DNA of 64,000 nt from Caulobacter sp. FWC26 (lineage in GTDB: Bacteria > Pseudomonadota > Alphaproteobacteria > Caulobacterales > Caulobacteraceae). Positions 1-64,000 of the stretch are shown here, in pieces (the stretch's first letter is position 1; each line of letters begins with the position of its first letter). The notes under the pieces are model-generated. The model had not been told where the DNA came from. It saw only the letters and a program-made list of their open reading frames with translations, and did not search any database. The position numbers were made by a program, and so were the translations under genes. The stretch lies in contig NZ_CP033875.1 of the NCBI RefSeq assembly GCF_002742645.2, positions 3,078,001 to 3,142,000 of the forward strand, in the 5' to 3' direction.

Positions 1-22
1 GGCAGGCTTAAAGCCGCCTGCC
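1..22. terminator. hairpin, possible terminator of a gene left of the window
   Basis: Seven-base perfect arms (GGCAGGC / GCCTGCC) enclose an 8-base loop at the very start of the window, followed by a weak pyrimidine stretch. It could terminate a gene lying to the left, but there is no clear T-run and the gene itself is not visible. Confidence 0.35.
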
Positions 23-176
23 CCTCCCTTAGCGGGCCGGCTATCGGACGTCGCGTGTCAGGACGTCCTGGTGCCCCGCTTTGCGAGCGTATCGACGCGC
101 TTGGAGGGCGGCGTACCCGTTGAGCGCGGATCGTTGAGCCCTCTTGGCGGTGAGGGCAGCGTGCCTGGATAGACGT

Positions 177-329
177 TCATCGCGGCGTCGTCTTGAACGG
201 GCGGTAGGGCGAGGGGGCGAGGCGCGGGGCCACGACGAAGAGACGGAATGCGGGAAGCATGAGCGCCGCAGCGACAATACAGGCTACCGACAGCTGGAAG
301 AGCCAGTCCATTTGGGGGGTCTCAAGCAT
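177..329 (-). CDS. small hydrophobic (single-TM) protein, hypothetical
   Basis: A 50-residue reading frame starting ATG CTT GAG, with a second in-frame ATG at codon 7. After a short polar N-terminus comes one hydrophobic segment at about residues 9-30 (WLFQLSVACIVAAAL...), then a basic, proline-rich tail ending KTTPR. This is the layout of a small inner-membrane protein. The composition (Leu/Ala/Val core, Arg/Pro tail) argues against a random frame, whereas the longer overlapping frames in this stretch are Arg/Ser-rich shadows. No family was recognised and no function is proposed. A strong ribosome-binding site was not seen. It is transcribed away from the acetyltransferase gene that follows. 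Confidence 0.5.
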   Translation of the reverse strand: MLETPQMDWLFQLSVACIVAAALMLPAFRLFVVAPRLAPSPYRPFKTTPR

Positions 330-357
330 CGCCACGCCTGAGCGCTGACCGCGATGC

Positions 358-401
358 GGTTCGCTCCCGACGGCGACTGATGCTTATATGGGGAGCGAGC
401 C
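358..401. repeat. 11-bp inverted repeat upstream of the acetyltransferase gene
   Basis: Arms GGTTCGCTCCC (358-368) and GGGAGCGAGCC (391-401) pair over 11 bases with one G-T pair and a 22-base spacer. It lies in the divergent intergenic region between the small membrane protein and the acetyltransferase. It may be an operator or an RNA hairpin; the sequence does not decide which. Confidence 0.4.
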
Positions 402-485
402 CCCGGTTTATCAGGGACGTCTTGAAATATGCTGCGTCCGGCCGGTTGGCTGGCGCGCGACATTGCGGCGGGGTAGTCACCGCCC

Positions 486-923
486 ATGATCAAGCTTCGT
501 CCTTCTCAGCCCCAGGACGGTGATCGCGTCGTCGCGATCTGGGCCGCGGCCGTCGACGCAACGCATGACTTCCTGACGCCCGAGGATCGCGCCTCAATCG
601 GTCGCGAGGTCGAGGCCTTTCTCCCTGCGGCGCCGCTTGTGCTGGCCGTCGATGACCGCGATCGCCCTTTGGGCTTCATGCTGATCGCCGACGGCCACAT
701 GGAGGCCCTGTTCATCGACCCCGAGTATCGCGGAGCCGGCCTCGGCGCGATGATGATCGACTATGCGCTGGCGTTGCATCCCCACCTGACCACCGACGTC
801 AACGCGCAGAACGCCCAGGCGTTGGGCTTTTACGAGCACATGGGCTTCGAGCGCATCGGCTGGTCAGCGACCGACGGCCAGGGCCGTCCGTACCCGCTGA
901 TCCATCTGCGCTTTGGCGTATGA
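486..923 (+). CDS. GNAT-family N-acetyltransferase, YjaB-like
   Basis: The 145-residue protein matches the E. coli YjaB layout along its length: an N-terminal strand (IKLRPSQ), the [10 protein letters not shown] segment typical of Yja[21 protein letters not shown] as the beta4/acetyl-CoA pyrophosphate-binding loop (R/Q-x-x-G-x-G/A form), and [16 protein letters not shown] as the C-terminal substrate/CoA segment. YjaB-type enzymes transfer acetyl from acetyl-CoA to amino groups in the cytoplasm; the physiological substrate here is unknown. Length fits the family (about 147). It reads away from the small membrane protein, and the amidohydrolase follows 46 bases later in the same direction. Confidence 0.85.
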
Positions 924-969
924 GCCGATTTTCGGCTTATCTGCACGGCCTTCCCTCGCGAGTCATTCC

Positions 970-2247
970 ATGCGCCGCCTGCTCACCGCCCTCGCCCTGA
1001 TCCTGACGCCTGGCCTCGCGGTCGCCGCTCAACCGATCCTGCTCAAACCCGCGCGGGTCTGGACTGCGGAGAGCGCGGGACCGCCCCGCGAAGGCTGGGC
1101 CGTGCTGATCAGGGACGGCAAGATCGCTTCCGTCGGCCCCGCCGCCCAGATCGACGCCGCCGGCGCGGAGGTCGTCGACCTGCCCGACGCGACACTGATC
1201 CCCGGCCTGATGGACCTGCACAGCCACCTGTTCCTGCATCCCTATAACGAGACCTCGTGGGACGATCAGGTCCTCAAGGAGACCCCGACCTATCGCACGT
1301 TGCGGGCGGCGGTGCAGGCCAAGGCGACGCTGGAGGCCGGCTTCACCACGCTGCGTGATCTTGGCACCGAGGGCGCGGGAACTGCGGATGTGCCGCTGAA
1401 AAAGGCGATCAACGAGGGCTTGATTCCCGGCCCTCGCCTCTTTGTGACCACGCAGGCGATCGTGGCGACCGGCGCCTATGGTCCGGCGCGACGGAACTAC
1501 AATCCCGACGCGGAAATCCCGCAGGGCGCGCAAGAGGCCAGCGGCGTCGCCGAGGTGGTCAAAGCGGTGCGCGAACAGGCCGGCGCAGGCGCCGACTGGA
1601 TCAAGGTCTATGCCGACTATCGCGTCGGGCCCGATGGTTCGACGCAGCCGACGTTCAGCGTCGAGGAACTGAGAGCGCTGGTCGAGACCGCGCATTCCAG
1701 CGGCCGCCCGGTCTCGGCCCACGCCTCCAGCGACGAGGGGATGCGTCGCGCGATCCTGGCCGGCGTCGACACGATCGAGCACGGCTATGGCGGATCGGAA
1801 GCCACCTTCAAGCTCATGGCCGAAAAGGGCGTTGTCTTCTTCCCCACCCTCACGGCGGTCGAGAGCACCTCGACCTATTTGGGCGGCTATGTCGCGGGCA
1901 AGACGACGCCGACCCCCGCGATGCAGGCGGCCGAGCGGGCCTTCCGTCTGGCGGTCAAGGCCGGCGTGACCATCGGCATGGGCAGCGATGTCGGCGTCTT
2001 CAAGCATGGCGACAACGCGCGGGAACTGGTGTGGATGGTCCGCTACGGCCTGACACCCGCCCAGGCGTTGCTGACGGCCACCTCGGTGGACGCCAAGGTC
2101 CTGGGCCGGACCAACGATCTGGGCCAGATCAAATCCGGCTATCTGGCCGATCTCGTCGCGGTGAAGGGCGATCCGACCCAGAGCATCGAGGCGACGCGCG
2201 ATGTCGTTCTGGTGATGAAAGCCGGAAAAATCGTCGTTCGTCCCTGA
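970..2247 (+). CDS. exported metal-dependent amidohydrolase (Xaa-Pro dipeptidase/imidazolonepropionase-like)
   Basis: The start at 970 places a clean Sec signal peptide first ([20 protein letters not shown]); an in-frame start at 913 would bury it. The 425-residue protein has amidohydrolase-superfamily metal ligands in order: DLHSHL near residue 90, the carboxylated-lysine region DWIKVYADY near 205, [16 protein letters not shown], and the catalytic aspartate in GSDVGVF near 345. Relatives in Caulobacter include periplasmic dipeptidases that cleave Xaa-Arg/Lys or Xaa-Pro-type dipeptides, so a periplasmic or secreted peptidase is the best guess; the substrate cannot be read from sequence. It is followed by two more exported proteins on the same strand. 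Confidence 0.85.
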
Positions 2248-2329
2248 TCGTGGTGTCGAAGACGCAGTCCCCCTTGGGGCAGGTCACGCCGCCCGCTAAT
2301 CAGGGCGGCGCTGCTTAAAAGGAGTCGCC

Positions 2330-3229
2330 ATGCGCCTGCCCGCCCTCGTTCTGGCCTGCCTGTTCCTCTTCGTCTCGCCGGCCCTGGCGCAGAAGCTGGA
2401 CGAGACGCCGCGCGTGGCGGTCATCTCGGCCTTCCCGCCGGAGATCGGCGCGCTGAACGCCGCCACGACCGAGCAGAAGGCGCACGACGTCAACGGTGTG
2501 CGCTTCGTGACCGGCAGGCTCGAGGGCAAGCCGGTGGTGGTGTTCCTGAGCGGCGTGTCGATGGTCAACGCGGCCATGACCACCCAGATGGCGCTGGACC
2601 GCTTCAACATCACGCGGATCGTCTTCTCGGGGATCGCGGGCGGCGTCGACGAGGGCCTGGATATCGGCGACGTGGTCGTCGCCGACCAATGGGCCCAGAA
2701 CCTGGAAAGCGCCTTCGCGCGCGAGACCGAAAAGGGCTTCGAGGTCGCGCCCAGCATCCGAACGACCACCCTTGCCAACTATGGCATGATCTTCCCGCGC
2801 GGCATTCACATGCCCGGCGACGCGTTGGGGACGCCGGCCCGCGTCTGGTTCCCGGCCGACGCCAGCCTGTTGGACACGGCGCGCAAGGTCGCGGCGCAGG
2901 TGGCCCTGCAACGTTGTGCTGCCGACAAGTGCCTGGTCCATCCGCCGAAAGTGGTGGTGGGCGGCAACGGCGTCTCGGCGCCGGTGTTTCTCGACAACGC
3001 CGCCTATCGCAAATACCTGCGCGCCACCTTCGAGGCCCGGGTGGTCGACATGGAAAGCGCCGCCGTCGCCCATGTGGCCCTGGTCAACAAGACCCCGTTC
3101 ATCGCCTTCCGCAGCCTGTCTGACCTGGCCGGCGGCGGCGCGGGCGCCAACGAGATGCACACCTTCATGGCCCTGGCCTCGGACAACTCAGCCACGGTGG
3201 TGAAGGCGTTCGTAAAGGCGCTGCCCTAG
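2330..3229 (+). CDS. exported purine nucleoside phosphorylase / nucleosidase-family protein
   Basis: A 299-residue protein with a signal peptide (RLPALVLACLFLFVSPALAQ) ahead of a PNP/MTAN fold. Visible motifs are FSGIAGGVDEGLDIGDVVV (phosphate/ribose strand and loop), VVDMESAAVAHVA (ribose-binding Met-Glu pair) and FRSLSDLAGG with the catalytic Asp of this superfamily. Cytoplasmic relatives cleave the glycosidic bond of purine nucleosides or methylthioadenosine. Export suggests periplasmic nucleoside scavenging. It has a strong ribosome-binding site (AAAAGGAG, 7 bases before ATG). The middle of the protein carries an insertion with two close cysteines (RCAADKCL) that ordinary MTANs lack. Confidence 0.8.
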   Translation: MRLPALVLACLFLFVSPALAQKLDETPRVAVISAFPPEIGALNAATTEQKAHDVNGVRFVTGRLEGKPVVVFLSGVSMVNAAMTTQMALDRFNITRIVFSGIAGGVDEGLDIGDVVVADQWAQNLESAFARETEKGFEVAPSIRTTTLANYGMIFPRGIHMPGDALGTPARVWFPADASLLDTARKVAAQVALQRCAADKCLVHPPKVVVGGNGVSAPVFLDNAAYRKYLRATFEARVVDMESAAVAHVALVNKTPFIAFRSLSDLAGGGAGANEMHTFMALASDNSATVVKAFVKALP

Positions 3230-3265
3230 ATTCCCCCCTGAGTTCAGACCCCGGAGGAGCAAACC

Positions 3266-3664
3266 ATGTCGTCTTTCGATCGCCGCGTCCTGATCTCTGG
3301 GGCGCTTGTAGCTGGCGCAACTCTGGCGACGTCGGCCAGCGCCGCGCCCGACGCGCCCATGCTGTTTCACCAAGTGTTCTTCTGGCTGAAGACCCCGGGC
3401 GACAAGGCCGATCGGGACAAACTGATCGCGGGGCTGAAGGCGTTGAAGGCCATCGACGTCATCCAACAACTGCACGTCGGGGTGCCCGCTTCGACCGAGA
3501 AGCGCGATGTCATCGACAACAGCTACGATGTCTCCGAGCTGATGGTGTTCAAAAGCGTCGAGGACCAGAAGCGCTACCAGGACCATCCGCTGCACCAGAG
3601 GTTTGTGGCTGACTGCAGCCATCTCTGGAGCAAGGTGGTGGTCTACGACTCGATGTCGGTCTGA
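3266..3664 (+). CDS. exported Dabb (stress-responsive A/B barrel) domain protein
   Basis: A 132-residue protein with an N-terminal RRVLISGALVAGATL segment ending in ASAAPDA, which resembles a Tat or Sec signal. It is followed by a dimeric alpha/beta-barrel (Dabb) domain: MLFHQVFFWLK near residue 32, the KALKAIDVIQQLHVGVP strand-helix, YDVSELMVFKSVEDQKRYQDHP and a C-terminal VVVYDSM strand. Dabb proteins are small ligand-binding or decarboxylase-like folds with few assigned functions. A strong GGAGGAG site precedes the ATG. It is the third exported product in a row, possibly one transcription unit, and faces upp end to end with an 8-base gap. Confidence 0.8.
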   Translation: MSSFDRRVLISGALVAGATLATSASAAPDAPMLFHQVFFWLKTPGDKADRDKLIAGLKALKAIDVIQQLHVGVPASTEKRDVIDNSYDVSELMVFKSVEDQKRYQDHPLHQRFVADCSHLWSKVVVYDSMSV

Positions 3665-3672
3665 AGGCGGCT

Positions 3673-4302
3673 CTATCGCGTACCAAACGTGCGGTCGCCG
3701 GCGTCGCCGAGCCCCGGCACGATATAGCCGTGCTCGTTGAGGGTCTGGTCGATCGCCGCCGTCCAGATCGGCACGTCCGGATGCGCCTCGCGCAGCGCGT
3801 CGACGCCCGCTTGGGCGGCCAACAGGCAGACGAAACGCAGGTTGGTGACGCCGTAGTGCTTGAGGCGTGCGATCGCCGCGATGGCCGAGTGGCCGGTGGC
3901 CAGCATCGGATCGACCACGATCACAAGGCGGCCGGCGATGTCCTCGGGCGCCTTGAAGTAGTACTCGACCGCCTCCAGCGTCTCATGGTCGCGATAAAGA
4001 CCGATGTGCGCCACACGCGCAGACGGCACGAGGTCGAGCATGCCCTCGCACATGCCCAGACCCGCGCGCAGGATCGGCGCGAAGACCAGCTTCTTGCCGG
4101 CGATTTCATAGGCCGTGGTCGGCGCCACCGGCGTCTCGATCTGGACCTCGTCCATCGGCAGATCGCGGGTGACCTCGTAGCAGATCAACGTCGCGGTCTC
4201 GCGCATCAGGGCGCGGAACGTCTTCGTCGAGGTCGTCTTGTCCCGCATCTTGGTCAGCTTGTGCTGGACGAGCGGATGGCTGACGACGGTGACGTTGGAC
4301 AT
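3673..4302 (-). CDS. upp: uracil phosphoribosyltransferase
   Basis: The 209-residue protein is full length for Upp. It shows the N-terminal [14 protein letters not shown] segment, [19 protein letters not shown], the PRPP-binding loop [12 protein letters not shown], and the C-terminal uracil-binding stretch [21 protein letters not shown]. It converts uracil plus PRPP to UMP in pyrimidine salvage, in the cytoplasm. Start ATG is followed directly by the expected SNVTVVSHP. It lies downstream of the molybdenum hydroxylase genes on the same strand, 53 bases from that stop, so it may have its own promoter. Confidence 0.97.
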
Positions 4303-4355
4303 GAGAAAGCCTTGCTAGAAGCGTGTCGCCACGCTCCTAGCACGGTGTCTCGAAA

Positions 4356-6530
4356 TCAGGCCAGTTGGTCGCCGATCGGCAAAGACCGGATGCGTTTGCC
4401 GGTCGCCGCGAAGATGGCGTTGCACAGGGCCGCCGGCGCCGGCGGATAGGCCGGCTCGCCCAGGCCCGTAGGATTGTTGTCCGACAGCTTGTAACGCACC
4501 TCGACGGGCGGCGCATCGGCCATCCGCAGCAGCGGGAAATCACCGAAATTGCTGTTGGACGCAGCGCCCTTCTCGAAGGTGATGCTCTGGTAGAGCGTGC
4601 TGCTGATGGCGTCGAGGATCGAGCCCTGCACCTGCTGTTCGGCGCCGTTCGGGTTGACGATCTGGCGGCCGACGTCGGCGGCGGCCCAGACCTTGTCGAC
4701 CTTCACCGCGCCGTCCTTGACCGTCACCTGCATGACCACCGCCACATAGCCCAGGTGGCTGTAGTGGCAGGCGACGCCAAGACCCGTGCCCTTGGGAAGC
4801 TTGCGCCCCCAGCCAGACATCTCGGCCGCGAGGTCGAGCACGCCGCGCATCCGGCCGGTGTGGAAGCTGTCGCCCTTTCCCGGCTCGCCCAGCAGGCGTG
4901 GCTCGCCCAGCAGCTCGCGACGGAAGGCGACAGGGTCCTTTCCAGCCGCCAGGGCCAGCTCGTCGGTGAAGCTCTGGATCACGAAGCCGAAGGCGTTGTT
5001 GCCCGGCGCGCGCAGGAAGCCGGTCGGGAAGCCTAGCGGCATCACCGATACGTCATGGCGGTAGTTGGCCACGGCCCGGCACGGGAACTGGGTCGCGTTC
5101 ATCGCTGCGGCGGTGTTGAAGGTCTCGCCCTCGCCGAAGGTGATGAAGTGGTTTTTCCAGGCCACCAGCGCGCCCTTGGCGTCCAGACCGGCGGTCAGGT
5201 TGTGCCAGCCGCCCGGACGATAGAAGTCGTGCTGGATATCGTCTTCGCGGGTCCAGATCAGTTGCACCGGCGCATCAACCTTGGCGGCGATGGCCGCAGC
5301 CTCGACCATGTAGTCGTTCATCAGTCGGCGACCAAAGCCGCCGCCGCCGCGGATCAGGTGGATGGTGATCGCCGAAGGATCGACGTTCAGCGCCCGCGCG
5401 ACCAGGGCGCGGCCGGACTCGGGATTCTGGGTCGGGGCCCAGATCTCGACCTTGCCGTCCTTGACGTGCGCCGTGCAGTTCTGCGGCTCCAGCGCTGCGT
5501 GGGCGATGAAGGGATAGCTGTAGGCGGCTTTCACCGTCTTGGCCGCGCCCTTCAGCGCCGCCTCGACGTCGCCGTCGTTGTGCAGGTTGCGATGCGGCGG
5601 CGCGGCGGCCAGTTCGGCGGCCTTTGCGGCGAAGCTGGCGGTGCTCTGGCTGGCCGTCGGGTGCTCGGCCCACTGGATCTGCAACGCCTCACGGCCCTTG
5701 CGCGCCGCCCACCAGCTGTCGGCCACCACGGCCACGCCGGGCATAAGCCCTTGGAGATTGGTCCCGCCCTCAATGATGAAGGCGTCTCGGACGCCCCTTA
5801 CCGCCTTGGCCGGCGCCAGATCGACTGACTCGACCTTGGCCCCATAGACCGGCGCCTTGGCGAAGGTGGCGAACAGCATCCCCGGCAGGCGCACGTCGAT
5901 GCCGTAGGTCGGCTGGCCCGTGACGATCGCGTCGAGGTTCTGGCTCTTGTGGCTCTTGCCGATGATCCGGAACGCCTTGGGATCCTTCAGAGTCAGCGAC
6001 TTTGGATCCGGCGGCGTCAGCGCGGCGGCGGCCTCGGCGAGCTCGCCATAGGACGCGCGGCGCTTGCTGGCGGCGTGGACCACGACGCCCGGCTCGGTCG
6101 TCAGGCTGTCGGCCGGGACGTTCCAGCGCGCGGCGGCGGCGGCGATCAGCAGGGCGCGGACCGTCGCGCCCACCCGGCGCAGCCCGTCATACTCCAGCGT
6201 CGTGGCCATGCTGCCGCCGGCCACCTGGCGTCCGTAGACCTTGGCGTCGGCGATCGCCTGCTCGACCGTCACTGCCGACCACTCGACGTCCAGTTCCTCG
6301 GCGATCAGCATCGGCAGGGCGGTCTTGATGCCCTGCCCCACCTCGGGAACCTTGGAGGCGATAGTCACCTTGCCGTCTGGCGCGATGCGGACATAGGCGT
6401 TGATCTTGGTGTCGCCCGCCGCGCGGCTTTCAGAGGACATGGTGAAGCTGAGCAGCAGGCCACCGCCGACGGCGGCCCCGGACTGCAGGACAAAGCGACG
6501 GGTCGGGTCGCGCAGGATCTCGCCGTCCAT
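4356..6530 (-). CDS. molybdopterin-binding aldehyde oxidase/xanthine dehydrogenase large subunit (IorB-like)
   Basis: The 724-residue subunit begins at 6530; a longer frame upstream runs through the small-subunit gene and is not coding. The N-terminus TRRFVLQSGAAVGGGLLLSF is a twin-arginine signal typical of IorB-type enzymes, implying folded export to the periplasm. Molybdenum-cofactor motifs follow: EVGQGIKTALPML, GGSMATT, GGGGFGRRLMNDY, FRAPGNNAFGF-like LRAPG, and the catalytic glutamate near the end in GLGEPAYPPAPA. It hydroxylates N-heterocycles or oxidises aldehydes with the 2Fe-2S partner encoded just upstream; the substrate is not predictable. No cytochrome c subunit gene is seen next to it. 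Confidence 0.9.
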   Translation of the reverse strand: MDGEILRDPTRRFVLQSGAAVGGGLLLSFTMSSESRAAGDTKINAYVRIAPDGKVTIASKVPEVGQGIKTALPMLIAEELDVEWSAVTVEQAIADAKVYGRQVAGGSMATTLEYDGLRRVGATVRALLIAAAAARWNVPADSLTTEPGVVVHAASKRRASYGELAEAAAALTPPDPKSLTLKDPKAFRIIGKSHKSQNLDAIVTGQPTYGIDVRLPGMLFATFAKAPVYGAKVESVDLAPAKAVRGVRDAFIIEGGTNLQGLMPGVAVVADSWWAARKGREALQIQWAEHPTASQSTASFAAKAAELAAAPPHRNLHNDGDVEAALKGAAKTVKAAYSYPFIAHAALEPQNCTAHVKDGKVEIWAPTQNPESGRALVARALNVDPSAITIHLIRGGGGFGRRLMNDYMVEAAAIAAKVDAPVQLIWTREDDIQHDFYRPGGWHNLTAGLDAKGALVAWKNHFITFGEGETFNTAAAMNATQFPCRAVANYRHDVSVMPLGFPTGFLRAPGNNAFGFVIQSFTDELALAAGKDPVAFRRELLGEPRLLGEPGKGDSFHTGRMRGVLDLAAEMSGWGRKLPKGTGLGVACHYSHLGYVAVVMQVTVKDGAVKVDKVWAAADVGRQIVNPNGAEQQVQGSILDAISSTLYQSITFEKGAASNSNFGDFPLLRMADAPPVEVRYKLSDNNPTGLGEPAYPPAPAALCNAIFAATGKRIRSLPIGDQLA

Positions 6531-6532
6531 GA

Positions 6533-6997
6533 TCAAGCCTTCTCCAGACCGGCGGCGACCTTGATCGCCTTTTTGATGCGGATGTAGGTGGCGCAGCGGC
6601 ACAGATTGCCGTTCATCGCCGCGTCGATCTCCTCGTCGGTCGGCTTGGGCGTGGTAGTGAGCAGCGCCGTGGCAGACATGATCTGGCCCGCCTGGCAGTA
6701 GCCGCACTGGGGCGTGTCCACCGCCTTCCAAGCCGCCTGCACCTTGGCGCCGACCGCCGTCTTGCCCACGCCCTCGATGGTGGTCACCTTCTGCTCACCC
6801 ACGCCGCTGATCGGCGTGACGCAAGCGCGCACCGGAACGCCGTCCAGATGCACAGTGCAGGCGCCGCACAACGCCGCCCCACAGCCGTACTTGGCGCCGA
6901 CGAGGCCCAGCGTGTCGCGCAACACCCAAAGCAGCGGGGTGTCGCCATCGACGTCGGCGGTACGGCGCTCTCCGTTGACGCTCAGCGTAAAGGCCAT
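6533..6997 (-). CDS. [2Fe-2S] small subunit of molybdenum hydroxylase (IorA-like)
   Basis: The 154-residue protein carries two [2Fe-2S] clusters: a plant-type ferredoxin site [16 protein letters not shown] (about residues 42-58) and an alpha-helical site [10 protein letters not shown] ... NLCRCATY (about 100-140). It passes electrons from the molybdenum centre in the neighbouring large subunit. The start at 6997 gives the expected [12 protein letters not shown] and has GCAGGAG nine bases upstream. Its stop is two bases before the large-subunit start, indicating one operon. Unlike the large subunit it lacks an export signal, which fits hitchhiking through Tat with its partner. Confidence 0.92.
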
Positions 6998-7364
6998 GGC
7001 CAAGGGCTCCTGCTGCAGGGGGCGACATCGTAACCTCTTCAATCTGGCTTGGAGACTCGCGTTTTGGAAGCGCTCTCCCCCACGAAGATTGTGGCGAGAC
7101 GGGGATATCATCCGAACCAAGACAATTTCCGCGACAAGGCGGCCGTTGTCGCGTAAGGGGCGCACCACGCGTTACGGGACGATAGGATCACGACAGACTG
7201 TCGAGCCTTCCGATCGCGACGACTCCCTTGATCGCGGGCGCTATGGTCAGCGTCGGCGCGGCTCTCCGTGTGTTGGCCGCGCGCTGAGCGTGGCCAGGAT
7301 TTCGTGGTCTCGTCGCCGACGAGGCCTACGATGGCGGGTTCTATTTTATCGGGTTCTGGATGAC
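6998..7364. other. divergent intergenic region between molybdenum hydroxylase and Nudix genes
   Basis: These 367 bases hold no convincing gene. They should contain the promoters of both flanking units. An imperfect pair of CGTAA / TTACG elements around 7146-7176 is the only internal symmetry noticed, and no known operator was recognised. Confidence 0.4.
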
Positions 7365-7919
7365 GTGAGGCAAGCGGGCGGCAAATCGGAAGAACGCAAG
7401 ACTGGCAAGCGCCGCCAAGTCGCCGCTCTACCCTGGCGCGGCGAGCGCGAGGCGCTGCGCGTCCTGCTCGTGTCCTCTCGCGAAACCCGCCGCTGGGTGA
7501 TTCCGAAGGGCTGGCCGATGAAGGGTCGTTCTGATCCGGAAGCCGCGGCGCAAGAAGCCTATGAAGAGGCGGGCCTGAGAGGGATCGTCGCGACCGGTCC
7601 TTTGGGCGACTATGGCTACCTGAAGCGCCTCAAGAACGGCCAGGCGCGCGAGGTCAGGGTCGACGTCTACGCGTTCGAGGTCACTGCGCAGCTCGAGAGC
7701 TGGCCTGAACAGGGGCAACGCACGCTCGAATGGATGACGCCGGTCGAGGCCGCGCTCGCCGTTCAGGAGCCGGAATTGCGCGACCTCATCGCCCGCTTCG
7801 CCGGCGTTGACCTGACCAGCGATCACGACACGCCCGCCAAGGCCCCGACACCGATGCGCGTGGCCTTCCAGCGCCTGCGCCGCCGCGTCACGGCGCTGTG
7901 GGGCCGCTACCGAGGCTAG
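7365..7919 (+). CDS. Nudix hydrolase with a divergent Nudix box
   Basis: The 184-residue frame is assigned a GTG start at 7365 because the nearest ATG in the true frame lies inside the Nudix box. After a basic N-terminus it shows WVIPKGWPMKGRSDPEAAAQEAYEEAGL, with strands either side. The second half of the box (EAYEEAGL) is intact, but the first box glutamate is replaced by Arg and the usual Arg of REXXEE by Gln. This form is common in a group of alphaproteobacterial Nudix proteins similar to diphosphoinositol-polyphosphate/diadenosine hydrolases. It probably hydrolyses a nucleoside-diphosphate-X compound; activity cannot be judged. The C-terminus is strongly basic. Confidence 0.8.
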   Translation: MRQAGGKSEERKTGKRRQVAALPWRGEREALRVLLVSSRETRRWVIPKGWPMKGRSDPEAAAQEAYEEAGLRGIVATGPLGDYGYLKRLKNGQAREVRVDVYAFEVTAQLESWPEQGQRTLEWMTPVEAALAVQEPELRDLIARFAGVDLTSDHDTPAKAPTPMRVAFQRLRRRVTALWGRYRG

Positions 7920-7967
7920 ATCCTTAGATCAACAGGCCTGTGGACAAGTCTTCGCTGCGCGCATAAT

Positions 7968-7982
7968 GTTCTCATTATGTTC
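7968..7982 (+). promoter_or_regulatory. LexA (SOS) box
   Basis: The sequence reads GTTC-TCATTAT-GTTC, an exact match to the alphaproteobacterial LexA operator GTTC-N7-GTTC known from Caulobacter. It sits 17 bases before the ATG of the DNA glycosylase gene, where bound LexA would block transcription. It is embedded in a 7-4-7 inverted repeat (CATAATG / CATTATG, 7962-7979). Confidence 0.85.
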
Positions 7983-7999
7983 TATTTTAGCGAAGTCCC

Positions 8000-8725
8000 A
8001 TGCAGCTGTCCCTAGCCCTGGCCCGGTCTCCGCTGGAAAGCGTCCGCGACGCCCTGCTCTGCGAGTTCGGGCCTCAGCGGCCGGTGGCGCGGATGGACCC
8101 GATCTCGCAGCTGGTGAAGTCGTCGATCAGCGGCCGCACGGCCGATGCGGTGTCCTGGGCGGCGTTCCTGCGCCTGCGCGCGGCGTTCAAGTCGTGGGAG
8201 GACCTCTCGCGCGCCAAGGTCGCCCACGTGGCCATGGCCATTCAGGACGTGACCTTTCCGGAGGACAAGGCCCGCCACCTGACCACCGCCCTGCGCATGA
8301 TCGAGGAGAAGGTCGGCTGGCTCTCGCTCAGCCACCTGAAAAACCTGGAGGTCGACCAGGCGCGCTGGGAGCTTCAGGCCCTACCCGGCGTCGGTGTGAA
8401 GGTCGCCGCCTGCGTCCTGAACTTCAGCGACCTGGCCATGCGGGCCCTGGTGGTCGACACGAACGTCGACCGCGTCGCCAAACGGATCGGCCTGGTGGGC
8501 GCGGGCGACACGACCAACACCTATCACGCCCTGATGGCCATGGCGCCGGCGACCTGGACCGCCGACGATCTTTTCGAACTGCACTGGCTGATGAAGCGAG
8601 GCCTGGGCCAGATGCTGTGCGGGGCCGAAGCACCCAAGTGCGGGGCCTGCCCGGTCAAGCAGATGTGCGCCAAGGCGGGGGTCGGTCATAGCGCCGAGGT
8701 GCTGGCTTGGCGGCCGCGAGGGTAA
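8000..8725 (+). CDS. endonuclease III-like HhH-GPD DNA glycosylase with [4Fe-4S] cluster
   Basis: The 241-residue protein has the helix-hairpin-helix LPGVGVKVA (128-136) with the lysine (K134) expected of bifunctional glycosylase/AP-lyases, the catalytic aspartate in VVDTNVDRV (D153), and a C-terminal iron-sulfur signature Cys207-X6-Cys214-X2-Cys217-X5-Cys223. It should remove damaged bases and nick the abasic site in base-excision repair. A LexA box just upstream predicts induction by DNA damage. It is more divergent than housekeeping Nth, so it is probably an accessory family member; lesion specificity is unknown. ATG at 8000 has only a weak ribosome-binding site. Confidence 0.9.
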   Translation: MQLSLALARSPLESVRDALLCEFGPQRPVARMDPISQLVKSSISGRTADAVSWAAFLRLRAAFKSWEDLSRAKVAHVAMAIQDVTFPEDKARHLTTALRMIEEKVGWLSLSHLKNLEVDQARWELQALPGVGVKVAACVLNFSDLAMRALVVDTNVDRVAKRIGLVGAGDTTNTYHALMAMAPATWTADDLFELHWLMKRGLGQMLCGAEAPKCGACPVKQMCAKAGVGHSAEVLAWRPRG

Positions 8726-8775
8726 GCGGGGACGTGAGGTGAGGATGGCGACGTTTTGAACGGTTGAAGTGATCC

Positions 8776-8922
8776 CCAGAATCCCGACCTCCCCGGCGAA
8801 CGCCGGGGCCCAGATTCATCCTGGGCGGTTCGGGGTCACGCGATATTGCGCAACGCGAACGGGATAGATCGCCCGTAGGTTCGATCTGGATCCCGGCGTT
8901 CGCCGGGAAGGTCGGGTTTCTG
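8776..8922. repeat. long inverted repeat (about 40-bp arms), REP-like intergenic element
   Basis: The left arm 8776-8815 and right arm 8884-8922 are near-perfect reverse complements with only a handful of mismatches. Each has an inner palindrome built on CCCGGCG-AACG-CGGGG. The roughly 68-base spacer shows no gene. Paired arms of this kind recur between genes in alphaproteobacteria and would form a long RNA hairpin. It follows the DNA glycosylase and may act as its transcription end. Confidence 0.75.
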
Positions 8923-8954
8923 GAGAGTCGTTAGAGGCTGCTCACGACCCATAC

Positions 8955-9085
8955 TCGCCCCCTCCGCGCCTTCGGCGCTCCTCCCCCATAAGGGGAAGAA
9001 GGGAGCGCACCTTCTGCCCCTATGGGGGCGGACGACCATACAAGGCATGGTCCGGTGGGGGCCTGCGGCCTGTCCGACTTCCCCC
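8955..9085. repeat. second intergenic palindromic element
   Basis: A different palindromic unit, with arms around CCCCCATAAGGGG and CCCCTATGGGGG plus flanking complementary AAGG/CCTT stretches, fills the rest of the gap before the next gene. There is also a small GCGCC-TTC-GGCGC hairpin. The whole 8726-9177 gap contains only these repeats and the start region of the following gene. Confidence 0.55.
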
Positions 9086-9177
9086 ATTGCGGACATCAGG
9101 CGTGTCCGCTCTGCGACGTGCGCGATTGCTTGCCGTGGCTGGGTTGCGCTACAGCCCCCTCGTCTGAGGAGATATCC

Positions 9178-9726
9178 ATGAAGCGCCTCGTCCTGTTCGT
9201 GATCGCTATCCTCGCTGCGGAGAGCGCGATGGCCGCTGTCGGTGTCGCCGAATGGTCCGGGGTCTACAAGCAGCGGTTCAACGTGACCGAGCCTGAGCCG
9301 GGCGTGTTGGAGGACGTGCTCGAAATCGTGCCCGTGGGGCCAGACCGCGCCTATGTCCGCGCCGATCTCACCTTCTCAGCGGGCAATAGCTGCAAATTCT
9401 ATGGCGTAGCGACCCTGGAAGGCGATCGTCTCAGCTATCGCGGTCCGGTCAAGGGCTATCAGGGCGAGCGCTGCACGCTGACGCTTGAGCGTGGCAGGGA
9501 CGCCAGGGGCAATCCGACGATCGTGCTGCGCGACGAAGGCGCCCGTTGCGAGGCGGCGACCTGCTCGAAACGCGGGTCGTACGACACCCAGTCCTTTCCC
9601 GTGAGCGCCCGGCGGACGATCCGGTATCTGCCGCGCCTGAAGGCCTCGAGCGAATTTGCCCGCGCGCTGAAAGAGGCCGGTATCAAGACGCCCCCGGCAC
9701 CGCCCGCGACCGGGGCCAATCCGTAG
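9178..9726 (+). CDS. exported hypothetical protein
   Basis: A 182-residue protein with a Sec signal peptide (MKRLVLFVIAILAAESAMAA) and a clear GAGGAG site seven bases before the ATG; the frame is open further upstream, but that part runs through repeats. The mature part begins EWSGVYKQRF and contains cysteines in NSCKFYGVA, GERCTLTL and ARCEAATCSKRG that could form disulfides. It ends in a proline-rich tail (TPPAPPATGANP). The beta-rich pattern suggests a small periplasmic or surface protein. No family recognised. Confidence 0.75.
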   Translation: MKRLVLFVIAILAAESAMAAVGVAEWSGVYKQRFNVTEPEPGVLEDVLEIVPVGPDRAYVRADLTFSAGNSCKFYGVATLEGDRLSYRGPVKGYQGERCTLTLERGRDARGNPTIVLRDEGARCEAATCSKRGSYDTQSFPVSARRTIRYLPRLKASSEFARALKEAGIKTPPAPPATGANP

Positions 9727-9838
9727 CGCGACTTGCGGTGGGCGCGGGTTCTGTGGGGGCTCCACTGAGGGCGGGCGCCGGACGCCGGGGTGGACGCTGA
9801 GGGGGCCTTCGCCCCATCCCAGACGCTCCCAACGCCCC

Positions 9839-10807
9839 CTACCCCGCCGCCAGTTCCGTGAACGTCTTCGTTCCGATCGGGTAGCGGCGGTAGTCGCGGT
9901 AGTCGAAGTGCCACCATTCCTCGGCGTAGACGGTGAAGCCGTCCGCCTCCATGGCCTCGCGCAGGATCGCGCGCAGCGCACGCTGCCGGCTCGTGCCGCC
10001 AATAAAATCGGCATAGGCGCGGGTCGAGAACTCGTCGTAGCGGCTGGGCATCTCGACCGGCTGGCCGGTCTTCAGGTCGTACAGCGTCAGGTCGACCGCG
10101 CAGCCGCGATTGTGGCGCGAGCCTTGGGCCGGATCAGCGACGAAGATGCGGGCCTCGGGTGGCGTGGCCTCCCAGAACATCCAGGTCACGGACCAGGGCC
10201 GATAGGCGTCGTGGACCAGGAGGCCATAGCCCTGCGCAGCCAGGGCGCGGTGGATACGCGCCAGCGCCTCCGCCGCCGGGCGCTGCAGATAGGCCGCCGG
10301 CGTCTCGTAAAGCGGAATCCCCATGAAGTTGTTCGAGCCCGCATAGCGGATGTCGAGCTTAATCCCCGGCGCGAGGCGGGTGACCTCGACCAGGTCCGAG
10401 GGCAGCTTGTCGCCCGCCTCAACCGGCGGCGCGGCCGCCAGGGCCCGCTGGCGCAGCAGGACCGGATCGGCCCGGACGGCCTTGCGGATCGCCGCCTCGA
10501 CCTCGGCTCCGAAGTCGTGGAAGGCCAGAGACTTGCCGTTCAGTCGAACCGCGACCGTCTCCAGGATCAGCTCGCCGCCGCCCGCGATGGCGTAGCGCCC
10601 CCCTCCGCGCGGGCGCAGGCGCGCGGCCTTGAAGCCGTCGCCGTCGATATGGAGCGCGCCGTCCCGCTCGAAGACGGTGAGGGGCGCAGCCTTGTCGCCG
10701 TACTGCCCGATGGCGGCCAGCTCGGCGCGGCTCTGGGCGAAGGCGGCGGGCGCGGCCAAGCCTGCGGCGGTGAGCGTCAGGAAAGATCGTCGAACCAGAT
10801 TGCTCAT
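9839..10807 (-). CDS. VanX-like D-alanyl-D-alanine dipeptidase (peptidase M15), exported
   Basis: The 322-residue protein has an N-terminal signal (RRSFLTLTAAGLAAPAAFAQ), an extra domain of about 100 residues, then an M15D domain. Zinc ligands and catalytic residues are visible: RHNRGCAVD (His232, Asp239) and EWWH (Glu297, His300), with the VanX spacing, plus the YRPWSV loop near 202. It should cleave D-Ala-D-Ala in the periplasm, in wall turnover or recycling. It is longer than VanX (about 200) because of the N-terminal domain, whose role is unknown. No vancomycin-resistance partner genes are nearby, so resistance is not implied. Confidence 0.88.
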   Translation of the reverse strand: MSNLVRRSFLTLTAAGLAAPAAFAQSRAELAAIGQYGDKAAPLTVFERDGALHIDGDGFKAARLRPRGGGRYAIAGGGELILETVAVRLNGKSLAFHDFGAEVEAAIRKAVRADPVLLRQRALAAAPPVEAGDKLPSDLVEVTRLAPGIKLDIRYAGSNNFMGIPLYETPAAYLQRPAAEALARIHRALAAQGYGLLVHDAYRPWSVTWMFWEATPPEARIFVADPAQGSRHNRGCAVDLTLYDLKTGQPVEMPSRYDEFSTRAYADFIGGTSRQRALRAILREAMEADGFTVYAEEWWHFDYRDYRRYPIGTKTFTELAAG

Positions 10808-10815
10808 GCCACAGC

Positions 10816-10936
10816 CCCCTATCGTGTCATCCCGGCCGTAGCGTAGCGGAGAGCCGGAACCCAGGGGGTGAAGAAACGCCGTGCGAACCGCCCCTGGATC
10901 CCGGATAGCCTCTTCGAAGCTCCCGGGATGACACGG
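10816..10936. repeat. intergenic inverted repeat between dipeptidase and mmsA
   Basis: CGTGTCATCCCGG near 10824 and CCGGGATGACACGG near 10922 are outer reverse complements. Inside them GGAACCCAGGGG pairs with CCCCTGGATCC. The arms share the GGATCCCGG style of the element after the glycosylase gene, so they probably belong to a related dispersed family. Confidence 0.6.
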
Positions 10937-10943
10937 ATGATTG

Positions 10944-12440
10944 CTACTTCATCGTCGGGATGACGAAGCTGCTATCGGCCACCTCACCCTCGGGCCACCG
11001 CGCGGTGACCGTCTTGACCTTGGTGTAGAACTTCACGCCCTCGATGCCGTGCTGGTTGGTGTCGCCAAAGGCCGAACGCTTCCAGCCGCCGAAGGTGTGG
11101 TAGGCGACCGGCACCGGGATCGGCACGTTGATGCCGACCATGCCGACATTGACGCTGGCGGCGAACTCGCGGGCGGCGCGGCCATTGCGGGTGAAGATGG
11201 CGACGCCGTTGCCGTACTGGTGCTCGGACGGCAGGGCCATGGCCTCTTCCAGGGTCTCGGCGCGGACGATCTGCAGCACCGGACCGAAGATCTCCTCGTG
11301 ATAGGTCTTCATGCCCTTCTTGACGCCGTCGAACAGCGACGGGCCGATGAAGAAGCCCTTCTCGAAGCCCTGAAGCTTGAAGTCGCGGCCGTCGACCACG
11401 AGCTCGGCGCCCTCCTCCTGGCCGATGCGGATGTAGTCGGCGATCTTGTCGCGATGCTGGGCGCTGACCACGGGGCCGTAGTGGGCGTCGGGATCGGTGG
11501 AGACGCCGACCTTCAAGGTCCCGATCTCGGCGACCATGCGCTCGCGCAGTTCGTCGGCGGTGGCCTTGCCGACGGGGACAACCACCGGCAGGGCCATGCA
11601 GCGCTCGCCGGCCGAGCCGAAGGCCGCGCCCGACAAGTCCTTGACCACCTGGTCCATGTCGGCGTCGGGCAGGACGATGCCGTGGTTCTTGGCGCCGCCC
11701 ATGGCCTGGACGCGTTTCCCGTGCGCCGTGCCGGTCTGGTAGACGTAGTGGGCGATGTCGCTGCTGCCCACGAAGCTGACCGCGCGGATCAGCGGATGGG
11801 TCAGGATGGCGTCGACCGCGCTCTTGTCGCCGTGGACGACGTTCAGCACGCCGGCGGGCGCGCCGGCCTCCATCATCAGTTCGGCCAGCTTGACCGGCAC
11901 CGTCGGATCCTTTTCCGAGGGCTTGAGGATGAAGCTGTTGCCGACCGCGATGCTGATGCCGAACATCCACATCGGGATCATGGCCGGGAAGTTGAACGGG
12001 GTGATGCCTGCGCAGACGCCCAGCGGCTGGCGCATCGAATAGACGTCGATGCCGGGGCCCGCGCCCTCGGTGTACTCGCCCTTCAGGATGTGGGGGATGC
12101 CGCAGGCGAACTCGATGACTTCCAGGCCGCGCTGGATGTCGCCCTTGGCGTCGGCGATGACCTTGCCGTGCTCGGACGACAGGATCTCGGCCAGGGTGTT
12201 CATGTCGCGCTCGATCAGGCGCTTGAACTCGAACATCACCCGGGCGCGGCGCTGCGGATTGGTCTGGGCCCAGCCGATCTGCGCCTTGGCGGCGACCTGC
12301 ACGGCGGCGTCGAGCTCGGCGTCGGTCGCGAACTGGACGCGGGCCTGGACCTCGCCGGTATTGGGATTGAAGACGTCGCCGAAGCGGCCGGAGGTTCCGA
12401 CCAGGGTCTGACCGTTCACGAAATGGGCGATGTCTCGCAT
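10944..12440 (-). CDS. mmsA: methylmalonate-semialdehyde dehydrogenase (CoA-acylating)
   Basis: The 498-residue protein is full length for MmsA. It has the start RDIAHFVNGQ, the characteristic GVCAGITPFNFPAMIPMWMF stretch, GGAKNHGIVLPDAD, and the catalytic cysteine in SAGERCMALP near residue 285. It oxidises methylmalonate semialdehyde (and malonate semialdehyde) with NAD and CoA to propionyl-CoA (or acetyl-CoA) in valine and inositol breakdown. GGGAGCG precedes the ATG. It follows the flavin reductase gene by 75 bases on the same strand; no valine-catabolism genes adjoin it. Confidence 0.95.
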   Translation of the reverse strand: MRDIAHFVNGQTLVGTSGRFGDVFNPNTGEVQARVQFATDAELDAAVQVAAKAQIGWAQTNPQRRARVMFEFKRLIERDMNTLAEILSSEHGKVIADAKGDIQRGLEVIEFACGIPHILKGEYTEGAGPGIDVYSMRQPLGVCAGITPFNFPAMIPMWMFGISIAVGNSFILKPSEKDPTVPVKLAELMMEAGAPAGVLNVVHGDKSAVDAILTHPLIRAVSFVGSSDIAHYVYQTGTAHGKRVQAMGGAKNHGIVLPDADMDQVVKDLSGAAFGSAGERCMALPVVVPVGKATADELRERMVAEIGTLKVGVSTDPDAHYGPVVSAQHRDKIADYIRIGQEEGAELVVDGRDFKLQGFEKGFFIGPSLFDGVKKGMKTYHEEIFGPVLQIVRAETLEEAMALPSEHQYGNGVAIFTRNGRAAREFAASVNVGMVGINVPIPVPVAYHTFGGWKRSAFGDTNQHGIEGVKFYTKVKTVTARWPEGEVADSSFVIPTMK

Positions 12441-12515
12441 AATGCGCTCCCTAACGCTGTTTTGCGCGTCAATAGCACCCCAGGATCACGCCGTATCGCG
12501 CGAAATCCTGCCAAG

Positions 12516-13040
12516 CTACTCCGCGTCGACATGCACGCGGCGGAACCGCCCCTGCAGATAGACGAGCGGCTCATGATCGGGGTCGTACCGCAGCTTCACC
12601 ACCCGTCCGACATAGACCCGGTGATCGCCGGCGTCGAAGGCGTGGTGCGTCTCGCATTCGAAATTGGCCATGCATTCGGGCAGGATCGGCACGCCGGTAC
12701 GCCAGGTCTCGGTCTCGAGGCCGGCGAAACGGTCGGTGTCCTTCTGGACGAACTGCCGAGCCAGTTGCTGGTGCTCGGCATGCAGGACGTTGACGGCGAA
12801 GCGCTGGGCGACGTCCAGCGCCGGCAGGCTGGACGACTTCAAGTCAACGCAGATCAGGGCCAGCGGCGGATCCAGCGAGACCGAGGTGAAAGAGTTGGCG
12901 GTCAGGCCCACCCGGCGACCGTCCGGAGCCACGGTCGTGACGACGGTGACCCCCGTCGTGAAGCATCCGAACGCGTTGCGCAGAGCCCGGGCGTCATGCT
13001 CGGCGCCCTCGCCCAATTCAATCGTAACCGCCTGACTCAT
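12516..13040 (-). CDS. flavin reductase-like FMN-binding protein
   Basis: The 174-residue protein has the flavin-reductase fold of two-component monooxygenases. It shows ALRNAFGCFTTGVTVVTT at residues 15-32, GLTANSFTSVSLDPPLALIC (the flavin-binding core), RFAVNVLHAEHQQLARQF and the DHRVYVGRVV strand near the end. Such proteins supply reduced FMN to a partner oxygenase or bind flavin directly. No obvious monooxygenase gene adjoins. The start at 13040 (MSQAVTIELG) is preferred over upstream in-frame codons that give Pro/Ala-rich sequence. Confidence 0.88.
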   Translation of the reverse strand: MSQAVTIELGEGAEHDARALRNAFGCFTTGVTVVTTVAPDGRRVGLTANSFTSVSLDPPLALICVDLKSSSLPALDVAQRFAVNVLHAEHQQLARQFVQKDTDRFAGLETETWRTGVPILPECMANFECETHHAFDAGDHRVYVGRVVKLRYDPDHEPLVYLQGRFRRVHVDAE

Positions 13041-13079
13041 GGGGCTAGCAGTGGGGCAAAGCGGCGCGGCGGGCAAGCT

Positions 13080-14003
13080 CTAGGGTCGTGGCGGCTCGAC
13101 CAAAACGCCCGGCCGGCCCGCATCCAGGCCAAAGGTGACCGGCAGATGACGCACGTGCGGCGTCTGCAGGCCCAGCGCCTTGGCGCCGCGCGCGACGGCC
13201 AGCTTGCCGAGCGCGGTCGGGCCAAAGCCCTCCTGGATACGCGGATTGGCGCCGAGACGCCGCCGCAGCACGCCGTTGGCGTAGATCACATTGGCGCGCA
13301 TCAGGGCCGGCGGGGTCATGAACTCGATTGAGATCGAGACATTCAGCATCGGGCCGTTCTCGATCCGATGCGGCGCGTTCTGGCGCCAGGTGACCATCTT
13401 GCCCGGCGTCAAGTCCACCTCCTGCGCACCCTTGTCCCATTCGGGATCGAAGGCGAACTGCTCAGCCGTCTCACGCAGCACGATCTTTTCCAGCGCCAGA
13501 TCGCCGACATAGGGATCCGCCACGGGATAGACCCATACCTTCTTCTGGCCGCGGATCTGCCACAGCGACACCAGCGGCACATCGAGATGGTAGAAGACCT
13601 GCGCATTGGCGCTGGAGATCAGCATGCCCAGATCGCGTTTGAAGGTGCGCAGGCCAGGGACGTGCGCCTCCTTGTCGGCGAAGATCTCGTCAGCCAGGGC
13701 CGCGTACTCGGGCACATGATCGTTGGTCTGGCGCAGGTTCAGCCAGATGCGGCCGGTCTTGGCCGCCTCCAGCAATTGGTCGCCGGTCAGGTTGCCCGCC
13801 GAGCCCTTGCGCCAGGTGGTCCAGGCCTTGGGGTCCTCCCCCATGGTGAAGACGCCCAGCTTCTCGCGCGGGTAGAGGTCGAGCAGGCGCGCCAGGCCCT
13901 CGTCGTCGAACATCGGGCGCTCGTGCAGAGCGTGCTGGAACAACAGGTTCTCGCGGCCGAAGGCCTTGGCCTTTTCCGGCGTCCAGTCGGTGATCACGCT
14001 CAC
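13080..14003 (-). CDS. cupin/JmjC-like domain protein coupled to the holdfast glycosyltransferase gene
   Basis: The 307-residue frame begins with GTG at 14003, overlapping the glycosyltransferase stop as GTGA. A strong GGAGG site lies five bases before it, so translation is probably coupled. The centre has ANAQVFYHLDVPLVSLWQIRG followed by KKVWVYP and later MVTWRQNAPHRIENGPMLNVSISIEF. This resembles the double-stranded beta-helix of cupin-like/JmjC hydroxylases, with His residues at likely metal positions in both halves. Whether it binds iron or 2-oxoglutarate cannot be shown. Its place after a polysaccharide glycosyltransferase suggests a role in the same pathway. Confidence 0.75.
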   Translation of the reverse strand: MSVITDWTPEKAKAFGRENLLFQHALHERPMFDDEGLARLLDLYPREKLGVFTMGEDPKAWTTWRKGSAGNLTGDQLLEAAKTGRIWLNLRQTNDHVPEYAALADEIFADKEAHVPGLRTFKRDLGMLISSANAQVFYHLDVPLVSLWQIRGQKKVWVYPVADPYVGDLALEKIVLRETAEQFAFDPEWDKGAQEVDLTPGKMVTWRQNAPHRIENGPMLNVSISIEFMTPPALMRANVIYANGVLRRRLGANPRIQEGFGPTALGKLAVARGAKALGLQTPHVRHLPVTFGLDAGRPGVLVEPPRP

Positions 14004-14920
14004 GCGGTCCTCCCGTAGAATTGGATCTTGAAGGGGCCCCACCAGAAGGTCTTGCCTAGGCCCCGCGCGGCGCGGTCCAGCCACTCGGCGCGGTCCTTGG
14101 CGCCCAAGCCCCATTTCAGCGCGGCGATCAGCCCGAAAAATGCGGCTTGCCCCAAACCGATGAGCATCCAGCGGGCGACCCCGAGGTTGTCCCGCGGCTG
14201 CGCGGCCGCGCAGTGAGACGATGGCCCTTGCCCATAAGCAAAGGCGCGCTGGATCGTGTAGCCCAGGTTCAGTCGCGCCGGGACGGGATCTTCCCACACC
14301 CAGGCGGCGGGCTCCCAGACGAAGCGCTTGCCCGCCGCGCCCATATGGCCGAACAGCAGATCGTCCTCGCCGCCGATATGGTTGCGCTCGGCCGCAAAGG
14401 GCGAGACCGGGTCGGGCAAGGCCGAACGCCGGATCAGGCTGTCGCCGCAGCCGTAATGGTGCGCGATGATGCCGGCCTCGGCGGGTCCAACGCGCGAGAA
14501 GAAGCGTTCCAGATAATCCCGATGCCGTGTGACATGATCCGGCGCACGGGCCTTGACCGGGCCGAACACGACATCGGCGTCATAGCGGACCTGCGCCGCC
14601 AGCAACGCCGCCAGCCAGCCGCTCGGCGCTTCCTCGTCGTCGTCGAGAAATGCGATCAAGTCGCCCGAGGCGCGCGCCATGCCGGCGTTGCGCGCGAAGG
14701 CGACCCCCGGCCGCTTCTCGTTGACATAGATGACCGGACAGGGCGCGCCCTGACTAAGCATATCGACGACAGGTTTGGCGGACGGGACCTGGTCGTTGTC
14801 AACGATCACCAACTCCAGTTCCGCGAAATCAACGCCGATCTGGCCGAACACCGAACGCGCCGCGACGGCCAGGCCGTCGGGGCGTCGCTGAGTGGGGATC
14901 ATGACCGTGACGCGCGCCAT
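14000..14920 (-). CDS. hfsL: family 2 glycosyltransferase, likely holdfast HfsL
   Basis: The 306-residue protein begins MARVTVMIPTQRRPDGL and has GT-A features: ELVIVDNDQV, RPGVAFARNAGMARASGDLIAFLDDDEE (donor-binding and DXD region near residue 95) and ERNHIGGEDDLLFGHM (catalytic ED). A hydrophobic C-terminal helix (RWMLIGLGQAAFFGLIAAL) probably attaches it to the inner membrane. In Caulobacter a GT2 gene in this neighbourhood, ten genes or so from malA, is hfsL, needed for the holdfast repeat unit; the symbol rests on recalled gene order and family. Its ATG shares one base with the upstream stop (TGATG). Confidence 0.75.
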   Translation of the reverse strand: MARVTVMIPTQRRPDGLAVAARSVFGQIGVDFAELELVIVDNDQVPSAKPVVDMLSQGAPCPVIYVNEKRPGVAFARNAGMARASGDLIAFLDDDEEAPSGWLAALLAAQVRYDADVVFGPVKARAPDHVTRHRDYLERFFSRVGPAEAGIIAHHYGCGDSLIRRSALPDPVSPFAAERNHIGGEDDLLFGHMGAAGKRFVWEPAAWVWEDPVPARLNLGYTIQRAFAYGQGPSSHCAAAQPRDNLGVARWMLIGLGQAAFFGLIAALKWGLGAKDRAEWLDRAARGLGKTFWWGPFKIQFYGRTA

Positions 14921-16071
14921 CAGGCCTCCGTGTGCTCTCCGCGTCCGCGCTGCGCCCGCGCCGCCACGGCTTCGACAAAGCCGCGAACGCGGCCGGTCAC
15001 CGTAAGCTCCGTGCTGGCGATGGCGTCGAGACGGCGACGAAGCTGGCCGACGGGGCCCGCGCCGTGCGCACCGGCCAAGTTCCATACGCTTTCCACCGAA
15101 TGGGCCACGCAGCCCGCGACGGTGGCGGCTGTCGCCGCGCCCTCGCCGATCTGAAACGTGCGAAGACCATAGGCGCGCTTGTAGTGGTCGTGGCCCGGTC
15201 CCAGATCATAACGCGTCAGGCCCAACTCGGGCATGGCCGCAATCGCTCTGAGGAAGAAGATCTGCCCGGGAGACCATGCGGCCATCGCGGGGTTCGTCGA
15301 AGCGATCCAGGGGTGATAGGTCGCGCCCTGGCGGACGCCGAAATGCCCCCCGACCAGCAGGTCGCCGGCGTAGAGGTTGATCATCAGGCCCCGCATATCG
15401 CCGTCGCGGGTCGTGAACAGGTCGGCCATCAGTTCGCGCGTCCAATCGGCGCGCAGGAAGTCGTGGCCGCCGGTGCGCGCCAACTGATCCCGCTTCCAGT
15501 CGATCAGCAGGTTGAAGGCGTCTCGGGACATGTCACCGACCACCAGGCGAACCGCGCCGACCTCACGGTCCAGCTTGTTGTCGAGGCGACGATAGTTCTT
15601 GATCTTCTTCGGGCTCTCGGCGCGCACGGCCTCGAGATAGGCCTCGGCGGTCGTCCCCTTCAGGTCGATCAGATAGGCTGTGCGATCGGTCTCCGGCGAA
15701 GTTGGGAATACGCCATGAGGATCAATCAGGCCTGAATAACGGAAAACGCTGACCTCGGCGGCGCGCAACACATCGGCGACCCGCAGTCCCGTACCGGGAC
15801 GGGAGACGAGGCCATGATAGTCCGAGAGCGGCGACCCGATCGGCCGCGCCAGACCGCCGGGGCGGCGATGAAATGGCAGGAAGCCGATGGTTTCTCCGGC
15901 ACGGCGGACGATGGCGACACGTGCGTCTTCACGAACCTTTCCAACGGCTTGTGCGAACTCGGGGCCGAGCAGAGGGTTAGCGAAGCCGTCTTCGTCTGCG
16001 GCAAAGCTCCGCCACAGCGCCGCATCGGCAGCGCTCAACAGGCTCGGATGAAGGGTCTCGACGGTCAGCAT
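14920..16071 (-). CDS. GNAT/FemAB-like acyltransferase (BcsL/CelD type), polysaccharide-linked
   Basis: The roughly 383-residue protein has a duplicated GNAT (FemAB-like) layout: an N-terminal half with ANPLLGPEFAQAV and IGFLPFHR, and a C-terminal half with YHPWIASTNPAMAAWSPGQIFFLRAI, LTRYDLGPGHDHYKRAYG, the signature of CelD/BcsL-type acetyltransferases. HfsK of Caulobacter holdfast biosynthesis belongs to this broad group, so modification of a polysaccharide repeat unit is a reasonable inference. ATG at 16071 follows AGGTGG; a GTG at 16077 is an alternative. The gene overlaps the following glycosyltransferase by one base, so the two are co-translated. Confidence 0.8.
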   Translation of the reverse strand: MLTVETLHPSLLSAADAALWRSFAADEDGFANPLLGPEFAQAVGKVREDARVAIVRRAGETIGFLPFHRRPGGLARPIGSPLSDYHGLVSRPGTGLRVADVLRAAEVSVFRYSGLIDPHGVFPTSPETDRTAYLIDLKGTTAEAYLEAVRAESPKKIKNYRRLDNKLDREVGAVRLVVGDMSRDAFNLLIDWKRDQLARTGGHDFLRADWTRELMADLFTTRDGDMRGLMINLYAGDLLVGGHFGVRQGATYHPWIASTNPAMAAWSPGQIFFLRAIAAMPELGLTRYDLGPGHDHYKRAYGLRTFQIGEGAATAATVAGCVAHSVESVWNLAGAHGAGPVGQLRRRLDAIASTELTVTGRVRGFVEAVAARAQRGRGEHTEA

Positions 16072-16164
16072 ATCCACCTGTCCTACCCCGGAGCGGGTTA
16101 GGGAAAGATGGATTGCGCCTGCAATCGACGCGCCATGTGTCGGCTCATAGACGCGAAATGGGGA

Positions 16165-16659
16165 TCAGCCGAAGGTAGCCTTCAGGATTTTTTCCAGCCA
16201 CAGCTGGTCGACGTCATCAAAGGCGGCGGGCCGATCGGAGTCCACATCGAAGACGGCGATCAGCTTGCCGTCGGCTCCAAAGACCGGCACGACGATCTCG
16301 CTTTGCGAGCGGCCATCACAGGCGATGTGGCCAGGGAAAGCATGCACATCGGGCACGAGTTGGGTCTCGCCCGTAGCTGCGGCCGCACCGCAGACTCCGC
16401 GCCCGAAGGCGATGCGCAGGCATCCCAAGGTGCCCTGATAGGGACCCACCACCAGCTCCCGTTCCTTGGCGGGATCCACGACGTAGAAGCCGGCCCAGAA
16501 ATAGGTGTCAAAGCTGTTGGCGAGCATCGAGGCGACGGTGGCCATGCGGGCGGTCAGGTTCGTCTCGCCGTCCAGAACGGCTGCGATCTCATCGGCCACC
16601 TCGGCGTAGCGTGAAGCCTTGTCGGCGGAAAGGGTGAGGTCGTTGAATGCTTCGGCCAT
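16165..16659 (-). CDS. msrC: free methionine-(R)-sulfoxide reductase, GAF domain
   Basis: The 164-residue protein is a single GAF domain with the family's three cysteines: GTLGC80LRIAFGRGVC90G and HIAC114DG, spaced exactly as Cys84/94/118 of E. coli fRMsr. It also has SFDTYFWAGFYV near the start and VFDVDSDRPAAFDDVD near the end. It reduces free (not protein-bound) methionine-R-sulfoxide with electrons from thioredoxin, protecting against oxidation. The start at 16659 (MAEAFNDLTLSADK) matches the family length. It lies downstream of the UspA-like gene, 52 bases apart, which fits a stress-related unit. Confidence 0.93.
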   Translation of the reverse strand: MAEAFNDLTLSADKASRYAEVADEIAAVLDGETNLTARMATVASMLANSFDTYFWAGFYVVDPAKERELVVGPYQGTLGCLRIAFGRGVCGAAAATGETQLVPDVHAFPGHIACDGRSQSEIVVPVFGADGKLIAVFDVDSDRPAAFDDVDQLWLEKILKATFG

Positions 16660-16711
16660 GGCGCGGATATAGCGCGGCCGAGACCAGATGTCAGAGGGCG
16701 TCCGCGATTTC

Positions 16712-17203
16712 TCAGGGCGCAGTCTTGGCCGCCCGCCGGGCCAGCTCCTCCGCGAACTCGGCGTCGCTGATCGGACGCCGGGCGACCAGCAGACTGCATT
16801 CGACATCGTCGACGATGTACGCCCCCGAAGGGCCATTCCACCAGCGCTCAAGAAAGCTGCGGCGGCGATGTCCAAGGACCACGAGATCGGCCGAAACCTC
16901 GCGCGCGAAGGCGCTGATCGTGTTAGCCGGATCACCACGCAGCACATGGCCCGTCGCGGTCAGGCCCAGGCTACGAAGCTTCTCCAGGCCATCCTGGACC
17001 AACTCGTGGCTGGCGGCGATGATGTGCTCGGCCGCGCCAGGCTGCGCGCCCTCGGCCAGGGCGAGGCCCTTGCTTTCAGGCAGCACGCACAGGAGCCAGA
17101 CGGTCGATTGATAGCGACAGGCTAGCAGAGCCCCCTCCCGCAGGGCGGTTCTGGCTTCACGACTGCCATCGAAGGCCAAAACGATCTTCTCGTACACGCG
17201 CAT
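16712..17203 (-). CDS. universal stress protein (UspA family)
   Basis: The 163-residue protein starts MRVYEKIVLAFDGSREARTAL, the classic Usp beta1 and ATP-contact aspartate. It ends its core with VLRGDPANTISAFA and DLVVLGHRRRSFLERWWNGPSGAYIV, a version of the G-2X-G-9X-G-S/T nucleotide loop in which GHRRR...GPSG is recognisable. It therefore probably binds ATP. A run of G immediately before the ATG could serve as ribosome-binding site. It is transcribed with the methionine-sulfoxide reductase and diverges from the hypothetical gene at 17384. Confidence 0.88.
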   Translation of the reverse strand: MRVYEKIVLAFDGSREARTALREGALLACRYQSTVWLLCVLPESKGLALAEGAQPGAAEHIIAASHELVQDGLEKLRSLGLTATGHVLRGDPANTISAFAREVSADLVVLGHRRRSFLERWWNGPSGAYIVDDVECSLLVARRPISDAEFAEELARRAAKTAP

Positions 17204-17383
17204 CCCCCCAAGGCCCTGGAGCCGTCCGGCCACAGGTTCGACCGCCGCGACGCTTCGCTCAAGCCCTATCGCAACCGCCTGTGGATCGCCGTCGCAGCGC
17301 TCTTTCGCTCCCCTCGCGAATCCCGCGACGGTCCGCGGGAAGTCAGCAACCCGAGCGCCGGCTCGGACAGTTCAAAGGGGGGT

Positions 17384-17695
17384 ATGATGGCGGACGGATC
17401 GCGGGCATTCAGCGAGGCGGACCTTCGCTTTGTGAGCCTGTACCACCACGACGGCCGGTTTGTTCGCCGCGAAGGCGCCTTTGCCTTCTGCCGTCGCGAC
17501 GCCGACGGCGGACGCACCGTCCTGCACCTGGAGTCGGCCGCCGATATCAGCCGCGCCGCCACCCCAGGTCACGCCCACTGGGATTGGGCCGTCGCCAACG
17601 GCATGAACGAGCTGCTGGTCAGCGTCCGCGAGGCCGAGCGGGCCGACGCTGGAATCGCGCTATCGGATCTGCGGTTCGCGCTGCGCTCGGTCTAG
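17384..17695 (+). CDS. hypothetical 103-residue protein
   Basis: A small, probably cytoplasmic protein beginning MMADGSRAFSEADLRFVSLYHHDGRF. It has mixed charged segments (FCRRDADGGRTVLHLE, HWDWAVANGMNELLVSVREAE) and no signal or membrane segment. AAGGGGGG precedes the ATG. The balanced amino-acid content supports a real gene. Its TAG stop shares the CTAG palindrome with the stop of the convergent chemoreceptor gene, so the two transcripts overlap end to end. No family recognised. Confidence 0.7.
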   Translation: MMADGSRAFSEADLRFVSLYHHDGRFVRREGAFAFCRRDADGGRTVLHLESAADISRAATPGHAHWDWAVANGMNELLVSVREAERADAGIALSDLRFALRSV

Positions 17696-20028
17696 AATTC
17701 TTCCCATTCGCCCGGGCGCTCGGCCGGCGTCACCTTCAGCGCGTTCGCGCCTTGAACGTAACGCTGGCGGAAGGTTTCACGGACCGGCGCCGCCGTCGGA
17801 CGCTGGACCGAGACCGGGCGGCGCTGGGGCAACTCACGGACCTCCGCGCCGACCTGGAAGCGGGCGATCAGGCGCTCAAGCTGGGCGGCCTCGTTGGATA
17901 GCGCGTGGCTCGCGGCGGTCGATTGCTCGACCATGGCGGCGTTTTGCTGAGTGACCTGATCCATCTGGTTCACGGCTTGGTTCACTTCGGCCAGGCCCAC
18001 GGCCTGCTCTCTGGAAGACGCCGCGATCTCTCCGACCAATTCGTTGATTTCGGAGACCTGGGTCAGGATCTCGCGCAGCGTCTCGCCGGTCTCGCCCACC
18101 AGCTTCACGCCCTTGCCGACCTGCTGGGTCGAGGCGCTGATCAAGCCCTTGATTTCCTTGGCGGCGTCAGCCGAACGCTGCGCCAGGGCCCGCACTTCCT
18201 GGGCGACGACCGCAAAGCCCCGCCCGGCATCGCCCGCCCGGGCGGCCTCCACCCCGGCGTTGAGGGCCAGCAGATTGGTCTGGAAGGCGATCTCGTCGAT
18301 GACGCCGATGATCTGAGTGATCGACTGCGAGGAGCGCTCGATGCCGCCCATCGCCTGGACCGCCTCCTCGACCACCGCGCCGCTACGCTCGGCGGCGGCC
18401 TTGGCGGTCATGGTCACTTGCCGGGCGCGTTCGGCGCCTTCGGAGCTGCGACGCACCGTAGCCGTGATCTGGTCCAGCGCGGCGGCGGTCTGCTCCAGGC
18501 CGGCGGCTTGCCGTTCGGTTCGCTGGGCGAGGTCATCCGCCGCGATGCTGATCTCGGCACAGCCGCTCTTGATGCTGCGCGCGGCGTCGAGAATGCCGGC
18601 CATGGTCGCCTGCAGACTTTCCACCGCCGCGTTGAAGTCGCGTGGCATCTTCACCGCGTCGCCTTGGAACTCGTCCTCGCGCATCCGCCAGATCAGGTCG
18701 CCGTCCGCCAGGCGCTCCATCCCCTCGCCGAGACTGGCGACGGCCTTGGCCTGGGCGCGCGCGAAGGCTTCCGCCTCTTCGGCGTGCCTCTGGCGCTCGG
18801 CCTCGGCGACAGCGCGTTCGGCCTCCTGCTCGGCGCGACGGCGTTGACCATCGGCCAGATCATGCCGGAAACCATCGAGGGCGCGCGCGATCGCGCCAAT
18901 CTCGTCGCCTCCGTCGACACCAGGCACCGCCTCATCATAGCGCCCGGCGCTGAGGCGATCGACGGATCGCGTCAAGCCGGACAGCGGGGTCTTCACTAAG
19001 GTCACGCTGGCCAGGAACAGGGCCGCCAGGACGCTGATCGTGATCAGAACACCGCCTGCCATCAGGAACTTGGCCAGACGATCAGCAGGTCCGGTGATGG
19101 CGGCGACCGGAACATCCATGACCAGGGCCCAGCGCGCGTTCAGGTCTGGGATGGCGATAGGACGAACCAGCCGGATCATCGCCTCGTCGCCGACCTTTAC
19201 GCCCTCGATCTCGATAGCCTCACCGCCGGCGAGCACCCCATGCACGCCGTCCGCATTGGCGTCCGCATACGGTTTCAGGCGTTGATTCACGTCGGGATGC
19301 GCAACCCATTGGCCGCCAGCCGACACCAGCATCACGCGACCACCGCCCAGCGGCCGCATCTTGCCCAGGACCTGCGATAGATTGTCGAGCGACATGTCGA
19401 GGCCCGCGACGCCAATCAGCTTGCCGCCCGACATCACCGGATAGGCGACCGAGGTCATGGCGACCTGCCCCCCCTTGATCGATTCAAGGTAAGGCTCGAC
19501 CAAGCTGGACTGACCGCGCTTGGCGACGCCGGTGTAGTAGTCCTGTTGGAAGTCGCTGCCGTCGGTTTCGAGCTCCAGGGTCGGCGCGCCGTTGTCGTTC
19601 ACCCAGTAAACCGAAAAGCGGCCGTCCTTGTTCGACGCCGTGGCGCTGTCGCCCACGTGCTCGGCGTCCTTGCCATCCAGAGCGTTGGGTTCGGCCATGA
19701 ACCAGGCGCCCATCACGCTTTTGGTGGCCAGGACATTGGGCTTGACGATGGCCATGTACTTGTCGCGATCGACCAACCCGGCCTCATGCGCGGAAGCGAT
19801 GGAACCGCTCATGGCGCGCGTGGCGGCTGCGGCCGCGTCGATGTCGGCCCGGACCTTGTCGATCGCCTCCTCGCTCACCGCGTCCGCATATTGGTTGGAC
19901 AGCTTGGACACGATCGTGCCCGTGTGACTCGAGACGGCCACGGCGGCCGCGACGAGGAGGACGCCGATCGCCAAGCCCGCAACCAGGATAAGTTTCCAGG
20001 CGATGGTCAATCGACGGAACGCAGTCAT
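17692..20028 (-). CDS. methyl-accepting chemotaxis protein with Cache-type sensor domain
   Basis: The 778-residue receptor has, in order: an N-terminal TM helix (WKLILVAGLAIGVLLVAAAV), a periplasmic double-Cache region (about 40-320; ...WFMAEPNALDG..., ...VAGLDMSLDNLSQVL), a second TM near 330, HAMP-like segments (350-490), and the cytoplasmic coiled coil with the hairpin tip DEIAFQTNLLALNAGVEAARAG near 590. It ends in EWEEF, matching the xWxxF pentapeptide that tethers CheR/CheB in some receptors. The ligand is unknown; it sits beside the maltodextrin genes. The stop overlaps the convergent hypothetical gene. Confidence 0.93.
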   Translation of the reverse strand: MTAFRRLTIAWKLILVAGLAIGVLLVAAAVAVSSHTGTIVSKLSNQYADAVSEEAIDKVRADIDAAAAATRAMSGSIASAHEAGLVDRDKYMAIVKPNVLATKSVMGAWFMAEPNALDGKDAEHVGDSATASNKDGRFSVYWVNDNGAPTLELETDGSDFQQDYYTGVAKRGQSSLVEPYLESIKGGQVAMTSVAYPVMSGGKLIGVAGLDMSLDNLSQVLGKMRPLGGGRVMLVSAGGQWVAHPDVNQRLKPYADANADGVHGVLAGGEAIEIEGVKVGDEAMIRLVRPIAIPDLNARWALVMDVPVAAITGPADRLAKFLMAGGVLITISVLAALFLASVTLVKTPLSGLTRSVDRLSAGRYDEAVPGVDGGDEIGAIARALDGFRHDLADGQRRRAEQEAERAVAEAERQRHAEEAEAFARAQAKAVASLGEGMERLADGDLIWRMREDEFQGDAVKMPRDFNAAVESLQATMAGILDAARSIKSGCAEISIAADDLAQRTERQAAGLEQTAAALDQITATVRRSSEGAERARQVTMTAKAAAERSGAVVEEAVQAMGGIERSSQSITQIIGVIDEIAFQTNLLALNAGVEAARAGDAGRGFAVVAQEVRALAQRSADAAKEIKGLISASTQQVGKGVKLVGETGETLREILTQVSEINELVGEIAASSREQAVGLAEVNQAVNQMDQVTQQNAAMVEQSTAASHALSNEAAQLERLIARFQVGAEVRELPQRRPVSVQRPTAAPVRETFRQRYVQGANALKVTPAERPGEWEEF

Positions 20029-20153
20029 GACAAGGATCTCCGGCCGCGAGCTTGCTGTTTAAGCTCCACTTCGCGGCGGAAACCCTAAAGGCGCGTTAAC
20101 CACGTTTCGGGAATGCGCCACCGCGACATTAGCGCGCACCCTGCGCCCCCACC

Positions 20154-22469
20154 TTACCGCGAGTAGCGCGCCCTGACCGGCGCATAGTTGTCCCAGACCT
20201 GTCCGTCGGTGACCGATCGCAGGAGCTTGATGTACTCGGCATGGCTCCACGCCAAGGGAGTGGCCGAATCGGTCCCCTCGCCTCGGACATAGCCGTGAGG
20301 GCTCTCGGCTCCGACGCCGTCCCAAACCTGCTCCGGGATCATCAGCCCCTCGTTGGCGAACAGCTCCATCGCCTTGACGTAGGTCTGACGGATCTTGTTC
20401 ACGGCGGCGGGATCGGGCTTGCCCGAGAGGCCCGCCAGCGCGAGCTCATAGTGGCCGCGCTCGCCGGTGAAGATCGGCCACACGCGTCCCCTCTGCCCGG
20501 GACGCATCTGGTTATCGGCGCCGTAGTTTGCGCCGGTCTTGGTGTCCTCGCCGTAGCCGTCGACGCCGTAGCGACGCCAGCCTGGGAAGCTCCCTTCCAC
20601 GCCGGGGAACTTGAAGCTGTAGCGGACGCGGTAGAGATCCTCGAGCGACTCGTCGTCCAACTCAGGCAGACTGGCCACGATCGCCGGATCGTCAGCGCGG
20701 CGAACCCCGTAGCGCACCAGCTCCAGGAAGCCGGCGTCCAGCATCTTGTCCTCGGCCACAGGCTCCTGGCCGTTACGCGCCTCGACCGGGCTCTTGTTGT
20801 TTGGATCCTGGTCGCTGTTCAGGCGCAGATAGTAGTGGCCGTCGCCGAACGCGCCCTTCGTCGTGACCATCCGGGTCTCGAGCTTGCCGGCGTAGTCGTC
20901 GGCGGTCTTGCGATAGAGCTCAGCCGAGCCCGTATCGCCGGCGGCGTCAGCGATGTCGCCGGCGACCACCAGACCCGCGATCACCGCAGCGGTTGTCGAG
21001 GGCGAATATCCCCCCTGCTCTTCCCAGCGCTCTTGTTGGGTAAAGGGCGGCGTGATGGTCGCGGTGTTCCAATCCAGATGGACCTTGCCGCCCTTGACCA
21101 AGAAATCGGCTGCCGGCTTCAGCATCTGGCCGTACAACGCCTTCAGTTCGGCGTCCGACAGCCAGCCCAGTTTCCAGAGCTTCCAGCCCAGCATGATCGG
21201 CATGGCCGTCTGGTCAAGCTGGACACCGACCCACTCGGGCGTTCCGTCGACGTGTGACTTTTGCAGGAACCAGCCGCCGTCGCCCTTGTTGCCCGGCGTC
21301 TTGGGCCCGACCTGGACCGTCGGCAGATAGTGGAAGGCCGCCAACGGCGTCACCTTGTCGCCCAGGGCCGCCAGCGCCATGGCGCACTGATAGAAATCCC
21401 GCGGCCAGACCGCCTTGTAGCCGGTCGACGACTTGGTGGCGTCCACCGTGTCGCCCCAGGGGTTGGACAGCGAGGCGATCAACGCGCCGGCATAGGTGCG
21501 GTCTTCTTGCACCTTGAGCATCAGGGCGCTGGCCTGCAGCAGCTTGCCGCCGTCCTCGGACGCTTCGCGCAGGCGCGACAGCTCGCTCAGCGAGGCCAGA
21601 TAGTCCTCCCAGCCCACATGCGCGCCCTCGCCGTTGTATCGCGCCAAGACTTCGGCGTAGCCGGTCTTCAGCGTGGCGGCGGCGGCCTGGTCGGCGGCCT
21701 TGGCGTCAGCGCCGAAGCCGATCACCACGTCAAAGGTCTCGGACTTGGCGACCTTGGGCAGTTGTCCGGTCAAGACGATCGCCCCCTTGGCCGAGGTCGT
21801 GGTCGCCTTCAACGCGGCCAAAGCATCGCCATCCTTCAGCACGCTGGCCGAGGCCTTTGCGAAGGGCTTGCTGGCCTTGAGGCTGAGGAAGGCCTTGCCC
21901 TCGCTCGCCGTCAGCGCCGAGGTCGAGGCCGCGCCGAGGTCGCCGCCGCCAGTATTGGCCATGTGCGGCTCCAGCAGCAGGGTCGGCGTCACCGCGCCCT
22001 TCAGGGCCGTCACCGTCACGCGCACGAACAAGGCGTTGCGGTCCGGATCCGTGAAGATCCGCTTCTCGATGACGAAGCGTCCTTGGCGGTCGGTGGTGGT
22101 GATCTTGTAGGCGGGCGACAGCGGTCGACCGGCGGCGTCGACGTGCAGATATTCGGTCTTCGAGGTCGTGTCCGCCCCCTCGACAGCCACGCCCGTCGCG
22201 GTCGCGACGGCGACGCGCATCTGCTTGATCTGGGCCTCATGGATCAGGCCGTACATGGTCTCGGTGAGGACGCCGTCGGCGATCGAGAACCAGACCTTGG
22301 ACACCGCCCCGGTCTTGCCGCCCGCCTTGTAGGCGCCATCGACATAGGCCTCGTAGGACGCGCCGACGCCAGTCTTGGCGGAATAGGCCCAGGTAGTGGG
22401 CGCGGCTTGGGCGGCGGTGGCGATCGCCGTCGCGGCCGAGACCAGGGCGAAGGCTTTGAACGTGCGCAT
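20154..22469 (-). CDS. exported glucoamylase (glucan 1,4-alpha-glucosidase, GH15)
   Basis: The 771-residue protein has a signal peptide (MRTFKAFALVSAATAIATAAQAA), an N-terminal beta-sandwich of glucodextranase type (about 25-290; YSAKTGVGASYEAYVDG, LTETMYGLIHE) and a GH15 (alpha/alpha)6 barrel. In the barrel the motifs are AVWPRDFYQCAMALAALG, RWEEQGGYSPSTTAA with the catalytic acid Glu, and GLMIPEQVWDG with the catalytic base Glu. It releases glucose from maltodextrin ends, probably in the periplasm. It is 33 bases behind the MFS transporter gene and belongs to the same operon and the mal regulon. Confidence 0.92.
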   Translation of the reverse strand: MRTFKAFALVSAATAIATAAQAAPTTWAYSAKTGVGASYEAYVDGAYKAGGKTGAVSKVWFSIADGVLTETMYGLIHEAQIKQMRVAVATATGVAVEGADTTSKTEYLHVDAAGRPLSPAYKITTTDRQGRFVIEKRIFTDPDRNALFVRVTVTALKGAVTPTLLLEPHMANTGGGDLGAASTSALTASEGKAFLSLKASKPFAKASASVLKDGDALAALKATTTSAKGAIVLTGQLPKVAKSETFDVVIGFGADAKAADQAAAATLKTGYAEVLARYNGEGAHVGWEDYLASLSELSRLREASEDGGKLLQASALMLKVQEDRTYAGALIASLSNPWGDTVDATKSSTGYKAVWPRDFYQCAMALAALGDKVTPLAAFHYLPTVQVGPKTPGNKGDGGWFLQKSHVDGTPEWVGVQLDQTAMPIMLGWKLWKLGWLSDAELKALYGQMLKPAADFLVKGGKVHLDWNTATITPPFTQQERWEEQGGYSPSTTAAVIAGLVVAGDIADAAGDTGSAELYRKTADDYAGKLETRMVTTKGAFGDGHYYLRLNSDQDPNNKSPVEARNGQEPVAEDKMLDAGFLELVRYGVRRADDPAIVASLPELDDESLEDLYRVRYSFKFPGVEGSFPGWRRYGVDGYGEDTKTGANYGADNQMRPGQRGRVWPIFTGERGHYELALAGLSGKPDPAAVNKIRQTYVKAMELFANEGLMIPEQVWDGVGAESPHGYVRGEGTDSATPLAWSHAEYIKLLRSVTDGQVWDNYAPVRARYSR

Positions 22470-22502
22470 GGCGAGGACCTCGTCAGGCTTGAAGGGAAAG
22501 GA

Positions 22503-24014
22503 TCAGGCGGGCGCACCGGCGACGCGGTCACGGACCAGGAAGGTCGCGGCGGCGGCCAGCGCGAAGGACACGGCGCCCAGGACGAGCGCGAAGATCGGTT
22601 GATTGCCAAAGAAGGTCTTGAGCAGCAGGCCCAGCAACGTCGCCGCGAGCAACTGCGGGATGACGATGAAGACGTTGAAGATGCCCATGTAGACGCCCAT
22701 CTTCCCGGCCGGTAGCGCCCCGGCGAGGATGGAGTACGGCGCTGACAGGATCGAGCTCCAGGCGAAGCCGACCCCGACCATGCCGATCAGCAGCCACTTG
22801 GGGTCGCGGATCACCAGGAACGACAGCAGACCCAGGGCGCCCAGGCACAGGCACACCGCATGGCTGACCCGACGGTTGGTGAGCCGAACCATCAGGGGGA
22901 TCACCAGGGCGGCGATCGCCGCTACCCCGTTGTAGACCGCGAACAATACGCCGACCCAATCGGCGCCCTCGTTGTAAGCCTTAGAGGAAGCGTCGACAGC
23001 GCCGAAGTGGACCGCCGCCACGGCGGGCGTGGTGTAGATCCACATGGCGAATAGCCCAAACCAGGAGAAGAACTGCACCATCGCCAGTTGGCGCATGGTC
23101 TTGGGCATCCGGAAAAAGTCGGCGAGGACTTCTGAGAAGCCGTTATCGGTGCGCCCGATCCGCTTGAAGCGCGCGCCCGCCACGCCTGCGCCGCCAAAGA
23201 CAAGCAGCAGCGCGGCTAGGACATAGAGCTCCTTCTCCAGCCCGACGCCCCAGACTACCAGCGCCAGGATCGCGCCCAGCAGAACGCCGCCGACACCCAG
23301 GGCGATATAGGCGTTGACCGAAGGCTCCGGCGCCTCGTGCGGTCCAAGGCCGGCGACCTCGCGCTCCGCCGTCTCGAACGCTTTGAGCTGCTCGGGGCTG
23401 TACTCGCGGGTAGTGAACACCGTCCACAGCACCGCCAGCAGGAGGCCCGCCCCGCCGGTGTAGAAGGCGATCCGCACCGAGTCCGGCACCTGGCCGGCGG
23501 GCGCGGTGTTGGCCACGTCGAACCAATTGGTCAGCATCCAGGGCAAGGCCGAGGCGAACACCGCGCCCAGCCCAATGAAGAAGCTCTGCATCGCATAGCC
23601 GGTGGCGCGCTGCTCGTCGGGCAGGTTGTCGCCGACAAAGGCGCGGAACGGCTCCATGGTGATGTTGATCGAGGCGTCCATGATCCACAGCGCCGCGGCC
23701 GCCACCCACAGCGTGGGCGAATTGGGCATGACCAGCAGCGCCAGGGTGGTCAGGATCGCGCCCCAGAAGAAGTAGGGTCGGCGACGCCCGAAACGCCCCC
23801 AGGTCTTGTCGCTGAAATGGCCGATGATCGGCTGGACCAGCAGGCCGGTCGCCGGCGCGGCGATCCACAGGATCGCCAAGTGGTTCACATCCACGCCGAG
23901 AGACTGGAAGATGCGGCTGGTGTTGGCGTTCTGCAGGCCGAAACCGATCTGGATTCCGAAGAAACCAAAGCACATGTTCCAGATCTGCAGGAAACTCAGC
24001 CTCTGCCTGGCCAT
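22503..24014 (-). CDS. malY: MFS (GPH/SLC45-like) sugar transporter of the maltose locus
   Basis: The 503-residue inner-membrane protein begins MARQRLSFLQIWNMCFGFFGIQIGFGLQNANTSRIFQSLG, a start typical of the sucrose/maltose MFS group. It has GHFSDKTWGRFGRRRPYFFWG (the loop 2-3 motif) and about 12 hydrophobic helices. In Caulobacter this gene position corresponds to MalY, which moves maltose across the inner membrane after uptake by MalA; the symbol relies on that recalled locus. A good GGAGG site precedes ATG 24014, and longer upstream frames are not credible. It diverges from the LacI regulator and is followed by the glucoamylase gene. Confidence 0.85.
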   Translation of the reverse strand: MARQRLSFLQIWNMCFGFFGIQIGFGLQNANTSRIFQSLGVDVNHLAILWIAAPATGLLVQPIIGHFSDKTWGRFGRRRPYFFWGAILTTLALLVMPNSPTLWVAAAALWIMDASINITMEPFRAFVGDNLPDEQRATGYAMQSFFIGLGAVFASALPWMLTNWFDVANTAPAGQVPDSVRIAFYTGGAGLLLAVLWTVFTTREYSPEQLKAFETAEREVAGLGPHEAPEPSVNAYIALGVGGVLLGAILALVVWGVGLEKELYVLAALLLVFGGAGVAGARFKRIGRTDNGFSEVLADFFRMPKTMRQLAMVQFFSWFGLFAMWIYTTPAVAAVHFGAVDASSKAYNEGADWVGVLFAVYNGVAAIAALVIPLMVRLTNRRVSHAVCLCLGALGLLSFLVIRDPKWLLIGMVGVGFAWSSILSAPYSILAGALPAGKMGVYMGIFNVFIVIPQLLAATLLGLLLKTFFGNQPIFALVLGAVSFALAAAATFLVRDRVAGAPA

Positions 24015-24337
24015 CGGTCCTCCGCCGCCCCGACCGCCGGTTAACCCGGCTGGTTCGCAAAATTTTTCATTGCGCTTTGCAGGCGACATTTGCGCACGCA
24101 CCGGCGCCGCGCGCAACGCCAAATGCATGACTGATTGAGCGATTCCGATCTTTGGAGCTTCTCTCGACGCATCACCCGGCCCACAGCGCCAGCGGAAGCC
24201 CGTGACCATTTGCAAGAGTTTTCAATGTCGATTTTCGACTTGGGGTCACTGCGGCCCGCTTGCAAACACCGTCGAAGCGCGTCTTATGGGGTCCTGAAAA
24301 TTTTTGCAGAAACCTTTGCATTAGGGGCGAGTTCGGA
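24015..24337. promoter_or_regulatory. divergent malY-malI control region with TTTGCA repeats
   Basis: This gap contains three similar bipartite motifs: 24076-24094 (TTTGCA...TTTGCG), 24209-24225 (TTTGCAAGAGTTTTCAA) and 24303-24320 (TTTGCAGAAACCTTTGCA). The same words recur upstream of malA. They are candidate operators for the LacI-type regulator encoded here, placing the repressor gene and transporter operon under one control. Binding is inferred, not shown. Confidence 0.55.
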
Positions 24338-25348
24338 GTGAGCAAGGGCGCGACGCGACTGGAAGACCTGGCCAAGCTGGCCGGCGTTTCGATCTCCACC
24401 GCTTCACGCGCGCTCAATGACAGCCCGGCGGTCAACAAGCGCACCAAGCAGCTGATCTGGAAGCTGGCGCGCGAGATGGATTACCCCTTCCGGCGATACA
24501 TGCCGGCCGGTCCGATCGGCGCGGAAGCGACCATCGCCCTCGTCACCCCCCGTCCGCAGGGGCGGGGCAGCAGCATGTCGGATCCGTTCTTCCTCGAACT
24601 CCTGGCCGGCGTCGGCGAGGCGGCGCGCGAGCGCGGCTGCGACGTGATCCTGTCCCACATCGCGCCCACCAACTTCGACGACCTCTCGGAGGCCATGACC
24701 ACCAGTCGGGCCGAAGGCGTGATCTTCCTGGGCCAAAGCTCGCTGCACGCCGCGTTCAATCGCCTGGCCGAGACCGAAAACCGCTTCGTCGTCTGGGGCG
24801 CGCAATTGCCGGACCAGAACTATTGCTCGGTGGGGTCCGACAATCTGATGGGCGGACGCCGCGCGACGCTTCACCTGCAGCGTCTGGGCCGCAAGCGCAT
24901 CGTCTTCCTGGGCGACACCGAGGCGCCCGAAGCCATGCAGCGTCATCGCGGCTATCTCGACGCCTTGGAGCACGCCAAGCTGGGCGTTGATCCCGACCTG
25001 ATCGTGCCGGCCCACTTCGAGGTCGAGTCGGCCGAGGCGGCGGTCGACAGCCTGATCCACAACGGCGTCACCTTCGACGGCGTGGTCGCGGCTTCGGACC
25101 TGATCGCCCTGGGCGCGATCCGCGCGCTGAAGCATGCCGGGCTCTCGGTTCCGGGCGACGTCTCGGTGATGGGCTTCGACAACGTGCCCTTCAGCCGCTA
25201 CGCCAGCCCGGCCCTGTCGACCATCGCCCAGGACACCGCCAAAGCGGGACGACTGATGGTCTCAAAGCTGCTCGACAGCGGCGAACGCGCCAGTCGCTCT
25301 GAGCGCGTGCCGACAGACTTGATCATCCGCGAGAGCTGCGGCGGCTAG
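24338..25348 (+). CDS. malI: LacI-family transcriptional regulator of the maltodextrin regulon
   Basis: The 336-residue protein starts with GTG at 24338 (VSKGATRLEDLAKLAGVSISTASRALN), giving a helix-turn-helix at about residues 7-28 with the hinge KLAREMDYPFRRYM following. The effector domain runs from TIALVTP, with GVIFLGQ, SVGSDNLMGGRRAT, RIVFLGD and VMGFDNVPFSRYASPALSTI, all normal for sugar-binding LacI repressors. It most likely represses the surrounding genes until maltose or a derivative binds. An ATG further upstream would add residues with no LacI counterpart. Its stop codon overlaps the convergent alpha-glucosidase stop within CTAG. Confidence 0.88.
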   Translation: MSKGATRLEDLAKLAGVSISTASRALNDSPAVNKRTKQLIWKLAREMDYPFRRYMPAGPIGAEATIALVTPRPQGRGSSMSDPFFLELLAGVGEAARERGCDVILSHIAPTNFDDLSEAMTTSRAEGVIFLGQSSLHAAFNRLAETENRFVVWGAQLPDQNYCSVGSDNLMGGRRATLHLQRLGRKRIVFLGDTEAPEAMQRHRGYLDALEHAKLGVDPDLIVPAHFEVESAEAAVDSLIHNGVTFDGVVAASDLIALGAIRALKHAGLSVPGDVSVMGFDNVPFSRYASPALSTIAQDTAKAGRLMVSKLLDSGERASRSERVPTDLIIRESCGG

Positions 25349-26925
25349 CCGCGTCGGGCGATCAGCCCCGCGCAAACCGGCATTTCGCCCTCGGCCTCCA
25401 GGTTGACGCCATCGACCAGCGTCCAGCCGTCCGGCAGCGACCAGGCGACCGGCTCAAAACCGAGGTTAAAGGCCAGAAGCAAGGCGTCCGCGCCTTCGCC
25501 GCGCTGCAAGATCAGCAGCGGTGTGTTGCTGTCGAGGAAGCGGATCGCGCCGGTGCGCAACGCCGGGTAGGCGCGACGCAGAGCGATTAGTCGGCGGGCG
25601 ACGTGCAGAGTGGACGCCGGGTCGACCTCCTGGGCGTCGACCGCCAGCGGCAAATGCTCGGGGTCTACCGGCAGCCAGGGCTCGACGCCTGAGAAGCCGG
25701 CGTTGAGCGCGCCGGCCACCCACGGCATCGGGGTGCGGGCCCCATCGCGCCCGAGGGTCTGAGGCCAGTTAGCGATAGCTTCAGGGTCCTGCAGCCGCTC
25801 GAACGGGACGTTTGCCTGCGGCAGGCCTAGCTCCTCGCCCTGATAGACGAAGACATTGCCGCGCAAGCCCATCAGCAGCAGCAGGCACATCTCGGCGAAG
25901 GCCTTGCGGTCGCGCCCCTCGGCCCAACGCGACACTGCGCGTGGGGCGTCGTGGTTCGAGAAGGTCCAGGACGGCCAGCCCTCGCCGTCCGCGCCCGGCC
26001 ATTGCGCCGCGCTTTCCATGACACGCTCGGCGTCCAGCTGATCAGCGTAGAGATAGTTGAAACCGTACGCGCTGTTCAGACGGTCGCTCCCCGCCGTGAA
26101 CTGCTTCATCTCGCGCTCGGCGTGGTCGCCACCAACCTCGGCTACGGAGAACCGCCCGCCCGCCGCGTCGGTCAGGGCCCTCAGGCGGCTGAGGAACTTC
26201 GGGATATCGGCGTGGCTCTGGTTGTGGATCTTGTCCTGGAAGTCGAACGGCCGCGTGCGCTTGCCGCCCGGCGGCAGGGGCGGATTATCGGTCAGCTTCG
26301 GATCGTGCATCGAAAAGTTGATGGCGTCGAAGCGGAAACCGTCCACGCCCCGATCGATCCAGAACTGGGTGACGGCCAACAGGGCTTCCTGCACCGCCGG
26401 ATTGTGCAGGTTCAGCTGCGGTTGGCTGCTGAGGAAGTTGTGCATGTAGTACTGGCCGCGGCGGGCGTCCCAGGTCCATGCGGGACCGCCAAACACCGAC
26501 TGCCAATTGCTGGGCGGGCTGCCGTCGGGCTTGGCGTCGGCCCAGACGAACCAGTCGGCCTTGGCGTTGGTCCGGTCCTGGCGGCTCTCTGCGAACCAGG
26601 GGTGCTCGTCCGAGGTGTGCGAGAACACAAGATCGATGATGATCTTCAGGTCGAGGTCATGGGCCCGCGCGATCAGGGCGTCGAAATCCGCCAGGGTCCC
26701 GAAGATCGGATCGACGTCACAATAGTCCGAGACGTCGTAGCCGAAGTCCTTCATCGGCGACTTGAAGAACGGCGACAGCCACACGCCCTCGACGCCCAGC
26801 GAGGCGATGTGGTCGAGGTACGCGGTGATCCCCGGCAGGTCGCCGACACCGTCGCCGTTCGCGTCGGCGAAGCTGCGCGGATAGACCTGATAGATCACCG
26901 CGCCGCGCCACCATTCGGCGTTCAT
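25345..26925 (-). CDS. alpha-glucosidase, GH13 (oligo-1,6/alpha-1,4-glucosidase type)
   Basis: The 526-residue enzyme has no signal peptide, so it acts in the cytoplasm. It starts EWWRGAVIYQVYPRSFADANGDG, the hallmark of GH13 subfamily 17/23/31-like enzymes. The catalytic nucleophile is Asp200 (DGFRFDAINF), the acid/base Glu263 (VAEVGG) and the transition-state Asp326 (SNHDAPR). It hydrolyses imported maltose and short dextrins to glucose. ATG 26925 follows GGAG; an in-frame GTG some 40 bases earlier is possible. The gene follows the exported amylase by 38 bases and is probably co-transcribed with it. Confidence 0.92.
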   Translation of the reverse strand: MNAEWWRGAVIYQVYPRSFADANGDGVGDLPGITAYLDHIASLGVEGVWLSPFFKSPMKDFGYDVSDYCDVDPIFGTLADFDALIARAHDLDLKIIIDLVFSHTSDEHPWFAESRQDRTNAKADWFVWADAKPDGSPPSNWQSVFGGPAWTWDARRGQYYMHNFLSSQPQLNLHNPAVQEALLAVTQFWIDRGVDGFRFDAINFSMHDPKLTDNPPLPPGGKRTRPFDFQDKIHNQSHADIPKFLSRLRALTDAAGGRFSVAEVGGDHAEREMKQFTAGSDRLNSAYGFNYLYADQLDAERVMESAAQWPGADGEGWPSWTFSNHDAPRAVSRWAEGRDRKAFAEMCLLLLMGLRGNVFVYQGEELGLPQANVPFERLQDPEAIANWPQTLGRDGARTPMPWVAGALNAGFSGVEPWLPVDPEHLPLAVDAQEVDPASTLHVARRLIALRRAYPALRTGAIRFLDSNTPLLILQRGEGADALLLAFNLGFEPVAWSLPDGWTLVDGVNLEAEGEMPVCAGLIARRG

Positions 26926-26963
26926 CGACGTCTCCACATCGGGGCGTTCTAAAACCTGCACTG

Positions 26964-28763
26964 TCACGATCGTCCCTCGGAAACGCAAATCATGTAGTCG
27001 AACGGCGCCAGTTCGACGCTGTAGCTGCCCGGCGCCGCCGCGCTTGAGACGCAGGCGCCCTGCAGGCTCTTCCAAGCCGCAGACCCCATCTCGACCGGCA
27101 CACGCGCCTTGATCGGCTTGTCGCTCGTATTGAAGACGGCCAGCACCTCGGTTCCCGCCATTCGCCGCGAGAAGGCCAACAGGCCGGGCTTGCCCTCGGC
27201 GACCCGCGTCACCTGCACCCCTTCGCGCAGGGCGGGCGTCGTCGCCCGCAGTTTCGCGAGCGCCGCGATGCGACGGTAGAGCACGCCATCGGCCTGGAAC
27301 GCCGGCCTGGCGCCCGTGGCCGCCGAGCCAACCAGGCGGTTGTCGTTGTAGCTGGCCACCTGGCTCGGGAACATGTCCTCACGGCTGTCGGCGTAGTCGC
27401 CATCGCCGGTGAAGCCCTGCTCGTCGCCATAGTAGATCGTCGGCACGCCGCGCGCCGTCAGCATGATGGCGTTGGCCAGGGTGACCCGCGCCAAAAGCTC
27501 GTCATCGCCGATGTTCGGGTGGGCCTTCAGCACGAAGTGACCGATGCGGCCCATGTCGTGATTGCCCAGGAAGGTCGGCAACTGGCGCGCCGTGGCCTCG
27601 CCGCCCTCATAGACAGCGTCGCCGGCGAAGACGCTGGCCAGTCGGTCGGGTCCCGTTCTGCCCGTGACGACATCTGTCACCGCCGCCTGGAAGGCGAAGT
27701 CCAGCACCGCCGGCAGCTTGTCGACCTTCACATGCCGCGCCAGCGTGGCGACGTCAGAATCGAAGACCTCGCCGAAGATGTGGAAGTTCGGGATACCTCG
27801 GGCCTTGGCGCGCGCCAGCATGGCCGGAACGAAGGCCTGCCAGAACTCCGGGTTCACATGGCGAGCGGTGTCGATGCGGTAGCCGTCGATCCCGAACTCA
27901 TCGATCCACCGGCCATAGACCTCGATGAAGCCCTCGACCACGCGCGGGTGCTCGGTGAACACGTCATCCAAGGTCGCGAAATCGCCCAGCAGCGAGCTCT
28001 CGCCGGCGAAGGTGCTGTCGCCGCGGTTGTGATAGTAGATGGGATCGTTCAGCCAGGCCGGCGCCTTCGCGCGCTCCTGGCCGGCAGGGACATAGGGGGT
28101 ATAGGCCCAGTCCGCGCGTTTGAGCTTGCCGAAATCCTTGCCGTCAAAGCCGTCATTGATCGGCGCACCGTCGACCCCGCCATGGCGGACGTAGGGATAG
28201 TCCGCGACGCCGCGATAAGCGCAACGGCCGTCCGGGCATTCCTTGTACTGGATGACGTCGGCCGTGTGGTTCACGACAATGTCCATATAAACCTTCATGC
28301 CGCGCGCATGGGCGGCGTCAACCAGGGCCTTGAAGTCGGCCTTGGTTCCCAGATGCGGATCAACGTCGGTGAAGTCGGTGATCCAGTAGCCGTGGTGCGC
28401 GGCGGACTCCTGGCCGGGCGGTCCTTGCACGGCCCGGTTCACGAAGATCGGCGCCAGCCAAAGGGCCGTCGCGCCCAGTCCCTGAGTGTAGTCGAGCCGG
28501 CGCGTCACGCCCTTGAGGTCGCCGCCGTGATAAAAGCCCGCTCGCGTGGGGTCGAAACCGTCGACCAGGGTCCCTCGCGCGGGGCCGCCGTGGTCATTGG
28601 TCGCGTCGCCATTCTCGAAACGATCGGGCAAGACGAAGTAGATCACCTCGTCTTGAGGCTTGCGTTGCAGATACGAAGCCGGAGCAGCCGCTGCGCTCTC
28701 ACCAAGCGCGCTCATGGCCGTCATGGCCAGCAGCATCCGCCGCCAGGGCGTCAAGGCCGACAT
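26964..28763 (-). CDS. exported alpha-amylase / cyclomaltodextrinase-type GH13 enzyme
   Basis: The 599-residue protein has a signal peptide ending near residue 27 (SALGESAAAAPA) and a GH13 barrel beginning DEVIYFVLPDRFENGD. Catalytic residues are Asp298 (GYRIDTARHV), Glu332 (IFGEVFD) and Asp403 (LGNHDMGR). The calcium-site style DIVVNHTAD is present, as is a small C-terminal beta domain (residues about 510-599). It should cut starch or long dextrins outside the cytoplasm, feeding MalA or the periplasmic glucoamylase. GGGAGGGGAG precedes the ATG. The upstream region is shared with divergent malA and holds candidate LacI-family operators. Confidence 0.9.
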   Translation of the reverse strand: MSALTPWRRMLLAMTAMSALGESAAAAPASYLQRKPQDEVIYFVLPDRFENGDATNDHGGPARGTLVDGFDPTRAGFYHGGDLKGVTRRLDYTQGLGATALWLAPIFVNRAVQGPPGQESAAHHGYWITDFTDVDPHLGTKADFKALVDAAHARGMKVYMDIVVNHTADVIQYKECPDGRCAYRGVADYPYVRHGGVDGAPINDGFDGKDFGKLKRADWAYTPYVPAGQERAKAPAWLNDPIYYHNRGDSTFAGESSLLGDFATLDDVFTEHPRVVEGFIEVYGRWIDEFGIDGYRIDTARHVNPEFWQAFVPAMLARAKARGIPNFHIFGEVFDSDVATLARHVKVDKLPAVLDFAFQAAVTDVVTGRTGPDRLASVFAGDAVYEGGEATARQLPTFLGNHDMGRIGHFVLKAHPNIGDDELLARVTLANAIMLTARGVPTIYYGDEQGFTGDGDYADSREDMFPSQVASYNDNRLVGSAATGARPAFQADGVLYRRIAALAKLRATTPALREGVQVTRVAEGKPGLLAFSRRMAGTEVLAVFNTSDKPIKARVPVEMGSAAWKSLQGACVSSAAAPGSYSVELAPFDYMICVSEGRS

Positions 28764-29069
28764 CGCTCCCCTCCCTCAATGCGCAGCGCGACTTGTGGCC
28801 GGCATTGCAATTCTTTGCAAGAATTTGCAGTCGCATTGGCAAGCTGTCAATCCGTCAACTTGAGGGCTTTTGCGACCCTTCCCGCCAAAACCGATCATCA
28901 AATGTGCAGCAAATCGGCCACATCATCCCCACTTCCGGGAGCCCAGGGGCTCCAGGCGATCTGCGTTTGCATTTTTTGGGTTGATTACGGACCGTTAATT
29001 TGCAGTATTTTGCGACAACGGCCCGCCGCACGACACAACAGCGCAGAGCCGGACAGGGAGGGAACTCGC
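28764..29069. promoter_or_regulatory. divergent amylase-malA control region with TTTGCA repeats
   Basis: A perfect 7-3-7 inverted repeat (AATTCTT-TGC-AAGAATT, 28809-28825) is embedded in TTTGCAAGAATTTGCAG (28814-28830). A second element TTTGCAGTATTTTGCG lies at 28999-29014, and a TTTGCA half-site lies near 28966. They match the words in the malY-malI gap and are candidate sites for the same repressor. The rest of the 306 bases shows no gene. Confidence 0.55.
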
Positions 29070-31805
29070 ATGAACACCCAATTTTCGCGCCGTCGCGCCT
29101 GGCTCATGGCCGGCGGGGCCACGGGCCTTGCCCTGGCTTTCGCCGTGGCCGGCTCGGCCCAAGCCCAGACCGCAAGCGCCGCTTCTGACGACACCAAGGT
29201 CGAGGAAGTCGTCGTCACCGGTATCCGTCGCGGCATTGAAGGCGCCATCTCGCTGAAGAAAAGCTCGACCGCGATCGTCGAGGCCGTCTCGGCCGAAGAC
29301 ATCGGCAAGCTGCCGGACGTGTCGATCGCCGAGTCGATCGCCCGCCTGCCCGGCCTGACCGCCCAGCGCCTCGACGGCCGCGGGCAAGTCATCTCGATCC
29401 GGGGCCTGGCGCCAGACTTCACCACCGCCCTCCTGAACGGCCGCGAGCAGGTCTCGACCGGCGACAACCGCGGCGTCGAGTTCGACCAGTATCCGTCTGA
29501 ACTGCTGAGCGCCGTCGTCGTCTACAAGACTCCCGACGCCGCCCTGATCGGCCAGGGCCTGGCCGGCACCGCCGACATGCAGACCGTCCGCCCGCTGGCC
29601 TATGGCAAGCGCGCCCTGGCCGTCGGCGCCCGCTATGAGTGGAACGACATCGGCGCCCTGAACGCCGGCACGTCGTCGAAGGGCAACCGCTTCAGCATCT
29701 CCTATATCGACCAGTTCGCCGACGGTAAGGTCGGTCTGGCCCTGGGCTACGCCCATATGGAGTCGCCCTATCAGGCCGAGCGCTGGAACGCCTGGGGCTA
29801 TCCGACCGCCGACTCGGCCGGCAACCTCGTGGTCGGCGGCGCCAAGCCGTACGTGATGTCCTCGAAGCTAAAGCGCGACGGCGTCATCGGTGTCCTTGAG
29901 TTCAAGCCGAACGAGCACTATTCGGGCGCCATCGACGTCTTCTATTCGAAGTTCGACAACCGCCAGATCCTGCGCGGCATCGAGCTGCCGCTGTACTGGT
30001 CGTCGGCCACGCTGCAGCCCGGCTATTCCTCGACGGACAAGCTGGTGACCAAGGGCACGTTCTCGGGCGTAAAGGGCGTGGTCCGCAACGACGGCAACAC
30101 GCGCGACAACACCGTCAAGGCCTTCGGCTGGAACAACAAGTTCTTCATCGACGACAACACCACCGTGACCGCCGACCTGTCGTGGTCGAAGGTCAAGCGC
30201 ACCGACCAGATCCTGGAAAGCTATTCGGGCACGGGCCGCAGCGGCGTCGGCGCCACCGACACCCTGGGCTTCACCATGGACAGCGACGGCGTCGCCCAGT
30301 TCAACTCGACCTTGAACTATGCGGACGCCAGCCTGATCAAGCTGACCAGCCCGCAGGGCTGGGGCACGGACGCGGCCACCCTGCCCGGCGGTCAGGACGG
30401 CTATCTGAACAAGCCGACCATCGAGGATGAGCTGAAGGCCATCCGCCTGTCGGCCAAGCGCATGCTGAACGGCCCGATCAAGGCCCTCGACTTCGGCGTG
30501 AACTACAGCGAGCGCAGCAAGCAGCTGATCAACGACGAGTGGTTCCTGCGCGTGAAGGGCAATCCGGCCAGCGTCGCCATTCCGAGCAACGCCCTGGTGG
30601 GCACGACCTCGCTGGCGTTCATGGGCATCAAGGGCATGGTCAGCTACGACCCGTTCGCCCTGATCGGCTCGGGCGTCTATGACCTGGTCCGCAACCCCAA
30701 CGCCGACGTGCTGGTCAAGAGCTGGAACGTCGAGGAAAAGGTCACGCTGGGCTATCTGAAGGCCGACATCGACACCGATCTCGGCGGCGTCAACATGACC
30801 GGGAATGTCGGCGTCCAGGTCGTCCACACCGACCAGAGCTCGGTCGCCCTCGGCGCCACGGGCTCGGGGACGGGCGTGAAGAGCGCCCAGCTGAGCGGCG
30901 GCAAGACCTACACCGACGTCCTGCCCAGCGCGAACCTGCAGTTCCACCTGGGCAACGAACAGGTGATCCGCGTCAGCGCCGCCCGCACCATGGCCCGTCC
31001 GCGGATGGACCAGATGCGCGCGTCCAAGACCTACAGCTATGATCCGGCCAAGGCCGGTTCGACCAATGTGAACTTCTCGCCCTGGGGCGGCAGCGGCGGC
31101 AATCCGGAGCTGGAGCCCTGGCGCGCCAACGCCTTCGACGTGTCGTACGAAAAGTACTTCGGTCGTCAGGCCTATGTCTCGCTGGCCGGCTTCTACAAGG
31201 ATCTGAAGACCTACGTTTACGACCAGAACCTCGTCTTCGACTTCAAGGGCTTCCCGGTCACCAGCGGTCCGGAACCGGCGCTGCGCCAAGGCATCGTCTC
31301 GACGCCGCAGAACGGCAAGGGCGGCTCGATCAAGGGCGTCGAGTTCACGCTCTCGATGCCGGGCGCCCTGCTCACGCCGGCCCTGGACGGCTTCGGCGCG
31401 GTCTTCTCGGCCTCGCACACCGACAGCAAGATCCGCCCGAACCCCAGCGATCCCTCGACCCCGATCCCGGGCCTGTCGAAGAACGTCGCCAACCTGACCG
31501 TCTACTACGAAAAGGACGGCTTCTCGGCGCGGATCAGCAACCGCTACCGTTCGAAGTTCCTCGGCGAAGTCTCCGGCTTCGGCAACGGCCGCAACTATCG
31601 CATGGTCAAGGGCGAGAGCGTCGTCGACGCCCAGGTCGGCTACACCTTCAACGACGGCCCGATGGAAGGCCTGTCGCTGCTGGCCCAGGTCAACAACCTG
31701 ACCGACGAGCCGTTCACCACCTATCAGAACGGCGACACCCGCCAGGTGATCGACTACCAGCGCTACGGCCGCACCTTCCTGCTGGGCGCCAGCTACAAGT
31801 TCTAA
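29070..31805 (+). CDS. malA: TonB-dependent outer-membrane receptor for maltodextrins
   Basis: The 911-residue receptor has a signal peptide ending AGSAQAQT, a VEEVVVTGIRRGIEGAI TonB-box/plug start, a plug domain (about 60-190; LPDVSIAESIARLPGLTAQR, ISIRGLAPDF) and a 22-strand-type barrel. It finishes GRTFLLGASYKF with the terminal aromatic required for outer-membrane insertion. It imports maltose and larger dextrins using TonB/ExbBD energy. The assignment to MalA rests on the linked regulator, transporter and three glucan hydrolases. GGGAGGG lies seven bases before the ATG at 29070, and a strong terminator follows the stop. Confidence 0.92.
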   Translation: MNTQFSRRRAWLMAGGATGLALAFAVAGSAQAQTASAASDDTKVEEVVVTGIRRGIEGAISLKKSSTAIVEAVSAEDIGKLPDVSIAESIARLPGLTAQRLDGRGQVISIRGLAPDFTTALLNGREQVSTGDNRGVEFDQYPSELLSAVVVYKTPDAALIGQGLAGTADMQTVRPLAYGKRALAVGARYEWNDIGALNAGTSSKGNRFSISYIDQFADGKVGLALGYAHMESPYQAERWNAWGYPTADSAGNLVVGGAKPYVMSSKLKRDGVIGVLEFKPNEHYSGAIDVFYSKFDNRQILRGIELPLYWSSATLQPGYSSTDKLVTKGTFSGVKGVVRNDGNTRDNTVKAFGWNNKFFIDDNTTVTADLSWSKVKRTDQILESYSGTGRSGVGATDTLGFTMDSDGVAQFNSTLNYADASLIKLTSPQGWGTDAATLPGGQDGYLNKPTIEDELKAIRLSAKRMLNGPIKALDFGVNYSERSKQLINDEWFLRVKGNPASVAIPSNALVGTTSLAFMGIKGMVSYDPFALIGSGVYDLVRNPNADVLVKSWNVEEKVTLGYLKADIDTDLGGVNMTGNVGVQVVHTDQSSVALGATGSGTGVKSAQLSGGKTYTDVLPSANLQFHLGNEQVIRVSAARTMARPRMDQMRASKTYSYDPAKAGSTNVNFSPWGGSGGNPELEPWRANAFDVSYEKYFGRQAYVSLAGFYKDLKTYVYDQNLVFDFKGFPVTSGPEPALRQGIVSTPQNGKGGSIKGVEFTLSMPGALLTPALDGFGAVFSASHTDSKIRPNPSDPSTPIPGLSKNVANLTVYYEKDGFSARISNRYRSKFLGEVSGFGNGRNYRMVKGESVVDAQVGYTFNDGPMEGLSLLAQVNNLTDEPFTTYQNGDTRQVIDYQRYGRTFLLGASYKF

Positions 31806-31834
31806 TCCTGCAAGCCTTCCCCAAAGGCCTTAGC

Positions 31835-31869
31835 GCCCCTGTCGGCCCTGCCCGACAGGGGCTCTTTTT
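31835..31869 (+). terminator. Rho-independent terminator of malA
   Basis: An 11-bp perfect stem (GCCCCTGTCGG / CCGACAGGGGC) with a 6-base loop is followed after CTC-type bases by TTTTT. It starts 30 bases after the malA stop. Confidence 0.92.
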
Positions 31870-31878
31870 GCCCGACGT

Positions 31879-32190
31879 TCAGGGACGCTCCAGGCGCTCG
31901 CGAGCCCGCCGGCGCACGGCGCGGAAGACGATCGGCAGCAGCTCCCAGCTGAACGCGCCGACGACGAAGCCGAACAGATAGGCCTCGTGTAGCGGCGCCC
32001 AGGGAATGACCGGCAGGCCCACCCGCACCAGAAACCCGGCCAGGATCATCGCCGACGCCGCCGCGCAGGCCAGCCGCACCAGAAGGCCACGCTCGACCAC
32101 GCCCAGCGCGCCGATCTGCACGCAGCCATAGACGGCGACACCGCCCAGAGCGCCCACGATCGCGCGCAGGCGATCGGGATCGATGTCCAT
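31879..32190 (-). CDS. small membrane protein, hypothetical
   Basis: A 103-residue protein with about three hydrophobic segments: IVGALGGVAVYGCVQIGALGV (11-31), LVRLACAAASAMILAGFLV (37-55) and YLFGFVVGAFSWELLPIVF (71-89). These are followed by a highly basic C-terminus (RAVRRRARERLE) that should face the cytoplasm. GGAGG lies six bases before the ATG. Size and topology recall small holin-like or phage-associated membrane proteins, but no specific match is claimed. It converges with malA, and the lower-GC segment begins beyond its start. Confidence 0.72.
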   Translation of the reverse strand: MDIDPDRLRAIVGALGGVAVYGCVQIGALGVVERGLLVRLACAAASAMILAGFLVRVGLPVIPWAPLHEAYLFGFVVGAFSWELLPIVFRAVRRRARERLERP

Positions 32191-32602
32191 CGAGGCCTCC
32201 TCTAGCCCGGGATCTTGGGGTGACGGCTCAAGGGTGTCCCGCTCCGCGCGTCGCGGCCGCGACAGCGCTCCGGAACAACCCCGCCGTTAAGAAATGTGCC
32301 CGGTCAGCGGGGGAGAGTCGACGGGGTGTGAGGGAGGGGGCGTCCGGTTCTGACGTCGGGTCGGGGGTGTTTGGACTGGGGCGAGCGGGCGCTGATGGCT
32401 AGGTGTGAGCGCCGGGTTACTGTAGCAGCGCAGCTAGAAGCCGAGAATTAGACGCACTGTCACCGCAATTCCACCGTAATTCAGGAGGGCGTCAATCTGG
32501 TGTGGAGGGCGCGCGAAAAGGCCCGCCGGTAAGGGCGGACCCTTCTAATGTGGAAGCTGCGAAGCTAGAGTCCATGCCCCGCCATTTAAGCGGAGCCTTG
32601 GG
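32191..32602. other. non-coding boundary region of the tRNA-Ile-adjacent segment
   Basis: About 410 bases without a believable gene. GC-rich sequence near 32200-32400 gives way to more AT-rich sequence around 32400-32500 (CCGCAATTCCACCGTAATTC). Only a minus-strand terminator (32516-32541) was recognised. This is where the left junction of an inserted element would be expected; no copy of the tRNA-Ile end was found by eye. Confidence 0.4.
32516..32541 (-). terminator. Rho-independent terminator of the Ntn-hydrolase operon
   Basis: On the minus strand GGTCCGCC-CTTACC-GGCGGGCC forms an 8-bp stem (one T-G pair) followed by TTTT. It lies 61 bases after the small gene's stop and supports that gene and the large gene before it forming one transcript. 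Confidence 0.8.
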
Positions 32603-32785
32603 TTACGCACGCCGGCAAGCTCGCTCCATTTCGCGCTCTCCAGCACTCGCAACCTCACCGACCAGATTGCGATATCGTTGCACCGCCTCGGGCGCAGGCT
32701 GAGATATCGGCCGGGGAGCTGGAGTTTCGGTTTGTCGCTCTTGTACCGCCCGGGCGATAAACTCGCGAATGCTCGCCTTGGTCAC
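32603..32785 (-). CDS. small hypothetical protein downstream of the proteasome-like gene
   Basis: A 60-residue frame with a GTG start at 32785, preceded by CGGAGA at a good spacing and beginning 13 bases after the stop of the large gene. The product starts VTKASIREFIARAVQERQTE, has a proline-rich middle (PAPRPISQPAPEAVQ) and ends in a charged helix (GEREMERACRRA). The frame is open upstream to a TTG at 32854, but that would overlap the previous gene. The terminator after it supports a real transcript. The family is unknown; a partner or regulatory role is only suggested by position. Confidence 0.55.
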   Translation of the reverse strand: MTKASIREFIARAVQERQTETPAPRPISQPAPEAVQRYRNLVGEVASAGEREMERACRRA

Positions 32786-32798
32786 AACGTTCTCCGAT

Positions 32799-34088
32799 TT
32801 ATCGGTGAAGGGCAGCTTGTCGATGCATAAAGCGCGGATTGAGGCTCGGATCAAACCAATGCTTACGCCTTATCCAAACTAAGCCTTCATTCTTCGTTAA
32901 GACGGCCACATCCGTCGGACCGCCGACAGACTCAGACGGCTTCGTCACCTTTTCCTTCAACGACTGTAGGTTAATTAAAGTTTCGGCTAAGTCTGCCATC
33001 TCGTCCAGTGGTAGTGCGCTCAGCACTCTGCGCATTGGGTACGCGTGGGTCGTTCTCGCTTGCTCGAACCAACCATCAAGAATTGTCTTTTTCGTGGCCT
33101 CGACTAGGGCAACATTGTTTTGGGGCGGCAGCCCAGCGCTCGCCACTATGGTGTTGGCCAAATTGGCCAACTCCAAGCTGAGCAGTTCGCTCATGGTTGA
33201 GTAGCTATCTAGGCTGAAGCCAAGCTGGAAGGTATCGCTCATCGAAGTTTGAGCGAAGGCATTTATCTGCGCGCCGTTGTCGTGGGTGACCGCTGCGGCA
33301 CTTTCGCGCTCCCGGAGCAGGTGATCTGCAAATAGGCCTTGAACTTGGTACTGCACCATCGAAGGGAAAATTTCGTGATCGCCATAACCAGCAATCACCA
33401 AACCCGTGGTGCTGAAGTGCCGCGCTGGCTCCTTGAACATTAGGTCCAGCGCAACCTGAACAAATGCATCTATTTCCGCGATACCTTCCCAGTCGAGGAT
33501 CTTGAGCGCACCTTCAATTTCTGACCTTAGATCGGCCGAATAGATCGCGGTCGCTCGATCAATGACCTCCTGCGTAAGCAGCGCAACAAAAGGCAACGAC
33601 GCCAGACGAGTTCTTTCGGCAAGAATCGCAGCGTCAAGTCCGTCCAAGATCTGCTGCTTCGCAGAGCCTGCCGCGTGCTGTACTTCGAACAGTATTCCGA
33701 GTGCGGCACTTTTCGCCGCAGCCAGAAAGACATCGCGCTGGATTACGTCAGGAAAAAGCCGCTTATCGCGTTCGATGTAACCGAAAAACTCTGTCGCGTA
33801 TTCCTCAACCGTGTTGAAGCTTTTGCTTCCCAAAGCAGATCGGAATTCCTTTACCGCTAGCTCCCAGGGGACGCGAAGTACATCCGCTGTATCGAAAAAC
33901 ATCAGCGCTACAGGGTTATTATTCGACAATTGAAAGATCTTGTTCGCGCCTTTGAAATAGCGCTCTTCCCGCTTTCCATCGATCCATCCTGACGCCGTGA
34001 TGGCGCTGTCAGCAGCCAGCACAAGCCCGTGGCGATTCATCACGCAAACTTCAGAGGTCAAGATTCGGCTCCCTGCACGCGTCAGCAT
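32799..34088 (-). CDS. proteasome-fold (Ntn-hydrolase-like) protein of unknown function
   Basis: The 429-residue protein has an N-terminus that lines up with proteasome beta subunits. Thr11 could be the processed Thr1, after LTRAGSRIL. RHGLVLAADSAIT puts Gly and Asp at proteasome positions 11 and 17. NKIFQL puts a lysine at the Lys33 position after an insertion of about seven residues. Later segments include EYATEFFGYIERDKRLFP and TTGLVIAGYGDHEIFPSMVQYQVQG, then a helical C-terminal part (about 300-410) with no proteasome counterpart. It is twice the size of HslV. It might be a self-processing hydrolase. The gene is visibly AT-richer than its neighbours (one 60-base row is 40% GC) and abuts tRNA-Ile. 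Confidence 0.75.
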   Translation of the reverse strand: MLTRAGSRILTSEVCVMNRHGLVLAADSAITASGWIDGKREERYFKGANKIFQLSNNNPVALMFFDTADVLRVPWELAVKEFRSALGSKSFNTVEEYATEFFGYIERDKRLFPDVIQRDVFLAAAKSAALGILFEVQHAAGSAKQQILDGLDAAILAERTRLASLPFVALLTQEVIDRATAIYSADLRSEIEGALKILDWEGIAEIDAFVQVALDLMFKEPARHFSTTGLVIAGYGDHEIFPSMVQYQVQGLFADHLLRERESAAAVTHDNGAQINAFAQTSMSDTFQLGFSLDSYSTMSELLSLELANLANTIVASAGLPPQNNVALVEATKKTILDGWFEQARTTHAYPMRRVLSALPLDEMADLAETLINLQSLKEKVTKPSESVGGPTDVAVLTKNEGLVWIRRKHWFDPSLNPRFMHRQAALHR

Positions 34089-34294
34089 GGTGCAGCCTCA
34101 TCGCTTCATCTTGCAAGAGAGTGATCAATGGACTTGATAGGCTGTACCACGTCGCGCCCTTTAATCTGACCTCCAGGCTGCGGTAGAATTGGAATTTCGG
34201 TGACAGTGCACTCTATTGGCGCTGCGCTCGGTGCGCACGTTCGGTGTGAAACCTGGAGCCGTAGCGCCCTCCCACACCACACATAGAAAGGTTT

Positions 34295-34370
34295 TGGTAG
34301 GCCTGGAGGGACTCGAACCCCCAACCAGACCGTTATGAGCGGTCGGCTCTAACCATTGAGCTACAGGCCC
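34295..34370 (-). tRNA. tRNA-Ile (anticodon CAT, lysidine type)
   Basis: A complete cloverleaf on the minus strand: acceptor GGGCCTG / CAGGCCT (first pair G-U), D-arm GTAGCTCAATGGTTAGAGC, anticodon stem-loop GACCGCTCATAACGGTC with anticodon CAT, T-arm GGTTCGAGTCC, discriminator A and encoded CCA. The CTCATAA loop and GGTTAGAGC D-arm are those of tRNA-Ile2, whose C34 is modified to lysidine by TilS so that it reads AUA; initiator and elongator tRNA-Met look different. Its 3' end faces the lower-GC segment. Confidence 0.93.
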
Positions 34371-34518
34371 GCGCGGAGTCGCGCCGAAGCGCACGCGAGC
34401 CGGCGGATTAGCATGAGCCGAACGCGGCTTAAAGCTCCGGTTCAGGTTGAGGCTGTCACGAAGGAACCCTAGCCGTGCGGCGACGCTATCTGCGCCGGAC
34501 TGCCTTGGAGAAAGATAG

Positions 34519-35265
34519 ATGACTCACACTGCTCGCCGCCTGCCCGCCATCGCCCTGCCCGCCCTGCTGGGTGGCGCGTTGCTGCTGGGCGCCGCCGCGC
34601 CGGCGCTGGCCCAAAGTAACGACGCGGCCTTCAAGGCCACGACCTTCACCCTGTCGGCCTATGGCGAGACTCAGGTGGCGCCGGACATGGCCACGATCAC
34701 GCTGGGCGTCCAGACCGACGCGGCCACGGCGGCCGAGGCGCTGAAGGCCAACGGCGCGCGGATGAACCAGGTGATGGCCGCCCTGAAGAAGGCCGGGATC
34801 GCCGCGCGTGACATCCAGACCTCGAACCTGAGCCTGAACGCCCAGTACGCCTATGAGCAGAACCAGCCGCCCAAGCTGACCGGCTACCAGGCGTCGAACC
34901 AGGTGACGATCACGGTGCGCGACCTCGCCAAGCTGGGCGCGGCGGTGGACGCCACGGTCAGCGCCGGCGCCAATACGGTCAACGGGATCAGCTTTGGCCT
35001 CGCCAATCCCCAGGCCGCCGAGGACGCCGCACGGCTCGCCGCCGTGAAGGCCTTGCAGGCTAAGGCCGAGTTGTATGGCCGCGCCACCGGCTACAAGGCC
35101 GTGCGGCTGGTCAATCTGAGCGAAGGCGGCGGCTATACGCCCGCCCCGCCCCCGATGCCGGTGTTCGCCATGGCCAAGCGCGAGATGGCCGACGCCACCA
35201 GCATTTCGGCCGGCGAGCTGAAGGTCCGCGTCGACGTCAGCGCGGTCTACGAAGTCAGCCAGTAA
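34519..35265 (+). CDS. exported SIMPL-domain (DUF541) protein
   Basis: The 248-residue protein has a signal peptide (LGGALLLGAAAPALAQS) and one SIMPL domain: FTLSAYGETQVAPDMATITLGVQTDA (residues 36-61), KKAGIAARDIQTSNLSLNAQYAYEQ, LTGYQASNQVTITVRDLAKLG and, near the C-terminus, AVRLVNLSEGG and a final VDVSAVYEVSQ strand. Such proteins are periplasmic or outer-membrane associated; members have been linked to oxidative stress (YggE) but the biochemical role is undefined. An AGAAAG site precedes the ATG. It is monocistronic; a terminator for the opposite gene follows. Confidence 0.88.
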   Translation: MTHTARRLPAIALPALLGGALLLGAAAPALAQSNDAAFKATTFTLSAYGETQVAPDMATITLGVQTDAATAAEALKANGARMNQVMAALKKAGIAARDIQTSNLSLNAQYAYEQNQPPKLTGYQASNQVTITVRDLAKLGAAVDATVSAGANTVNGISFGLANPQAAEDAARLAAVKALQAKAELYGRATGYKAVRLVNLSEGGGYTPAPPPMPVFAMAKREMADATSISAGELKVRVDVSAVYEVSQ

Positions 35266-35282
35266 GCCCGGCGACGGGACAG

Positions 35283-35317
35283 AAAAAGGCCGCCGTCGGG
35301 ATGTCCCGGCGGCGGCC
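35283..35317 (-). terminator. Rho-independent terminator after the panD-lipoprotein unit
   Basis: A 13-bp stem (GGCCGCCGTCGGG / CCCGGCGGCGGCC, one G-T pair) with a 4-base loop. Read on the minus strand it is followed by TTTTT, 13 bases beyond the lipoprotein stop. On the plus strand it could also end the SIMPL transcript. Confidence 0.88.
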
Positions 35318-35329
35318 TGCTTGTGTGGG

Positions 35330-35809
35330 CTAGAACCCGGCCTTCTCGAAGGCCTGCTCGACGCGGTCCTTGATCTCCAGCCCCGGCAAGGCGCGCTCGC
35401 CTTCCATCACCGCCACATAGGTCAGGTTGCGCGCCGGCTTGCCCGCACTGGTCGGCACCGGGCCGATCGCCCAGCCCACCATATTGCCCGGGGCCGAGCC
35501 GCTGTCGCAGCTGAAGAAGCGCGCGGGCTTGCCGAGGTTGGCCTGCAGCAGCTTTTCCGCCGTGGTCACGACGCCATCACAGGTCGGCAGGTTGCGCGAG
35601 CAGGTGACATAGCCGCCGCCCCGCCAGACCAGTTTGCCGCTGGCGGCGTCGGCGATCACCACGCAGGTCGAGCCCGAACCGATCTGACGACCGATGGACT
35701 CGGCCAGAACCGTGTCATCGATCCCGTCGGGCAGCTTGGGCGAACAGGCGGTCAGGCTCGCCACGGCGAGAACGACCAGCGCCCCGCTTTTCATCCAGGG
35801 GCGCGTCAT
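35330..35809 (-). CDS. hypothetical lipoprotein
   Basis: The 159-residue protein has a lipobox LTAC with Cys22 after a hydrophobic signal (ALVVLAVASLTAC), so it should be lipid-anchored. The mature part contains further cysteines (STCVVIAD, YVTCSRNLPTCDG, FFSCDSG) that may pair. It begins three bases after the panD stop on the same strand, indicating co-transcription. No family was recognised and a functional link to pantothenate synthesis is not evident. Confidence 0.75.
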   Translation of the reverse strand: MTRPWMKSGALVVLAVASLTACSPKLPDGIDDTVLAESIGRQIGSGSTCVVIADAASGKLVWRGGGYVTCSRNLPTCDGVVTTAEKLLQANLGKPARFFSCDSGSAPGNMVGWAIGPVPTSAGKPARNLTYVAVMEGERALPGLEIKDRVEQAFEKAGF

Positions 35810-35812
35810 CGA

Positions 35813-36169
35813 TCAGGCCGCCTTCTTGATCAGGTTGCCCTCGTCCAGCAGGACGACGGTCGGTGCGTAGTTGCGCGCCTCCTCGGCGGGCATCTGGCAG
35901 TAGGTGACCACGATCACCAGGTCGTTCTTCTGCACCAGACGGGCGGCCGCGCCATTGACGCCGATCACCTTGGACCCGCGCGGCGCCTCGATCGCGTAGG
36001 TGGTGAAGCGCGCGCCGTTGGTGATGTTGAGCACATCGACCTGCTCATTGGGCAGGATGCCCGAGGCGTCCAGCAGGTCGCGGTCGATGGCGATCGAGCC
36101 TTCGTAATCGAGGTCGGCCTGGGTCACCGTGGCGCGGTGCAGCTTGGCCTTCAGCATGGTGAGCAGCAT
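35813..36169 (-). CDS. panD: aspartate 1-decarboxylase
   Basis: The 118-residue proenzyme begins [29 protein letters not shown]. Self-cleavage between Gly24 and Ser25 produces the pyruvoyl group. [37 protein letters not shown] is the conserved core. It makes beta-alanine from L-aspartate for pantothenate and CoA synthesis. The frame is open further upstream, but start 36169 gives the family length. No other pan genes adjoin it. Confidence 0.96.
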
Positions 36170-36321
36170 GGCGGGGAAGTTTATCCCTTTGAATGAACTG
36201 AAATCTTCTGGGCCGCCACACACAAGGCCCTGGAACAGGTCCCGCCATATAGACACGAACCTGCGCTGGTTCAATCGCACGGCGGAAGCAAGACCCCGGC
36301 CCAAGGCCTTGGCGAGGCCGG

Positions 36322-37191
36322 TCAGGTCGCGGCGGCCTTGAGGAAGCTCGTCATGTCTGAAAGGAGCGGCGCCTTGCCTCGGAACGGTCGCGATAGCGCC
36401 AGCACCGCGCCCGCGTGGTCGATGCCGGCATAGTGCCTCTCCTCGACGTTTGCGCCCTTCCCCCGCAAGGCGGCGGCCAGCTTTCGGGTGTTGCGCGGAT
36501 AGACGGTGGTGTCCTTGTCCCCGGTCGCTAGGAATGCGGCCGGCGCATCGGCGCGGGCGAAGTTGACCGGCTGCGTCGCCGCAAGATCTGGCGCTTGCCC
36601 GAAGGTTCGCTCGGTCACAGGTCCCTTGAGCGGCAGGAAATCATAGGGTCCCGACAGGCCGGCGAAGGCACGAACAGCTTTGCGCTGCACGCCGACGGCG
36701 TCGAGATAGCGCGGGTCCAGCGCCAGCATGGCCGCATTATAGGCGCCCGCCGAATGGCCGATCAGCACGATCCGCGCCGGATCGCCGCCGAGAGCGGCGG
36801 CGTTGTCGGCGGCCCAGCGCACCGCCTTGGCGCAGTCATCGAGAAAGTCCGGGAACCGCACCTCGGGGAACAGCCGGTAGTCCGGCGCCAGGGTGAGAAA
36901 GCCCTGAGCGGCGATGGCGCGGGCGGCCCAGCCATAGTCGCCCTTTCGGCCGCTGTCCCACGACCCGCCATAGAAGAACACCGCGACGGGCGCGGGACCG
37001 TGGGCGATCGGCGGGGCGTAGATGTCGACGCCGCCGCGCGGACCGTCCATGTAGCGTGCGCCCCGGGCCTCGCGGCGCGCGGCGTCCTTGGGGGTGAACC
37101 TGGCGAACACCGAGAGCGGCGAGCACGCCGCCGTCACCGAGGCCGCCAAGGCGACAAGGCCCGCACGCCGGCTCATGCTGCTCTCCGCCAT
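36322..37191 (-). CDS. exported alpha/beta-hydrolase (BD-FAE/carboxylesterase-like), probable lipoprotein
   Basis: The 289-residue protein has a signal with [17 protein letters not shown]; Cys23 may be lipidated. The hydrolase domain shows the oxyanion region [16 protein letters not shown], nucleophile Ser147 in GHSAGA, acid Asp in GDKDTTVYP and base His in GIDHAG. This matches the esterase/lipase group related to BD-FAE and HSL-like enzymes; the substrate is unknown. ATG 37191 follows GGAGATC; ATG 37176 (MSRR) is an alternative that keeps the signal. Confidence 0.82.
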
Positions 37192-37280
37192 ATCGCGATC
37201 TCCATCACCGCTCGCGATAACGCTACGCGCCCGGCGCGGGTTCGGATGCGGCCGAACGCCCCCATCGCTTGCCTCGGCCG

Positions 37281-39071
37281 CTAAAGCTTGAAGCCGCCGC
37301 TCTCGATCTTGGCGCACAACGCCTTGGTGATCTTCACATAGCCCTTGCCCGGATCGCGGAAGTACAGCGGATCCTTGGTCTTGGAAGGGTCGAAACCGTC
37401 GTTGACCAGGTCGATCTTGCGGTACTTGAAGGTGCCCGTGGTCTCGATCGCCTTCTGGAGCCGCAGGAACAGCGGGCGGGCGTAGCTGGGCAGGCTCTCG
37501 TCGACGTATTTGGCGAACGCCTCCAGATCGAGATCGCCCTCCATCACCAGCGAGGCCATGCCCGCCTTGCCGTCGAGATCACCCACCTTGACGCCGTAGA
37601 CATTCACTTCTTGCACGCCCTCGAAGCCGGCGAGGCGCTCGGACACCTCGGAGGTCGCGACGTTCTCGCCCTTCCAGCGGAAGGTGTCGCCGATGCGGTC
37701 GATGAAGTAGATGTAGCCGTCGTGATCGACCTTCATCAGGTCGCCGGTGCGGAACCACGCGTCGCCCTTATCGAAGACGTCGTGCAGCACCTTCTTCTCG
37801 GTCGCGGCCTTGTCGGCATAGCCGGTGAAGTTCGAGCGCGCGTCGCTGCCGATATGGCCGATGCACTCGCCGACCTCTTCTGGTCCCGCCTCGATACAAC
37901 AGCCATTGGGGCCGCGAACGGGCATCTCGTGCTCGACGTCGAACTTGACGATCCTGAAATTGAACTTCTTGCGCAGGTAGCCCGGGATCCGGCCGATCGC
38001 GCCGCGCTTTCCGTCGAAGTTGAAGAACGAGACGTTCCCTTCAGTGGCTCCATAGAACTCCAGCACGTCGCCGACCTTGAAGCGGTCCAGCATATCGTCC
38101 CAGACGTCCGCGCGCAGACCGTTGCCGAAGATCATGCGGATCTTGTGAGCGCGCTCCAGCTCGTGCTCGGGCTGGTTGGCGAGGTAACGGCAAAGCTCGC
38201 CGATGTAGACGAACATGGTGCACTGCTCGGCCACGACCTCGGGCCAGAAGTGGGTGGCCGAGAACTTCTTGCGCAGCACCACCGAACCGCCGTTCAGCAG
38301 AGCCGCGCCCAGGGCGCAGAGCCCGCCCGTAGCGTGGTAGAGCGGCAGGGTGATGTAGATGCGATCGGTGTCCTTGGCCCCGGTCGAGCCGGCGAAACCG
38401 CGCATATAAAGCTGAGCGCGCATGTGCGTGATGCGCGCGGCCTTGGGCAGACCGGTGGTGCCGCTAGTGTAGATATAGAGCGCCGTATCGGAGGCGGTGA
38501 GGCCCTCGCGAGCGGTCTCGCGATCGGGGCGCAGGTGGCTGCAGCTCTTCAGGGCCTTCAGGAGGTCGCGCTGGTCACCGTGCACGGGCCCCAGCACCCA
38601 CTGCTGCATGTGCCGCTCAAGCTGCGCCTTCACGTCCTCGAAGCACGGCGAGGTTTCTGGATCGACGATGCAGTGCATGGCCTGCGAGATGTTCAGGCAG
38701 TGGGCCAGCGCCGCGCCGGTCAGCTGGTTGTTGATCAGGGCCGTGGCGACCCCCACCTTGCTCAGGCCATACCAGATCGCCAGGTATTCCAAGCGATTAG
38801 GCATGAACAGCGCGACCGTCTGGCCGCGCGTAAGGCCCAGCCCCTTGGCCCAGTGCGCGTAGCGGTTCGCCATGGCGTCCAGCTCGCCGTAGCTGATCGT
38901 CTTGCCTTCGAAGGTGATGGCTGGACGCGCGCCCCATTTGTCGACGGCGGCTTCCAGATCATCACAGACCAGATTGGCGCTATCGGGAGCGATCGTCTTC
39001 ACACGCTTCAGCGTCCGGGACAGCCCCTTCAGAAACCGGATTTCCCGTTTAATTTTCTGGCCCAAACGCAT
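37281..39071 (-). CDS. long/very-long-chain acyl-CoA synthetase (FATP-like)
   Basis: The 596-residue enzyme carries the adenylate-forming motifs YIYTSGTTGLPKAARITH (P-loop, about 200), YGATEGNVSFFN, the hinge region WFRTGDLMKVDHDGYIYFIDRIGDTFRWKGENV and a C-terminal SYARPLFLRL. The ACSVL/FATP-type WKGENVAT motif distinguishes it from FadD. It activates long-chain fatty acids to acyl-CoA via acyl-AMP. GGGAGAG precedes ATG 39071. A 605-codon frame on the opposite strand is a shadow. No beta-oxidation genes adjoin. Confidence 0.92.
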   Translation of the reverse strand: MRLGQKIKREIRFLKGLSRTLKRVKTIAPDSANLVCDDLEAAVDKWGARPAITFEGKTISYGELDAMANRYAHWAKGLGLTRGQTVALFMPNRLEYLAIWYGLSKVGVATALINNQLTGAALAHCLNISQAMHCIVDPETSPCFEDVKAQLERHMQQWVLGPVHGDQRDLLKALKSCSHLRPDRETAREGLTASDTALYIYTSGTTGLPKAARITHMRAQLYMRGFAGSTGAKDTDRIYITLPLYHATGGLCALGAALLNGGSVVLRKKFSATHFWPEVVAEQCTMFVYIGELCRYLANQPEHELERAHKIRMIFGNGLRADVWDDMLDRFKVGDVLEFYGATEGNVSFFNFDGKRGAIGRIPGYLRKKFNFRIVKFDVEHEMPVRGPNGCCIEAGPEEVGECIGHIGSDARSNFTGYADKAATEKKVLHDVFDKGDAWFRTGDLMKVDHDGYIYFIDRIGDTFRWKGENVATSEVSERLAGFEGVQEVNVYGVKVGDLDGKAGMASLVMEGDLDLEAFAKYVDESLPSYARPLFLRLQKAIETTGTFKYRKIDLVNDGFDPSKTKDPLYFRDPGKGYVKITKALCAKIESGGFKL

Positions 39072-39162
39072 TCGTCTCTCCCTTGAAGCAACCATTGGAG
39101 AGCCCCGCGCGGCGGGTCAAGACGCCGCGTGCTGCAATGCAAACCTATCGACGTTCTATGAC

Positions 39163-40071
39163 TTAACCAGGAACGCGGAATCGAACCTCGTTGCGCTTGA
39201 AGTCCATAGAGACCCGGTCGAAGCGCTGCAGGATATCAACACCGATCACGATCGCGGGTTGCTCACGAAAGCCCCAATAATCGAAGGTGTGGATTGGCCC
39301 GAACACCAGCGGAATATTACGTAGCGTCATCCCGCCTAACGTCAAACGGGATAGGGTCGCCGCTCTTCCAGCAAGGACCTGACCCGTGACGCTACGGAGC
39401 TCCGTGCCGTTCAGTTCGCCGATTAGAGCGTTGTTCTGCCTGGCGGCCTCAAGCATCGCCAAGTTGCCGACGGTGGTAGTGGAACCGCTATCAACAAAGG
39501 CGACAAGACGCTGAAGTGGCATAAAAGCATCGATCAGAGTCAAGCCGCTTCGTAGCAGCTTGGATTTCACAATGACGGTCCGGGCATCGGGCACGGGTAA
39601 GGCTTCCCCGACCGTCATCCGCCTTTGCTTGAAGTCGAGGAGCAAGCTGGCGCGCGCGAGCCATTCCAAGCCAAGGACCCCGTCCATGCGAAGTTGTTCA
39701 CGGGGCAACACCGAAACAACTAAGTCATTTCGAACACGCTTTCCGACAGCCAAACGGGCCACACGCGCGGTGGCGACCGTTTGCGTTCCGGCGATACTAT
39801 GAAGACGGCTCTCGGCCCCGCGCGGCAAACCCAGTTGGGCGGCCAGCTCGGCGGCGATAACCGAACTGTTGGCGCCTGTATCGACCAGAAAGTCGAATGG
39901 GCCATGAGTGTTCACATACGCCTGAACCGTCAGACGCCGCGCAGTGTCCAGATACCTCAAGGGGTTTGATGCAGGCGTGTCGCCTTGGTTGCTGGCTGCG
40001 GCGCCAGACGCCAACGCGCCGCTCGAGACCAGTCGAAGCAACGCGCGGCGTGAAAAGCCGAATTCCGACAT
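39163..40071 (-). CDS. exported aspartyl protease with two DTG/DSG motifs
   Basis: The 302-residue protein has a signal resembling Tat (SRRALLRLVSSGALASGAAA) and two retropepsin/pepsin-type halves: FLVDTGANSSV with Asp64 and FVDSGSTTTV with Asp194. Each half is followed by the hydrophobic-Gly pattern (GVLGLEWL near 131; IVIGVDILQRF near 275). Two catalytic Asp motifs in one chain would allow a pepsin-like monomer, whereas many bacterial homologues have one and dimerise. It is likely periplasmic. Base composition is somewhat less GC-rich than in neighbours. Caulobacter uses a related fold in PerP, but this is not claimed to be PerP. Confidence 0.85.
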   Translation of the reverse strand: MSEFGFSRRALLRLVSSGALASGAAASNQGDTPASNPLRYLDTARRLTVQAYVNTHGPFDFLVDTGANSSVIAAELAAQLGLPRGAESRLHSIAGTQTVATARVARLAVGKRVRNDLVVSVLPREQLRMDGVLGLEWLARASLLLDFKQRRMTVGEALPVPDARTVIVKSKLLRSGLTLIDAFMPLQRLVAFVDSGSTTTVGNLAMLEAARQNNALIGELNGTELRSVTGQVLAGRAATLSRLTLGGMTLRNIPLVFGPIHTFDYWGFREQPAIVIGVDILQRFDRVSMDFKRNEVRFRVPG

Positions 40072-40146
40072 CGGCGTCCTCCCCTTCCAAGGACGCTATA
40101 CGGGCCTAGGAAGGGGCGCTAGAGAGCGTCGCGCGCGGACGAGTAG

Positions 40147-41526
40147 CTAGCCCGCCGCCAGACGGCGCTGGTCGTCGCGAGCGGCCTTCAGCTTTTCAGC
40201 CACGAGGAAGGCCAGTTCCAACGCCTGCTCACCGTTCAAGCGCGGGTCGCAGTGGGTGTGATAGCGATCGCCGAGGTCGGTTTCCGAAACAGCGCGCGCG
40301 CCGCCGAGGCATTCCGTGACGTTCTGGCCGGTCATTTCCAGGTGTACGCCGCCCGGATGCACGCCTTCGGCCTGGGCGATCTCCACGAAGCTCTTCACCT
40401 CGGACAGGATCCGGTCGAACGGACGCGTCTTGTAGCCGGTCGAGGCCTTCAGCGTGTTGCCGTGCATTGGGTCGGTGGCCCAAACCACCGCGCGGCCGGC
40501 CGACTTGGTCGCCTTCATCAGACGCGGCAGGCGGTCGGCGATCTTGTCAGAGCCGAAGCGGCCGTACAGCGTCAGGCGGCCTGGCTCGTTGTGCGGGTTC
40601 AGGACGTCGATCAGACGCAGGAGGTCATCGCCTTCCATGGTCGGGCCGCACTTCAGACCGATCGGGTTCTTTACGCCGCGCATGAACTCGACGTGAGCGC
40701 CGTCCAACTGGCGGGTGCGCTCGCCGATCCACAGCAGGTGGGCGCTGGTGTCGTACCAATCACCCGAGGTGCTATCGACGCGGGTCATGGCTTCCTCAAA
40801 GCCCAGCAGCAGGGCCTCGTGGCTGGTGAAGAACTCGACGCGGCGCAGGTCCGGCTGAGTGTCGGGCGTCACGCCGACCGCCGACATAAAGGTCAGGGCT
40901 TCGCTGATCTTCTCCGAGAGCTCGCGGTAGCGCGCGCCCTGCGGGCTGTCACCGACGAAGCCCAGGGTCCAGCGGTGAATGTTGTAAAGGTCGGCGTAAC
41001 CCCCGCTGGCGAAAGCGCGCAGCAGGTTCAGCGTCGCAGCCGACTGGCCGTAGGCCTTTAGAAGGCGATCCGGATCGGGGACCCGCTCGGCCTCGTTGAA
41101 GTCCATGCCGTTGATGATGTCGCCGCGGTAGGACGGCAGGGTGACGTCGCCCTGAACCTCGGTCGGCTCCGAACGCGGCTTGGCGAACTGGCCAGCGATG
41201 CGGCCGACCTTCACCACCGGCTTGCCGCCCGCGAAGGTCAGCACCACCGCCATCTGCAAGATCAGGCGGAAGGTGTCGCGGATATTGTCCGCGTGGAATT
41301 CCTTGAAGCTCTCGGCGCAGTCCCCGCCCTGCAGCAGGAACGCCCGGCCCTCGGCCACCTCGCCGAGCTGGCTCTTCAGTCGGCGCGCTTCGCCGGCGAA
41401 CACCAGCGGCGGCATCTGGCGAAGCGTCTGCTCGACCCGCTCCACGGCGCCGGCGTCCGGATAGTCGGCGGGGATGTGCTTGGCGGGCTTGGCTCTCCAG
41501 GCGGCGGGGGTCCAGCGGGCGGTCAT
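40147..41526 (-). CDS. aroG: 3-deoxy-7-phosphoheptulonate synthase, class II (DAHP synthase)
   Basis: The 459-residue protein is a class II (plant/Mycobacterium-type) DAHP synthase. It begins with [19 protein letters not shown] and contains [51 protein letters not shown] and [13 protein letters not shown], with metal and substrate ligands in the last motifs. It condenses PEP and erythrose-4-phosphate, the first step of aromatic amino-acid synthesis. The symbol is given by function; class II enzymes are also called aroH or aroF in other genomes. The 112 bases upstream are AT-richer and probably hold the promoter. Confidence 0.94.
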
Positions 41527-41638
41527 GTCGAGGCTCGATAACTACAAAGGGCGCGGTAGATACCGCAGAACAACGGAAAAGGCAAAATCATGCGAACAGC
41601 GCCCACCATCTGCCCCACAAAGAACATTCGTTTCCAGA

Positions 41639-42862
41639 CTACACACGCAACGCGCTCGATTTTTGCGCCACAGCGCATGCAATGGCGGTTAGCGCACCGA
41701 GGGCCATCCACCATTCCTGCCAGACGCCGAAGCTCAGCCCGCCGATGACAAGATAGGAGACGGTCGCCGCCGCCGCCATGGCGCCGTCCCGCCGACTTTC
41801 GCCTGTCCAAGCGACGATGCGGTAGATGATCCAGGCGAAAAACGCGGCGGCGAGCGCAGCGCCCATCGATCCAAGCTCCAGCCAGAGCTGCAGCGCCGCG
41901 TTGTGCGTGTGCAAGGGAATGGCGGGGCCGAAGGTGCGGCTGGCGTCGATACCCCAGCCCCGCAAGGCGTGATCAACGATCTTGTCGGCGGTGAACGCCC
42001 AGATGTTCAGGCGATGATCCCACGACGGGGGCGCGATCTGGTGCAGCCAGGCAAAGAGTCCCGAACGCACGCCCCATAGCACCACCAGCGGCGCGAAGAT
42101 GAACAGGGCCGACACCACCGGGATCAACGCGCGCACGAAGGGCTTGCCGGTCAGCCGCGTTCCAAGCCAGGCGACGCCGCCCAGAAGCAGAGCCGCGACC
42201 GGCGCATCAGCGCCCGTAAGGTGTGCGCCAGCGACGATGCAAGCCGCCATCAGCGCGATCACGAGATTGCGCCCGCGAAACGACCAGGCGTCCAGAATTC
42301 GCACGCATGGCCAGAAGAGCAGGATCGCCGGGTAGGTCGCCTGCGAGACCTTCACGACGGCGAGGTCGGGACGGATCGGTTCCTCGGTAAGGTTGTGCAA
42401 CCCCTGATAAATAGCGGCCTTCAGCACGCCATCGACGCAGGTTATGACCGCCAAAAGCGCCACACCGGCCAGCATCACACGCCCTGCCAAGCGCGCCGAG
42501 CGTGCGGACATCTGCGACAAGGCGGCGACGGCGGAGCCATACAGCGCCAGCTGAAACACCAGCTTCAGCGCGGTGAACTTCTCAAGGTCCTTGCCGCGCC
42601 GAAGGTCCGCCAGATGAGGCGCGGCCGGGCTCCAGTTGAGACTCAGCAGGGCCCACCCGACAAGGACGATCAACGCCAATACAGGCAGCAGCGGCGGCCT
42701 CGACCTTACCAGCGTGGGCGCCGCCAGGAGGCCGACCAAACTCAGCAAGGCCGCGTACCAGAGCGGGATCAGGTAACCGACGAGCGGCGTCATCACCATC
42801 GCGAAGACGGCAAGCGCGCCCAACCATCGGGTCCGCCGCTCAGGAACGCTCGCCAGGATCAT
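41639..42862 (-). CDS. O-antigen ligase/polymerase-family membrane protein
   Basis: The 407-residue protein has roughly ten or more hydrophobic helices from residue 15 onward (WLGALAVFAMVMTPLVGYLI, LLPVLALIVLVGWALLSL, and so on). A long periplasmic loop contains HRLNIWAFTADKIVDHALRGWGIDASRTF and PLHTHNAALQLWLELG, the Wzy/WaaL signature with conserved Arg and His. It should transfer or polymerise lipid-linked surface glycans in the inner membrane. Its ATG overlaps the gor stop by four bases (ATGA), so it is translated with gor, an unusual partner. Confidence 0.88.
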   Translation of the reverse strand: MILASVPERRTRWLGALAVFAMVMTPLVGYLIPLWYAALLSLVGLLAAPTLVRSRPPLLPVLALIVLVGWALLSLNWSPAAPHLADLRRGKDLEKFTALKLVFQLALYGSAVAALSQMSARSARLAGRVMLAGVALLAVITCVDGVLKAAIYQGLHNLTEEPIRPDLAVVKVSQATYPAILLFWPCVRILDAWSFRGRNLVIALMAACIVAGAHLTGADAPVAALLLGGVAWLGTRLTGKPFVRALIPVVSALFIFAPLVVLWGVRSGLFAWLHQIAPPSWDHRLNIWAFTADKIVDHALRGWGIDASRTFGPAIPLHTHNAALQLWLELGSMGAALAAAFFAWIIYRIVAWTGESRRDGAMAAAATVSYLVIGGLSFGVWQEWWMALGALTAIACAVAQKSSALRV

Positions 42863-44259
42863 CCAATCCCGCCGACTTCGGCCGGAATGTACTTCTCGCG
42901 CATCGTCACCAATTCCTCGGCCAGGGTCGGGTGGACCGCGCAGGTGGAGTCCCACTGCGGCTTGGTCACGCCCATCTTCACTGCGATCGCAGCCATCTGG
43001 ATGATCTCGGGCGAGTCGGGGCCGACCACATGGACGCCGACAATCCGCTCATCGTCCTGCTTGACCACCAGCTTGATCAGGCATCGCTCCTGCCCGCCGT
43101 AGAAGGTGACCTTCATCGGGCGGAAGACGGAACGATAGATGTCGACCTTGCCGAACGCCTGCCGCGCCTCGGCCTCGCTCATGCCTACCGCGCCGACCGG
43201 CGGCTGCGAGAAGACAGCCGAGGCGACCAGGTCATGATCGAAGGTGGTCGGATTGCCGTAGAACTCTGTCTGGGCGAAGGCCGCGCCCTCGCGGATCGCC
43301 ACCGGCGTCAGATTGATCCGGTCGGTGACGTCGCCCACGGCCCAGATGCTGTCGACATTGGTCTTGGAGTACTTGTCGACCGCGATCGCGCCCTTGTCGT
43401 TCAGCTTTACGCCGGCCTTCTCCAGTCCAAGCCCCTGGACGTAGGGTTCGCGACCGGTGGCGAACATCACAGCCTCGGTCTCGAAAGTCAGGTCGTTGCT
43501 CAGCGTGCTGAGCAGTCGCCCATCTTCCAGCTTCTCGATGCTCTTGTGCGAGCAGCCCAGGACGACCTTGATCCCACGCTTCTCCAGTTCGTCGGCCAGG
43601 TGCATCCGCACGTCGTCGTCAAAACCGCGCAGGATGTTAGCGCCCCGGTAAAGCAGGGTGGTCTGAACGCCGAGACCGGCGAAGATGCCCGCGAACTCCA
43701 CGGCGATATAGCCGCCGCCAACGACCAGTACGCTCTTGGGCAGCGTCGGCATGTGGAACGCCTCGTCCGAGGTGATCCCCAGCTCCGCTCCCGGGAAATC
43801 GGGGCGCACCGGACGTCCGCCAGTGGCGACCAGAATCTTTCGGGCGGTGTAGGTTCCCGCATCGTCGCTGCCGTCCTTAGGTAGGACCTCGACGGTATGG
43901 GCGTCGACGATCTGGGCGCGCCCGTGCAGCAGATGCGCACCGGCCTTCTGGAGATTGGTCACGTAGATGCCGGACAGACGGGCTATCTCGACGTCCTTTT
44001 CATGCAGGAAGGTCTTCCAGTCGAACCGGGCGTCGTCGATCGTCCAGCCATAGCCCTTGGCCGTCTTCAGCTGGCTGGTGACCTCGCTGGCGTAGACCAT
44101 GAACTTCTTGGGCACGCAGCCGCGGATCACGCACGTGCCGCCCACACGGTACTCCTCCGCCACGGCCACCTTGGCGCCGCTCAGCGCCGCGAGCCGCGCG
44201 GCCCGCACGCCGCCGGAACCCGCGCCGATGACAAAGAGGTCGAAGTCGTAGTCAGCCAT
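42859..44259 (-). CDS. gor: glutathione-disulfide reductase
   Basis: The 466-residue flavoprotein has the FAD-binding GAGSGGVRAARLAA, redox disulfide Cys43-Cys48 in GGTCVIRGCVPKK, the second dinucleotide site VVGGGYIAVEFAGIFAGLG, FATGREPYV, and the C-terminal active-site His in CAVHPTLAEE. Length and motifs fit the plant/alphaproteobacterial glutathione reductase group. It reduces GSSG to GSH in the cytoplasm. It lies 42 bases after rpiA and overlaps the O-antigen ligase gene. Confidence 0.95.
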   Translation of the reverse strand: MADYDFDLFVIGAGSGGVRAARLAALSGAKVAVAEEYRVGGTCVIRGCVPKKFMVYASEVTSQLKTAKGYGWTIDDARFDWKTFLHEKDVEIARLSGIYVTNLQKAGAHLLHGRAQIVDAHTVEVLPKDGSDDAGTYTARKILVATGGRPVRPDFPGAELGITSDEAFHMPTLPKSVLVVGGGYIAVEFAGIFAGLGVQTTLLYRGANILRGFDDDVRMHLADELEKRGIKVVLGCSHKSIEKLEDGRLLSTLSNDLTFETEAVMFATGREPYVQGLGLEKAGVKLNDKGAIAVDKYSKTNVDSIWAVGDVTDRINLTPVAIREGAAFAQTEFYGNPTTFDHDLVASAVFSQPPVGAVGMSEAEARQAFGKVDIYRSVFRPMKVTFYGGQERCLIKLVVKQDDERIVGVHVVGPDSPEIIQMAAIAVKMGVTKPQWDSTCAVHPTLAEELVTMREKYIPAEVGGIG

Positions 44260-44301
44260 CAGCGGCCTCCGGAAGCAAAACGGGTCGGCTTATGTAGGAC
44301 G

Positions 44302-44985
44302 TCAGGGCTGCAGGCGCACCACGCCCTCGTCCGTGCCCACCAAGGCCTCGTCGGCGAGGTCGAGGAACAGGCCGTGATCGACGACGCCAGTCACGCTCTT
44401 CAGCGCTGCAGCCAGCGCCGTCGGATCGTCGATCTTTCCCGACGCCATGTCGTAAATCAGGTTGCCGCCGTCGGTGACCACCATGCCGCGTTCGGCCGTG
44501 CGCAGGCGCGGCGGCGGCAGATCGAATTCAGCGGCGATATCGGCCAGGCGATGGCCCGTATGAACGTGGCCGAAGCGCACCACCTCGATCGGCAGCGGGA
44601 ACTTGCCCAGGGCCGGCACGCGCTTGGCCGCATCGGCGATCACGACGCAGCGGCTGGAGGCTTCCCAGACCAGTTTTTCGCGCAGCAGCGCAGCACCGCC
44701 GCCCTTGATCAGCGACAGGCCAGGGCCGATTTCGTCGGCGCCGTCCACAGTCAGATCGACGGTCGTCACGTCGTCGAGCGCCGCCAGCGGGATGCCGAGC
44801 TCACGGGCCAGGGCGGCGGTGGCGTCCGAGGTCGGCACGCCGCGAATGTCTTTCAGGCCGCGAGCGGCCAGCGCCTTGACGAACCAGGCTGCCGTGGAGC
44901 CGGTGCCCAGACCGACCACCATGCCGTTCTCGACAAGCTCGGCGGCGGCTTCGCCCGAAATGCGCTTCTGGTCGTCGGCGCTCAT
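44302..44985 (-). CDS. rpiA: ribose-5-phosphate isomerase A
   Basis: The 227-residue enzyme shows [49 protein letters not shown] (catalytic Asp and Glu region) and [13 protein letters not shown]. It interconverts ribose-5-phosphate and ribulose-5-phosphate in the pentose phosphate pathway. ATG 44985 overlaps the glmU stop by four bases (ATGA), so the two are translationally coupled. Confidence 0.96.
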
Positions 44986-46370
44986 GCCTTCTTGTCCTTC
45001 TTCTTGTCCTTCTGGGCCTGCTTGATCGCCCGGAACTTGGTGGCCCAACCGGCCTTGCTGGTCTGGTCGGCGCGCGACAGGGCCAAAGCCCCGTCCTCGA
45101 CGTCCTTGGTGATCACCGATCCCGAGCCGGTCATGGCGCCGTCGCCGACGCGCACGGGCGCAACTAGGGCGCTGTTGGAGCCGATAAAGGCCCCCTTGCC
45201 CACATGGGTCTCGAACTTGTCGAAGCCGTCATAGTTGCAGAAGATCGTGCCGGCCCCGATATTGGCCTTCTCGCCGACCGAACCATCGCCCAGATAGCTG
45301 AGATGGTTGGCCTTGGCGCCCGCGCCGACCTTGACCTTCTTGACCTCGACGAAGTTGCCGATGTGGGCCTCGGCGCCGATCTCGGCGCCGGGCCGCAGAC
45401 GGGCGTAGGGACCGATCAAGGCTCCCTCGCCCACCGAAGCGCCCTCAAGATGGCTGAAGGCCTTGATCACAGCGCCGCTGGCGACGCTGACGCCGGGACC
45501 GAACACCACGAACGGCTCGACCACCGCACCGCCGGCGATCTGCGTGTCCCAGGCCAGATGCACCGTTTCCGGAGCCGGCATCGTCACGCCCTCGATCATC
45601 AGCGCCTTGCGACGGTTCTGTTGCCAGACGGCCTCGGCGGCGGCGAGCTCCGTCTGGGCGTTGACCCCCTGAACCGAAGCTTCGGGCGCGAAGGCCGCGC
45701 GGGTCGATAGGTGGCGCTCATGCGCCAAGCCGACGACGTCGGTCAGGTAGTATTCACCCTTGGCGTTGTCGTTGCGGACGTTGGCGAGCAGGTCGAATAA
45801 GACCGCACGATCGGCCGCCAGAACGCCGGAGTTGCAGTGCTTGACCTGCTTGGTTGCGAGATCGGCTTCCTTCTCCTCGACGATCCGCAGCAACACATGA
45901 CCCGGCGCCAGGATGAGTCGGCCATAGCCCGTCGGGTTCTGCGCCTCGAAGCCCAGAACCGCGACATGCGCGCCGTTGGAGATCAGATCGAACAGCGGCG
46001 CGATCACCGGCGCGGTCGTCAGCGGACAGTCGGCATAGGTGACGACGACGTCGCCCTCGAAGTCGGCCAAGGCCTCCTTGGCCGCCAGAACCGCATGGCC
46101 CGTTCCGAGCGGCGGATCCTGGACGACCGTGGCGTGGGGGCCAAGACGCTTGCGCACGCTCTCGCCGACCTGAGGGCTGTGGGCGCCGACCACGACGACA
46201 ATGCGCTCGCATCCCAGCCCCTGGGCGGCGTCGATGGCGTGGTCCAGCAGGGTCCGCCCCGCCAACTTGTGCAGCACCTTTGGCGTCGGCGACTTCATCC
46301 GCGTGCCCTGCCCCGCAGCCAGGATGACGGCGGCGCGCGGGCGGGGGGACTTGGGGGCGGGGACGGTCAT
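44982..46370 (-). CDS. glmU: bifunctional N-acetylglucosamine-1-phosphate uridyltransferase / glucosamine-1-phosphate acetyltransferase
   Basis: The 462-residue protein has the N-terminal pyrophosphorylase domain with [34 protein letters not shown] and [13 protein letters not shown]-terminal left-handed beta-helix (from about residue 255) of hexapeptide repeats includes [23 protein letters not shown] and [13 protein letters not shown]. It makes UDP-GlcNAc from GlcN-1-P, a precursor for peptidoglycan, LPS and holdfast. It ends with a Lys/Asp-rich tail (KDKKKDKKA). It heads the glmU-rpiA-gor-O-antigen ligase unit and diverges from gph. Confidence 0.97.
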
Positions 46371-46439
46371 GGCTCTCGCGACTCCCTGGAGGCGAACCAA
46401 AGTTGCATTAGCCGGGCAATTGGCCGAAACGCCAGACCT

Positions 46440-47153
46440 ATGAACACGCTTCATGACCTGAACGGGGCGACCATCGCCTTTGATCTCGACGGGACGCTGG
46501 TGGATACCGCGCCCGACCTTGTAGGCGCGCTGAACACGATCCTCGCCCAAGAGTCACTACCGCCATTGCCCTTTGACGATGTGCGCCTGATGGTGGGCCG
46601 GGGCGCACGCGCCTTGCTGGAGCGAGGCTTCGCGGCGGCCGGCGCGCCGCTCGACACCGAGCACGCGCCCGCGCTCGTCCAGCGCTTCATCGACGTCTAT
46701 CTTGGCCGCATCGCCGACGAGAGCGCGCCCTTTCCCGGCGTGATCGAGGTCCTGACCGACCTTAAGGCCGCCGGCGCGAAGCTCGTGGTTTGCACCAACA
46801 AGCTCACCAACCTGTCAGTGGCGCTGCTCGACGCCGTGGCGCTGTCCCCCTACTTCGAGGCGGTGATCGGCGCGGATCTGGCGCCCGCCGCCAAACCGGA
46901 CGGCCGCCACGTCGCCGCCGCCGTCGCGGCCGTGGGCGGAGACGTGACCCGCGCCGTGATGATCGGCGACAGCGTCAACGACGCGCTCGGCGCCCGCAAC
47001 GCGGGGGTCCCAGGCGTGCTGGTGTCTTTCGGCTATACCGAGGATCCCGTCGAGACCCTGGGTGCTGATCTGGTCATCCACAGCTTTTTGGACGTGCCCA
47101 AGGCCTGCATGACGCTTTTGGCCTCTTGCCCCGCGCCGAACACCGGGCTATAG
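46440..47153 (+). CDS. gph: phosphoglycolate phosphatase (HAD superfamily)
   Basis: The 237-residue HAD hydrolase has motif [15 protein letters not shown], motif II VVCTNKL, motif III Lys in AAKPDGRHV and motif [18 protein letters not shown]. The cap-domain segment [14 protein letters not shown] fits Gph. It dephosphorylates 2-phosphoglycolate formed by oxidative DNA damage repair or oxygenase side reactions. The true start is ATG 46440; an open frame extends far upstream through the glmU shadow. It diverges from glmU across only 69 bases. Confidence 0.92.
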
Positions 47154-47199
47154 CCCCCGTCCTCTCGCGGATCGGTCCCTCCGGGGCCCTCCACACGGC

Positions 47200-47274
47200 G
47201 GATGCGTAGCTCAGCGGGAGAGCACCTCGTTCACACCGAGGGGGTCACAGGTTCAATCCCTGTCGCATCCACCA
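47200..47274 (+). tRNA. tRNA-Val (anticodon CAC)
   Basis: A full cloverleaf: acceptor GGATGCG / CGCATCC, D-arm GTAGCTCAGCGGGAGAGC, anticodon arm CCTCGTTCACACCGAGG with anticodon CAC, T-arm ACAGGTTCAATCCCTGT, discriminator A and encoded CCA. It decodes GUG. A degenerate copy of its 3' half lies at 52516-52559. Confidence 0.95.
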
Positions 47275-47471
47275 TTTTCCTCGATAAAATCAAGATATTG
47301 GCTACCAACAGCCCGATGCCGAGCGGCGTTTGGTTTTGCTTGCCAGCTATTTGCCAGAAGCGATGGTTTCGTACGCCGCGCGTGAGGGATTTGCCGACTA
47401 ACCGCAGTGGGCCCCTCCTCTTCATGTTCCCGTTGCGGCGTCAGCTCTTGGTGGGATGAAGAAGAGCCTTG
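47275..47471. other. gap after tRNA-Val, left end of accessory block
   Basis: About 200 bases directly after the encoded CCA, noticeably AT-richer at first (TCGATAAAATCAAGATATTGG). No gene is supported. This is where a tRNA-targeted element would have joined; no integrase remnant could be confirmed. Confidence 0.4.
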
Positions 47472-48374
47472 CTATGCCGGCGTTTGGCGCGAGGCGTACC
47501 GTCGCGCGGTTTGAACCAACGCCCTGAACGCGGCCGAAGCATTTCTACGGCCTGAATAGTAGAGGCAAAGCGGCGCAATCGGCGGGGTCCAGTCCGCCAG
47601 CAACCGGACCATTCGGCCAGCGGCGATGTCTTCGCCGACATCGGCCTCCATCAGGTAGCCTATGCCCATGCCGCCCAGGACAGCGGCGCGCACGAGACTT
47701 GTTTCATCGAGGGTCAGGGGCCCTTCGGGATCGAGGTGGATGACTTCGCCCGCCTTTTCAAACCCCCAGCGAAGCAGCGCGCCGTTGGGCAGCCGAACCC
47801 GAATACACGGATGGTTCAGCAGATCCGCCGGAACACGCGGCGGTTCGGTTAGGTAGTCGGGCGAGGCGACGACGGCGTGGCCGCGCGGGACGCCCAGAGG
47901 CAGGGCGATCATGTCGCTCGGAACCAGATCGGCGCGTCGAAGGCCAAAATCGAAGCCATCCGCGACGATGTCGACCAGCTTGCCCTCCGTGACCAGATCC
48001 ACGTGCACCTGGGGATAACTGCGTACGAAGTCCAGGATCAACGGCTCAAAAATCTCCCGCGCGGCGCTCGGGAAAGCATTGATGCGCAGCATTCCGGACG
48101 GCGTATCCTGCTGCGAGCGCGCCGCCTCCACAGCGTCATGGATACTTTGCACCGCCGGGCGCAGTTGCGCGACGAACGCGCGCCCCGCGTCCGTCAGCGA
48201 CACACTGCGGGTCGTGCGATGAAACACTCGCACGCCAAGCCGTTGTTCGAGCTTGGCGACCGTGTTGCTCAAAGCAGTCGCCGATAAGCCCAAGTCCAGC
48301 GCACCCGCCCGGAAGGACCCTTTGCGAGCGATGGCCAGCACGGCTTCCAGCTCGATGAGCTTGAGGCGCTCCAT
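47472..48374 (-). CDS. LysR-family transcriptional regulator
   Basis: The 300-residue protein begins [61 protein letters not shown], a typical LysR helix-turn-helix. The effector domain follows ([44 protein letters not shown]). ATG 48374 is chosen because GGAGGGG lies just before it; a GTG five codons earlier would place that site inside the gene. It diverges from the SnoaL-like/SDR pair and probably controls it, as LysR regulators usually do with divergent neighbours. Confidence 0.9.
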
Positions 48375-48523
48375 TGTCCCCTCCAGCACAACACCACATG
48401 CCGATTTGTCCCGATTATATGGATACTGGTCCAGCGCTATTTGAACTCATCGGCCGCGCGTGAAACCGACTTAAAAGGAAACGGTCCCTGGACCGGCGCC
48501 CCGCCTACGAGAAAGGAGCTGTC

Positions 48524-48853
48524 ATGACCATCAATTTGCCCCCTCCCATCGCCCGGTACTTCGACACCGACAAAAGCAAGGACGCAGACGCGATCGCCCA
48601 GTGCTTTACCGGCGGAGCGATCGTGCGCGACGAGCGCAACACCTATGTGGGGCGAGACTCCATCCGGCGATGGAAAGAACAGTCGTCTAAAAAGTACACC
48701 TACAGCGTCGAACCGTTCGCGATCGCCGTCGACAAGGGCCGGATCGTCGTGACCGCCCGCCTCACCGGCGACTTCCCCGGCAGCCCTACGGATCTGCGCT
48801 ACTTCTTTGTTCTCGCGGACGAGCAGATCGCCGACCTGGAGATCACGCCATGA
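48524..48853 (+). CDS. SnoaL/NTF2-like domain protein
   Basis: The 109-residue protein has the NTF2-like layout: PPPIARYFDTDKSKDADAIAQCFTGGAIVRDERNTYVGRDSIRRWKEQS, then strands YTYSVEPFAIAVDKGRIVVTARL and FPGSPTDLRYFFVLADEQIADLEI. Such small cone-shaped proteins bind or isomerise hydrophobic ligands; many are of unknown function. AAAGGAG precedes the ATG. Its stop overlaps the next gene's start (ATGA), so it is coupled to the SDR dehydrogenase. Confidence 0.85.
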   Translation: MTINLPPPIARYFDTDKSKDADAIAQCFTGGAIVRDERNTYVGRDSIRRWKEQSSKKYTYSVEPFAIAVDKGRIVVTARLTGDFPGSPTDLRYFFVLADEQIADLEITP

Positions 48854-49626
48854 ACCTCGTCGACTTCGAAGGCGTTCGCGCCGTGGTCACCGCCGGCACT
48901 AAGGGCGCGGGACGCGCGACGGTCGAACGCCTGCTGCGAGGCGGGGCGAGCGTCATCACCGCCGCTCGCAGCGCCGCCAACGCCCCCGCCGGCGCCTCTG
49001 TCGTGCAAGTCGACCTGACGACACCGCATGGCGCGAGCCAACTGGCAGAGGCTGCAATCGAACGCTTCGGCGGCGTCGATGTTCTCATCCACGTCCTGGG
49101 CGGGTCGTCCTCGCCCGGCGGCGGTTTTTCAGCGCTGTCCGACGCGCACTGGGCTGCGGAGCTCGACCTCAATCTGATGACCGCGGTGCGTCTGGATCGG
49201 GCGCTCTTACCGCAGATGCTGTCGCGCGGACGCGGCGCGGTCGTCCACGTGTCGTCTATCCAGAGGACGCTGCCTCTTCCGGAGTCGACCACGGCCTACG
49301 CCGCCGCCAAAGCCGCCCTCACCACCTACAGCAAGGCCCTTTCCAAGGAGGTCGGGCCCAGGGGCGTGCGGGTCAATGTCGTGTCGCCAGGGTGGATCCA
49401 CACCGAGGCGGCCGAGGACCTGATGCGCCGGATAGCCGACAGCACGGGCGGAACCCTCGACGAGGCCAAACAAAGCATCCTGACCGCCCTTGGCGGCATT
49501 CCGCTTGGCCGGCCGGCCAAGCCCGAAGAGGTCGCCGAACTGATTGCGTTCCTGGCTTCAGACCGCGCCTTGGCCATTCACGGCGCGGAGTATGTCATCG
49601 ACGGCGGCACGATCCCCACCGTCTGA
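48850..49626 (+). CDS. short-chain dehydrogenase/reductase (SDR)
   Basis: The 258-residue enzyme has the Rossmann motif TAGTKGAG (14-21, an Ala variant of TGxxxGxG), a serine pair near 135 (VHVSSIQRT), Tyr150 and Lys154 (YAAAK) as the catalytic tetrad, and the C-terminal IPLGRPAKPEEVAELIAFLASDRA...GAEYVIDGGT. It is a classical NAD(P)-dependent oxidoreductase; the substrate is unknown. It is translationally coupled to the SnoaL-like gene and probably controlled by the divergent LysR regulator. Confidence 0.92.
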   Translation: MNLVDFEGVRAVVTAGTKGAGRATVERLLRGGASVITAARSAANAPAGASVVQVDLTTPHGASQLAEAAIERFGGVDVLIHVLGGSSSPGGGFSALSDAHWAAELDLNLMTAVRLDRALLPQMLSRGRGAVVHVSSIQRTLPLPESTTAYAAAKAALTTYSKALSKEVGPRGVRVNVVSPGWIHTEAAEDLMRRIADSTGGTLDEAKQSILTALGGIPLGRPAKPEEVAELIAFLASDRALAIHGAEYVIDGGTIPTV

Positions 49627-49811
49627 GCACCTCAATTGATCAAGGACCTCGCCGGTCGCTACTCGACCTGGGGATTCGGAGTCGCCGGCGCCTCAGACCC
49701 CAATGCAGCCCTAGATGCGGCTCCTTAACGCTCAGACCTTGGTTTCATCGTTGAGGCGCAGGCGCTCGTGGTCGTCTCCGGGCGCCTCGTATGGGGCCTT
49801 TTCGAAAAACA

Positions 49812-49876
49812 TATCGCGATAAATTTCTCTGGACAGCGACCTAAGCCACCACTAAAAGATAATTATCGCGATAATT
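49812..49876. promoter_or_regulatory. pair of TATCGCGATA palindromes, candidate operators
   Basis: TATCGCGATA occurs at 49812-49821 and again as the 16-base perfect palindrome AATTATCGCGATAATT at 49861-49876, 50 bases apart centre to centre, in an unusually AT-rich stretch 50-115 bases before the exported hydrolase gene. Two identical palindromic cores upstream of one gene strongly suggest a repressor-binding pair. The regulator is not identified. Confidence 0.6.
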
Positions 49877-49924
49877 TTTATTCCAACAATAAATGTCGAC
49901 TCGCTTTTACGAAGGAAAGCTCCA

Positions 49925-50719
49925 ATGATCCGTCAAGCTCGCAACATCCTTGTCGCTGTCACTTTGACCGGTCTCGCCGGCGCAGCGCACGCTCAGACCG
50001 AAGCCTCGCATGGCGCACACGCTCCGACCGTTCGCAACGTCGTCCTGGTCCACGGCGCCTTCGCCGACGGTTCCGGCTGGCGCGGGGTCTACGACCGCCT
50101 GACCGCCCAGGGCTACAAGGTCAGCATCGTTCAGAACCCGCTCACCTCGCTGGCCGACGACGTCGCCGCCACCCGCCGCGTGCTGGCCCGCCAGGACGGT
50201 CCCACTATCCTGGTCGGCCACTCCTACGGCGGCACGGTGATCACCGAGGCCGGCGCCGACCCCAAGGTCGCGGGCCTGGTTTATGTCGCCGCCCTGGCGC
50301 CGGACACCGGCGAGTCCACCGGCGACCAGTTCGCCGAGATCCCTGCTCCTGCCGGTTTCGTCATCGAGCCGCAGGCCGACGGCTTCGGCTTCGTCAATCT
50401 GGCCAAGTTCAAGTCGGGCTTCGCCGCCGATATCAGCGACGCCGACGCGGCCTTCATGCGCGACTCCCAGGTCCCGATCGCCATGTCAGCCTTCGGCGAC
50501 AAGGTCACAAACGCCGCTTGGCGCGTGAAGCCCAGTTGGTTCGTCGTGGCGACCGAGGACGGCGCCATCGATCCGAAGCTGTTGCGCAAGACCGCCATCC
50601 GCATCGGCGCTGAAGCCGTGGAGATAAAGGGCAGCCACGTCGTCTTCCTGAGCCGCCCTGACGCGGTGGCCGATGTGATCGACACGGCCGCCAAGACCGC
50701 GTTCCGCAAAAAGAAGTAA
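49925..50719 (+). CDS. exported alpha/beta-hydrolase
   Basis: The 264-residue protein has a Sec signal (RNILVAVTLTGLAGAAHAQ), then NVVLVHGAFADGSGWRGVY (oxyanion HG and cap start), nucleophile Ser100 in VGHSYGG, a probable acid in EDGAIDP and base His in GSHVVFLSRPD. It belongs to the small HNL/EstX-like group of alpha/beta hydrolases often found in accessory regions. The substrate is unknown. GAAGGAAAG precedes the ATG. Two palindromic operator candidates upstream imply tight regulation. It lies in the tRNA-Val-flanked block. Confidence 0.88.
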   Translation: MIRQARNILVAVTLTGLAGAAHAQTEASHGAHAPTVRNVVLVHGAFADGSGWRGVYDRLTAQGYKVSIVQNPLTSLADDVAATRRVLARQDGPTILVGHSYGGTVITEAGADPKVAGLVYVAALAPDTGESTGDQFAEIPAPAGFVIEPQADGFGFVNLAKFKSGFAADISDADAAFMRDSQVPIAMSAFGDKVTNAAWRVKPSWFVVATEDGAIDPKLLRKTAIRIGAEAVEIKGSHVVFLSRPDAVADVIDTAAKTAFRKKK

Positions 50720-50749
50720 GGCAAACACCCATCTCGACGTTCGTTGAGC

Positions 50750-50782
50750 CAGCCGCCACCGCGCCGTCCGCGCTGGCGGCTG
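50750..50782. terminator. strong hairpin between hydrolase and benE
   Basis: A perfect 9-bp stem (CAGCCGCCA / TGGCGGCTG) with a 15-base GC-rich loop lies 31 bases after the hydrolase stop. There is no T-run, so it may be an attenuating or processing hairpin rather than a Rho-independent terminator. Confidence 0.4.
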
Positions 50783-50836
50783 CGCCCATGAGGCGGCTGG
50801 AAGCGGTTGCGGCTATCCTGCTATGCGACGAGACCC

Positions 50837-52030
50837 ATGGCCTTCAGAACCCTCCCCATCACCGCTTGGTCCTCCGCCCTGATCGCCACCTTGATCGGGT
50901 TCGGCGGAACGGTTGCGCTGGTCGTTCAGGCCATGCAGGTGCTGGGCGCGAGCGCCGAACAAACAGGCTCGGCTGTCACCGCCCTTTGCCTGTCCATCGG
51001 CCTTGCCGGTGGGGCATTGTCGCTGGGCCTGCGGATGCCCGTCGTACTGGCCTGGTCGACGCCCGGCGCGGCGCTGCTGGCGGGAACCACCGCTGACATT
51101 TCATGGCCTGTCGCCCTCGGCGTTTTCGTCATCTCGGCCCTGCTGGCGATCGTGCTCGGCCTGATTCCGGCCTTGGGTCGACTGGCCGAACGGATTCCGA
51201 GCGCCGTCGCCTCCGCCATGCTGGCTGGTGTCCTTTTGCCGTTCTGCCTGACTCTCTTTCGCACGGCCACGGTGGACCCGGTTCTGGTCGGCCTGATCCT
51301 GGCGGTCTTCCTCGCGGCTCGGCAGCGCGCTCCGCTCTATGCGATGCTGCTGGCTCTGATGGCCGGGGTTGCGCTCACCCTGACGCGCGGCGGCCTTTCC
51401 TGGCCGTCCTCGGGCCATGTCCTGGGGATGCTGGCCGCTCAAACGCCGGTCTTTCAGCCCGCAGCGATCGTCAGTCTCGCCCTGCCGCTTTTCCTGGTGA
51501 CCCTGGTCTCGCAGAACCTGCCTGGCCTCGTGGTGCTGCGCTCAGCCGGCTATCGCCCGCCGGCGCGCCCGCTCTTGGCCGGCGTCGGCTTGGCGTCCCT
51601 GCTGGCCGCGCCCTTCGGGGCGCACGGGGTGAATCTGGCGGCGATCACGGCGGCCATCTGCACCAATCCGGAAGCTCATCCCGACGCGACGCGGCGATGG
51701 GCTGTCGGGGTGATCTACGCCGGCTTCTACCTTCTTTTGGCGCTGTTCTCGCCGTTCCTGGTCGGCGCCTTCTTGAGCTTGCCGCACACCGTCATAGCGG
51801 CCTTGACGGGACTGGCCTTGATCCCGGCCCTGCTGGGCGCGATCGAAGGGATGCTGGCGCCGACCGCCGACCGCGATCCGGCGATCGTCACCTTTCTGGC
51901 CACGGCCTCCGGGCTAACGCTGTTTGGCGTAGGCTCGGCGTTCTGGGGCCTGACGGCCGGCTTCTTCGCCCTGGGGGCCAGAGCGCTCCTGCGTCCACAA
52001 TCGTCGACGGGCAAGGCGTCCAAGACCTAG
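50837..52030 (+). CDS. benE: BenE-family benzoate/proton symporter
   Basis: The 397-residue membrane protein has about 12 hydrophobic helices and the BenE-type stretches LIGFGGTVALVVQAMQVLGAS, WSTPGAALLAG, AFGAHGVNLAAITAAIC-like PFGAHGVNLAAITAAICTNPEAHPD-region and GVGSAFWGLTAGF. It should import benzoate or a similar aromatic acid with protons. No benzoate dioxygenase genes are in the window, so the true substrate is open. ATG 50837 is preferred over an upstream ATG that would add an unrelated leader. Confidence 0.88.
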   Translation: MAFRTLPITAWSSALIATLIGFGGTVALVVQAMQVLGASAEQTGSAVTALCLSIGLAGGALSLGLRMPVVLAWSTPGAALLAGTTADISWPVALGVFVISALLAIVLGLIPALGRLAERIPSAVASAMLAGVLLPFCLTLFRTATVDPVLVGLILAVFLAARQRAPLYAMLLALMAGVALTLTRGGLSWPSSGHVLGMLAAQTPVFQPAAIVSLALPLFLVTLVSQNLPGLVVLRSAGYRPPARPLLAGVGLASLLAAPFGAHGVNLAAITAAICTNPEAHPDATRRWAVGVIYAGFYLLLALFSPFLVGAFLSLPHTVIAALTGLALIPALLGAIEGMLAPTADRDPAIVTFLATASGLTLFGVGSAFWGLTAGFFALGARALLRPQSSTGKASKT

Positions 52031-52111
52031 GCCGACTGACCATCGGTTACGGCTGAAACCCAGAGCTCCCCCCGCCCCCCCCGGGCAGGAACGGGCCGAG
52101 TGGTGGCGGGC

Positions 52112-52387
52112 CTACAAGCGCGCCGTCGATGTTTCAGATCTTTTCCTCTCGGTGAGGACATGGGCCTTGGTCTCTTTCGCGCCCGCATCGACATAGGCCT
52201 TGATGGTTTCGTGGTGCGGCGGAACGATACGCCAGCGAAGGACCGCGGCGGTCTGGTCGCTTCGCGTCGTCGTCCGCGCCGTGGCGGCGGTCTGGGCGAG
52301 ACCATCGCCGGGCTAGACCAACAACAGCAGGCCGACCGCCACGAACGCACCAAGTATCGGAGTTGGACACGACGAAACTCTCGGCAT
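52112..52387 (-). pseudogene. small exported protein interrupted by an in-frame TAG in its signal peptide
   Basis: From ATG 52387 the frame reads MPRVSSCPTPILGAFVAVGLLLLV, then TAG (52313-52315), then continues open for 66 codons as PGDGLAQTAATARTTT... to ...KRSETSTARL and a second stop. Together they make a believable signal peptide cut by one amber codon: a hydrophobic core, then a GLAQ-TAA cleavage-like site. The downstream part contains VPPHHETIKAYVDAGAKETK. This looks like a nonsense-mutated small secreted protein rather than two genes. Family unknown. It lies just inside the right end of the tRNA-Val-flanked block. Confidence 0.5.
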
Positions 52388-52515
52388 GCGCGGCTTTCTT
52401 CTCCATTTCAGGTCATCACGCACAAGGATGTCCGGCCAGGCGAGCCTAGCCAAGCCGACACGGAGCGCCGCATCGTTAAGACTCTGGATTTCATGCAGAT
52501 TTAGGGTCATTCAAC

Positions 52516-52559
52516 GAGGTGTCACAGGTTTAACACCTGTCGTATCCCCCCATTTCCTC
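52516..52559 (+). repeat. degenerate copy of the tRNA-Val 3' end (probable attachment-site remnant)
   Basis: This stretch aligns with 47238-47282, covering the end of the anticodon arm, the T-arm, the acceptor strand, CCA and the bases after it. About four fifths of positions match, including TCACAGGTT, CCTGTCG and CCTC, with small gaps. It is not a functional tRNA. It sits 10 bases before the end of the next gene and marks the right boundary of the accessory block. The surrounding 52031-52569 gap holds only this and the pseudogene. Confidence 0.65.
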
Positions 52560-52569
52560 TTCCAGCCTC

Positions 52570-53760
52570 TCATACCTTTTCCTTCATTTTGGCCAGCTGC
52601 AGACCCGTGGCGATCGCCGCGAGCCCGCCGCCGAGGGCGGAGACTGCGGCCCATCCTCCCCAGGACCAGAGTTGCGTGGCGGCGGCGGAGCCGGTCGCGC
52701 CGCCCAGAAACATCGCGCCCATGAAGATCGTATTCAATCGCGCCCTGGCTTCCGGACGGAGGGCGTAGACGACATGTTGATTGGAGATCAACGCGCTCTG
52801 TACGCCGAAATCCAGAAGGATGACCCCAAAGACGAGGCCGGCGAGCGAGCTCCACAGCCCGAAGACCGCCCAGGCGACGAGAGCGTGGACCGCGCCTAGC
52901 ACGATCATGGCGCGTGGCCCGTGGTTATCGGCGATCCTCCCGGCGATCGGAGCGGTCAGGACCCCGACAGCCCCGACCAACCCGAACAGCCCCGCGACAT
53001 CGGCGCCCAGTCCGAATGGCGGCTGCTGGAGGCGAAGGGCCAGGATGGTCCAGAAGGCGCTGAACGCGGCGAACAGCAGGGCCTGGGTGATCGCGGCCAG
53101 GCGCAACCCCGGAAGCGCCGACCACAGCTGGACGAGCGACCGCAACAATGCGGCGTAGGTCAGATCGGTCTCGGGCTTGCTGACCGGCAGGCGGACGGCC
53201 ATCCAGAGGCCGACGGCAAAAGCCAAGGGCGCGGCCAACCAGAACATCTCGCGCCAGCCGGCGTGCGCGGCCACGAACCCCGCAAGGGTGCGGCTCAGCA
53301 GAATACCGCACAGCACGCCCGACATCACTGCCCCAACCACGACGCCGCGCCGCTCGGGCCGCGCCAGATGCGCGGCGAAGGGCACGACCTGCTGAGCCAC
53401 GGTGGCGGCCGCGCCCACGATCAAGGACGCCAAGATGATCAAGGCCGCGCTGGGCGCCGCAGCGGCGGCGATCAGGGCCAGCGTCAGAACCAAGAACTGG
53501 ACGACGATCAGGCGCCTGCGTTCGAACAGATCCCCCAACGGCGCCAGAAAGAAGAGCCCCGCCGCGTAACCCAACTGCGTCACGGTCGGAATGAGCCCCG
53601 CCAATCCACTGCGCAGGTCACGCTGCATCAAGCCCAACATGGGCTGGCTGTAGTAAATGTTGGCCACGGCGACGCCGGCCGCCACCGCCATCGTAAAGGT
53701 CAAACCCTTGCCCAGGCTTTGTCCGACCGACCGGACCGGTGATTGAGCGAACATCCTCAT
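52570..53760 (-). CDS. MFS transporter (drug/metabolite efflux type)
   Basis: The 396-residue protein has 12 predicted helices and MFS signatures: [24 protein letters not shown] in helix 1, [18 protein letters not shown] (the loop 2-3 GDxxxRR motif), [28 protein letters not shown] in helix 5 and [30 protein letters not shown]. The last motif is typical of the YgaY/YbjJ-like efflux group. Start 53760 follows GGGAGA; Met33-type starts two codons on are equivalent. It diverges from a LysR gene, its likely regulator. Confidence 0.88.
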
Positions 53761-53866
53761 AAAAAGTCTCCCGCAACCTTTGCGCGCTGCGGGAAGGACA
53801 TGGATTATCTCTGCATCGCGCAGTAGTGATGCGATAAGAGAAACCGCCACAACGGATTTCGATATA

Positions 53867-54754
53867 ATGGACCTCGCTGACCTGGCTGTGTTCGTCGAAG
53901 CCGCTCAGGCCGGTAGCCTAGCCGCTGCAGGGCGTCGCCTCGGTGTCAGCCCCATGGCCGCCTCACGTCGACTGGCGGCGCTAGAAGCCGAGCTCTCCGT
54001 ACGCCTGGTTCATCGGACCACGCGTTCGTTGTCTCTGACGCCTGAGGGCGAAGCCCTTCTGCCGCACGCTCAAGCCATGCTCGAGCAAGAGGCCGAAGGT
54101 CGCGCGGCGGTCCGCCCGGCTAAGGCCGGCGCATCGGGATTGTTGCGCATCACCGCCTCGGTGCCGTTTGGGCGCAAGATCGTCACCCCGATGATGGCGA
54201 GCTTCCTGCGCGACAATCCCGATCTGCGCGCGGAGTTGCTGCTGACCGACGGGATTGTCGACATCGCCGCTCAAGGCATCGACCTGGCCTTGAGGATCGG
54301 CCCGATGCGCGACAGCACGCTCGTGGCCCGCCGCTTGGCGGATAATCCGCGTGGTCTTTACGCCTCGCCTGGCTATCTTGAGCGGCGCGGAACGCCCGAG
54401 ATCATGACCGACCTCGCCGCACACGAATGCCTGCTGCTGCCCGGTATGACCCAGTGGACTTTTGAGCGCGGCGGCAAGCCGGTGCAACAGCGTGTTTCAG
54501 GACGCTTTGTCGCCGACAGTTTCGAGGCGCTGCAACAGGCCGCGATCGAGGGCCTGGGCATCGTTCGTCTCTCAGCTTGGAACGTTCAGGATGACCTCGC
54601 CAGTCACCGTCTGATTGAAATTACCCCCAGCGACGTCGTCATCCCGACGCAATCGGTGTGGGGGGTCTATCCCACCACCCGCTTCGTGCCGGCCAAGGTC
54701 CGGTTGTTCGTCGAGGCCTTCCAAGCGCACCTGCGAGCCCAGAAGAAACTCTGA
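53867..54754 (+). CDS. LysR-family transcriptional regulator
   Basis: The 295-residue protein starts [62 protein letters not shown], a clear LysR DNA-binding domain. A substrate domain of the CrgA/DmlR group follows ([47 protein letters not shown]). The intergenic stretch to the divergent MFS gene is 106 bases. It probably senses a compound exported by that transporter, by analogy with similar pairs. ATG 53867 is the natural start; upstream codons give no LysR sequence. Confidence 0.9.
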
Positions 54755-54997
54755 CGATAGAGGCAGCATAAGGCCCAAAAGCGCAAGTTGTAGAGAATGC
54801 TGTTACAGCGGCCGCGACAGCTGATTAATCTAAACTCCGAATCAGAATTGATAGATCACACGATGCAATCGATTCCCTAGCCGCAAGGGGCGCGCCTAAC
54901 GGCGCCGGGCGGCATTTTCGGCTCCCGTAAACCCGAGATCAGTTACCTCAAATCACCTCCTTTCGTCTAATTCAGACCAGACAGCCGAAAGAACAGT

Positions 54998-56821
54998 ATG
55001 CTTCAATTTCGACGCTTGGTTCGCTGGTCGAGACTCCGGCGCTCCCGCGCGCCCCTCATCGCCGGTCCATTGGCGTGCCTGTTCTGTGTCGTCCTGGGCG
55101 CATTCTCGCAGCACAGTGTCGATGTCGCTCAAGGACGAATTGAAACCGCCTTCGAGGGCATCGCCGTCGCTGACACGGTCTTCGACAACACTTACGCGGC
55201 GGATCATCAGAGACGTATTGACGAGACAGAGCGACCACAGGGCGGGCGCAACGAGATCATCCAGACGCGTGATCGCGCGCTGCGACGACTGGCTCAACTC
55301 TACGAACACGATACGGCGCGAAGCGCTCAGGTGAAGCAACTGGAGCTGGCGATCAGCGCGGTCTCGGCCCTTCCCGACCGTGAGAAACTGGCCGTGTTGG
55401 GATCTCCAGCACGCCCCTCTGCGCGCGAACTTGCCGCGCTGTTTGCGTTGAGCGACGCCCAGACAGCCCTTCGTGACGGGCAACAGCAGGACCTTGCCGA
55501 GAGCCTCCGAAACCTGGAGACGGCGAACCGGTCGGCCACCATCCTTCTCTGGGTGACAGGCCTGGGGCTTCTGGGCGTGACCCTGGCCGCCGCGCGCGTG
55601 CAGGCTCTGACCCAACGTCTGGACCGCCGTGATCGGACCCTGGCTCTTGAGAAGGCGCGTGCGTCCCATGAAGCCAGTCGCGCGAAATCCCAACTGCTGG
55701 CGATCATGAGCCACGAGATCCGCACGCCGCTGAACGGGGTGCTGGGCATGGCGGAGATCATGTCGCGTCACCCCCTGGTCCCCGAGCAGCAAGCCAGGCT
55801 CCAGGCCTTGCAGGAGAGCGGGCGATCGCTGCTGGAGCTTCTCAACGACGCTTTGGACTACTCGAAGATCGAGGCTGGTAAGATCAAGCTGGACGAGACC
55901 GCCTTCTGCCTGAATGACACCCTGCGGCGCGTGAAGGCCACCTTCGCGGGCGTAGCCGAGAGCAAGGGCCTGGCCTTGATCCTGGACCTCGACGATGAGA
56001 CCCCCGCCTTCGTCCTGGGCGACCCTTTGCGACTGCGACAAGTGCTGATGAATCTGGTCGGCAACGCGCTGAAGTTCACCCCTACGGGCGCCGTTACGAT
56101 CCGGTCCCGCCGTATCGACGACACGCTTCTGCTGACCGTCACCGACACGGGCGCGGGTATGACGCCCGATGCGCTGAGCCGCGTCTTCCAGGCCTACGCC
56201 CAGGCCGAGCGCTCGACCGCCGCCACCTATGGCGGCACCGGCCTTGGCTTGACCATCAGCCGAGAGCTCGTGCGTCTGATGGGCGGCGACATCTCAGTCG
56301 AAAGCACCTTGGGTGTCGGCTCGGCCTTTACGGTCAGCCTGCCTTTGAGGATCGCGGTCGCCCCCACCGAACAAGCCCCCTCCGCCGTACATGATCCAGC
56401 GCCAAGCGCCCCATCTGGACTGCGAGTGCTCGTGGCCGAAGACAATGCGGTCAATCGCACGGTGCTCGCCGAAATCCTGTCACAGCTCGGCTTGAACGCC
56501 GTCTTGGTGGAGGATGGCGCACAAGTGCTTCAAGCCTTCGAGGCGGAACTTTGGGATCTGGTGCTGATGGACGTGCAGATGCCGGTTCTGGACGGAGAAG
56601 CCGCCATCACGGAAATCCGGCGCAAGGAAACCGACGCAGGCGTCGCGCCCACGCCGATCATCGCCCTGACCGCCAACACCTTGCCTGAACAGGTCGAACG
56701 TTATCGGAGGGGCGGCGCGAACGCGGTTGTCGCCAAGCCAATCGACATTCGCCAACTCGCGGCCGCGATTAGCGCGTGTGTGAAGACTGGCGACGGGGCG
56801 GCCGAGCCTCAAACCTCATGA
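54998..56821 (+). CDS. hybrid sensor histidine kinase with C-terminal receiver domain
   Basis: The 607-residue protein has a TM helix near residues 19-37, a sensor region of about 140 residues with no recognised fold and a second TM near 181-199. A kinase core follows: phospho-acceptor His239 (SHEIRTPLNG), N-box NLVGNALKF, DTGAGM and GGTGLGL. A receiver domain (475-600) has phospho-acceptor Asp525 (LMDVQMP) and Lys in VAKPIDI. It passes phosphate internally and probably onward through a separate phosphotransfer protein. No partner regulator gene is adjacent. The signal is unknown. Confidence 0.92.
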   Translation: MLQFRRLVRWSRLRRSRAPLIAGPLACLFCVVLGAFSQHSVDVAQGRIETAFEGIAVADTVFDNTYAADHQRRIDETERPQGGRNEIIQTRDRALRRLAQLYEHDTARSAQVKQLELAISAVSALPDREKLAVLGSPARPSARELAALFALSDAQTALRDGQQQDLAESLRNLETANRSATILLWVTGLGLLGVTLAAARVQALTQRLDRRDRTLALEKARASHEASRAKSQLLAIMSHEIRTPLNGVLGMAEIMSRHPLVPEQQARLQALQESGRSLLELLNDALDYSKIEAGKIKLDETAFCLNDTLRRVKATFAGVAESKGLALILDLDDETPAFVLGDPLRLRQVLMNLVGNALKFTPTGAVTIRSRRIDDTLLLTVTDTGAGMTPDALSRVFQAYAQAERSTAATYGGTGLGLTISRELVRLMGGDISVESTLGVGSAFTVSLPLRIAVAPTEQAPSAVHDPAPSAPSGLRVLVAEDNAVNRTVLAEILSQLGLNAVLVEDGAQVLQAFEAELWDLVLMDVQMPVLDGEAAITEIRRKETDAGVAPTPIIALTANTLPEQVERYRRGGANAVVAKPIDIRQLAAAISACVKTGDGAAEPQTS

Positions 56822-56899
56822 GCGTTTCGGAAGGCGCGACCGTCCTCCGACAGCGGACCTGAACGCTCCTGGGTCGAGAGGACCGCCGCCCCGGGCATG

Positions 56900-57991
56900 T
56901 CAGACGAGATACGCTCTCCGCAGCTTGCCGACCGACGCATCGGTCAGGCCAAAGCGAGCCTTGGACAGGGCGATCGGTCCGCCGAACCGGGTGTCGATGG
57001 TCGCCAGAGCGCGGCGCATGACCTCGGGATCGGACCCCATGATGACCTGCAGAACCTCGGGCGGCAGCTTGGCGAGCGCCTGGGCTTGCTGGGCTGAGAC
57101 GCCGCTGGTGCTCGCACCGGACTGGCGCATCTGCTGGATGTAGTAGGACGGCGGCGTATAGACCTCGGTCAAAGCGTAGTCCTGCAGCACCGTTTCACGC
57201 GGCACGCCCAGCACGGACAGGATCAGGGCCGACGCCATGCCTGTGCGGTCCTTGCCTGCGCTGCAGTTGAAGGTCAGCGGTCCCTCGTTGGCGACGAGGC
57301 GGGCGAACATGTCCGTGTAGTGCGGCGTCAACATGTCCAGGAACGTGACATAGGCGTCTGCAAAGCCCTGGATAGCCTCTTCGCGGTTCGACAGCTTCGC
57401 GAACGCGGCCATCGAAGCGCTCATGTCGTAGTCCGTGGCGATCACCTTTGCTCCGCCCGCTTTGAGGAACGGACTGGGCTCGCTCGCGCGCTCCTGCGGG
57501 CTTCGCAGATCGCATATGGTGGTCACACCCAGCTTCGACAGATAGGCGAAGTCGGCCAGGGTTAGTCCGCTCATCACGCCGGAGCGATAGATCTTGCCCC
57601 ATTTGACCTGACGTCCATCAGCGGTCCGCCAGCCGCCGAGGTCGCGGAAATTGCGGCCGCCTTCCAGCGGCAACAGGCGCTCGGCCACCCGGGTCTGGCG
57701 ACCATCCGCCGCCGTCACCAGGAAATAGGGTCTTGGCGACACCGGCGCGCCGAGTTCGGCGGTCGCGCCAGCGGCCGTCTTCAACGCGCGCATGGCGGGC
57801 TTGGCGGCCGCCGGGTCGGCGGACACGAAGACCGAGACAGCCCTGGCGCCCGTCCAATCAAGCCGCACGGCTCCGGGTGCGGTGCGCGCGACCTTGGCGT
57901 CCAGGATGACAGCCGCGCGCGCGGCGGGCGCGAGCGCCCAAGCGCCGGCGGCGGAGAGAAAGAGACGGCGATCCACGTTCAGCGCTCCCAT
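56900..57991 (-). CDS. exported tyrosine-protein phosphatase
   Basis: The 363-residue protein has a signal (VDRRLFLSAAGAWALAPAARAA), a beta-sandwich-like N-terminal domain (about 28-105) and a PTP domain of the MptpB/Y_phosphatase3 type. GGRNFRDLGGWRTADGR begins that domain, and Cys243 and Arg249 lie in the P-loop CSAGKDRTG. Such enzymes hydrolyse phosphotyrosine or small phosphoesters; export points to a periplasmic role, perhaps phosphate release. It starts two bases after the stop of the TonB receptor gene, so the two form an operon. Confidence 0.88.
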   Translation of the reverse strand: MGALNVDRRLFLSAAGAWALAPAARAAVILDAKVARTAPGAVRLDWTGARAVSVFVSADPAAAKPAMRALKTAAGATAELGAPVSPRPYFLVTAADGRQTRVAERLLPLEGGRNFRDLGGWRTADGRQVKWGKIYRSGVMSGLTLADFAYLSKLGVTTICDLRSPQERASEPSPFLKAGGAKVIATDYDMSASMAAFAKLSNREEAIQGFADAYVTFLDMLTPHYTDMFARLVANEGPLTFNCSAGKDRTGMASALILSVLGVPRETVLQDYALTEVYTPPSYYIQQMRQSGASTSGVSAQQAQALAKLPPEVLQVIMGSDPEVMRRALATIDTRFGGPIALSKARFGLTDASVGKLRRAYLV

Positions 57992-57993
57992 CC

Positions 57994-60276
57994 TCAGAAC
58001 TTCACATTGGCTTCGACGCCGAAGGTGCGCGGCTCGTTGAAGATCGCGTAGGTCCCCAGGGCGGCGTTGGTGTTTCGCAGGAAGGCATACGAATTGTTGG
58101 TCAGGTTGCGCGACCATACCGACAACTGCAGGGCCGAGGCGCCCTCGCCCAAGCGGATATCCGCCAGCGCCAGGCGACCGTTCATCGTGAACGACTTGTC
58201 GCTGGGCGTCGGATCCGTCGTATTGGTGATCTGGGCGTCGGCGAAGTTGGCGTCCAAGTGCGCCTTGAACGTCGCGCCGAAGGCCGGACGAACATAATCC
58301 ACCGCCACGCTGCCAGCGTTCTTGGGGCTGTAAAGCGGATAGATCGTCGATCGCGCGTTGGTGAAGGGGTTGAACGCCTTCGAGAGCTTGATGTCGGTGT
58401 AGGCATAGGCGCCTGAGAGCGTCAGCCCTTCGAGAGGCACGAAGGCGAAGTCGAGCTCGAAACCCTTGGTCTTGCCGCTGGCGGCGTTGGTGGTCTCCAG
58501 AGTCCCACGATTGTTGTTCAGCACGAGAACGCTGAAGTCGACCTGCGCGTCCTTGATGTCGCCGCTGAAGAGCGCGACGTTCACCCGGCCGCGACGATCC
58601 CAGAACTCGGTCTTGGCGCCGAGTTCGAACATCTCGACCTTCTCAGGATCGAAGGCGCGGTAGGTCAAAGAGCGCGAATTGGCGCCGCCCGCCTTGTAGC
58701 CCGTAGCCCAGCGGCCGTAGAGGCTGACGTCCGGCGTCACGTCATAGGCCAGGCTGACCATCGGGTCGAAGTGGCTCCAGGACTCGTCCAGCGGCACCTT
58801 GCCCACGATGGTGTTCTTGTTGGCGTCGACATAGCTAGGCAAGGCGCCGTTGACGACGTCCAGTTGCCCCTTCTTGGCGTCCCGGGTGATGCGCCCGCCG
58901 ACCGTGACGTGCAGCTTGTCCTCAAAAACCGGAGGGGTCCAAGCGCCCTGGCCGAAGGCGCCGTAGCTGGTGGTGACGACGTGGCTCGCGCGGTCCAGGG
59001 GATGGGTGCTGAAATTGACCGGCAGCGGGGTGAAGCCCGTGCCCGTCGCGTTCCACTGCAACGAGTTCGGGGTCTGGGCGTTGTCGCTGACCTTCTCGCG
59101 GAAGTAGAAGACGCCGGCGACATATTCCAGGCGCTCGGTCTTGCCGACCAGCTGGAATTCTTGGCTGACCTGATCCTGCCAGACGCGCGCGACGCTATAG
59201 CGCGCGAAAGGCGCGTTGGGCACGAACACCGACAGGGCCACCGCGCCGTTGTCGAACTGGGTCTGCTTCAGCTTGCGGTAGGAACTGATCGATTTCAGAT
59301 CGAGGTTGTCCGCCAGGGTCCAGGTCATATTCAGGCGATGGCCCCAGGTGTGGCCTTCGCTCAGTTGCAAGGGCACGCCGACCAAGGCGCTCTTGGCGCG
59401 GTTGGGCTGCGGCGGCGTCAAAGGCGCGGGCGCCAGCGCGCCGCGCTTCTCGAGTTGAACGAGATAGGGCGTCGACCCGTCGTAAGAGACGTCATAGGCG
59501 TAGTCGGCTTTGAACACGTCGGAGGCCCGCCACGCGGCTTCCAGGTTCAAGCCGCGCTTGTCGTAACTGTTGAAGTCCGGCTGCGCCGTGGTGCTCGGAT
59601 TGCTCGTCGTGCCGCCACGCTTGGTCACCAAGGCGTCGATCTTGACGCTGACGCCGGCGAACGCCGGCAGATCGATGTGGCTCTCGGCCTTGTAGCCCTC
59701 GTAGTTGCTGTAGCCCAGCGTGGTGTTCATGCCGAACTCGCCGGTCGGCGCGCGCGTCACGATGCTGACAGCGCCGCCCTCGGTGTTGCGGCCGAACAGC
59801 GTGCCTTGCGGGCCCTTCAGAACCTCGATGCGCTCCACGTCGTAGAGCGCCGAGCCCAGCCCCTGGGCCCGGCCCAGATAGACGCCGTTGACATAGACGC
59901 CGACAGCCTGATCGCGCGCGGGCTGGTTAGCGTCGCCGAGCGCGCCGATACCGCGCATCCCGATCGTCAGGGCCGATTTGCGGGCGAAGAATGGGGCTAC
60001 GCGCAGAGACGGGATGGAGCCGTCGCCGAGATCCTCAATGGACTGCACGTGACGGGCTTTAAGGGCCTCGCTGTCCATGGCCGAGATGGCGATCGGGGTG
60101 TCCTGCAGGTTGGTCTTGCGCTTCTGGGCGGTGACGACGACCTCCTCAAGACCCGTTACCCCGTCGGCCGGCGCAGTTGTCGTCGCGTCCGCAGCGTGCG
60201 CGGCCCCGCTCAGCGCCAGGGCCGCGACGCCCGCCATCAGGCCGGCGCGCCGCGCCGTCTGGAATTGCCGTTTCAT
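57994..60276 (-). CDS. TonB-dependent outer-membrane receptor
   Basis: The 760-residue receptor has a signal ending GAAHAAD, a LEEVVVTAQKRKTNLQDTPIAISAM TonB-box and plug start, VERIEVLKGPQGTLFGRNTEGGAVSIVTRAPT (plug end), a beta barrel, and a terminal strand FGVEANVKF with the final aromatic. The KRKTNLQDTPIAIS form is common in sphingomonad/caulobacter receptors for unknown organic ligands. It is co-transcribed with the exported tyrosine phosphatase and diverges from the double TetR regulator, suggesting uptake of a phosphorylated or aromatic compound under that regulator. The ligand is not known. Confidence 0.93.
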   Translation of the reverse strand: MKRQFQTARRAGLMAGVAALALSGAAHAADATTTAPADGVTGLEEVVVTAQKRKTNLQDTPIAISAMDSEALKARHVQSIEDLGDGSIPSLRVAPFFARKSALTIGMRGIGALGDANQPARDQAVGVYVNGVYLGRAQGLGSALYDVERIEVLKGPQGTLFGRNTEGGAVSIVTRAPTGEFGMNTTLGYSNYEGYKAESHIDLPAFAGVSVKIDALVTKRGGTTSNPSTTAQPDFNSYDKRGLNLEAAWRASDVFKADYAYDVSYDGSTPYLVQLEKRGALAPAPLTPPQPNRAKSALVGVPLQLSEGHTWGHRLNMTWTLADNLDLKSISSYRKLKQTQFDNGAVALSVFVPNAPFARYSVARVWQDQVSQEFQLVGKTERLEYVAGVFYFREKVSDNAQTPNSLQWNATGTGFTPLPVNFSTHPLDRASHVVTTSYGAFGQGAWTPPVFEDKLHVTVGGRITRDAKKGQLDVVNGALPSYVDANKNTIVGKVPLDESWSHFDPMVSLAYDVTPDVSLYGRWATGYKAGGANSRSLTYRAFDPEKVEMFELGAKTEFWDRRGRVNVALFSGDIKDAQVDFSVLVLNNNRGTLETTNAASGKTKGFELDFAFVPLEGLTLSGAYAYTDIKLSKAFNPFTNARSTIYPLYSPKNAGSVAVDYVRPAFGATFKAHLDANFADAQITNTTDPTPSDKSFTMNGRLALADIRLGEGASALQLSVWSRNLTNNSYAFLRNTNAALGTYAIFNEPRTFGVEANVKF

Positions 60277-60423
60277 GTCTGTCCCCGAGCTTGTCCGGCC
60301 GACGCCGTGCTTGAGGCGCATCTAGGCTTTTGCTGTGACTGTAGAACGAATGTTATGTTTCATTTCCACGAAGGTCGAAGATCAGCAGCGGCAGACCTTG
60401 CGATCCCGATGGGGCCGGGGAAT

Positions 60424-61686
60424 ATGCGCCATGGTCGCCCGCTCCCCTCCCCCCCACCACCGACAACATCCGTAGCCGCACAAACGCCGGAAGCGCAGAG
60501 CAACACCAGCCAGCGCCTCGTTGCGGCCGCTGGATTTCTGGTCGCCCAAGAGGGAATCGCTGCGGCGTCGGCGCGCGCTATCGCCGCGCAAGCGGACACA
60601 TCCGCCAGCGCGATCCACTACAACTTCGGAAATTTAGAACGATTGTTACATGTGGTCGTTGAGCAAGGCGTCGAAGATACCGGCGCTTGGCTGGTCGACC
60701 GCGAGAGCGAAATCGCCGCCCTTCCCCCCTCCCCGGATGGCGCGGCTTGGGCGCTGCTTCATGTCCTCGGCGCATGGACTTCGGCCGCCCGCCCGCTGGC
60801 GCTGACCTATCAGGAAGCCGTAACCGCCTGGCCTGGCCAGGGCCCCTCGGCCGCCTGGACGCGACTCTGGCGCGACTTCTGGATCCGCACGGCGCAACGC
60901 TTTGAACTGTCCGCACTGGACGGCCGCGTGCTCCACGCCTTCTTCGAGCACGAGGCGCTTTACCATCTGTCTCGCTGGTCGACAGCGCTGGAGGGCGCGG
61001 CCTTGGTCGAGATGGTGGAACGCCTCGCCACGATCTGCCTTGGGGCTCCCACGCGCCCCCCGCGCGGCGCGGTGGCGACAGCGGAGCGCGCGGCCGGCGC
61101 CCGCCCGCATGGCTCGGTGCCCCCGTCGGCGATGCGCATCGCCAAGGCCGCCGGCGAAGTGGTTGAGGAGAAGGGACTGGCGGGCCTGACGCACCGCGCG
61201 GTCGCCAAGCACGCGGGCGTCACGACGGGATCGGTGACCCATCATTTCCGTTCAATCGAAGATCTGGTCGCCGGCGCGATCCGCGGCCAAGTCCAGGCGA
61301 TGACGGAGGAAGCGGCCCCTCAGGCGGCCATCAATGAGATCGCGACGCCTGACGCGCTGTTCGCGGCCCTTCGCTTCCATGTCACCGCCGATGCGCCATC
61401 CAGCGCCGTTGTCCGCCGCCGGCGGCTGTTCCTGGCGGCGCTTCGACGACCAGAACTCGCCGCAGCGGGCGCGGTTATCCGCTTCTCCTATGGGGGCACG
61501 CTGCGCGACAGCCTTGGCCGTACGTTCGCGCTTTCGGACGCGGATCTGCTGGGCAACGCCAGCGTTCTGGCCCGCCTGTTGGCCTCTATCTGGTTCGCCT
61601 GCGCCGGAGACGACGACCCTGTGTCAAGCCGAACGATCCTCTTCGACCGGATAGAGGCCAACGTGCGGACCTGCCTGCGCCCTTAG
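60424..61686 (+). CDS. tandem (double) TetR-family regulator
   Basis: The 420-residue protein contains two TetR units in one chain. The first helix-turn-helix is at about residues 28-75 (AAGFLVAQEGIAAASARAIAAQADTSASAIHYNFGN) and the second at about 238-285 (AAGEVVEEKGLAGLTHRAVAKHAGVTTGSVTHHFRS). Each is followed by a helical ligand/dimer domain; a Pro/Ala/Arg linker joins them near 215-235. A single chain may thus act like a TetR dimer or bind two sites. ATG 60424 is chosen; ATG 60409 five codons earlier is also possible. It diverges from the TonB receptor. Confidence 0.85.
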   Translation: MRHGRPLPSPPPPTTSVAAQTPEAQSNTSQRLVAAAGFLVAQEGIAAASARAIAAQADTSASAIHYNFGNLERLLHVVVEQGVEDTGAWLVDRESEIAALPPSPDGAAWALLHVLGAWTSAARPLALTYQEAVTAWPGQGPSAAWTRLWRDFWIRTAQRFELSALDGRVLHAFFEHEALYHLSRWSTALEGAALVEMVERLATICLGAPTRPPRGAVATAERAAGARPHGSVPPSAMRIAKAAGEVVEEKGLAGLTHRAVAKHAGVTTGSVTHHFRSIEDLVAGAIRGQVQAMTEEAAPQAAINEIATPDALFAALRFHVTADAPSSAVVRRRRLFLAALRRPELAAAGAVIRFSYGGTLRDSLGRTFALSDADLLGNASVLARLLASIWFACAGDDDPVSSRTILFDRIEANVRTCLRP

Positions 61687-61720
61687 ACGGGTAGCCTCTT
61701 CACCCAGCAGGAAAGGCGCC

Positions 61721-62728
61721 CTAGCTTTTGGGCAGCCAGCGTGATCGATCGAGGTACGGACCGCCGTAGGCCGGTCCCTCGGGGGCGGCTTTGGCGGGAG
61801 GCGGGGTCGATACGGCCCTGGAGGGCGCAGCCGCGACGGCCGAGGATTTGTTCGAACGTTTGGCCTGCAGCGCTCGGGAAGCCTTGGCCTCGTCGCCCAT
61901 ACATTGCTCGTAAGGCTGTTGGTGCAGCGAGGCGGCGAAATCGTAGACGCTCCGCTCGACCAGCGTGCGTACGGCCAGCTGGATCGGCTCAAGCGCGCTC
62001 TTGCCGCCCGAAATGTCGAAGACATTGCCATTGAGGAAGTCGAAGACGCCCGCCTTGATCTCCCGGCCGACGATCTGCTTCTGGTACGAGGTGATGTCGA
62101 CCACCTCTTGGGAGCGGGTGTCGATGAGCCGCAGGTCGATCGCGACATTGATGACGAACTTGCCGGTGGTCAGCGACGCCTTGAGGCCGGCCGTTCCCAC
62201 ATCGCCGCCCCGGGCATCCAGGCCGCTGGAGCTGATGTTGTAGTTCAGCTCGGTGATGCCGCCGACGATGTAGTAGTCGGAGCCGGCGATCTGGCCGGCA
62301 TAGATCGGCCGGGCGTTGTCCGCCACGGTTCCGGCCTGTTGGGGATTGTCCGAAAGAACCCGATCGCGCGCATAGGCGATCTCGACGTCGGAGATGCCGC
62401 GATCGAACCGCTCGACGATGGGGACGCCGGCCTTGTTGAGCGCGGTCATCGCGAAGAGCGCGGCGCCTTGCGTCACCTTGGCGCCCGTCTCGATGTCCCG
62501 CTTGCCTGTCAGGTCCGAGATCGCACCGACGGCGACGCGCGGTGGCGTCTGACCGGCGTTTTGCGTCAGGCAGCGCAGGGCCGAGGAGTAGGCGGTGTCG
62601 TTGACGGTCGCCGGCGCGCCGCCGATGGGTTTGGCGTAAAGGCCGGTCTTGGGGTCGGCGCTGGTGGCGCAAGCCGCCAGAACAGGCAGAAGCGCGACCG
62701 AAAGCAACAAGGGTTGGCGGAGCTTCAT
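61721..62728 (-). CDS. CsgG-family lipoprotein
   Basis: The 335-residue protein has a lipobox at Cys20 (LPVLAACATS) and a CsgG/HfaB-type domain: RVAVGAISDLTGKRDIETGAKVTQGAALFAMTALNKAG, VPIVERFDRG, YYIVGGITELNYNISSSG, FVINVAIDLRLIDTRSQEVVDITSYQKQIVG and PIQLAVRTLVERSVYDF. CsgG forms the outer-membrane channel that secretes curli subunits. A basic, Pro/Ala-rich tail of about 60 residues follows. It is downstream of a second CsgG-like gene (67-base gap) and a curlin-like gene, indicating an amyloid-secretion locus. Confidence 0.87.
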   Translation of the reverse strand: MKLRQPLLLSVALLPVLAACATSADPKTGLYAKPIGGAPATVNDTAYSSALRCLTQNAGQTPPRVAVGAISDLTGKRDIETGAKVTQGAALFAMTALNKAGVPIVERFDRGISDVEIAYARDRVLSDNPQQAGTVADNARPIYAGQIAGSDYYIVGGITELNYNISSSGLDARGGDVGTAGLKASLTTGKFVINVAIDLRLIDTRSQEVVDITSYQKQIVGREIKAGVFDFLNGNVFDISGGKSALEPIQLAVRTLVERSVYDFAASLHQQPYEQCMGDEAKASRALQAKRSNKSSAVAAAPSRAVSTPPPAKAAPEGPAYGGPYLDRSRWLPKS

Positions 62729-62795
62729 CAAGGGGTCGTCCCAATCGCGGCCTGTGACGGGGCCGCGACCAAGCTTCACCCAAAGAAGCTAAGGA

Positions 62796-63716
62796 TTACT
62801 GGATAGCGCCGCGGGAAACCCCGTTTTGGGCCAAGGCGCGCGCGCTGGCGTAGCGCGGCGGCGGCGGGCCTTCCGGCTCGGCTTCCGGCGGCAGGCAGCC
62901 TTGCTTTAGGTCCTGGCCATAGAAGTTGGCGGTAAGTTCAAAGACGCCGCGTTCGACCAGGGTGCGCACGGCGGCCTGCAGCGGCTCCATCGCGCCGCGT
63001 CCACCTGAAAGAACCGCTGCGTTCTTGTCGCCGCCGGCGGTCAGACCCAGGTCGAAACTCGCGCCGCGCACCTGCTTTTGGTACGAGACCATGTCGACCA
63101 CTTCCTGCGTCCGCGAATTGACCAGGCGAAGGTCCATGGCGACGTTCATCACGAACCGCTGAGCATTGATCCCGCCGCGAACGCCGTCGGTATCCTTGGA
63201 CCCGGCCGTCGCGTTGACACCGCTCGAGGCGATATTGGTGTTCAACTCGGTGATGCCGCCGACGATGTAGTATGACGATCCCGCGATCTGACCGGCATAG
63301 ATCCGGCGAAAGTTGTTAGCGTCACGACCGGCGCGCTCGGGATTGTCCGAGAGAAGATGCTGGCGAGCGTAGTTGAGCTCGATCTCGGCCACCGTGTTGT
63401 CCAGGCGCTCCACAACCGGGAAGCCGGCCTTGCCCAGCGCCGTGATCGCGAACAGCGAGGCGCCTTGGCTGATCCGCGCACCGGTCTCGAACTCGACCTT
63501 GCCCGTGTAGTCGGCGATCCGGCCGACCGCGATCCGGGGTAGCGGCGTATGCGGACGCGCTTGCGCCAGACAGACCAGGGCGTCGGTATAACCCGTGGGG
63601 TTCCGCGTCGCGGGGGCCTCGTTGATCGGATTCGCATAGAGGTCGCCGGCTTGGGCCTGGCCGGCCAGAAGGCAGGTCGTGGCCAGGAGCAGCATCCAGC
63701 GTTTCATCGGGCGCAT
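62796..63716 (-). CDS. second CsgG-family protein, not obviously lipidated
   Basis: The 306-residue paralogue shares RIAVGRIADYTGKVEFETGARISQGASLFAITALGKAG, FPVVERLDNTVAEIELNYARQ, YYIVGGITELNTNIASSG and FVMNVAMDLRLVNSRTQEVVDMVSYQKQVRG with its neighbour. It has a Sec signal ending GQAQA-GD. Its only early cysteine (Cys15, ATTC) does not fit a lipobox, so unlike the downstream protein it may be soluble or otherwise anchored. A CLPPEAEPEGPPPP tail follows the domain. AGGA lies before ATG 63716; ATG 63707 is an alternative. Confidence 0.85.
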   Translation of the reverse strand: MRPMKRWMLLLATTCLLAGQAQAGDLYANPINEAPATRNPTGYTDALVCLAQARPHTPLPRIAVGRIADYTGKVEFETGARISQGASLFAITALGKAGFPVVERLDNTVAEIELNYARQHLLSDNPERAGRDANNFRRIYAGQIAGSSYYIVGGITELNTNIASSGVNATAGSKDTDGVRGGINAQRFVMNVAMDLRLVNSRTQEVVDMVSYQKQVRGASFDLGLTAGGDKNAAVLSGGRGAMEPLQAAVRTLVERGVFELTANFYGQDLKQGCLPPEAEPEGPPPPRYASARALAQNGVSRGAIQ

Positions 63717-63751
63717 CGGGAGTCCTCGGAGCGGAGAAACAAAGAACAGAG

Positions 63752-64000
63752 CTAGTTGCTGGCGCTGGCGACGCCGTTCAGCACGGCGTTGGCCGAAACC
63801 GGGGCGTTGTTGATCTGGGTGCTGTTCAGAACCACCGTGTTGCCGGTGCCGTTGACATCGATCCGGATCATATTGCCGATCGCGGTGGCGGAGGCCGAAC
63901 CGGCCGCGCCGCTCTGAAAGTACTGAGCGCCGGCCAGACTGTTGGTCGAGTTGGTCGTCAAGGCGCTGTTGCCAACACCCGATTGGATGACGCCATCCGC
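63752..64000 (-). CDS. curlin-like secreted repeat protein, C-terminal part (cut by window edge)
   Basis: The last 82 residues of a gene whose start lies to the right of the window; the frame is open to the final base. The sequence is rich in Asn, Ser, Gly, Ala, Thr and Val with curlin-like spacing: VIQSGVGNSA, YFQSGAAGSASATAIGN, IRIDVNGTGNTVVLNSTQINN, ending VLNGVASASN. Charged residues are almost absent. These features and the two CsgG-family genes just downstream suggest a secreted amyloid or fibre subunit. A Met-led shorter frame at 63961 would really start with TTG and is not the gene start. Confidence 0.72.
   Translation of the reverse strand, partial: ADGVIQSGVGNSALTTNSTNSLAGAQYFQSGAAGSASATAIGNMIRIDVNGTGNTVVLNSTQINNAPVSANAVLNGVASASN

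Follow-up and report, generated by a model that had tools for sequence, protein, structure and literature searches.

The window analysed here, a stretch of 64,000 nt from the genome of Caulobacter sp. FWC26, encodes a protein that, from its sequence and predicted structure, almost certainly belongs to the proteasome superfamily and is predicted to be an N-terminal-threonine hydrolase. In close relatives, the enzyme gene and a small gene behind it very probably form a two-gene unit. Genes for relatives of the enzyme are carried by phages and their satellites, by plasmids and by islands. The proteasome-like gene lies on the minus strand (32799..34061 (-)) when read from a TTG codon at 34061, giving 420 aa; reading from an ATG at 34088 would give 429 aa. 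The TTG start and the 420-aa product are probably correct, since the N-terminus of the relatives (M-T-S-E-V) coincides with the residue of TTG 34061, a 91% identical protein (P0001) starts at the equivalent residue, and an AGGGAG that is likely to be the ribosome-binding site of the TTG start (34069..34074 (-)) stands seven bases upstream. The open reading frame at 32799-34088, recorded in the original prediction as 429 residues on an unstated strand, is real and on the minus strand, the opposite (+) frame being full of stops; its 429-residue reading exists, but the start of the relatives points to 420 aa. The protein remains large, as originally remarked, compared with the ~175 aa of HslV. 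Residue numbers below are counted from TTG 34061. A scan for promoters and terminators yielded no promoter-like site and one terminator-like site, neither above shuffles.

The residues that would form the active site are strictly conserved. In an alignment of 107 sequences, window protein included, picked from homologues, genomes, phages and plasmids (alignment A2), the invariant columns are T2, D18, K41, M54, G220, G225 and A270. The first three are the equivalents of Thr1 (codon at 34056..34058 (-)), Asp17 (34008..34010 (-)) and Lys33 (33939..33941 (-)) of proteasome beta subunits, each found in 107/107 sequences; K41 lies seven residues beyond position 33 counted from the Thr, reflecting a seven-residue insertion. 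The triad that had been aligned by eye, with its lysine placed after a short insertion, is thereby upheld, as is its conservation among homologues, which had been set beforehand as a check. The accompanying Gly at position 11 is found in the window protein, but the family consensus there is Ala. In all 84 locus-derived members with a profile match from position 1 (window and three same-contig duplicates included; members with a later-starting match and second pieces of split genes left out), Thr directly follows a start-type codon (68 ATG, 8 GTG, 7 TTG and 1 ATT), and no sign of a propeptide is seen in any of these 84. Self-processing before Thr11, as first envisaged, is therefore not called for, since loss of the initiator Met in the ordinary way would by itself leave Thr1 at the N-terminus. 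Judged by these residues, the window protein would be expected to catalyse through Thr1. For the oxyanion-hole residue Gly47, A2 has no conserved Gly at residues 53-56, where Met54 is invariant and the register depends on a gap; replacement of Gly47 by Met54 was considered and dropped as too sure a statement, since the register at these residues varies with gap placement. If the register set by the GG motif is right, the equivalents of Asp166 and Ser169, which have roles in proteasome subunits, are not conserved.

A structure model built from 99 sequences has the four-layer fold of proteasome beta subunits, and the four-layer Ntn sandwich, likewise chosen beforehand as a check, is present in it. 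An earlier model from 30 close sequences, with a poor N-terminal part and a mean pLDDT of 70.5, was superseded by the 99-sequence model. Together with the triad, the predicted fold bears out the assignment as a proteasome-type Thr1/Asp17/Lys33 protein. The alignment of the model with a beta subunit covers residues 2-401 of the former and 1-192 of the latter; contrary to what was first supposed, the second half thus does have a counterpart in the proteasome. Two helical insertions are predicted, one after H1/H2 (residues about 105-215; 33417..33749 (-)) and one between H3 and H4 (residues about 309-351; 33009..33137 (-), borders approximate); H1 and H2 are themselves present in the model (66-77 and 85-98), and the S3/S4 turn is short. 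The strong Z for proteasome likeness comes from VIA-align and not from Foldseek, whose superpositions are poor (query TM at most 0.26 and rmsd 16-21 A among the 50 matches listed). Profile-profile comparison of the family with HslV gave a probability of 0.5%, and the best PDB profile match of the family has an E of 0.013. A match to GajA in a single-sequence PDB search was rejected as chance level (E 1.1).

Models of Pfam, NCBIfam and PADLOC gave no match to the window protein. It is matched by phrog_5990 (PHROGs, function unknown; E 4.6e-76, residues 1-415 of 420 on profile positions 1-427), which also matches five other family members and whose entry gives no function, partner or fold. Of 7,998 candidates scored in a protein search, 500 were relatives at E<=1e-3, as were 597 of the 7,996 scored in a profile search; no precomputed Pfam domain occurs in the 120 relatives listed from either search. 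In their description of 22 new proteasome homologues, Fuchs, Alva and Lupas (2021; PMC8665760) use PMI for 'proteasome homolog with multiple insertions'. An insertion at the H3/H4 site, as in the window protein, is described there for PMI-2 to PMI-6. In PMI-3 and PMI-4 it occurs together with one after H1/H2, and it is for PMI-4 and not PMI-3 that Table 1 of the paper includes Firmicutes, Bacteroidetes and phages, besides Proteobacteria (PMC8665760). Given that the two insertion sites match and that the family of the window protein likewise occurs in Firmicutes, Bacteroidetes and phages, it is most likely PMI-4, an assignment made by the published description, in which PMI-4 is represented by HDY66466.1 and clusters are drawn at P 1e-10 (PMC8665760). 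Both have a beta-like core, the triad and both insertions, and neither has a propeptide. They differ in that the paper states Gly47 to be common to all homologues, whereas no conserved Gly falls at residues 53-56 here, and in that it reports no genomic context suggestive of function for the homologues, whereas here the gene has a partner and recurs in mobile settings. The term uncharacterised, originally applied to the family, holds for its function, but the family itself was already on record as phrog_5990 and, by description, as PMI-4. Among the matches listed from openly licensed PMC papers, none links the family with phage defence or names phrog_5990; by word search, the available text of PMC13092281 and PMC9122126 lacks the words proteasome, Ntn and protease.

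HslV shares Thr1, Asp17 and Lys33 with the window protein, but is compact (about 175 aa against 420) and has the ATPase partner HslU; a separate hslV-like gene is present in the genome (C3:4485932). The beta subunit of the 20S proteasome shares the predicted fold and the triad, whereas the window protein has two large insertions and lacks a propeptide, and neither an alpha subunit nor an ATPase gene was seen beside its gene. Solved chains of Anbu have about 230 residues, the window protein being about twice as long through its insertions; Anbu has a C-terminal coiled coil (PMC8665760). It is through this coiled coil that Anbu assembles into a split ring.

The small partner gene (32603..32785 (-)) begins 13 nt after the stop of the enzyme gene and encodes 60 aa from a GTG start with GGAG upstream. 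When partner ORFs are defined by a ribosome-binding-site-preceded start at -20 to +40 nt from the stop and a length of 45-85 codons, they are present in 28/28 relatives whose identity reaches 36% or more across an alignment longer than 200 residues, a line chosen after the data were seen and a set whose members are not independent. The frequency is 2/14 among relatives at 33-35% identity, 13/42 among testable distant or fragmentary members (43 in all, one of which ended at the gene) and 2/5 in a later set of distant members. Among the 43 are eight fragments whose identity is higher; five of these have the ORF. Same-contig duplicates (L066, L072 and L074) and second pieces were dropped from these counts. 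Other genes encoding 150 aa or more served as the control: an ORF of the partner type stands behind 26 of 356 (7.3%), or behind 21 of 279 when the comparison is limited to the 27 core loci besides the window. The enzyme had been proposed as possibly standing alone; the small gene found behind it in every one of the 28 close relatives speaks against this. The 22 partners that were aligned are highly divergent, with one column, a Tyr, at 90% or more and no invariant motif among them. A single origin for the small partners of all groups was considered, and this alignment does not show it. That the partner serves as a regulator or adaptor of the enzyme, as its constant association with the enzyme in close relatives might suggest, is an evenly poised proposition.

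One feature of the downstream ORFs is fixed within f4 and f5, two families of the window's order. In 19/19 loci (L005-L007 and L009-L024; L031 duplicates L019) the ORF ends in a basic stretch followed by FGIF, FGLF, LGIF or LGLF, a pattern defined after examples had been seen; the tail is absent from the f4 locus L008. Tails such as KKRFGIF or RKKFLGIF are kept in all 19 although the protein bodies differ. In six f5 loci that were looked at again, the tail ORF either overlaps the stop or begins 2-16 nt behind it; in two f4 loci looked at in the same way, the gene caller passed it over. Among the other groups tested there are two looser matches only (L085 and L088), and the L079 partner has a related KKKRRGFFGLFRRK end. 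Because C-terminal peptides of HslU activate HslV (PMC6429459), it may be tentatively proposed, by analogy and at rather low probability, that the basic-aromatic tail docks the partner by its C-terminus as in HslU, with no ATPase involved; anchoring in a membrane would be an equally good explanation of the tail.

Relatives of the enzyme are sparsely distributed and recur on mobile elements. An alignment-based scan of genome contigs identified 23 loci, and a single-sequence scan found no relative. Among 150 relative genomes searched, seven other genus genomes match, all distantly; close profile matches occur in 16/385 genomes of a class sample, and phrog_5990 matches 10/398 genomes of a phylum sample, own included, and 0/14 control genomes. 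Relatives are encoded by thirteen phage records (seven Streptococcus satellite phages, two further Streptococcus phages, two Stenotrophomonas phages and one each of Providencia and Porphyromonas), by 10 plasmids and in 13 IMG/VR loci, three of which are the same contigs as genome loci. The eight records that were read place the gene last in a satellite, behind or next to lysis genes, in the midst of head genes or on plasmids, and a partner ORF is present in 5/7 testable phage or plasmid records. Chromosomal relatives neighbour genes for integrases (L038 and L042), a portal (L036), a tape measure (L044) and TrbL (L047), with HTH plus M78 adjoining the L032 relative; others lie beside genes of metabolism, those for GMP and chorismate synthase among them. 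At L050, L052 and L083 the relatives are split into two overlapping frames, reflecting either family decay or contig errors.

In the window, the gene pair is flanked by a 20-nt inverted repeat (left arm 32454..32473 (+); right arm 34190..34209 (+), 19/20 complementary) and inserted at the 3' side of a tRNA-Met (CAT; 34295..34370 (-)). The repeat has just these two copies in the 4.87-Mb genome at up to 3 mismatches, and none of 400 first-order resamples of the region contained such a repeat. The GC content of the gene is 52.9%, compared with 65.7% for the window, and is the lowest against all 314 same-length windows. No duplication of at least 13 nt from the tRNA 3' end was found that could serve as an attachment repeat, no target-site duplication was seen by eye beside the inverted repeat, Rfam returned no family besides the tRNA in 32000-35000, and no transposase or integrase gene was recognised inside 32454-34209. 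For comparison, 12 sister genomes were fetched out of 61 genus genomes searched, and flank homology with them resumes at 34272-34295. Between the matched flanks there are about 100 nt in G001 and about 110 in G051; in G008 both ends are shared but the DNA between them is different, amounting to about 1.3 kb and holding a 219-codon open frame; the extra DNA at the site in G041 comes to 13.9 kb, with a DUF6538/tyrosine phage integrase next to the tRNA (L181:1453-3120 (+)); in G033 and G048 the left flank is represented by no more than a 55-nt piece, which lies roughly 16 kb off; and the remaining sister genomes have insert lengths in between. The tRNA-Met site is a variable region of the genus, and the gene pair is probably on foreign DNA. 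The segment 32454-34209 is possibly a cassette-like element with exchangeable content, its ends being common to G008 and its cargo different. The accessory setting that had been proposed for the gene is upheld. In one sister genome, a PF02666 phosphatidylserine decarboxylase-like gene (L183:15735-16874) adjoins the tRNA-Met site; in another, the adjoining gene (L188:15070-16209) was likened to it by start sequence only.

On balance, we lean towards a Thr1 hydrolase with a small regulator or adaptor that travels as mobile cargo and acts in conflict with other mobile elements. Once Thr1 is exposed by Met removal, the Asp17 and Lys33 equivalents would activate it, as their invariance suggests. 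Because the helical insertions occupy positions that beta subunits use to line the pore and to touch the neighbouring ring, they would argue against a standard HslV-type double ring and may leave room for a dedicated regulator, which the small downstream gene would encode. In one lineage, the strictly kept C-terminal tail would dock in the manner of HslU. The enzyme would then most likely serve its carrier or host in conflict with other mobile elements, the weakest step of the proposal; an anti-mobile-element function is plausible, though it falls somewhat short of an even prospect. A more specific version, a mobile two-component 'mini-proteasome' in which the C-terminus of the partner switches on or aims a helical-capped Thr1 enzyme without an ATPase as a weapon against competing mobile elements, is doubtful. 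Compared with the 2021 survey (PMC8665760), which reports no informative context, the conserved neighbour and recurrent cargo setting give a concrete handle on function, namely a specific protein-protein interaction and a biological setting in phages, satellites and islands. Were the partner to dock by its tail, a proteasome-type active site would be controlled without an ATPase.

Several features of the locus could also suit a toxin-antitoxin or abortive-infection system, in which the hydrolase would harm the cell when freed and the small protein would block it until another phage infects. The two-gene unit, the relatives on temperate phages, satellites and plasmids, and the patchy distribution in the phylum (10/398 genomes, own included) are all compatible with it, as is a Rhizobium plasmid that carries, no more than 5 kb from the relative, an integrase gene together with a multiubiquitin/ThiF/DUF6527 gene set. 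However, the enzyme gene comes first and the small gene second, and a position behind the toxin is the less usual order for antitoxin genes. Three f5 loci have common flanking gene clusters, as would be expected of a vertically kept chromosomal gene, and no PADLOC model covers the protein. Of 108 flank proteins from the loci of 18 relatives (20 of them scanned singly), PADLOC matched 33 models, without a control set; among the 25 models listed, each was found in a single protein, PDC-M71A being strongest (E 1.4e-77). Such scattered single defence matches beside 18 relatives do not support enrichment in defence islands, and they leave the defence role originally suggested neither favoured nor disfavoured. 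We consider the toxin-antitoxin reading unlikely.

Two further readings are quite improbable. Connectase is a proteasome-like Thr1 ligase, using the fold for ligation and not degradation (PMC8665760), and a connectase-like enzyme might form an amide between Thr1 and its partner and transfer it to a target in one-step tagging, with the short divergent gene encoding the tag; yet connectase lacks H1/H2 and has two helices inserted between S3 and S4, opposite to the present model on both counts, and the 22 partners share no invariant motif. A hydrolase acting alone, followed by unrelated small genes, would fit the 29/42 testable distant members and the 3/5 of the later set in which the strict partner rule is unmet, but not the 28/28 close relatives with a partner against 7.3% in the control, the fixed tail in 19/19 loci or the 84/84 members without sign of a propeptide. 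A role in phage morphogenesis or lysis, in place of cargo with a host or conflict role, is very improbable, for although the gene adjoins those for lysis in phages of Providencia, Streptococcus and Stenotrophomonas and a lysozyme-like gene recurs in five loci (annotated lysozyme in two), it also occurs in a satellite without annotated capsid or tail genes and on plasmids, is a two-gene insertion in the window and differs in position between phages.

Beyond the insertion, Pfam scans of ten flanking ORFs gave either ordinary assignments or none, and an AAA ATPase domain in no case, in keeping with the original remark that no ATPase gene adjoins. At 22503-31805, Pfam indicates a cluster resembling those for maltodextrin use, comprising an MFS transporter, a LacI-type regulator and two alpha-amylase-family enzymes, together with a TonB-dependent receptor read from the sequence only.
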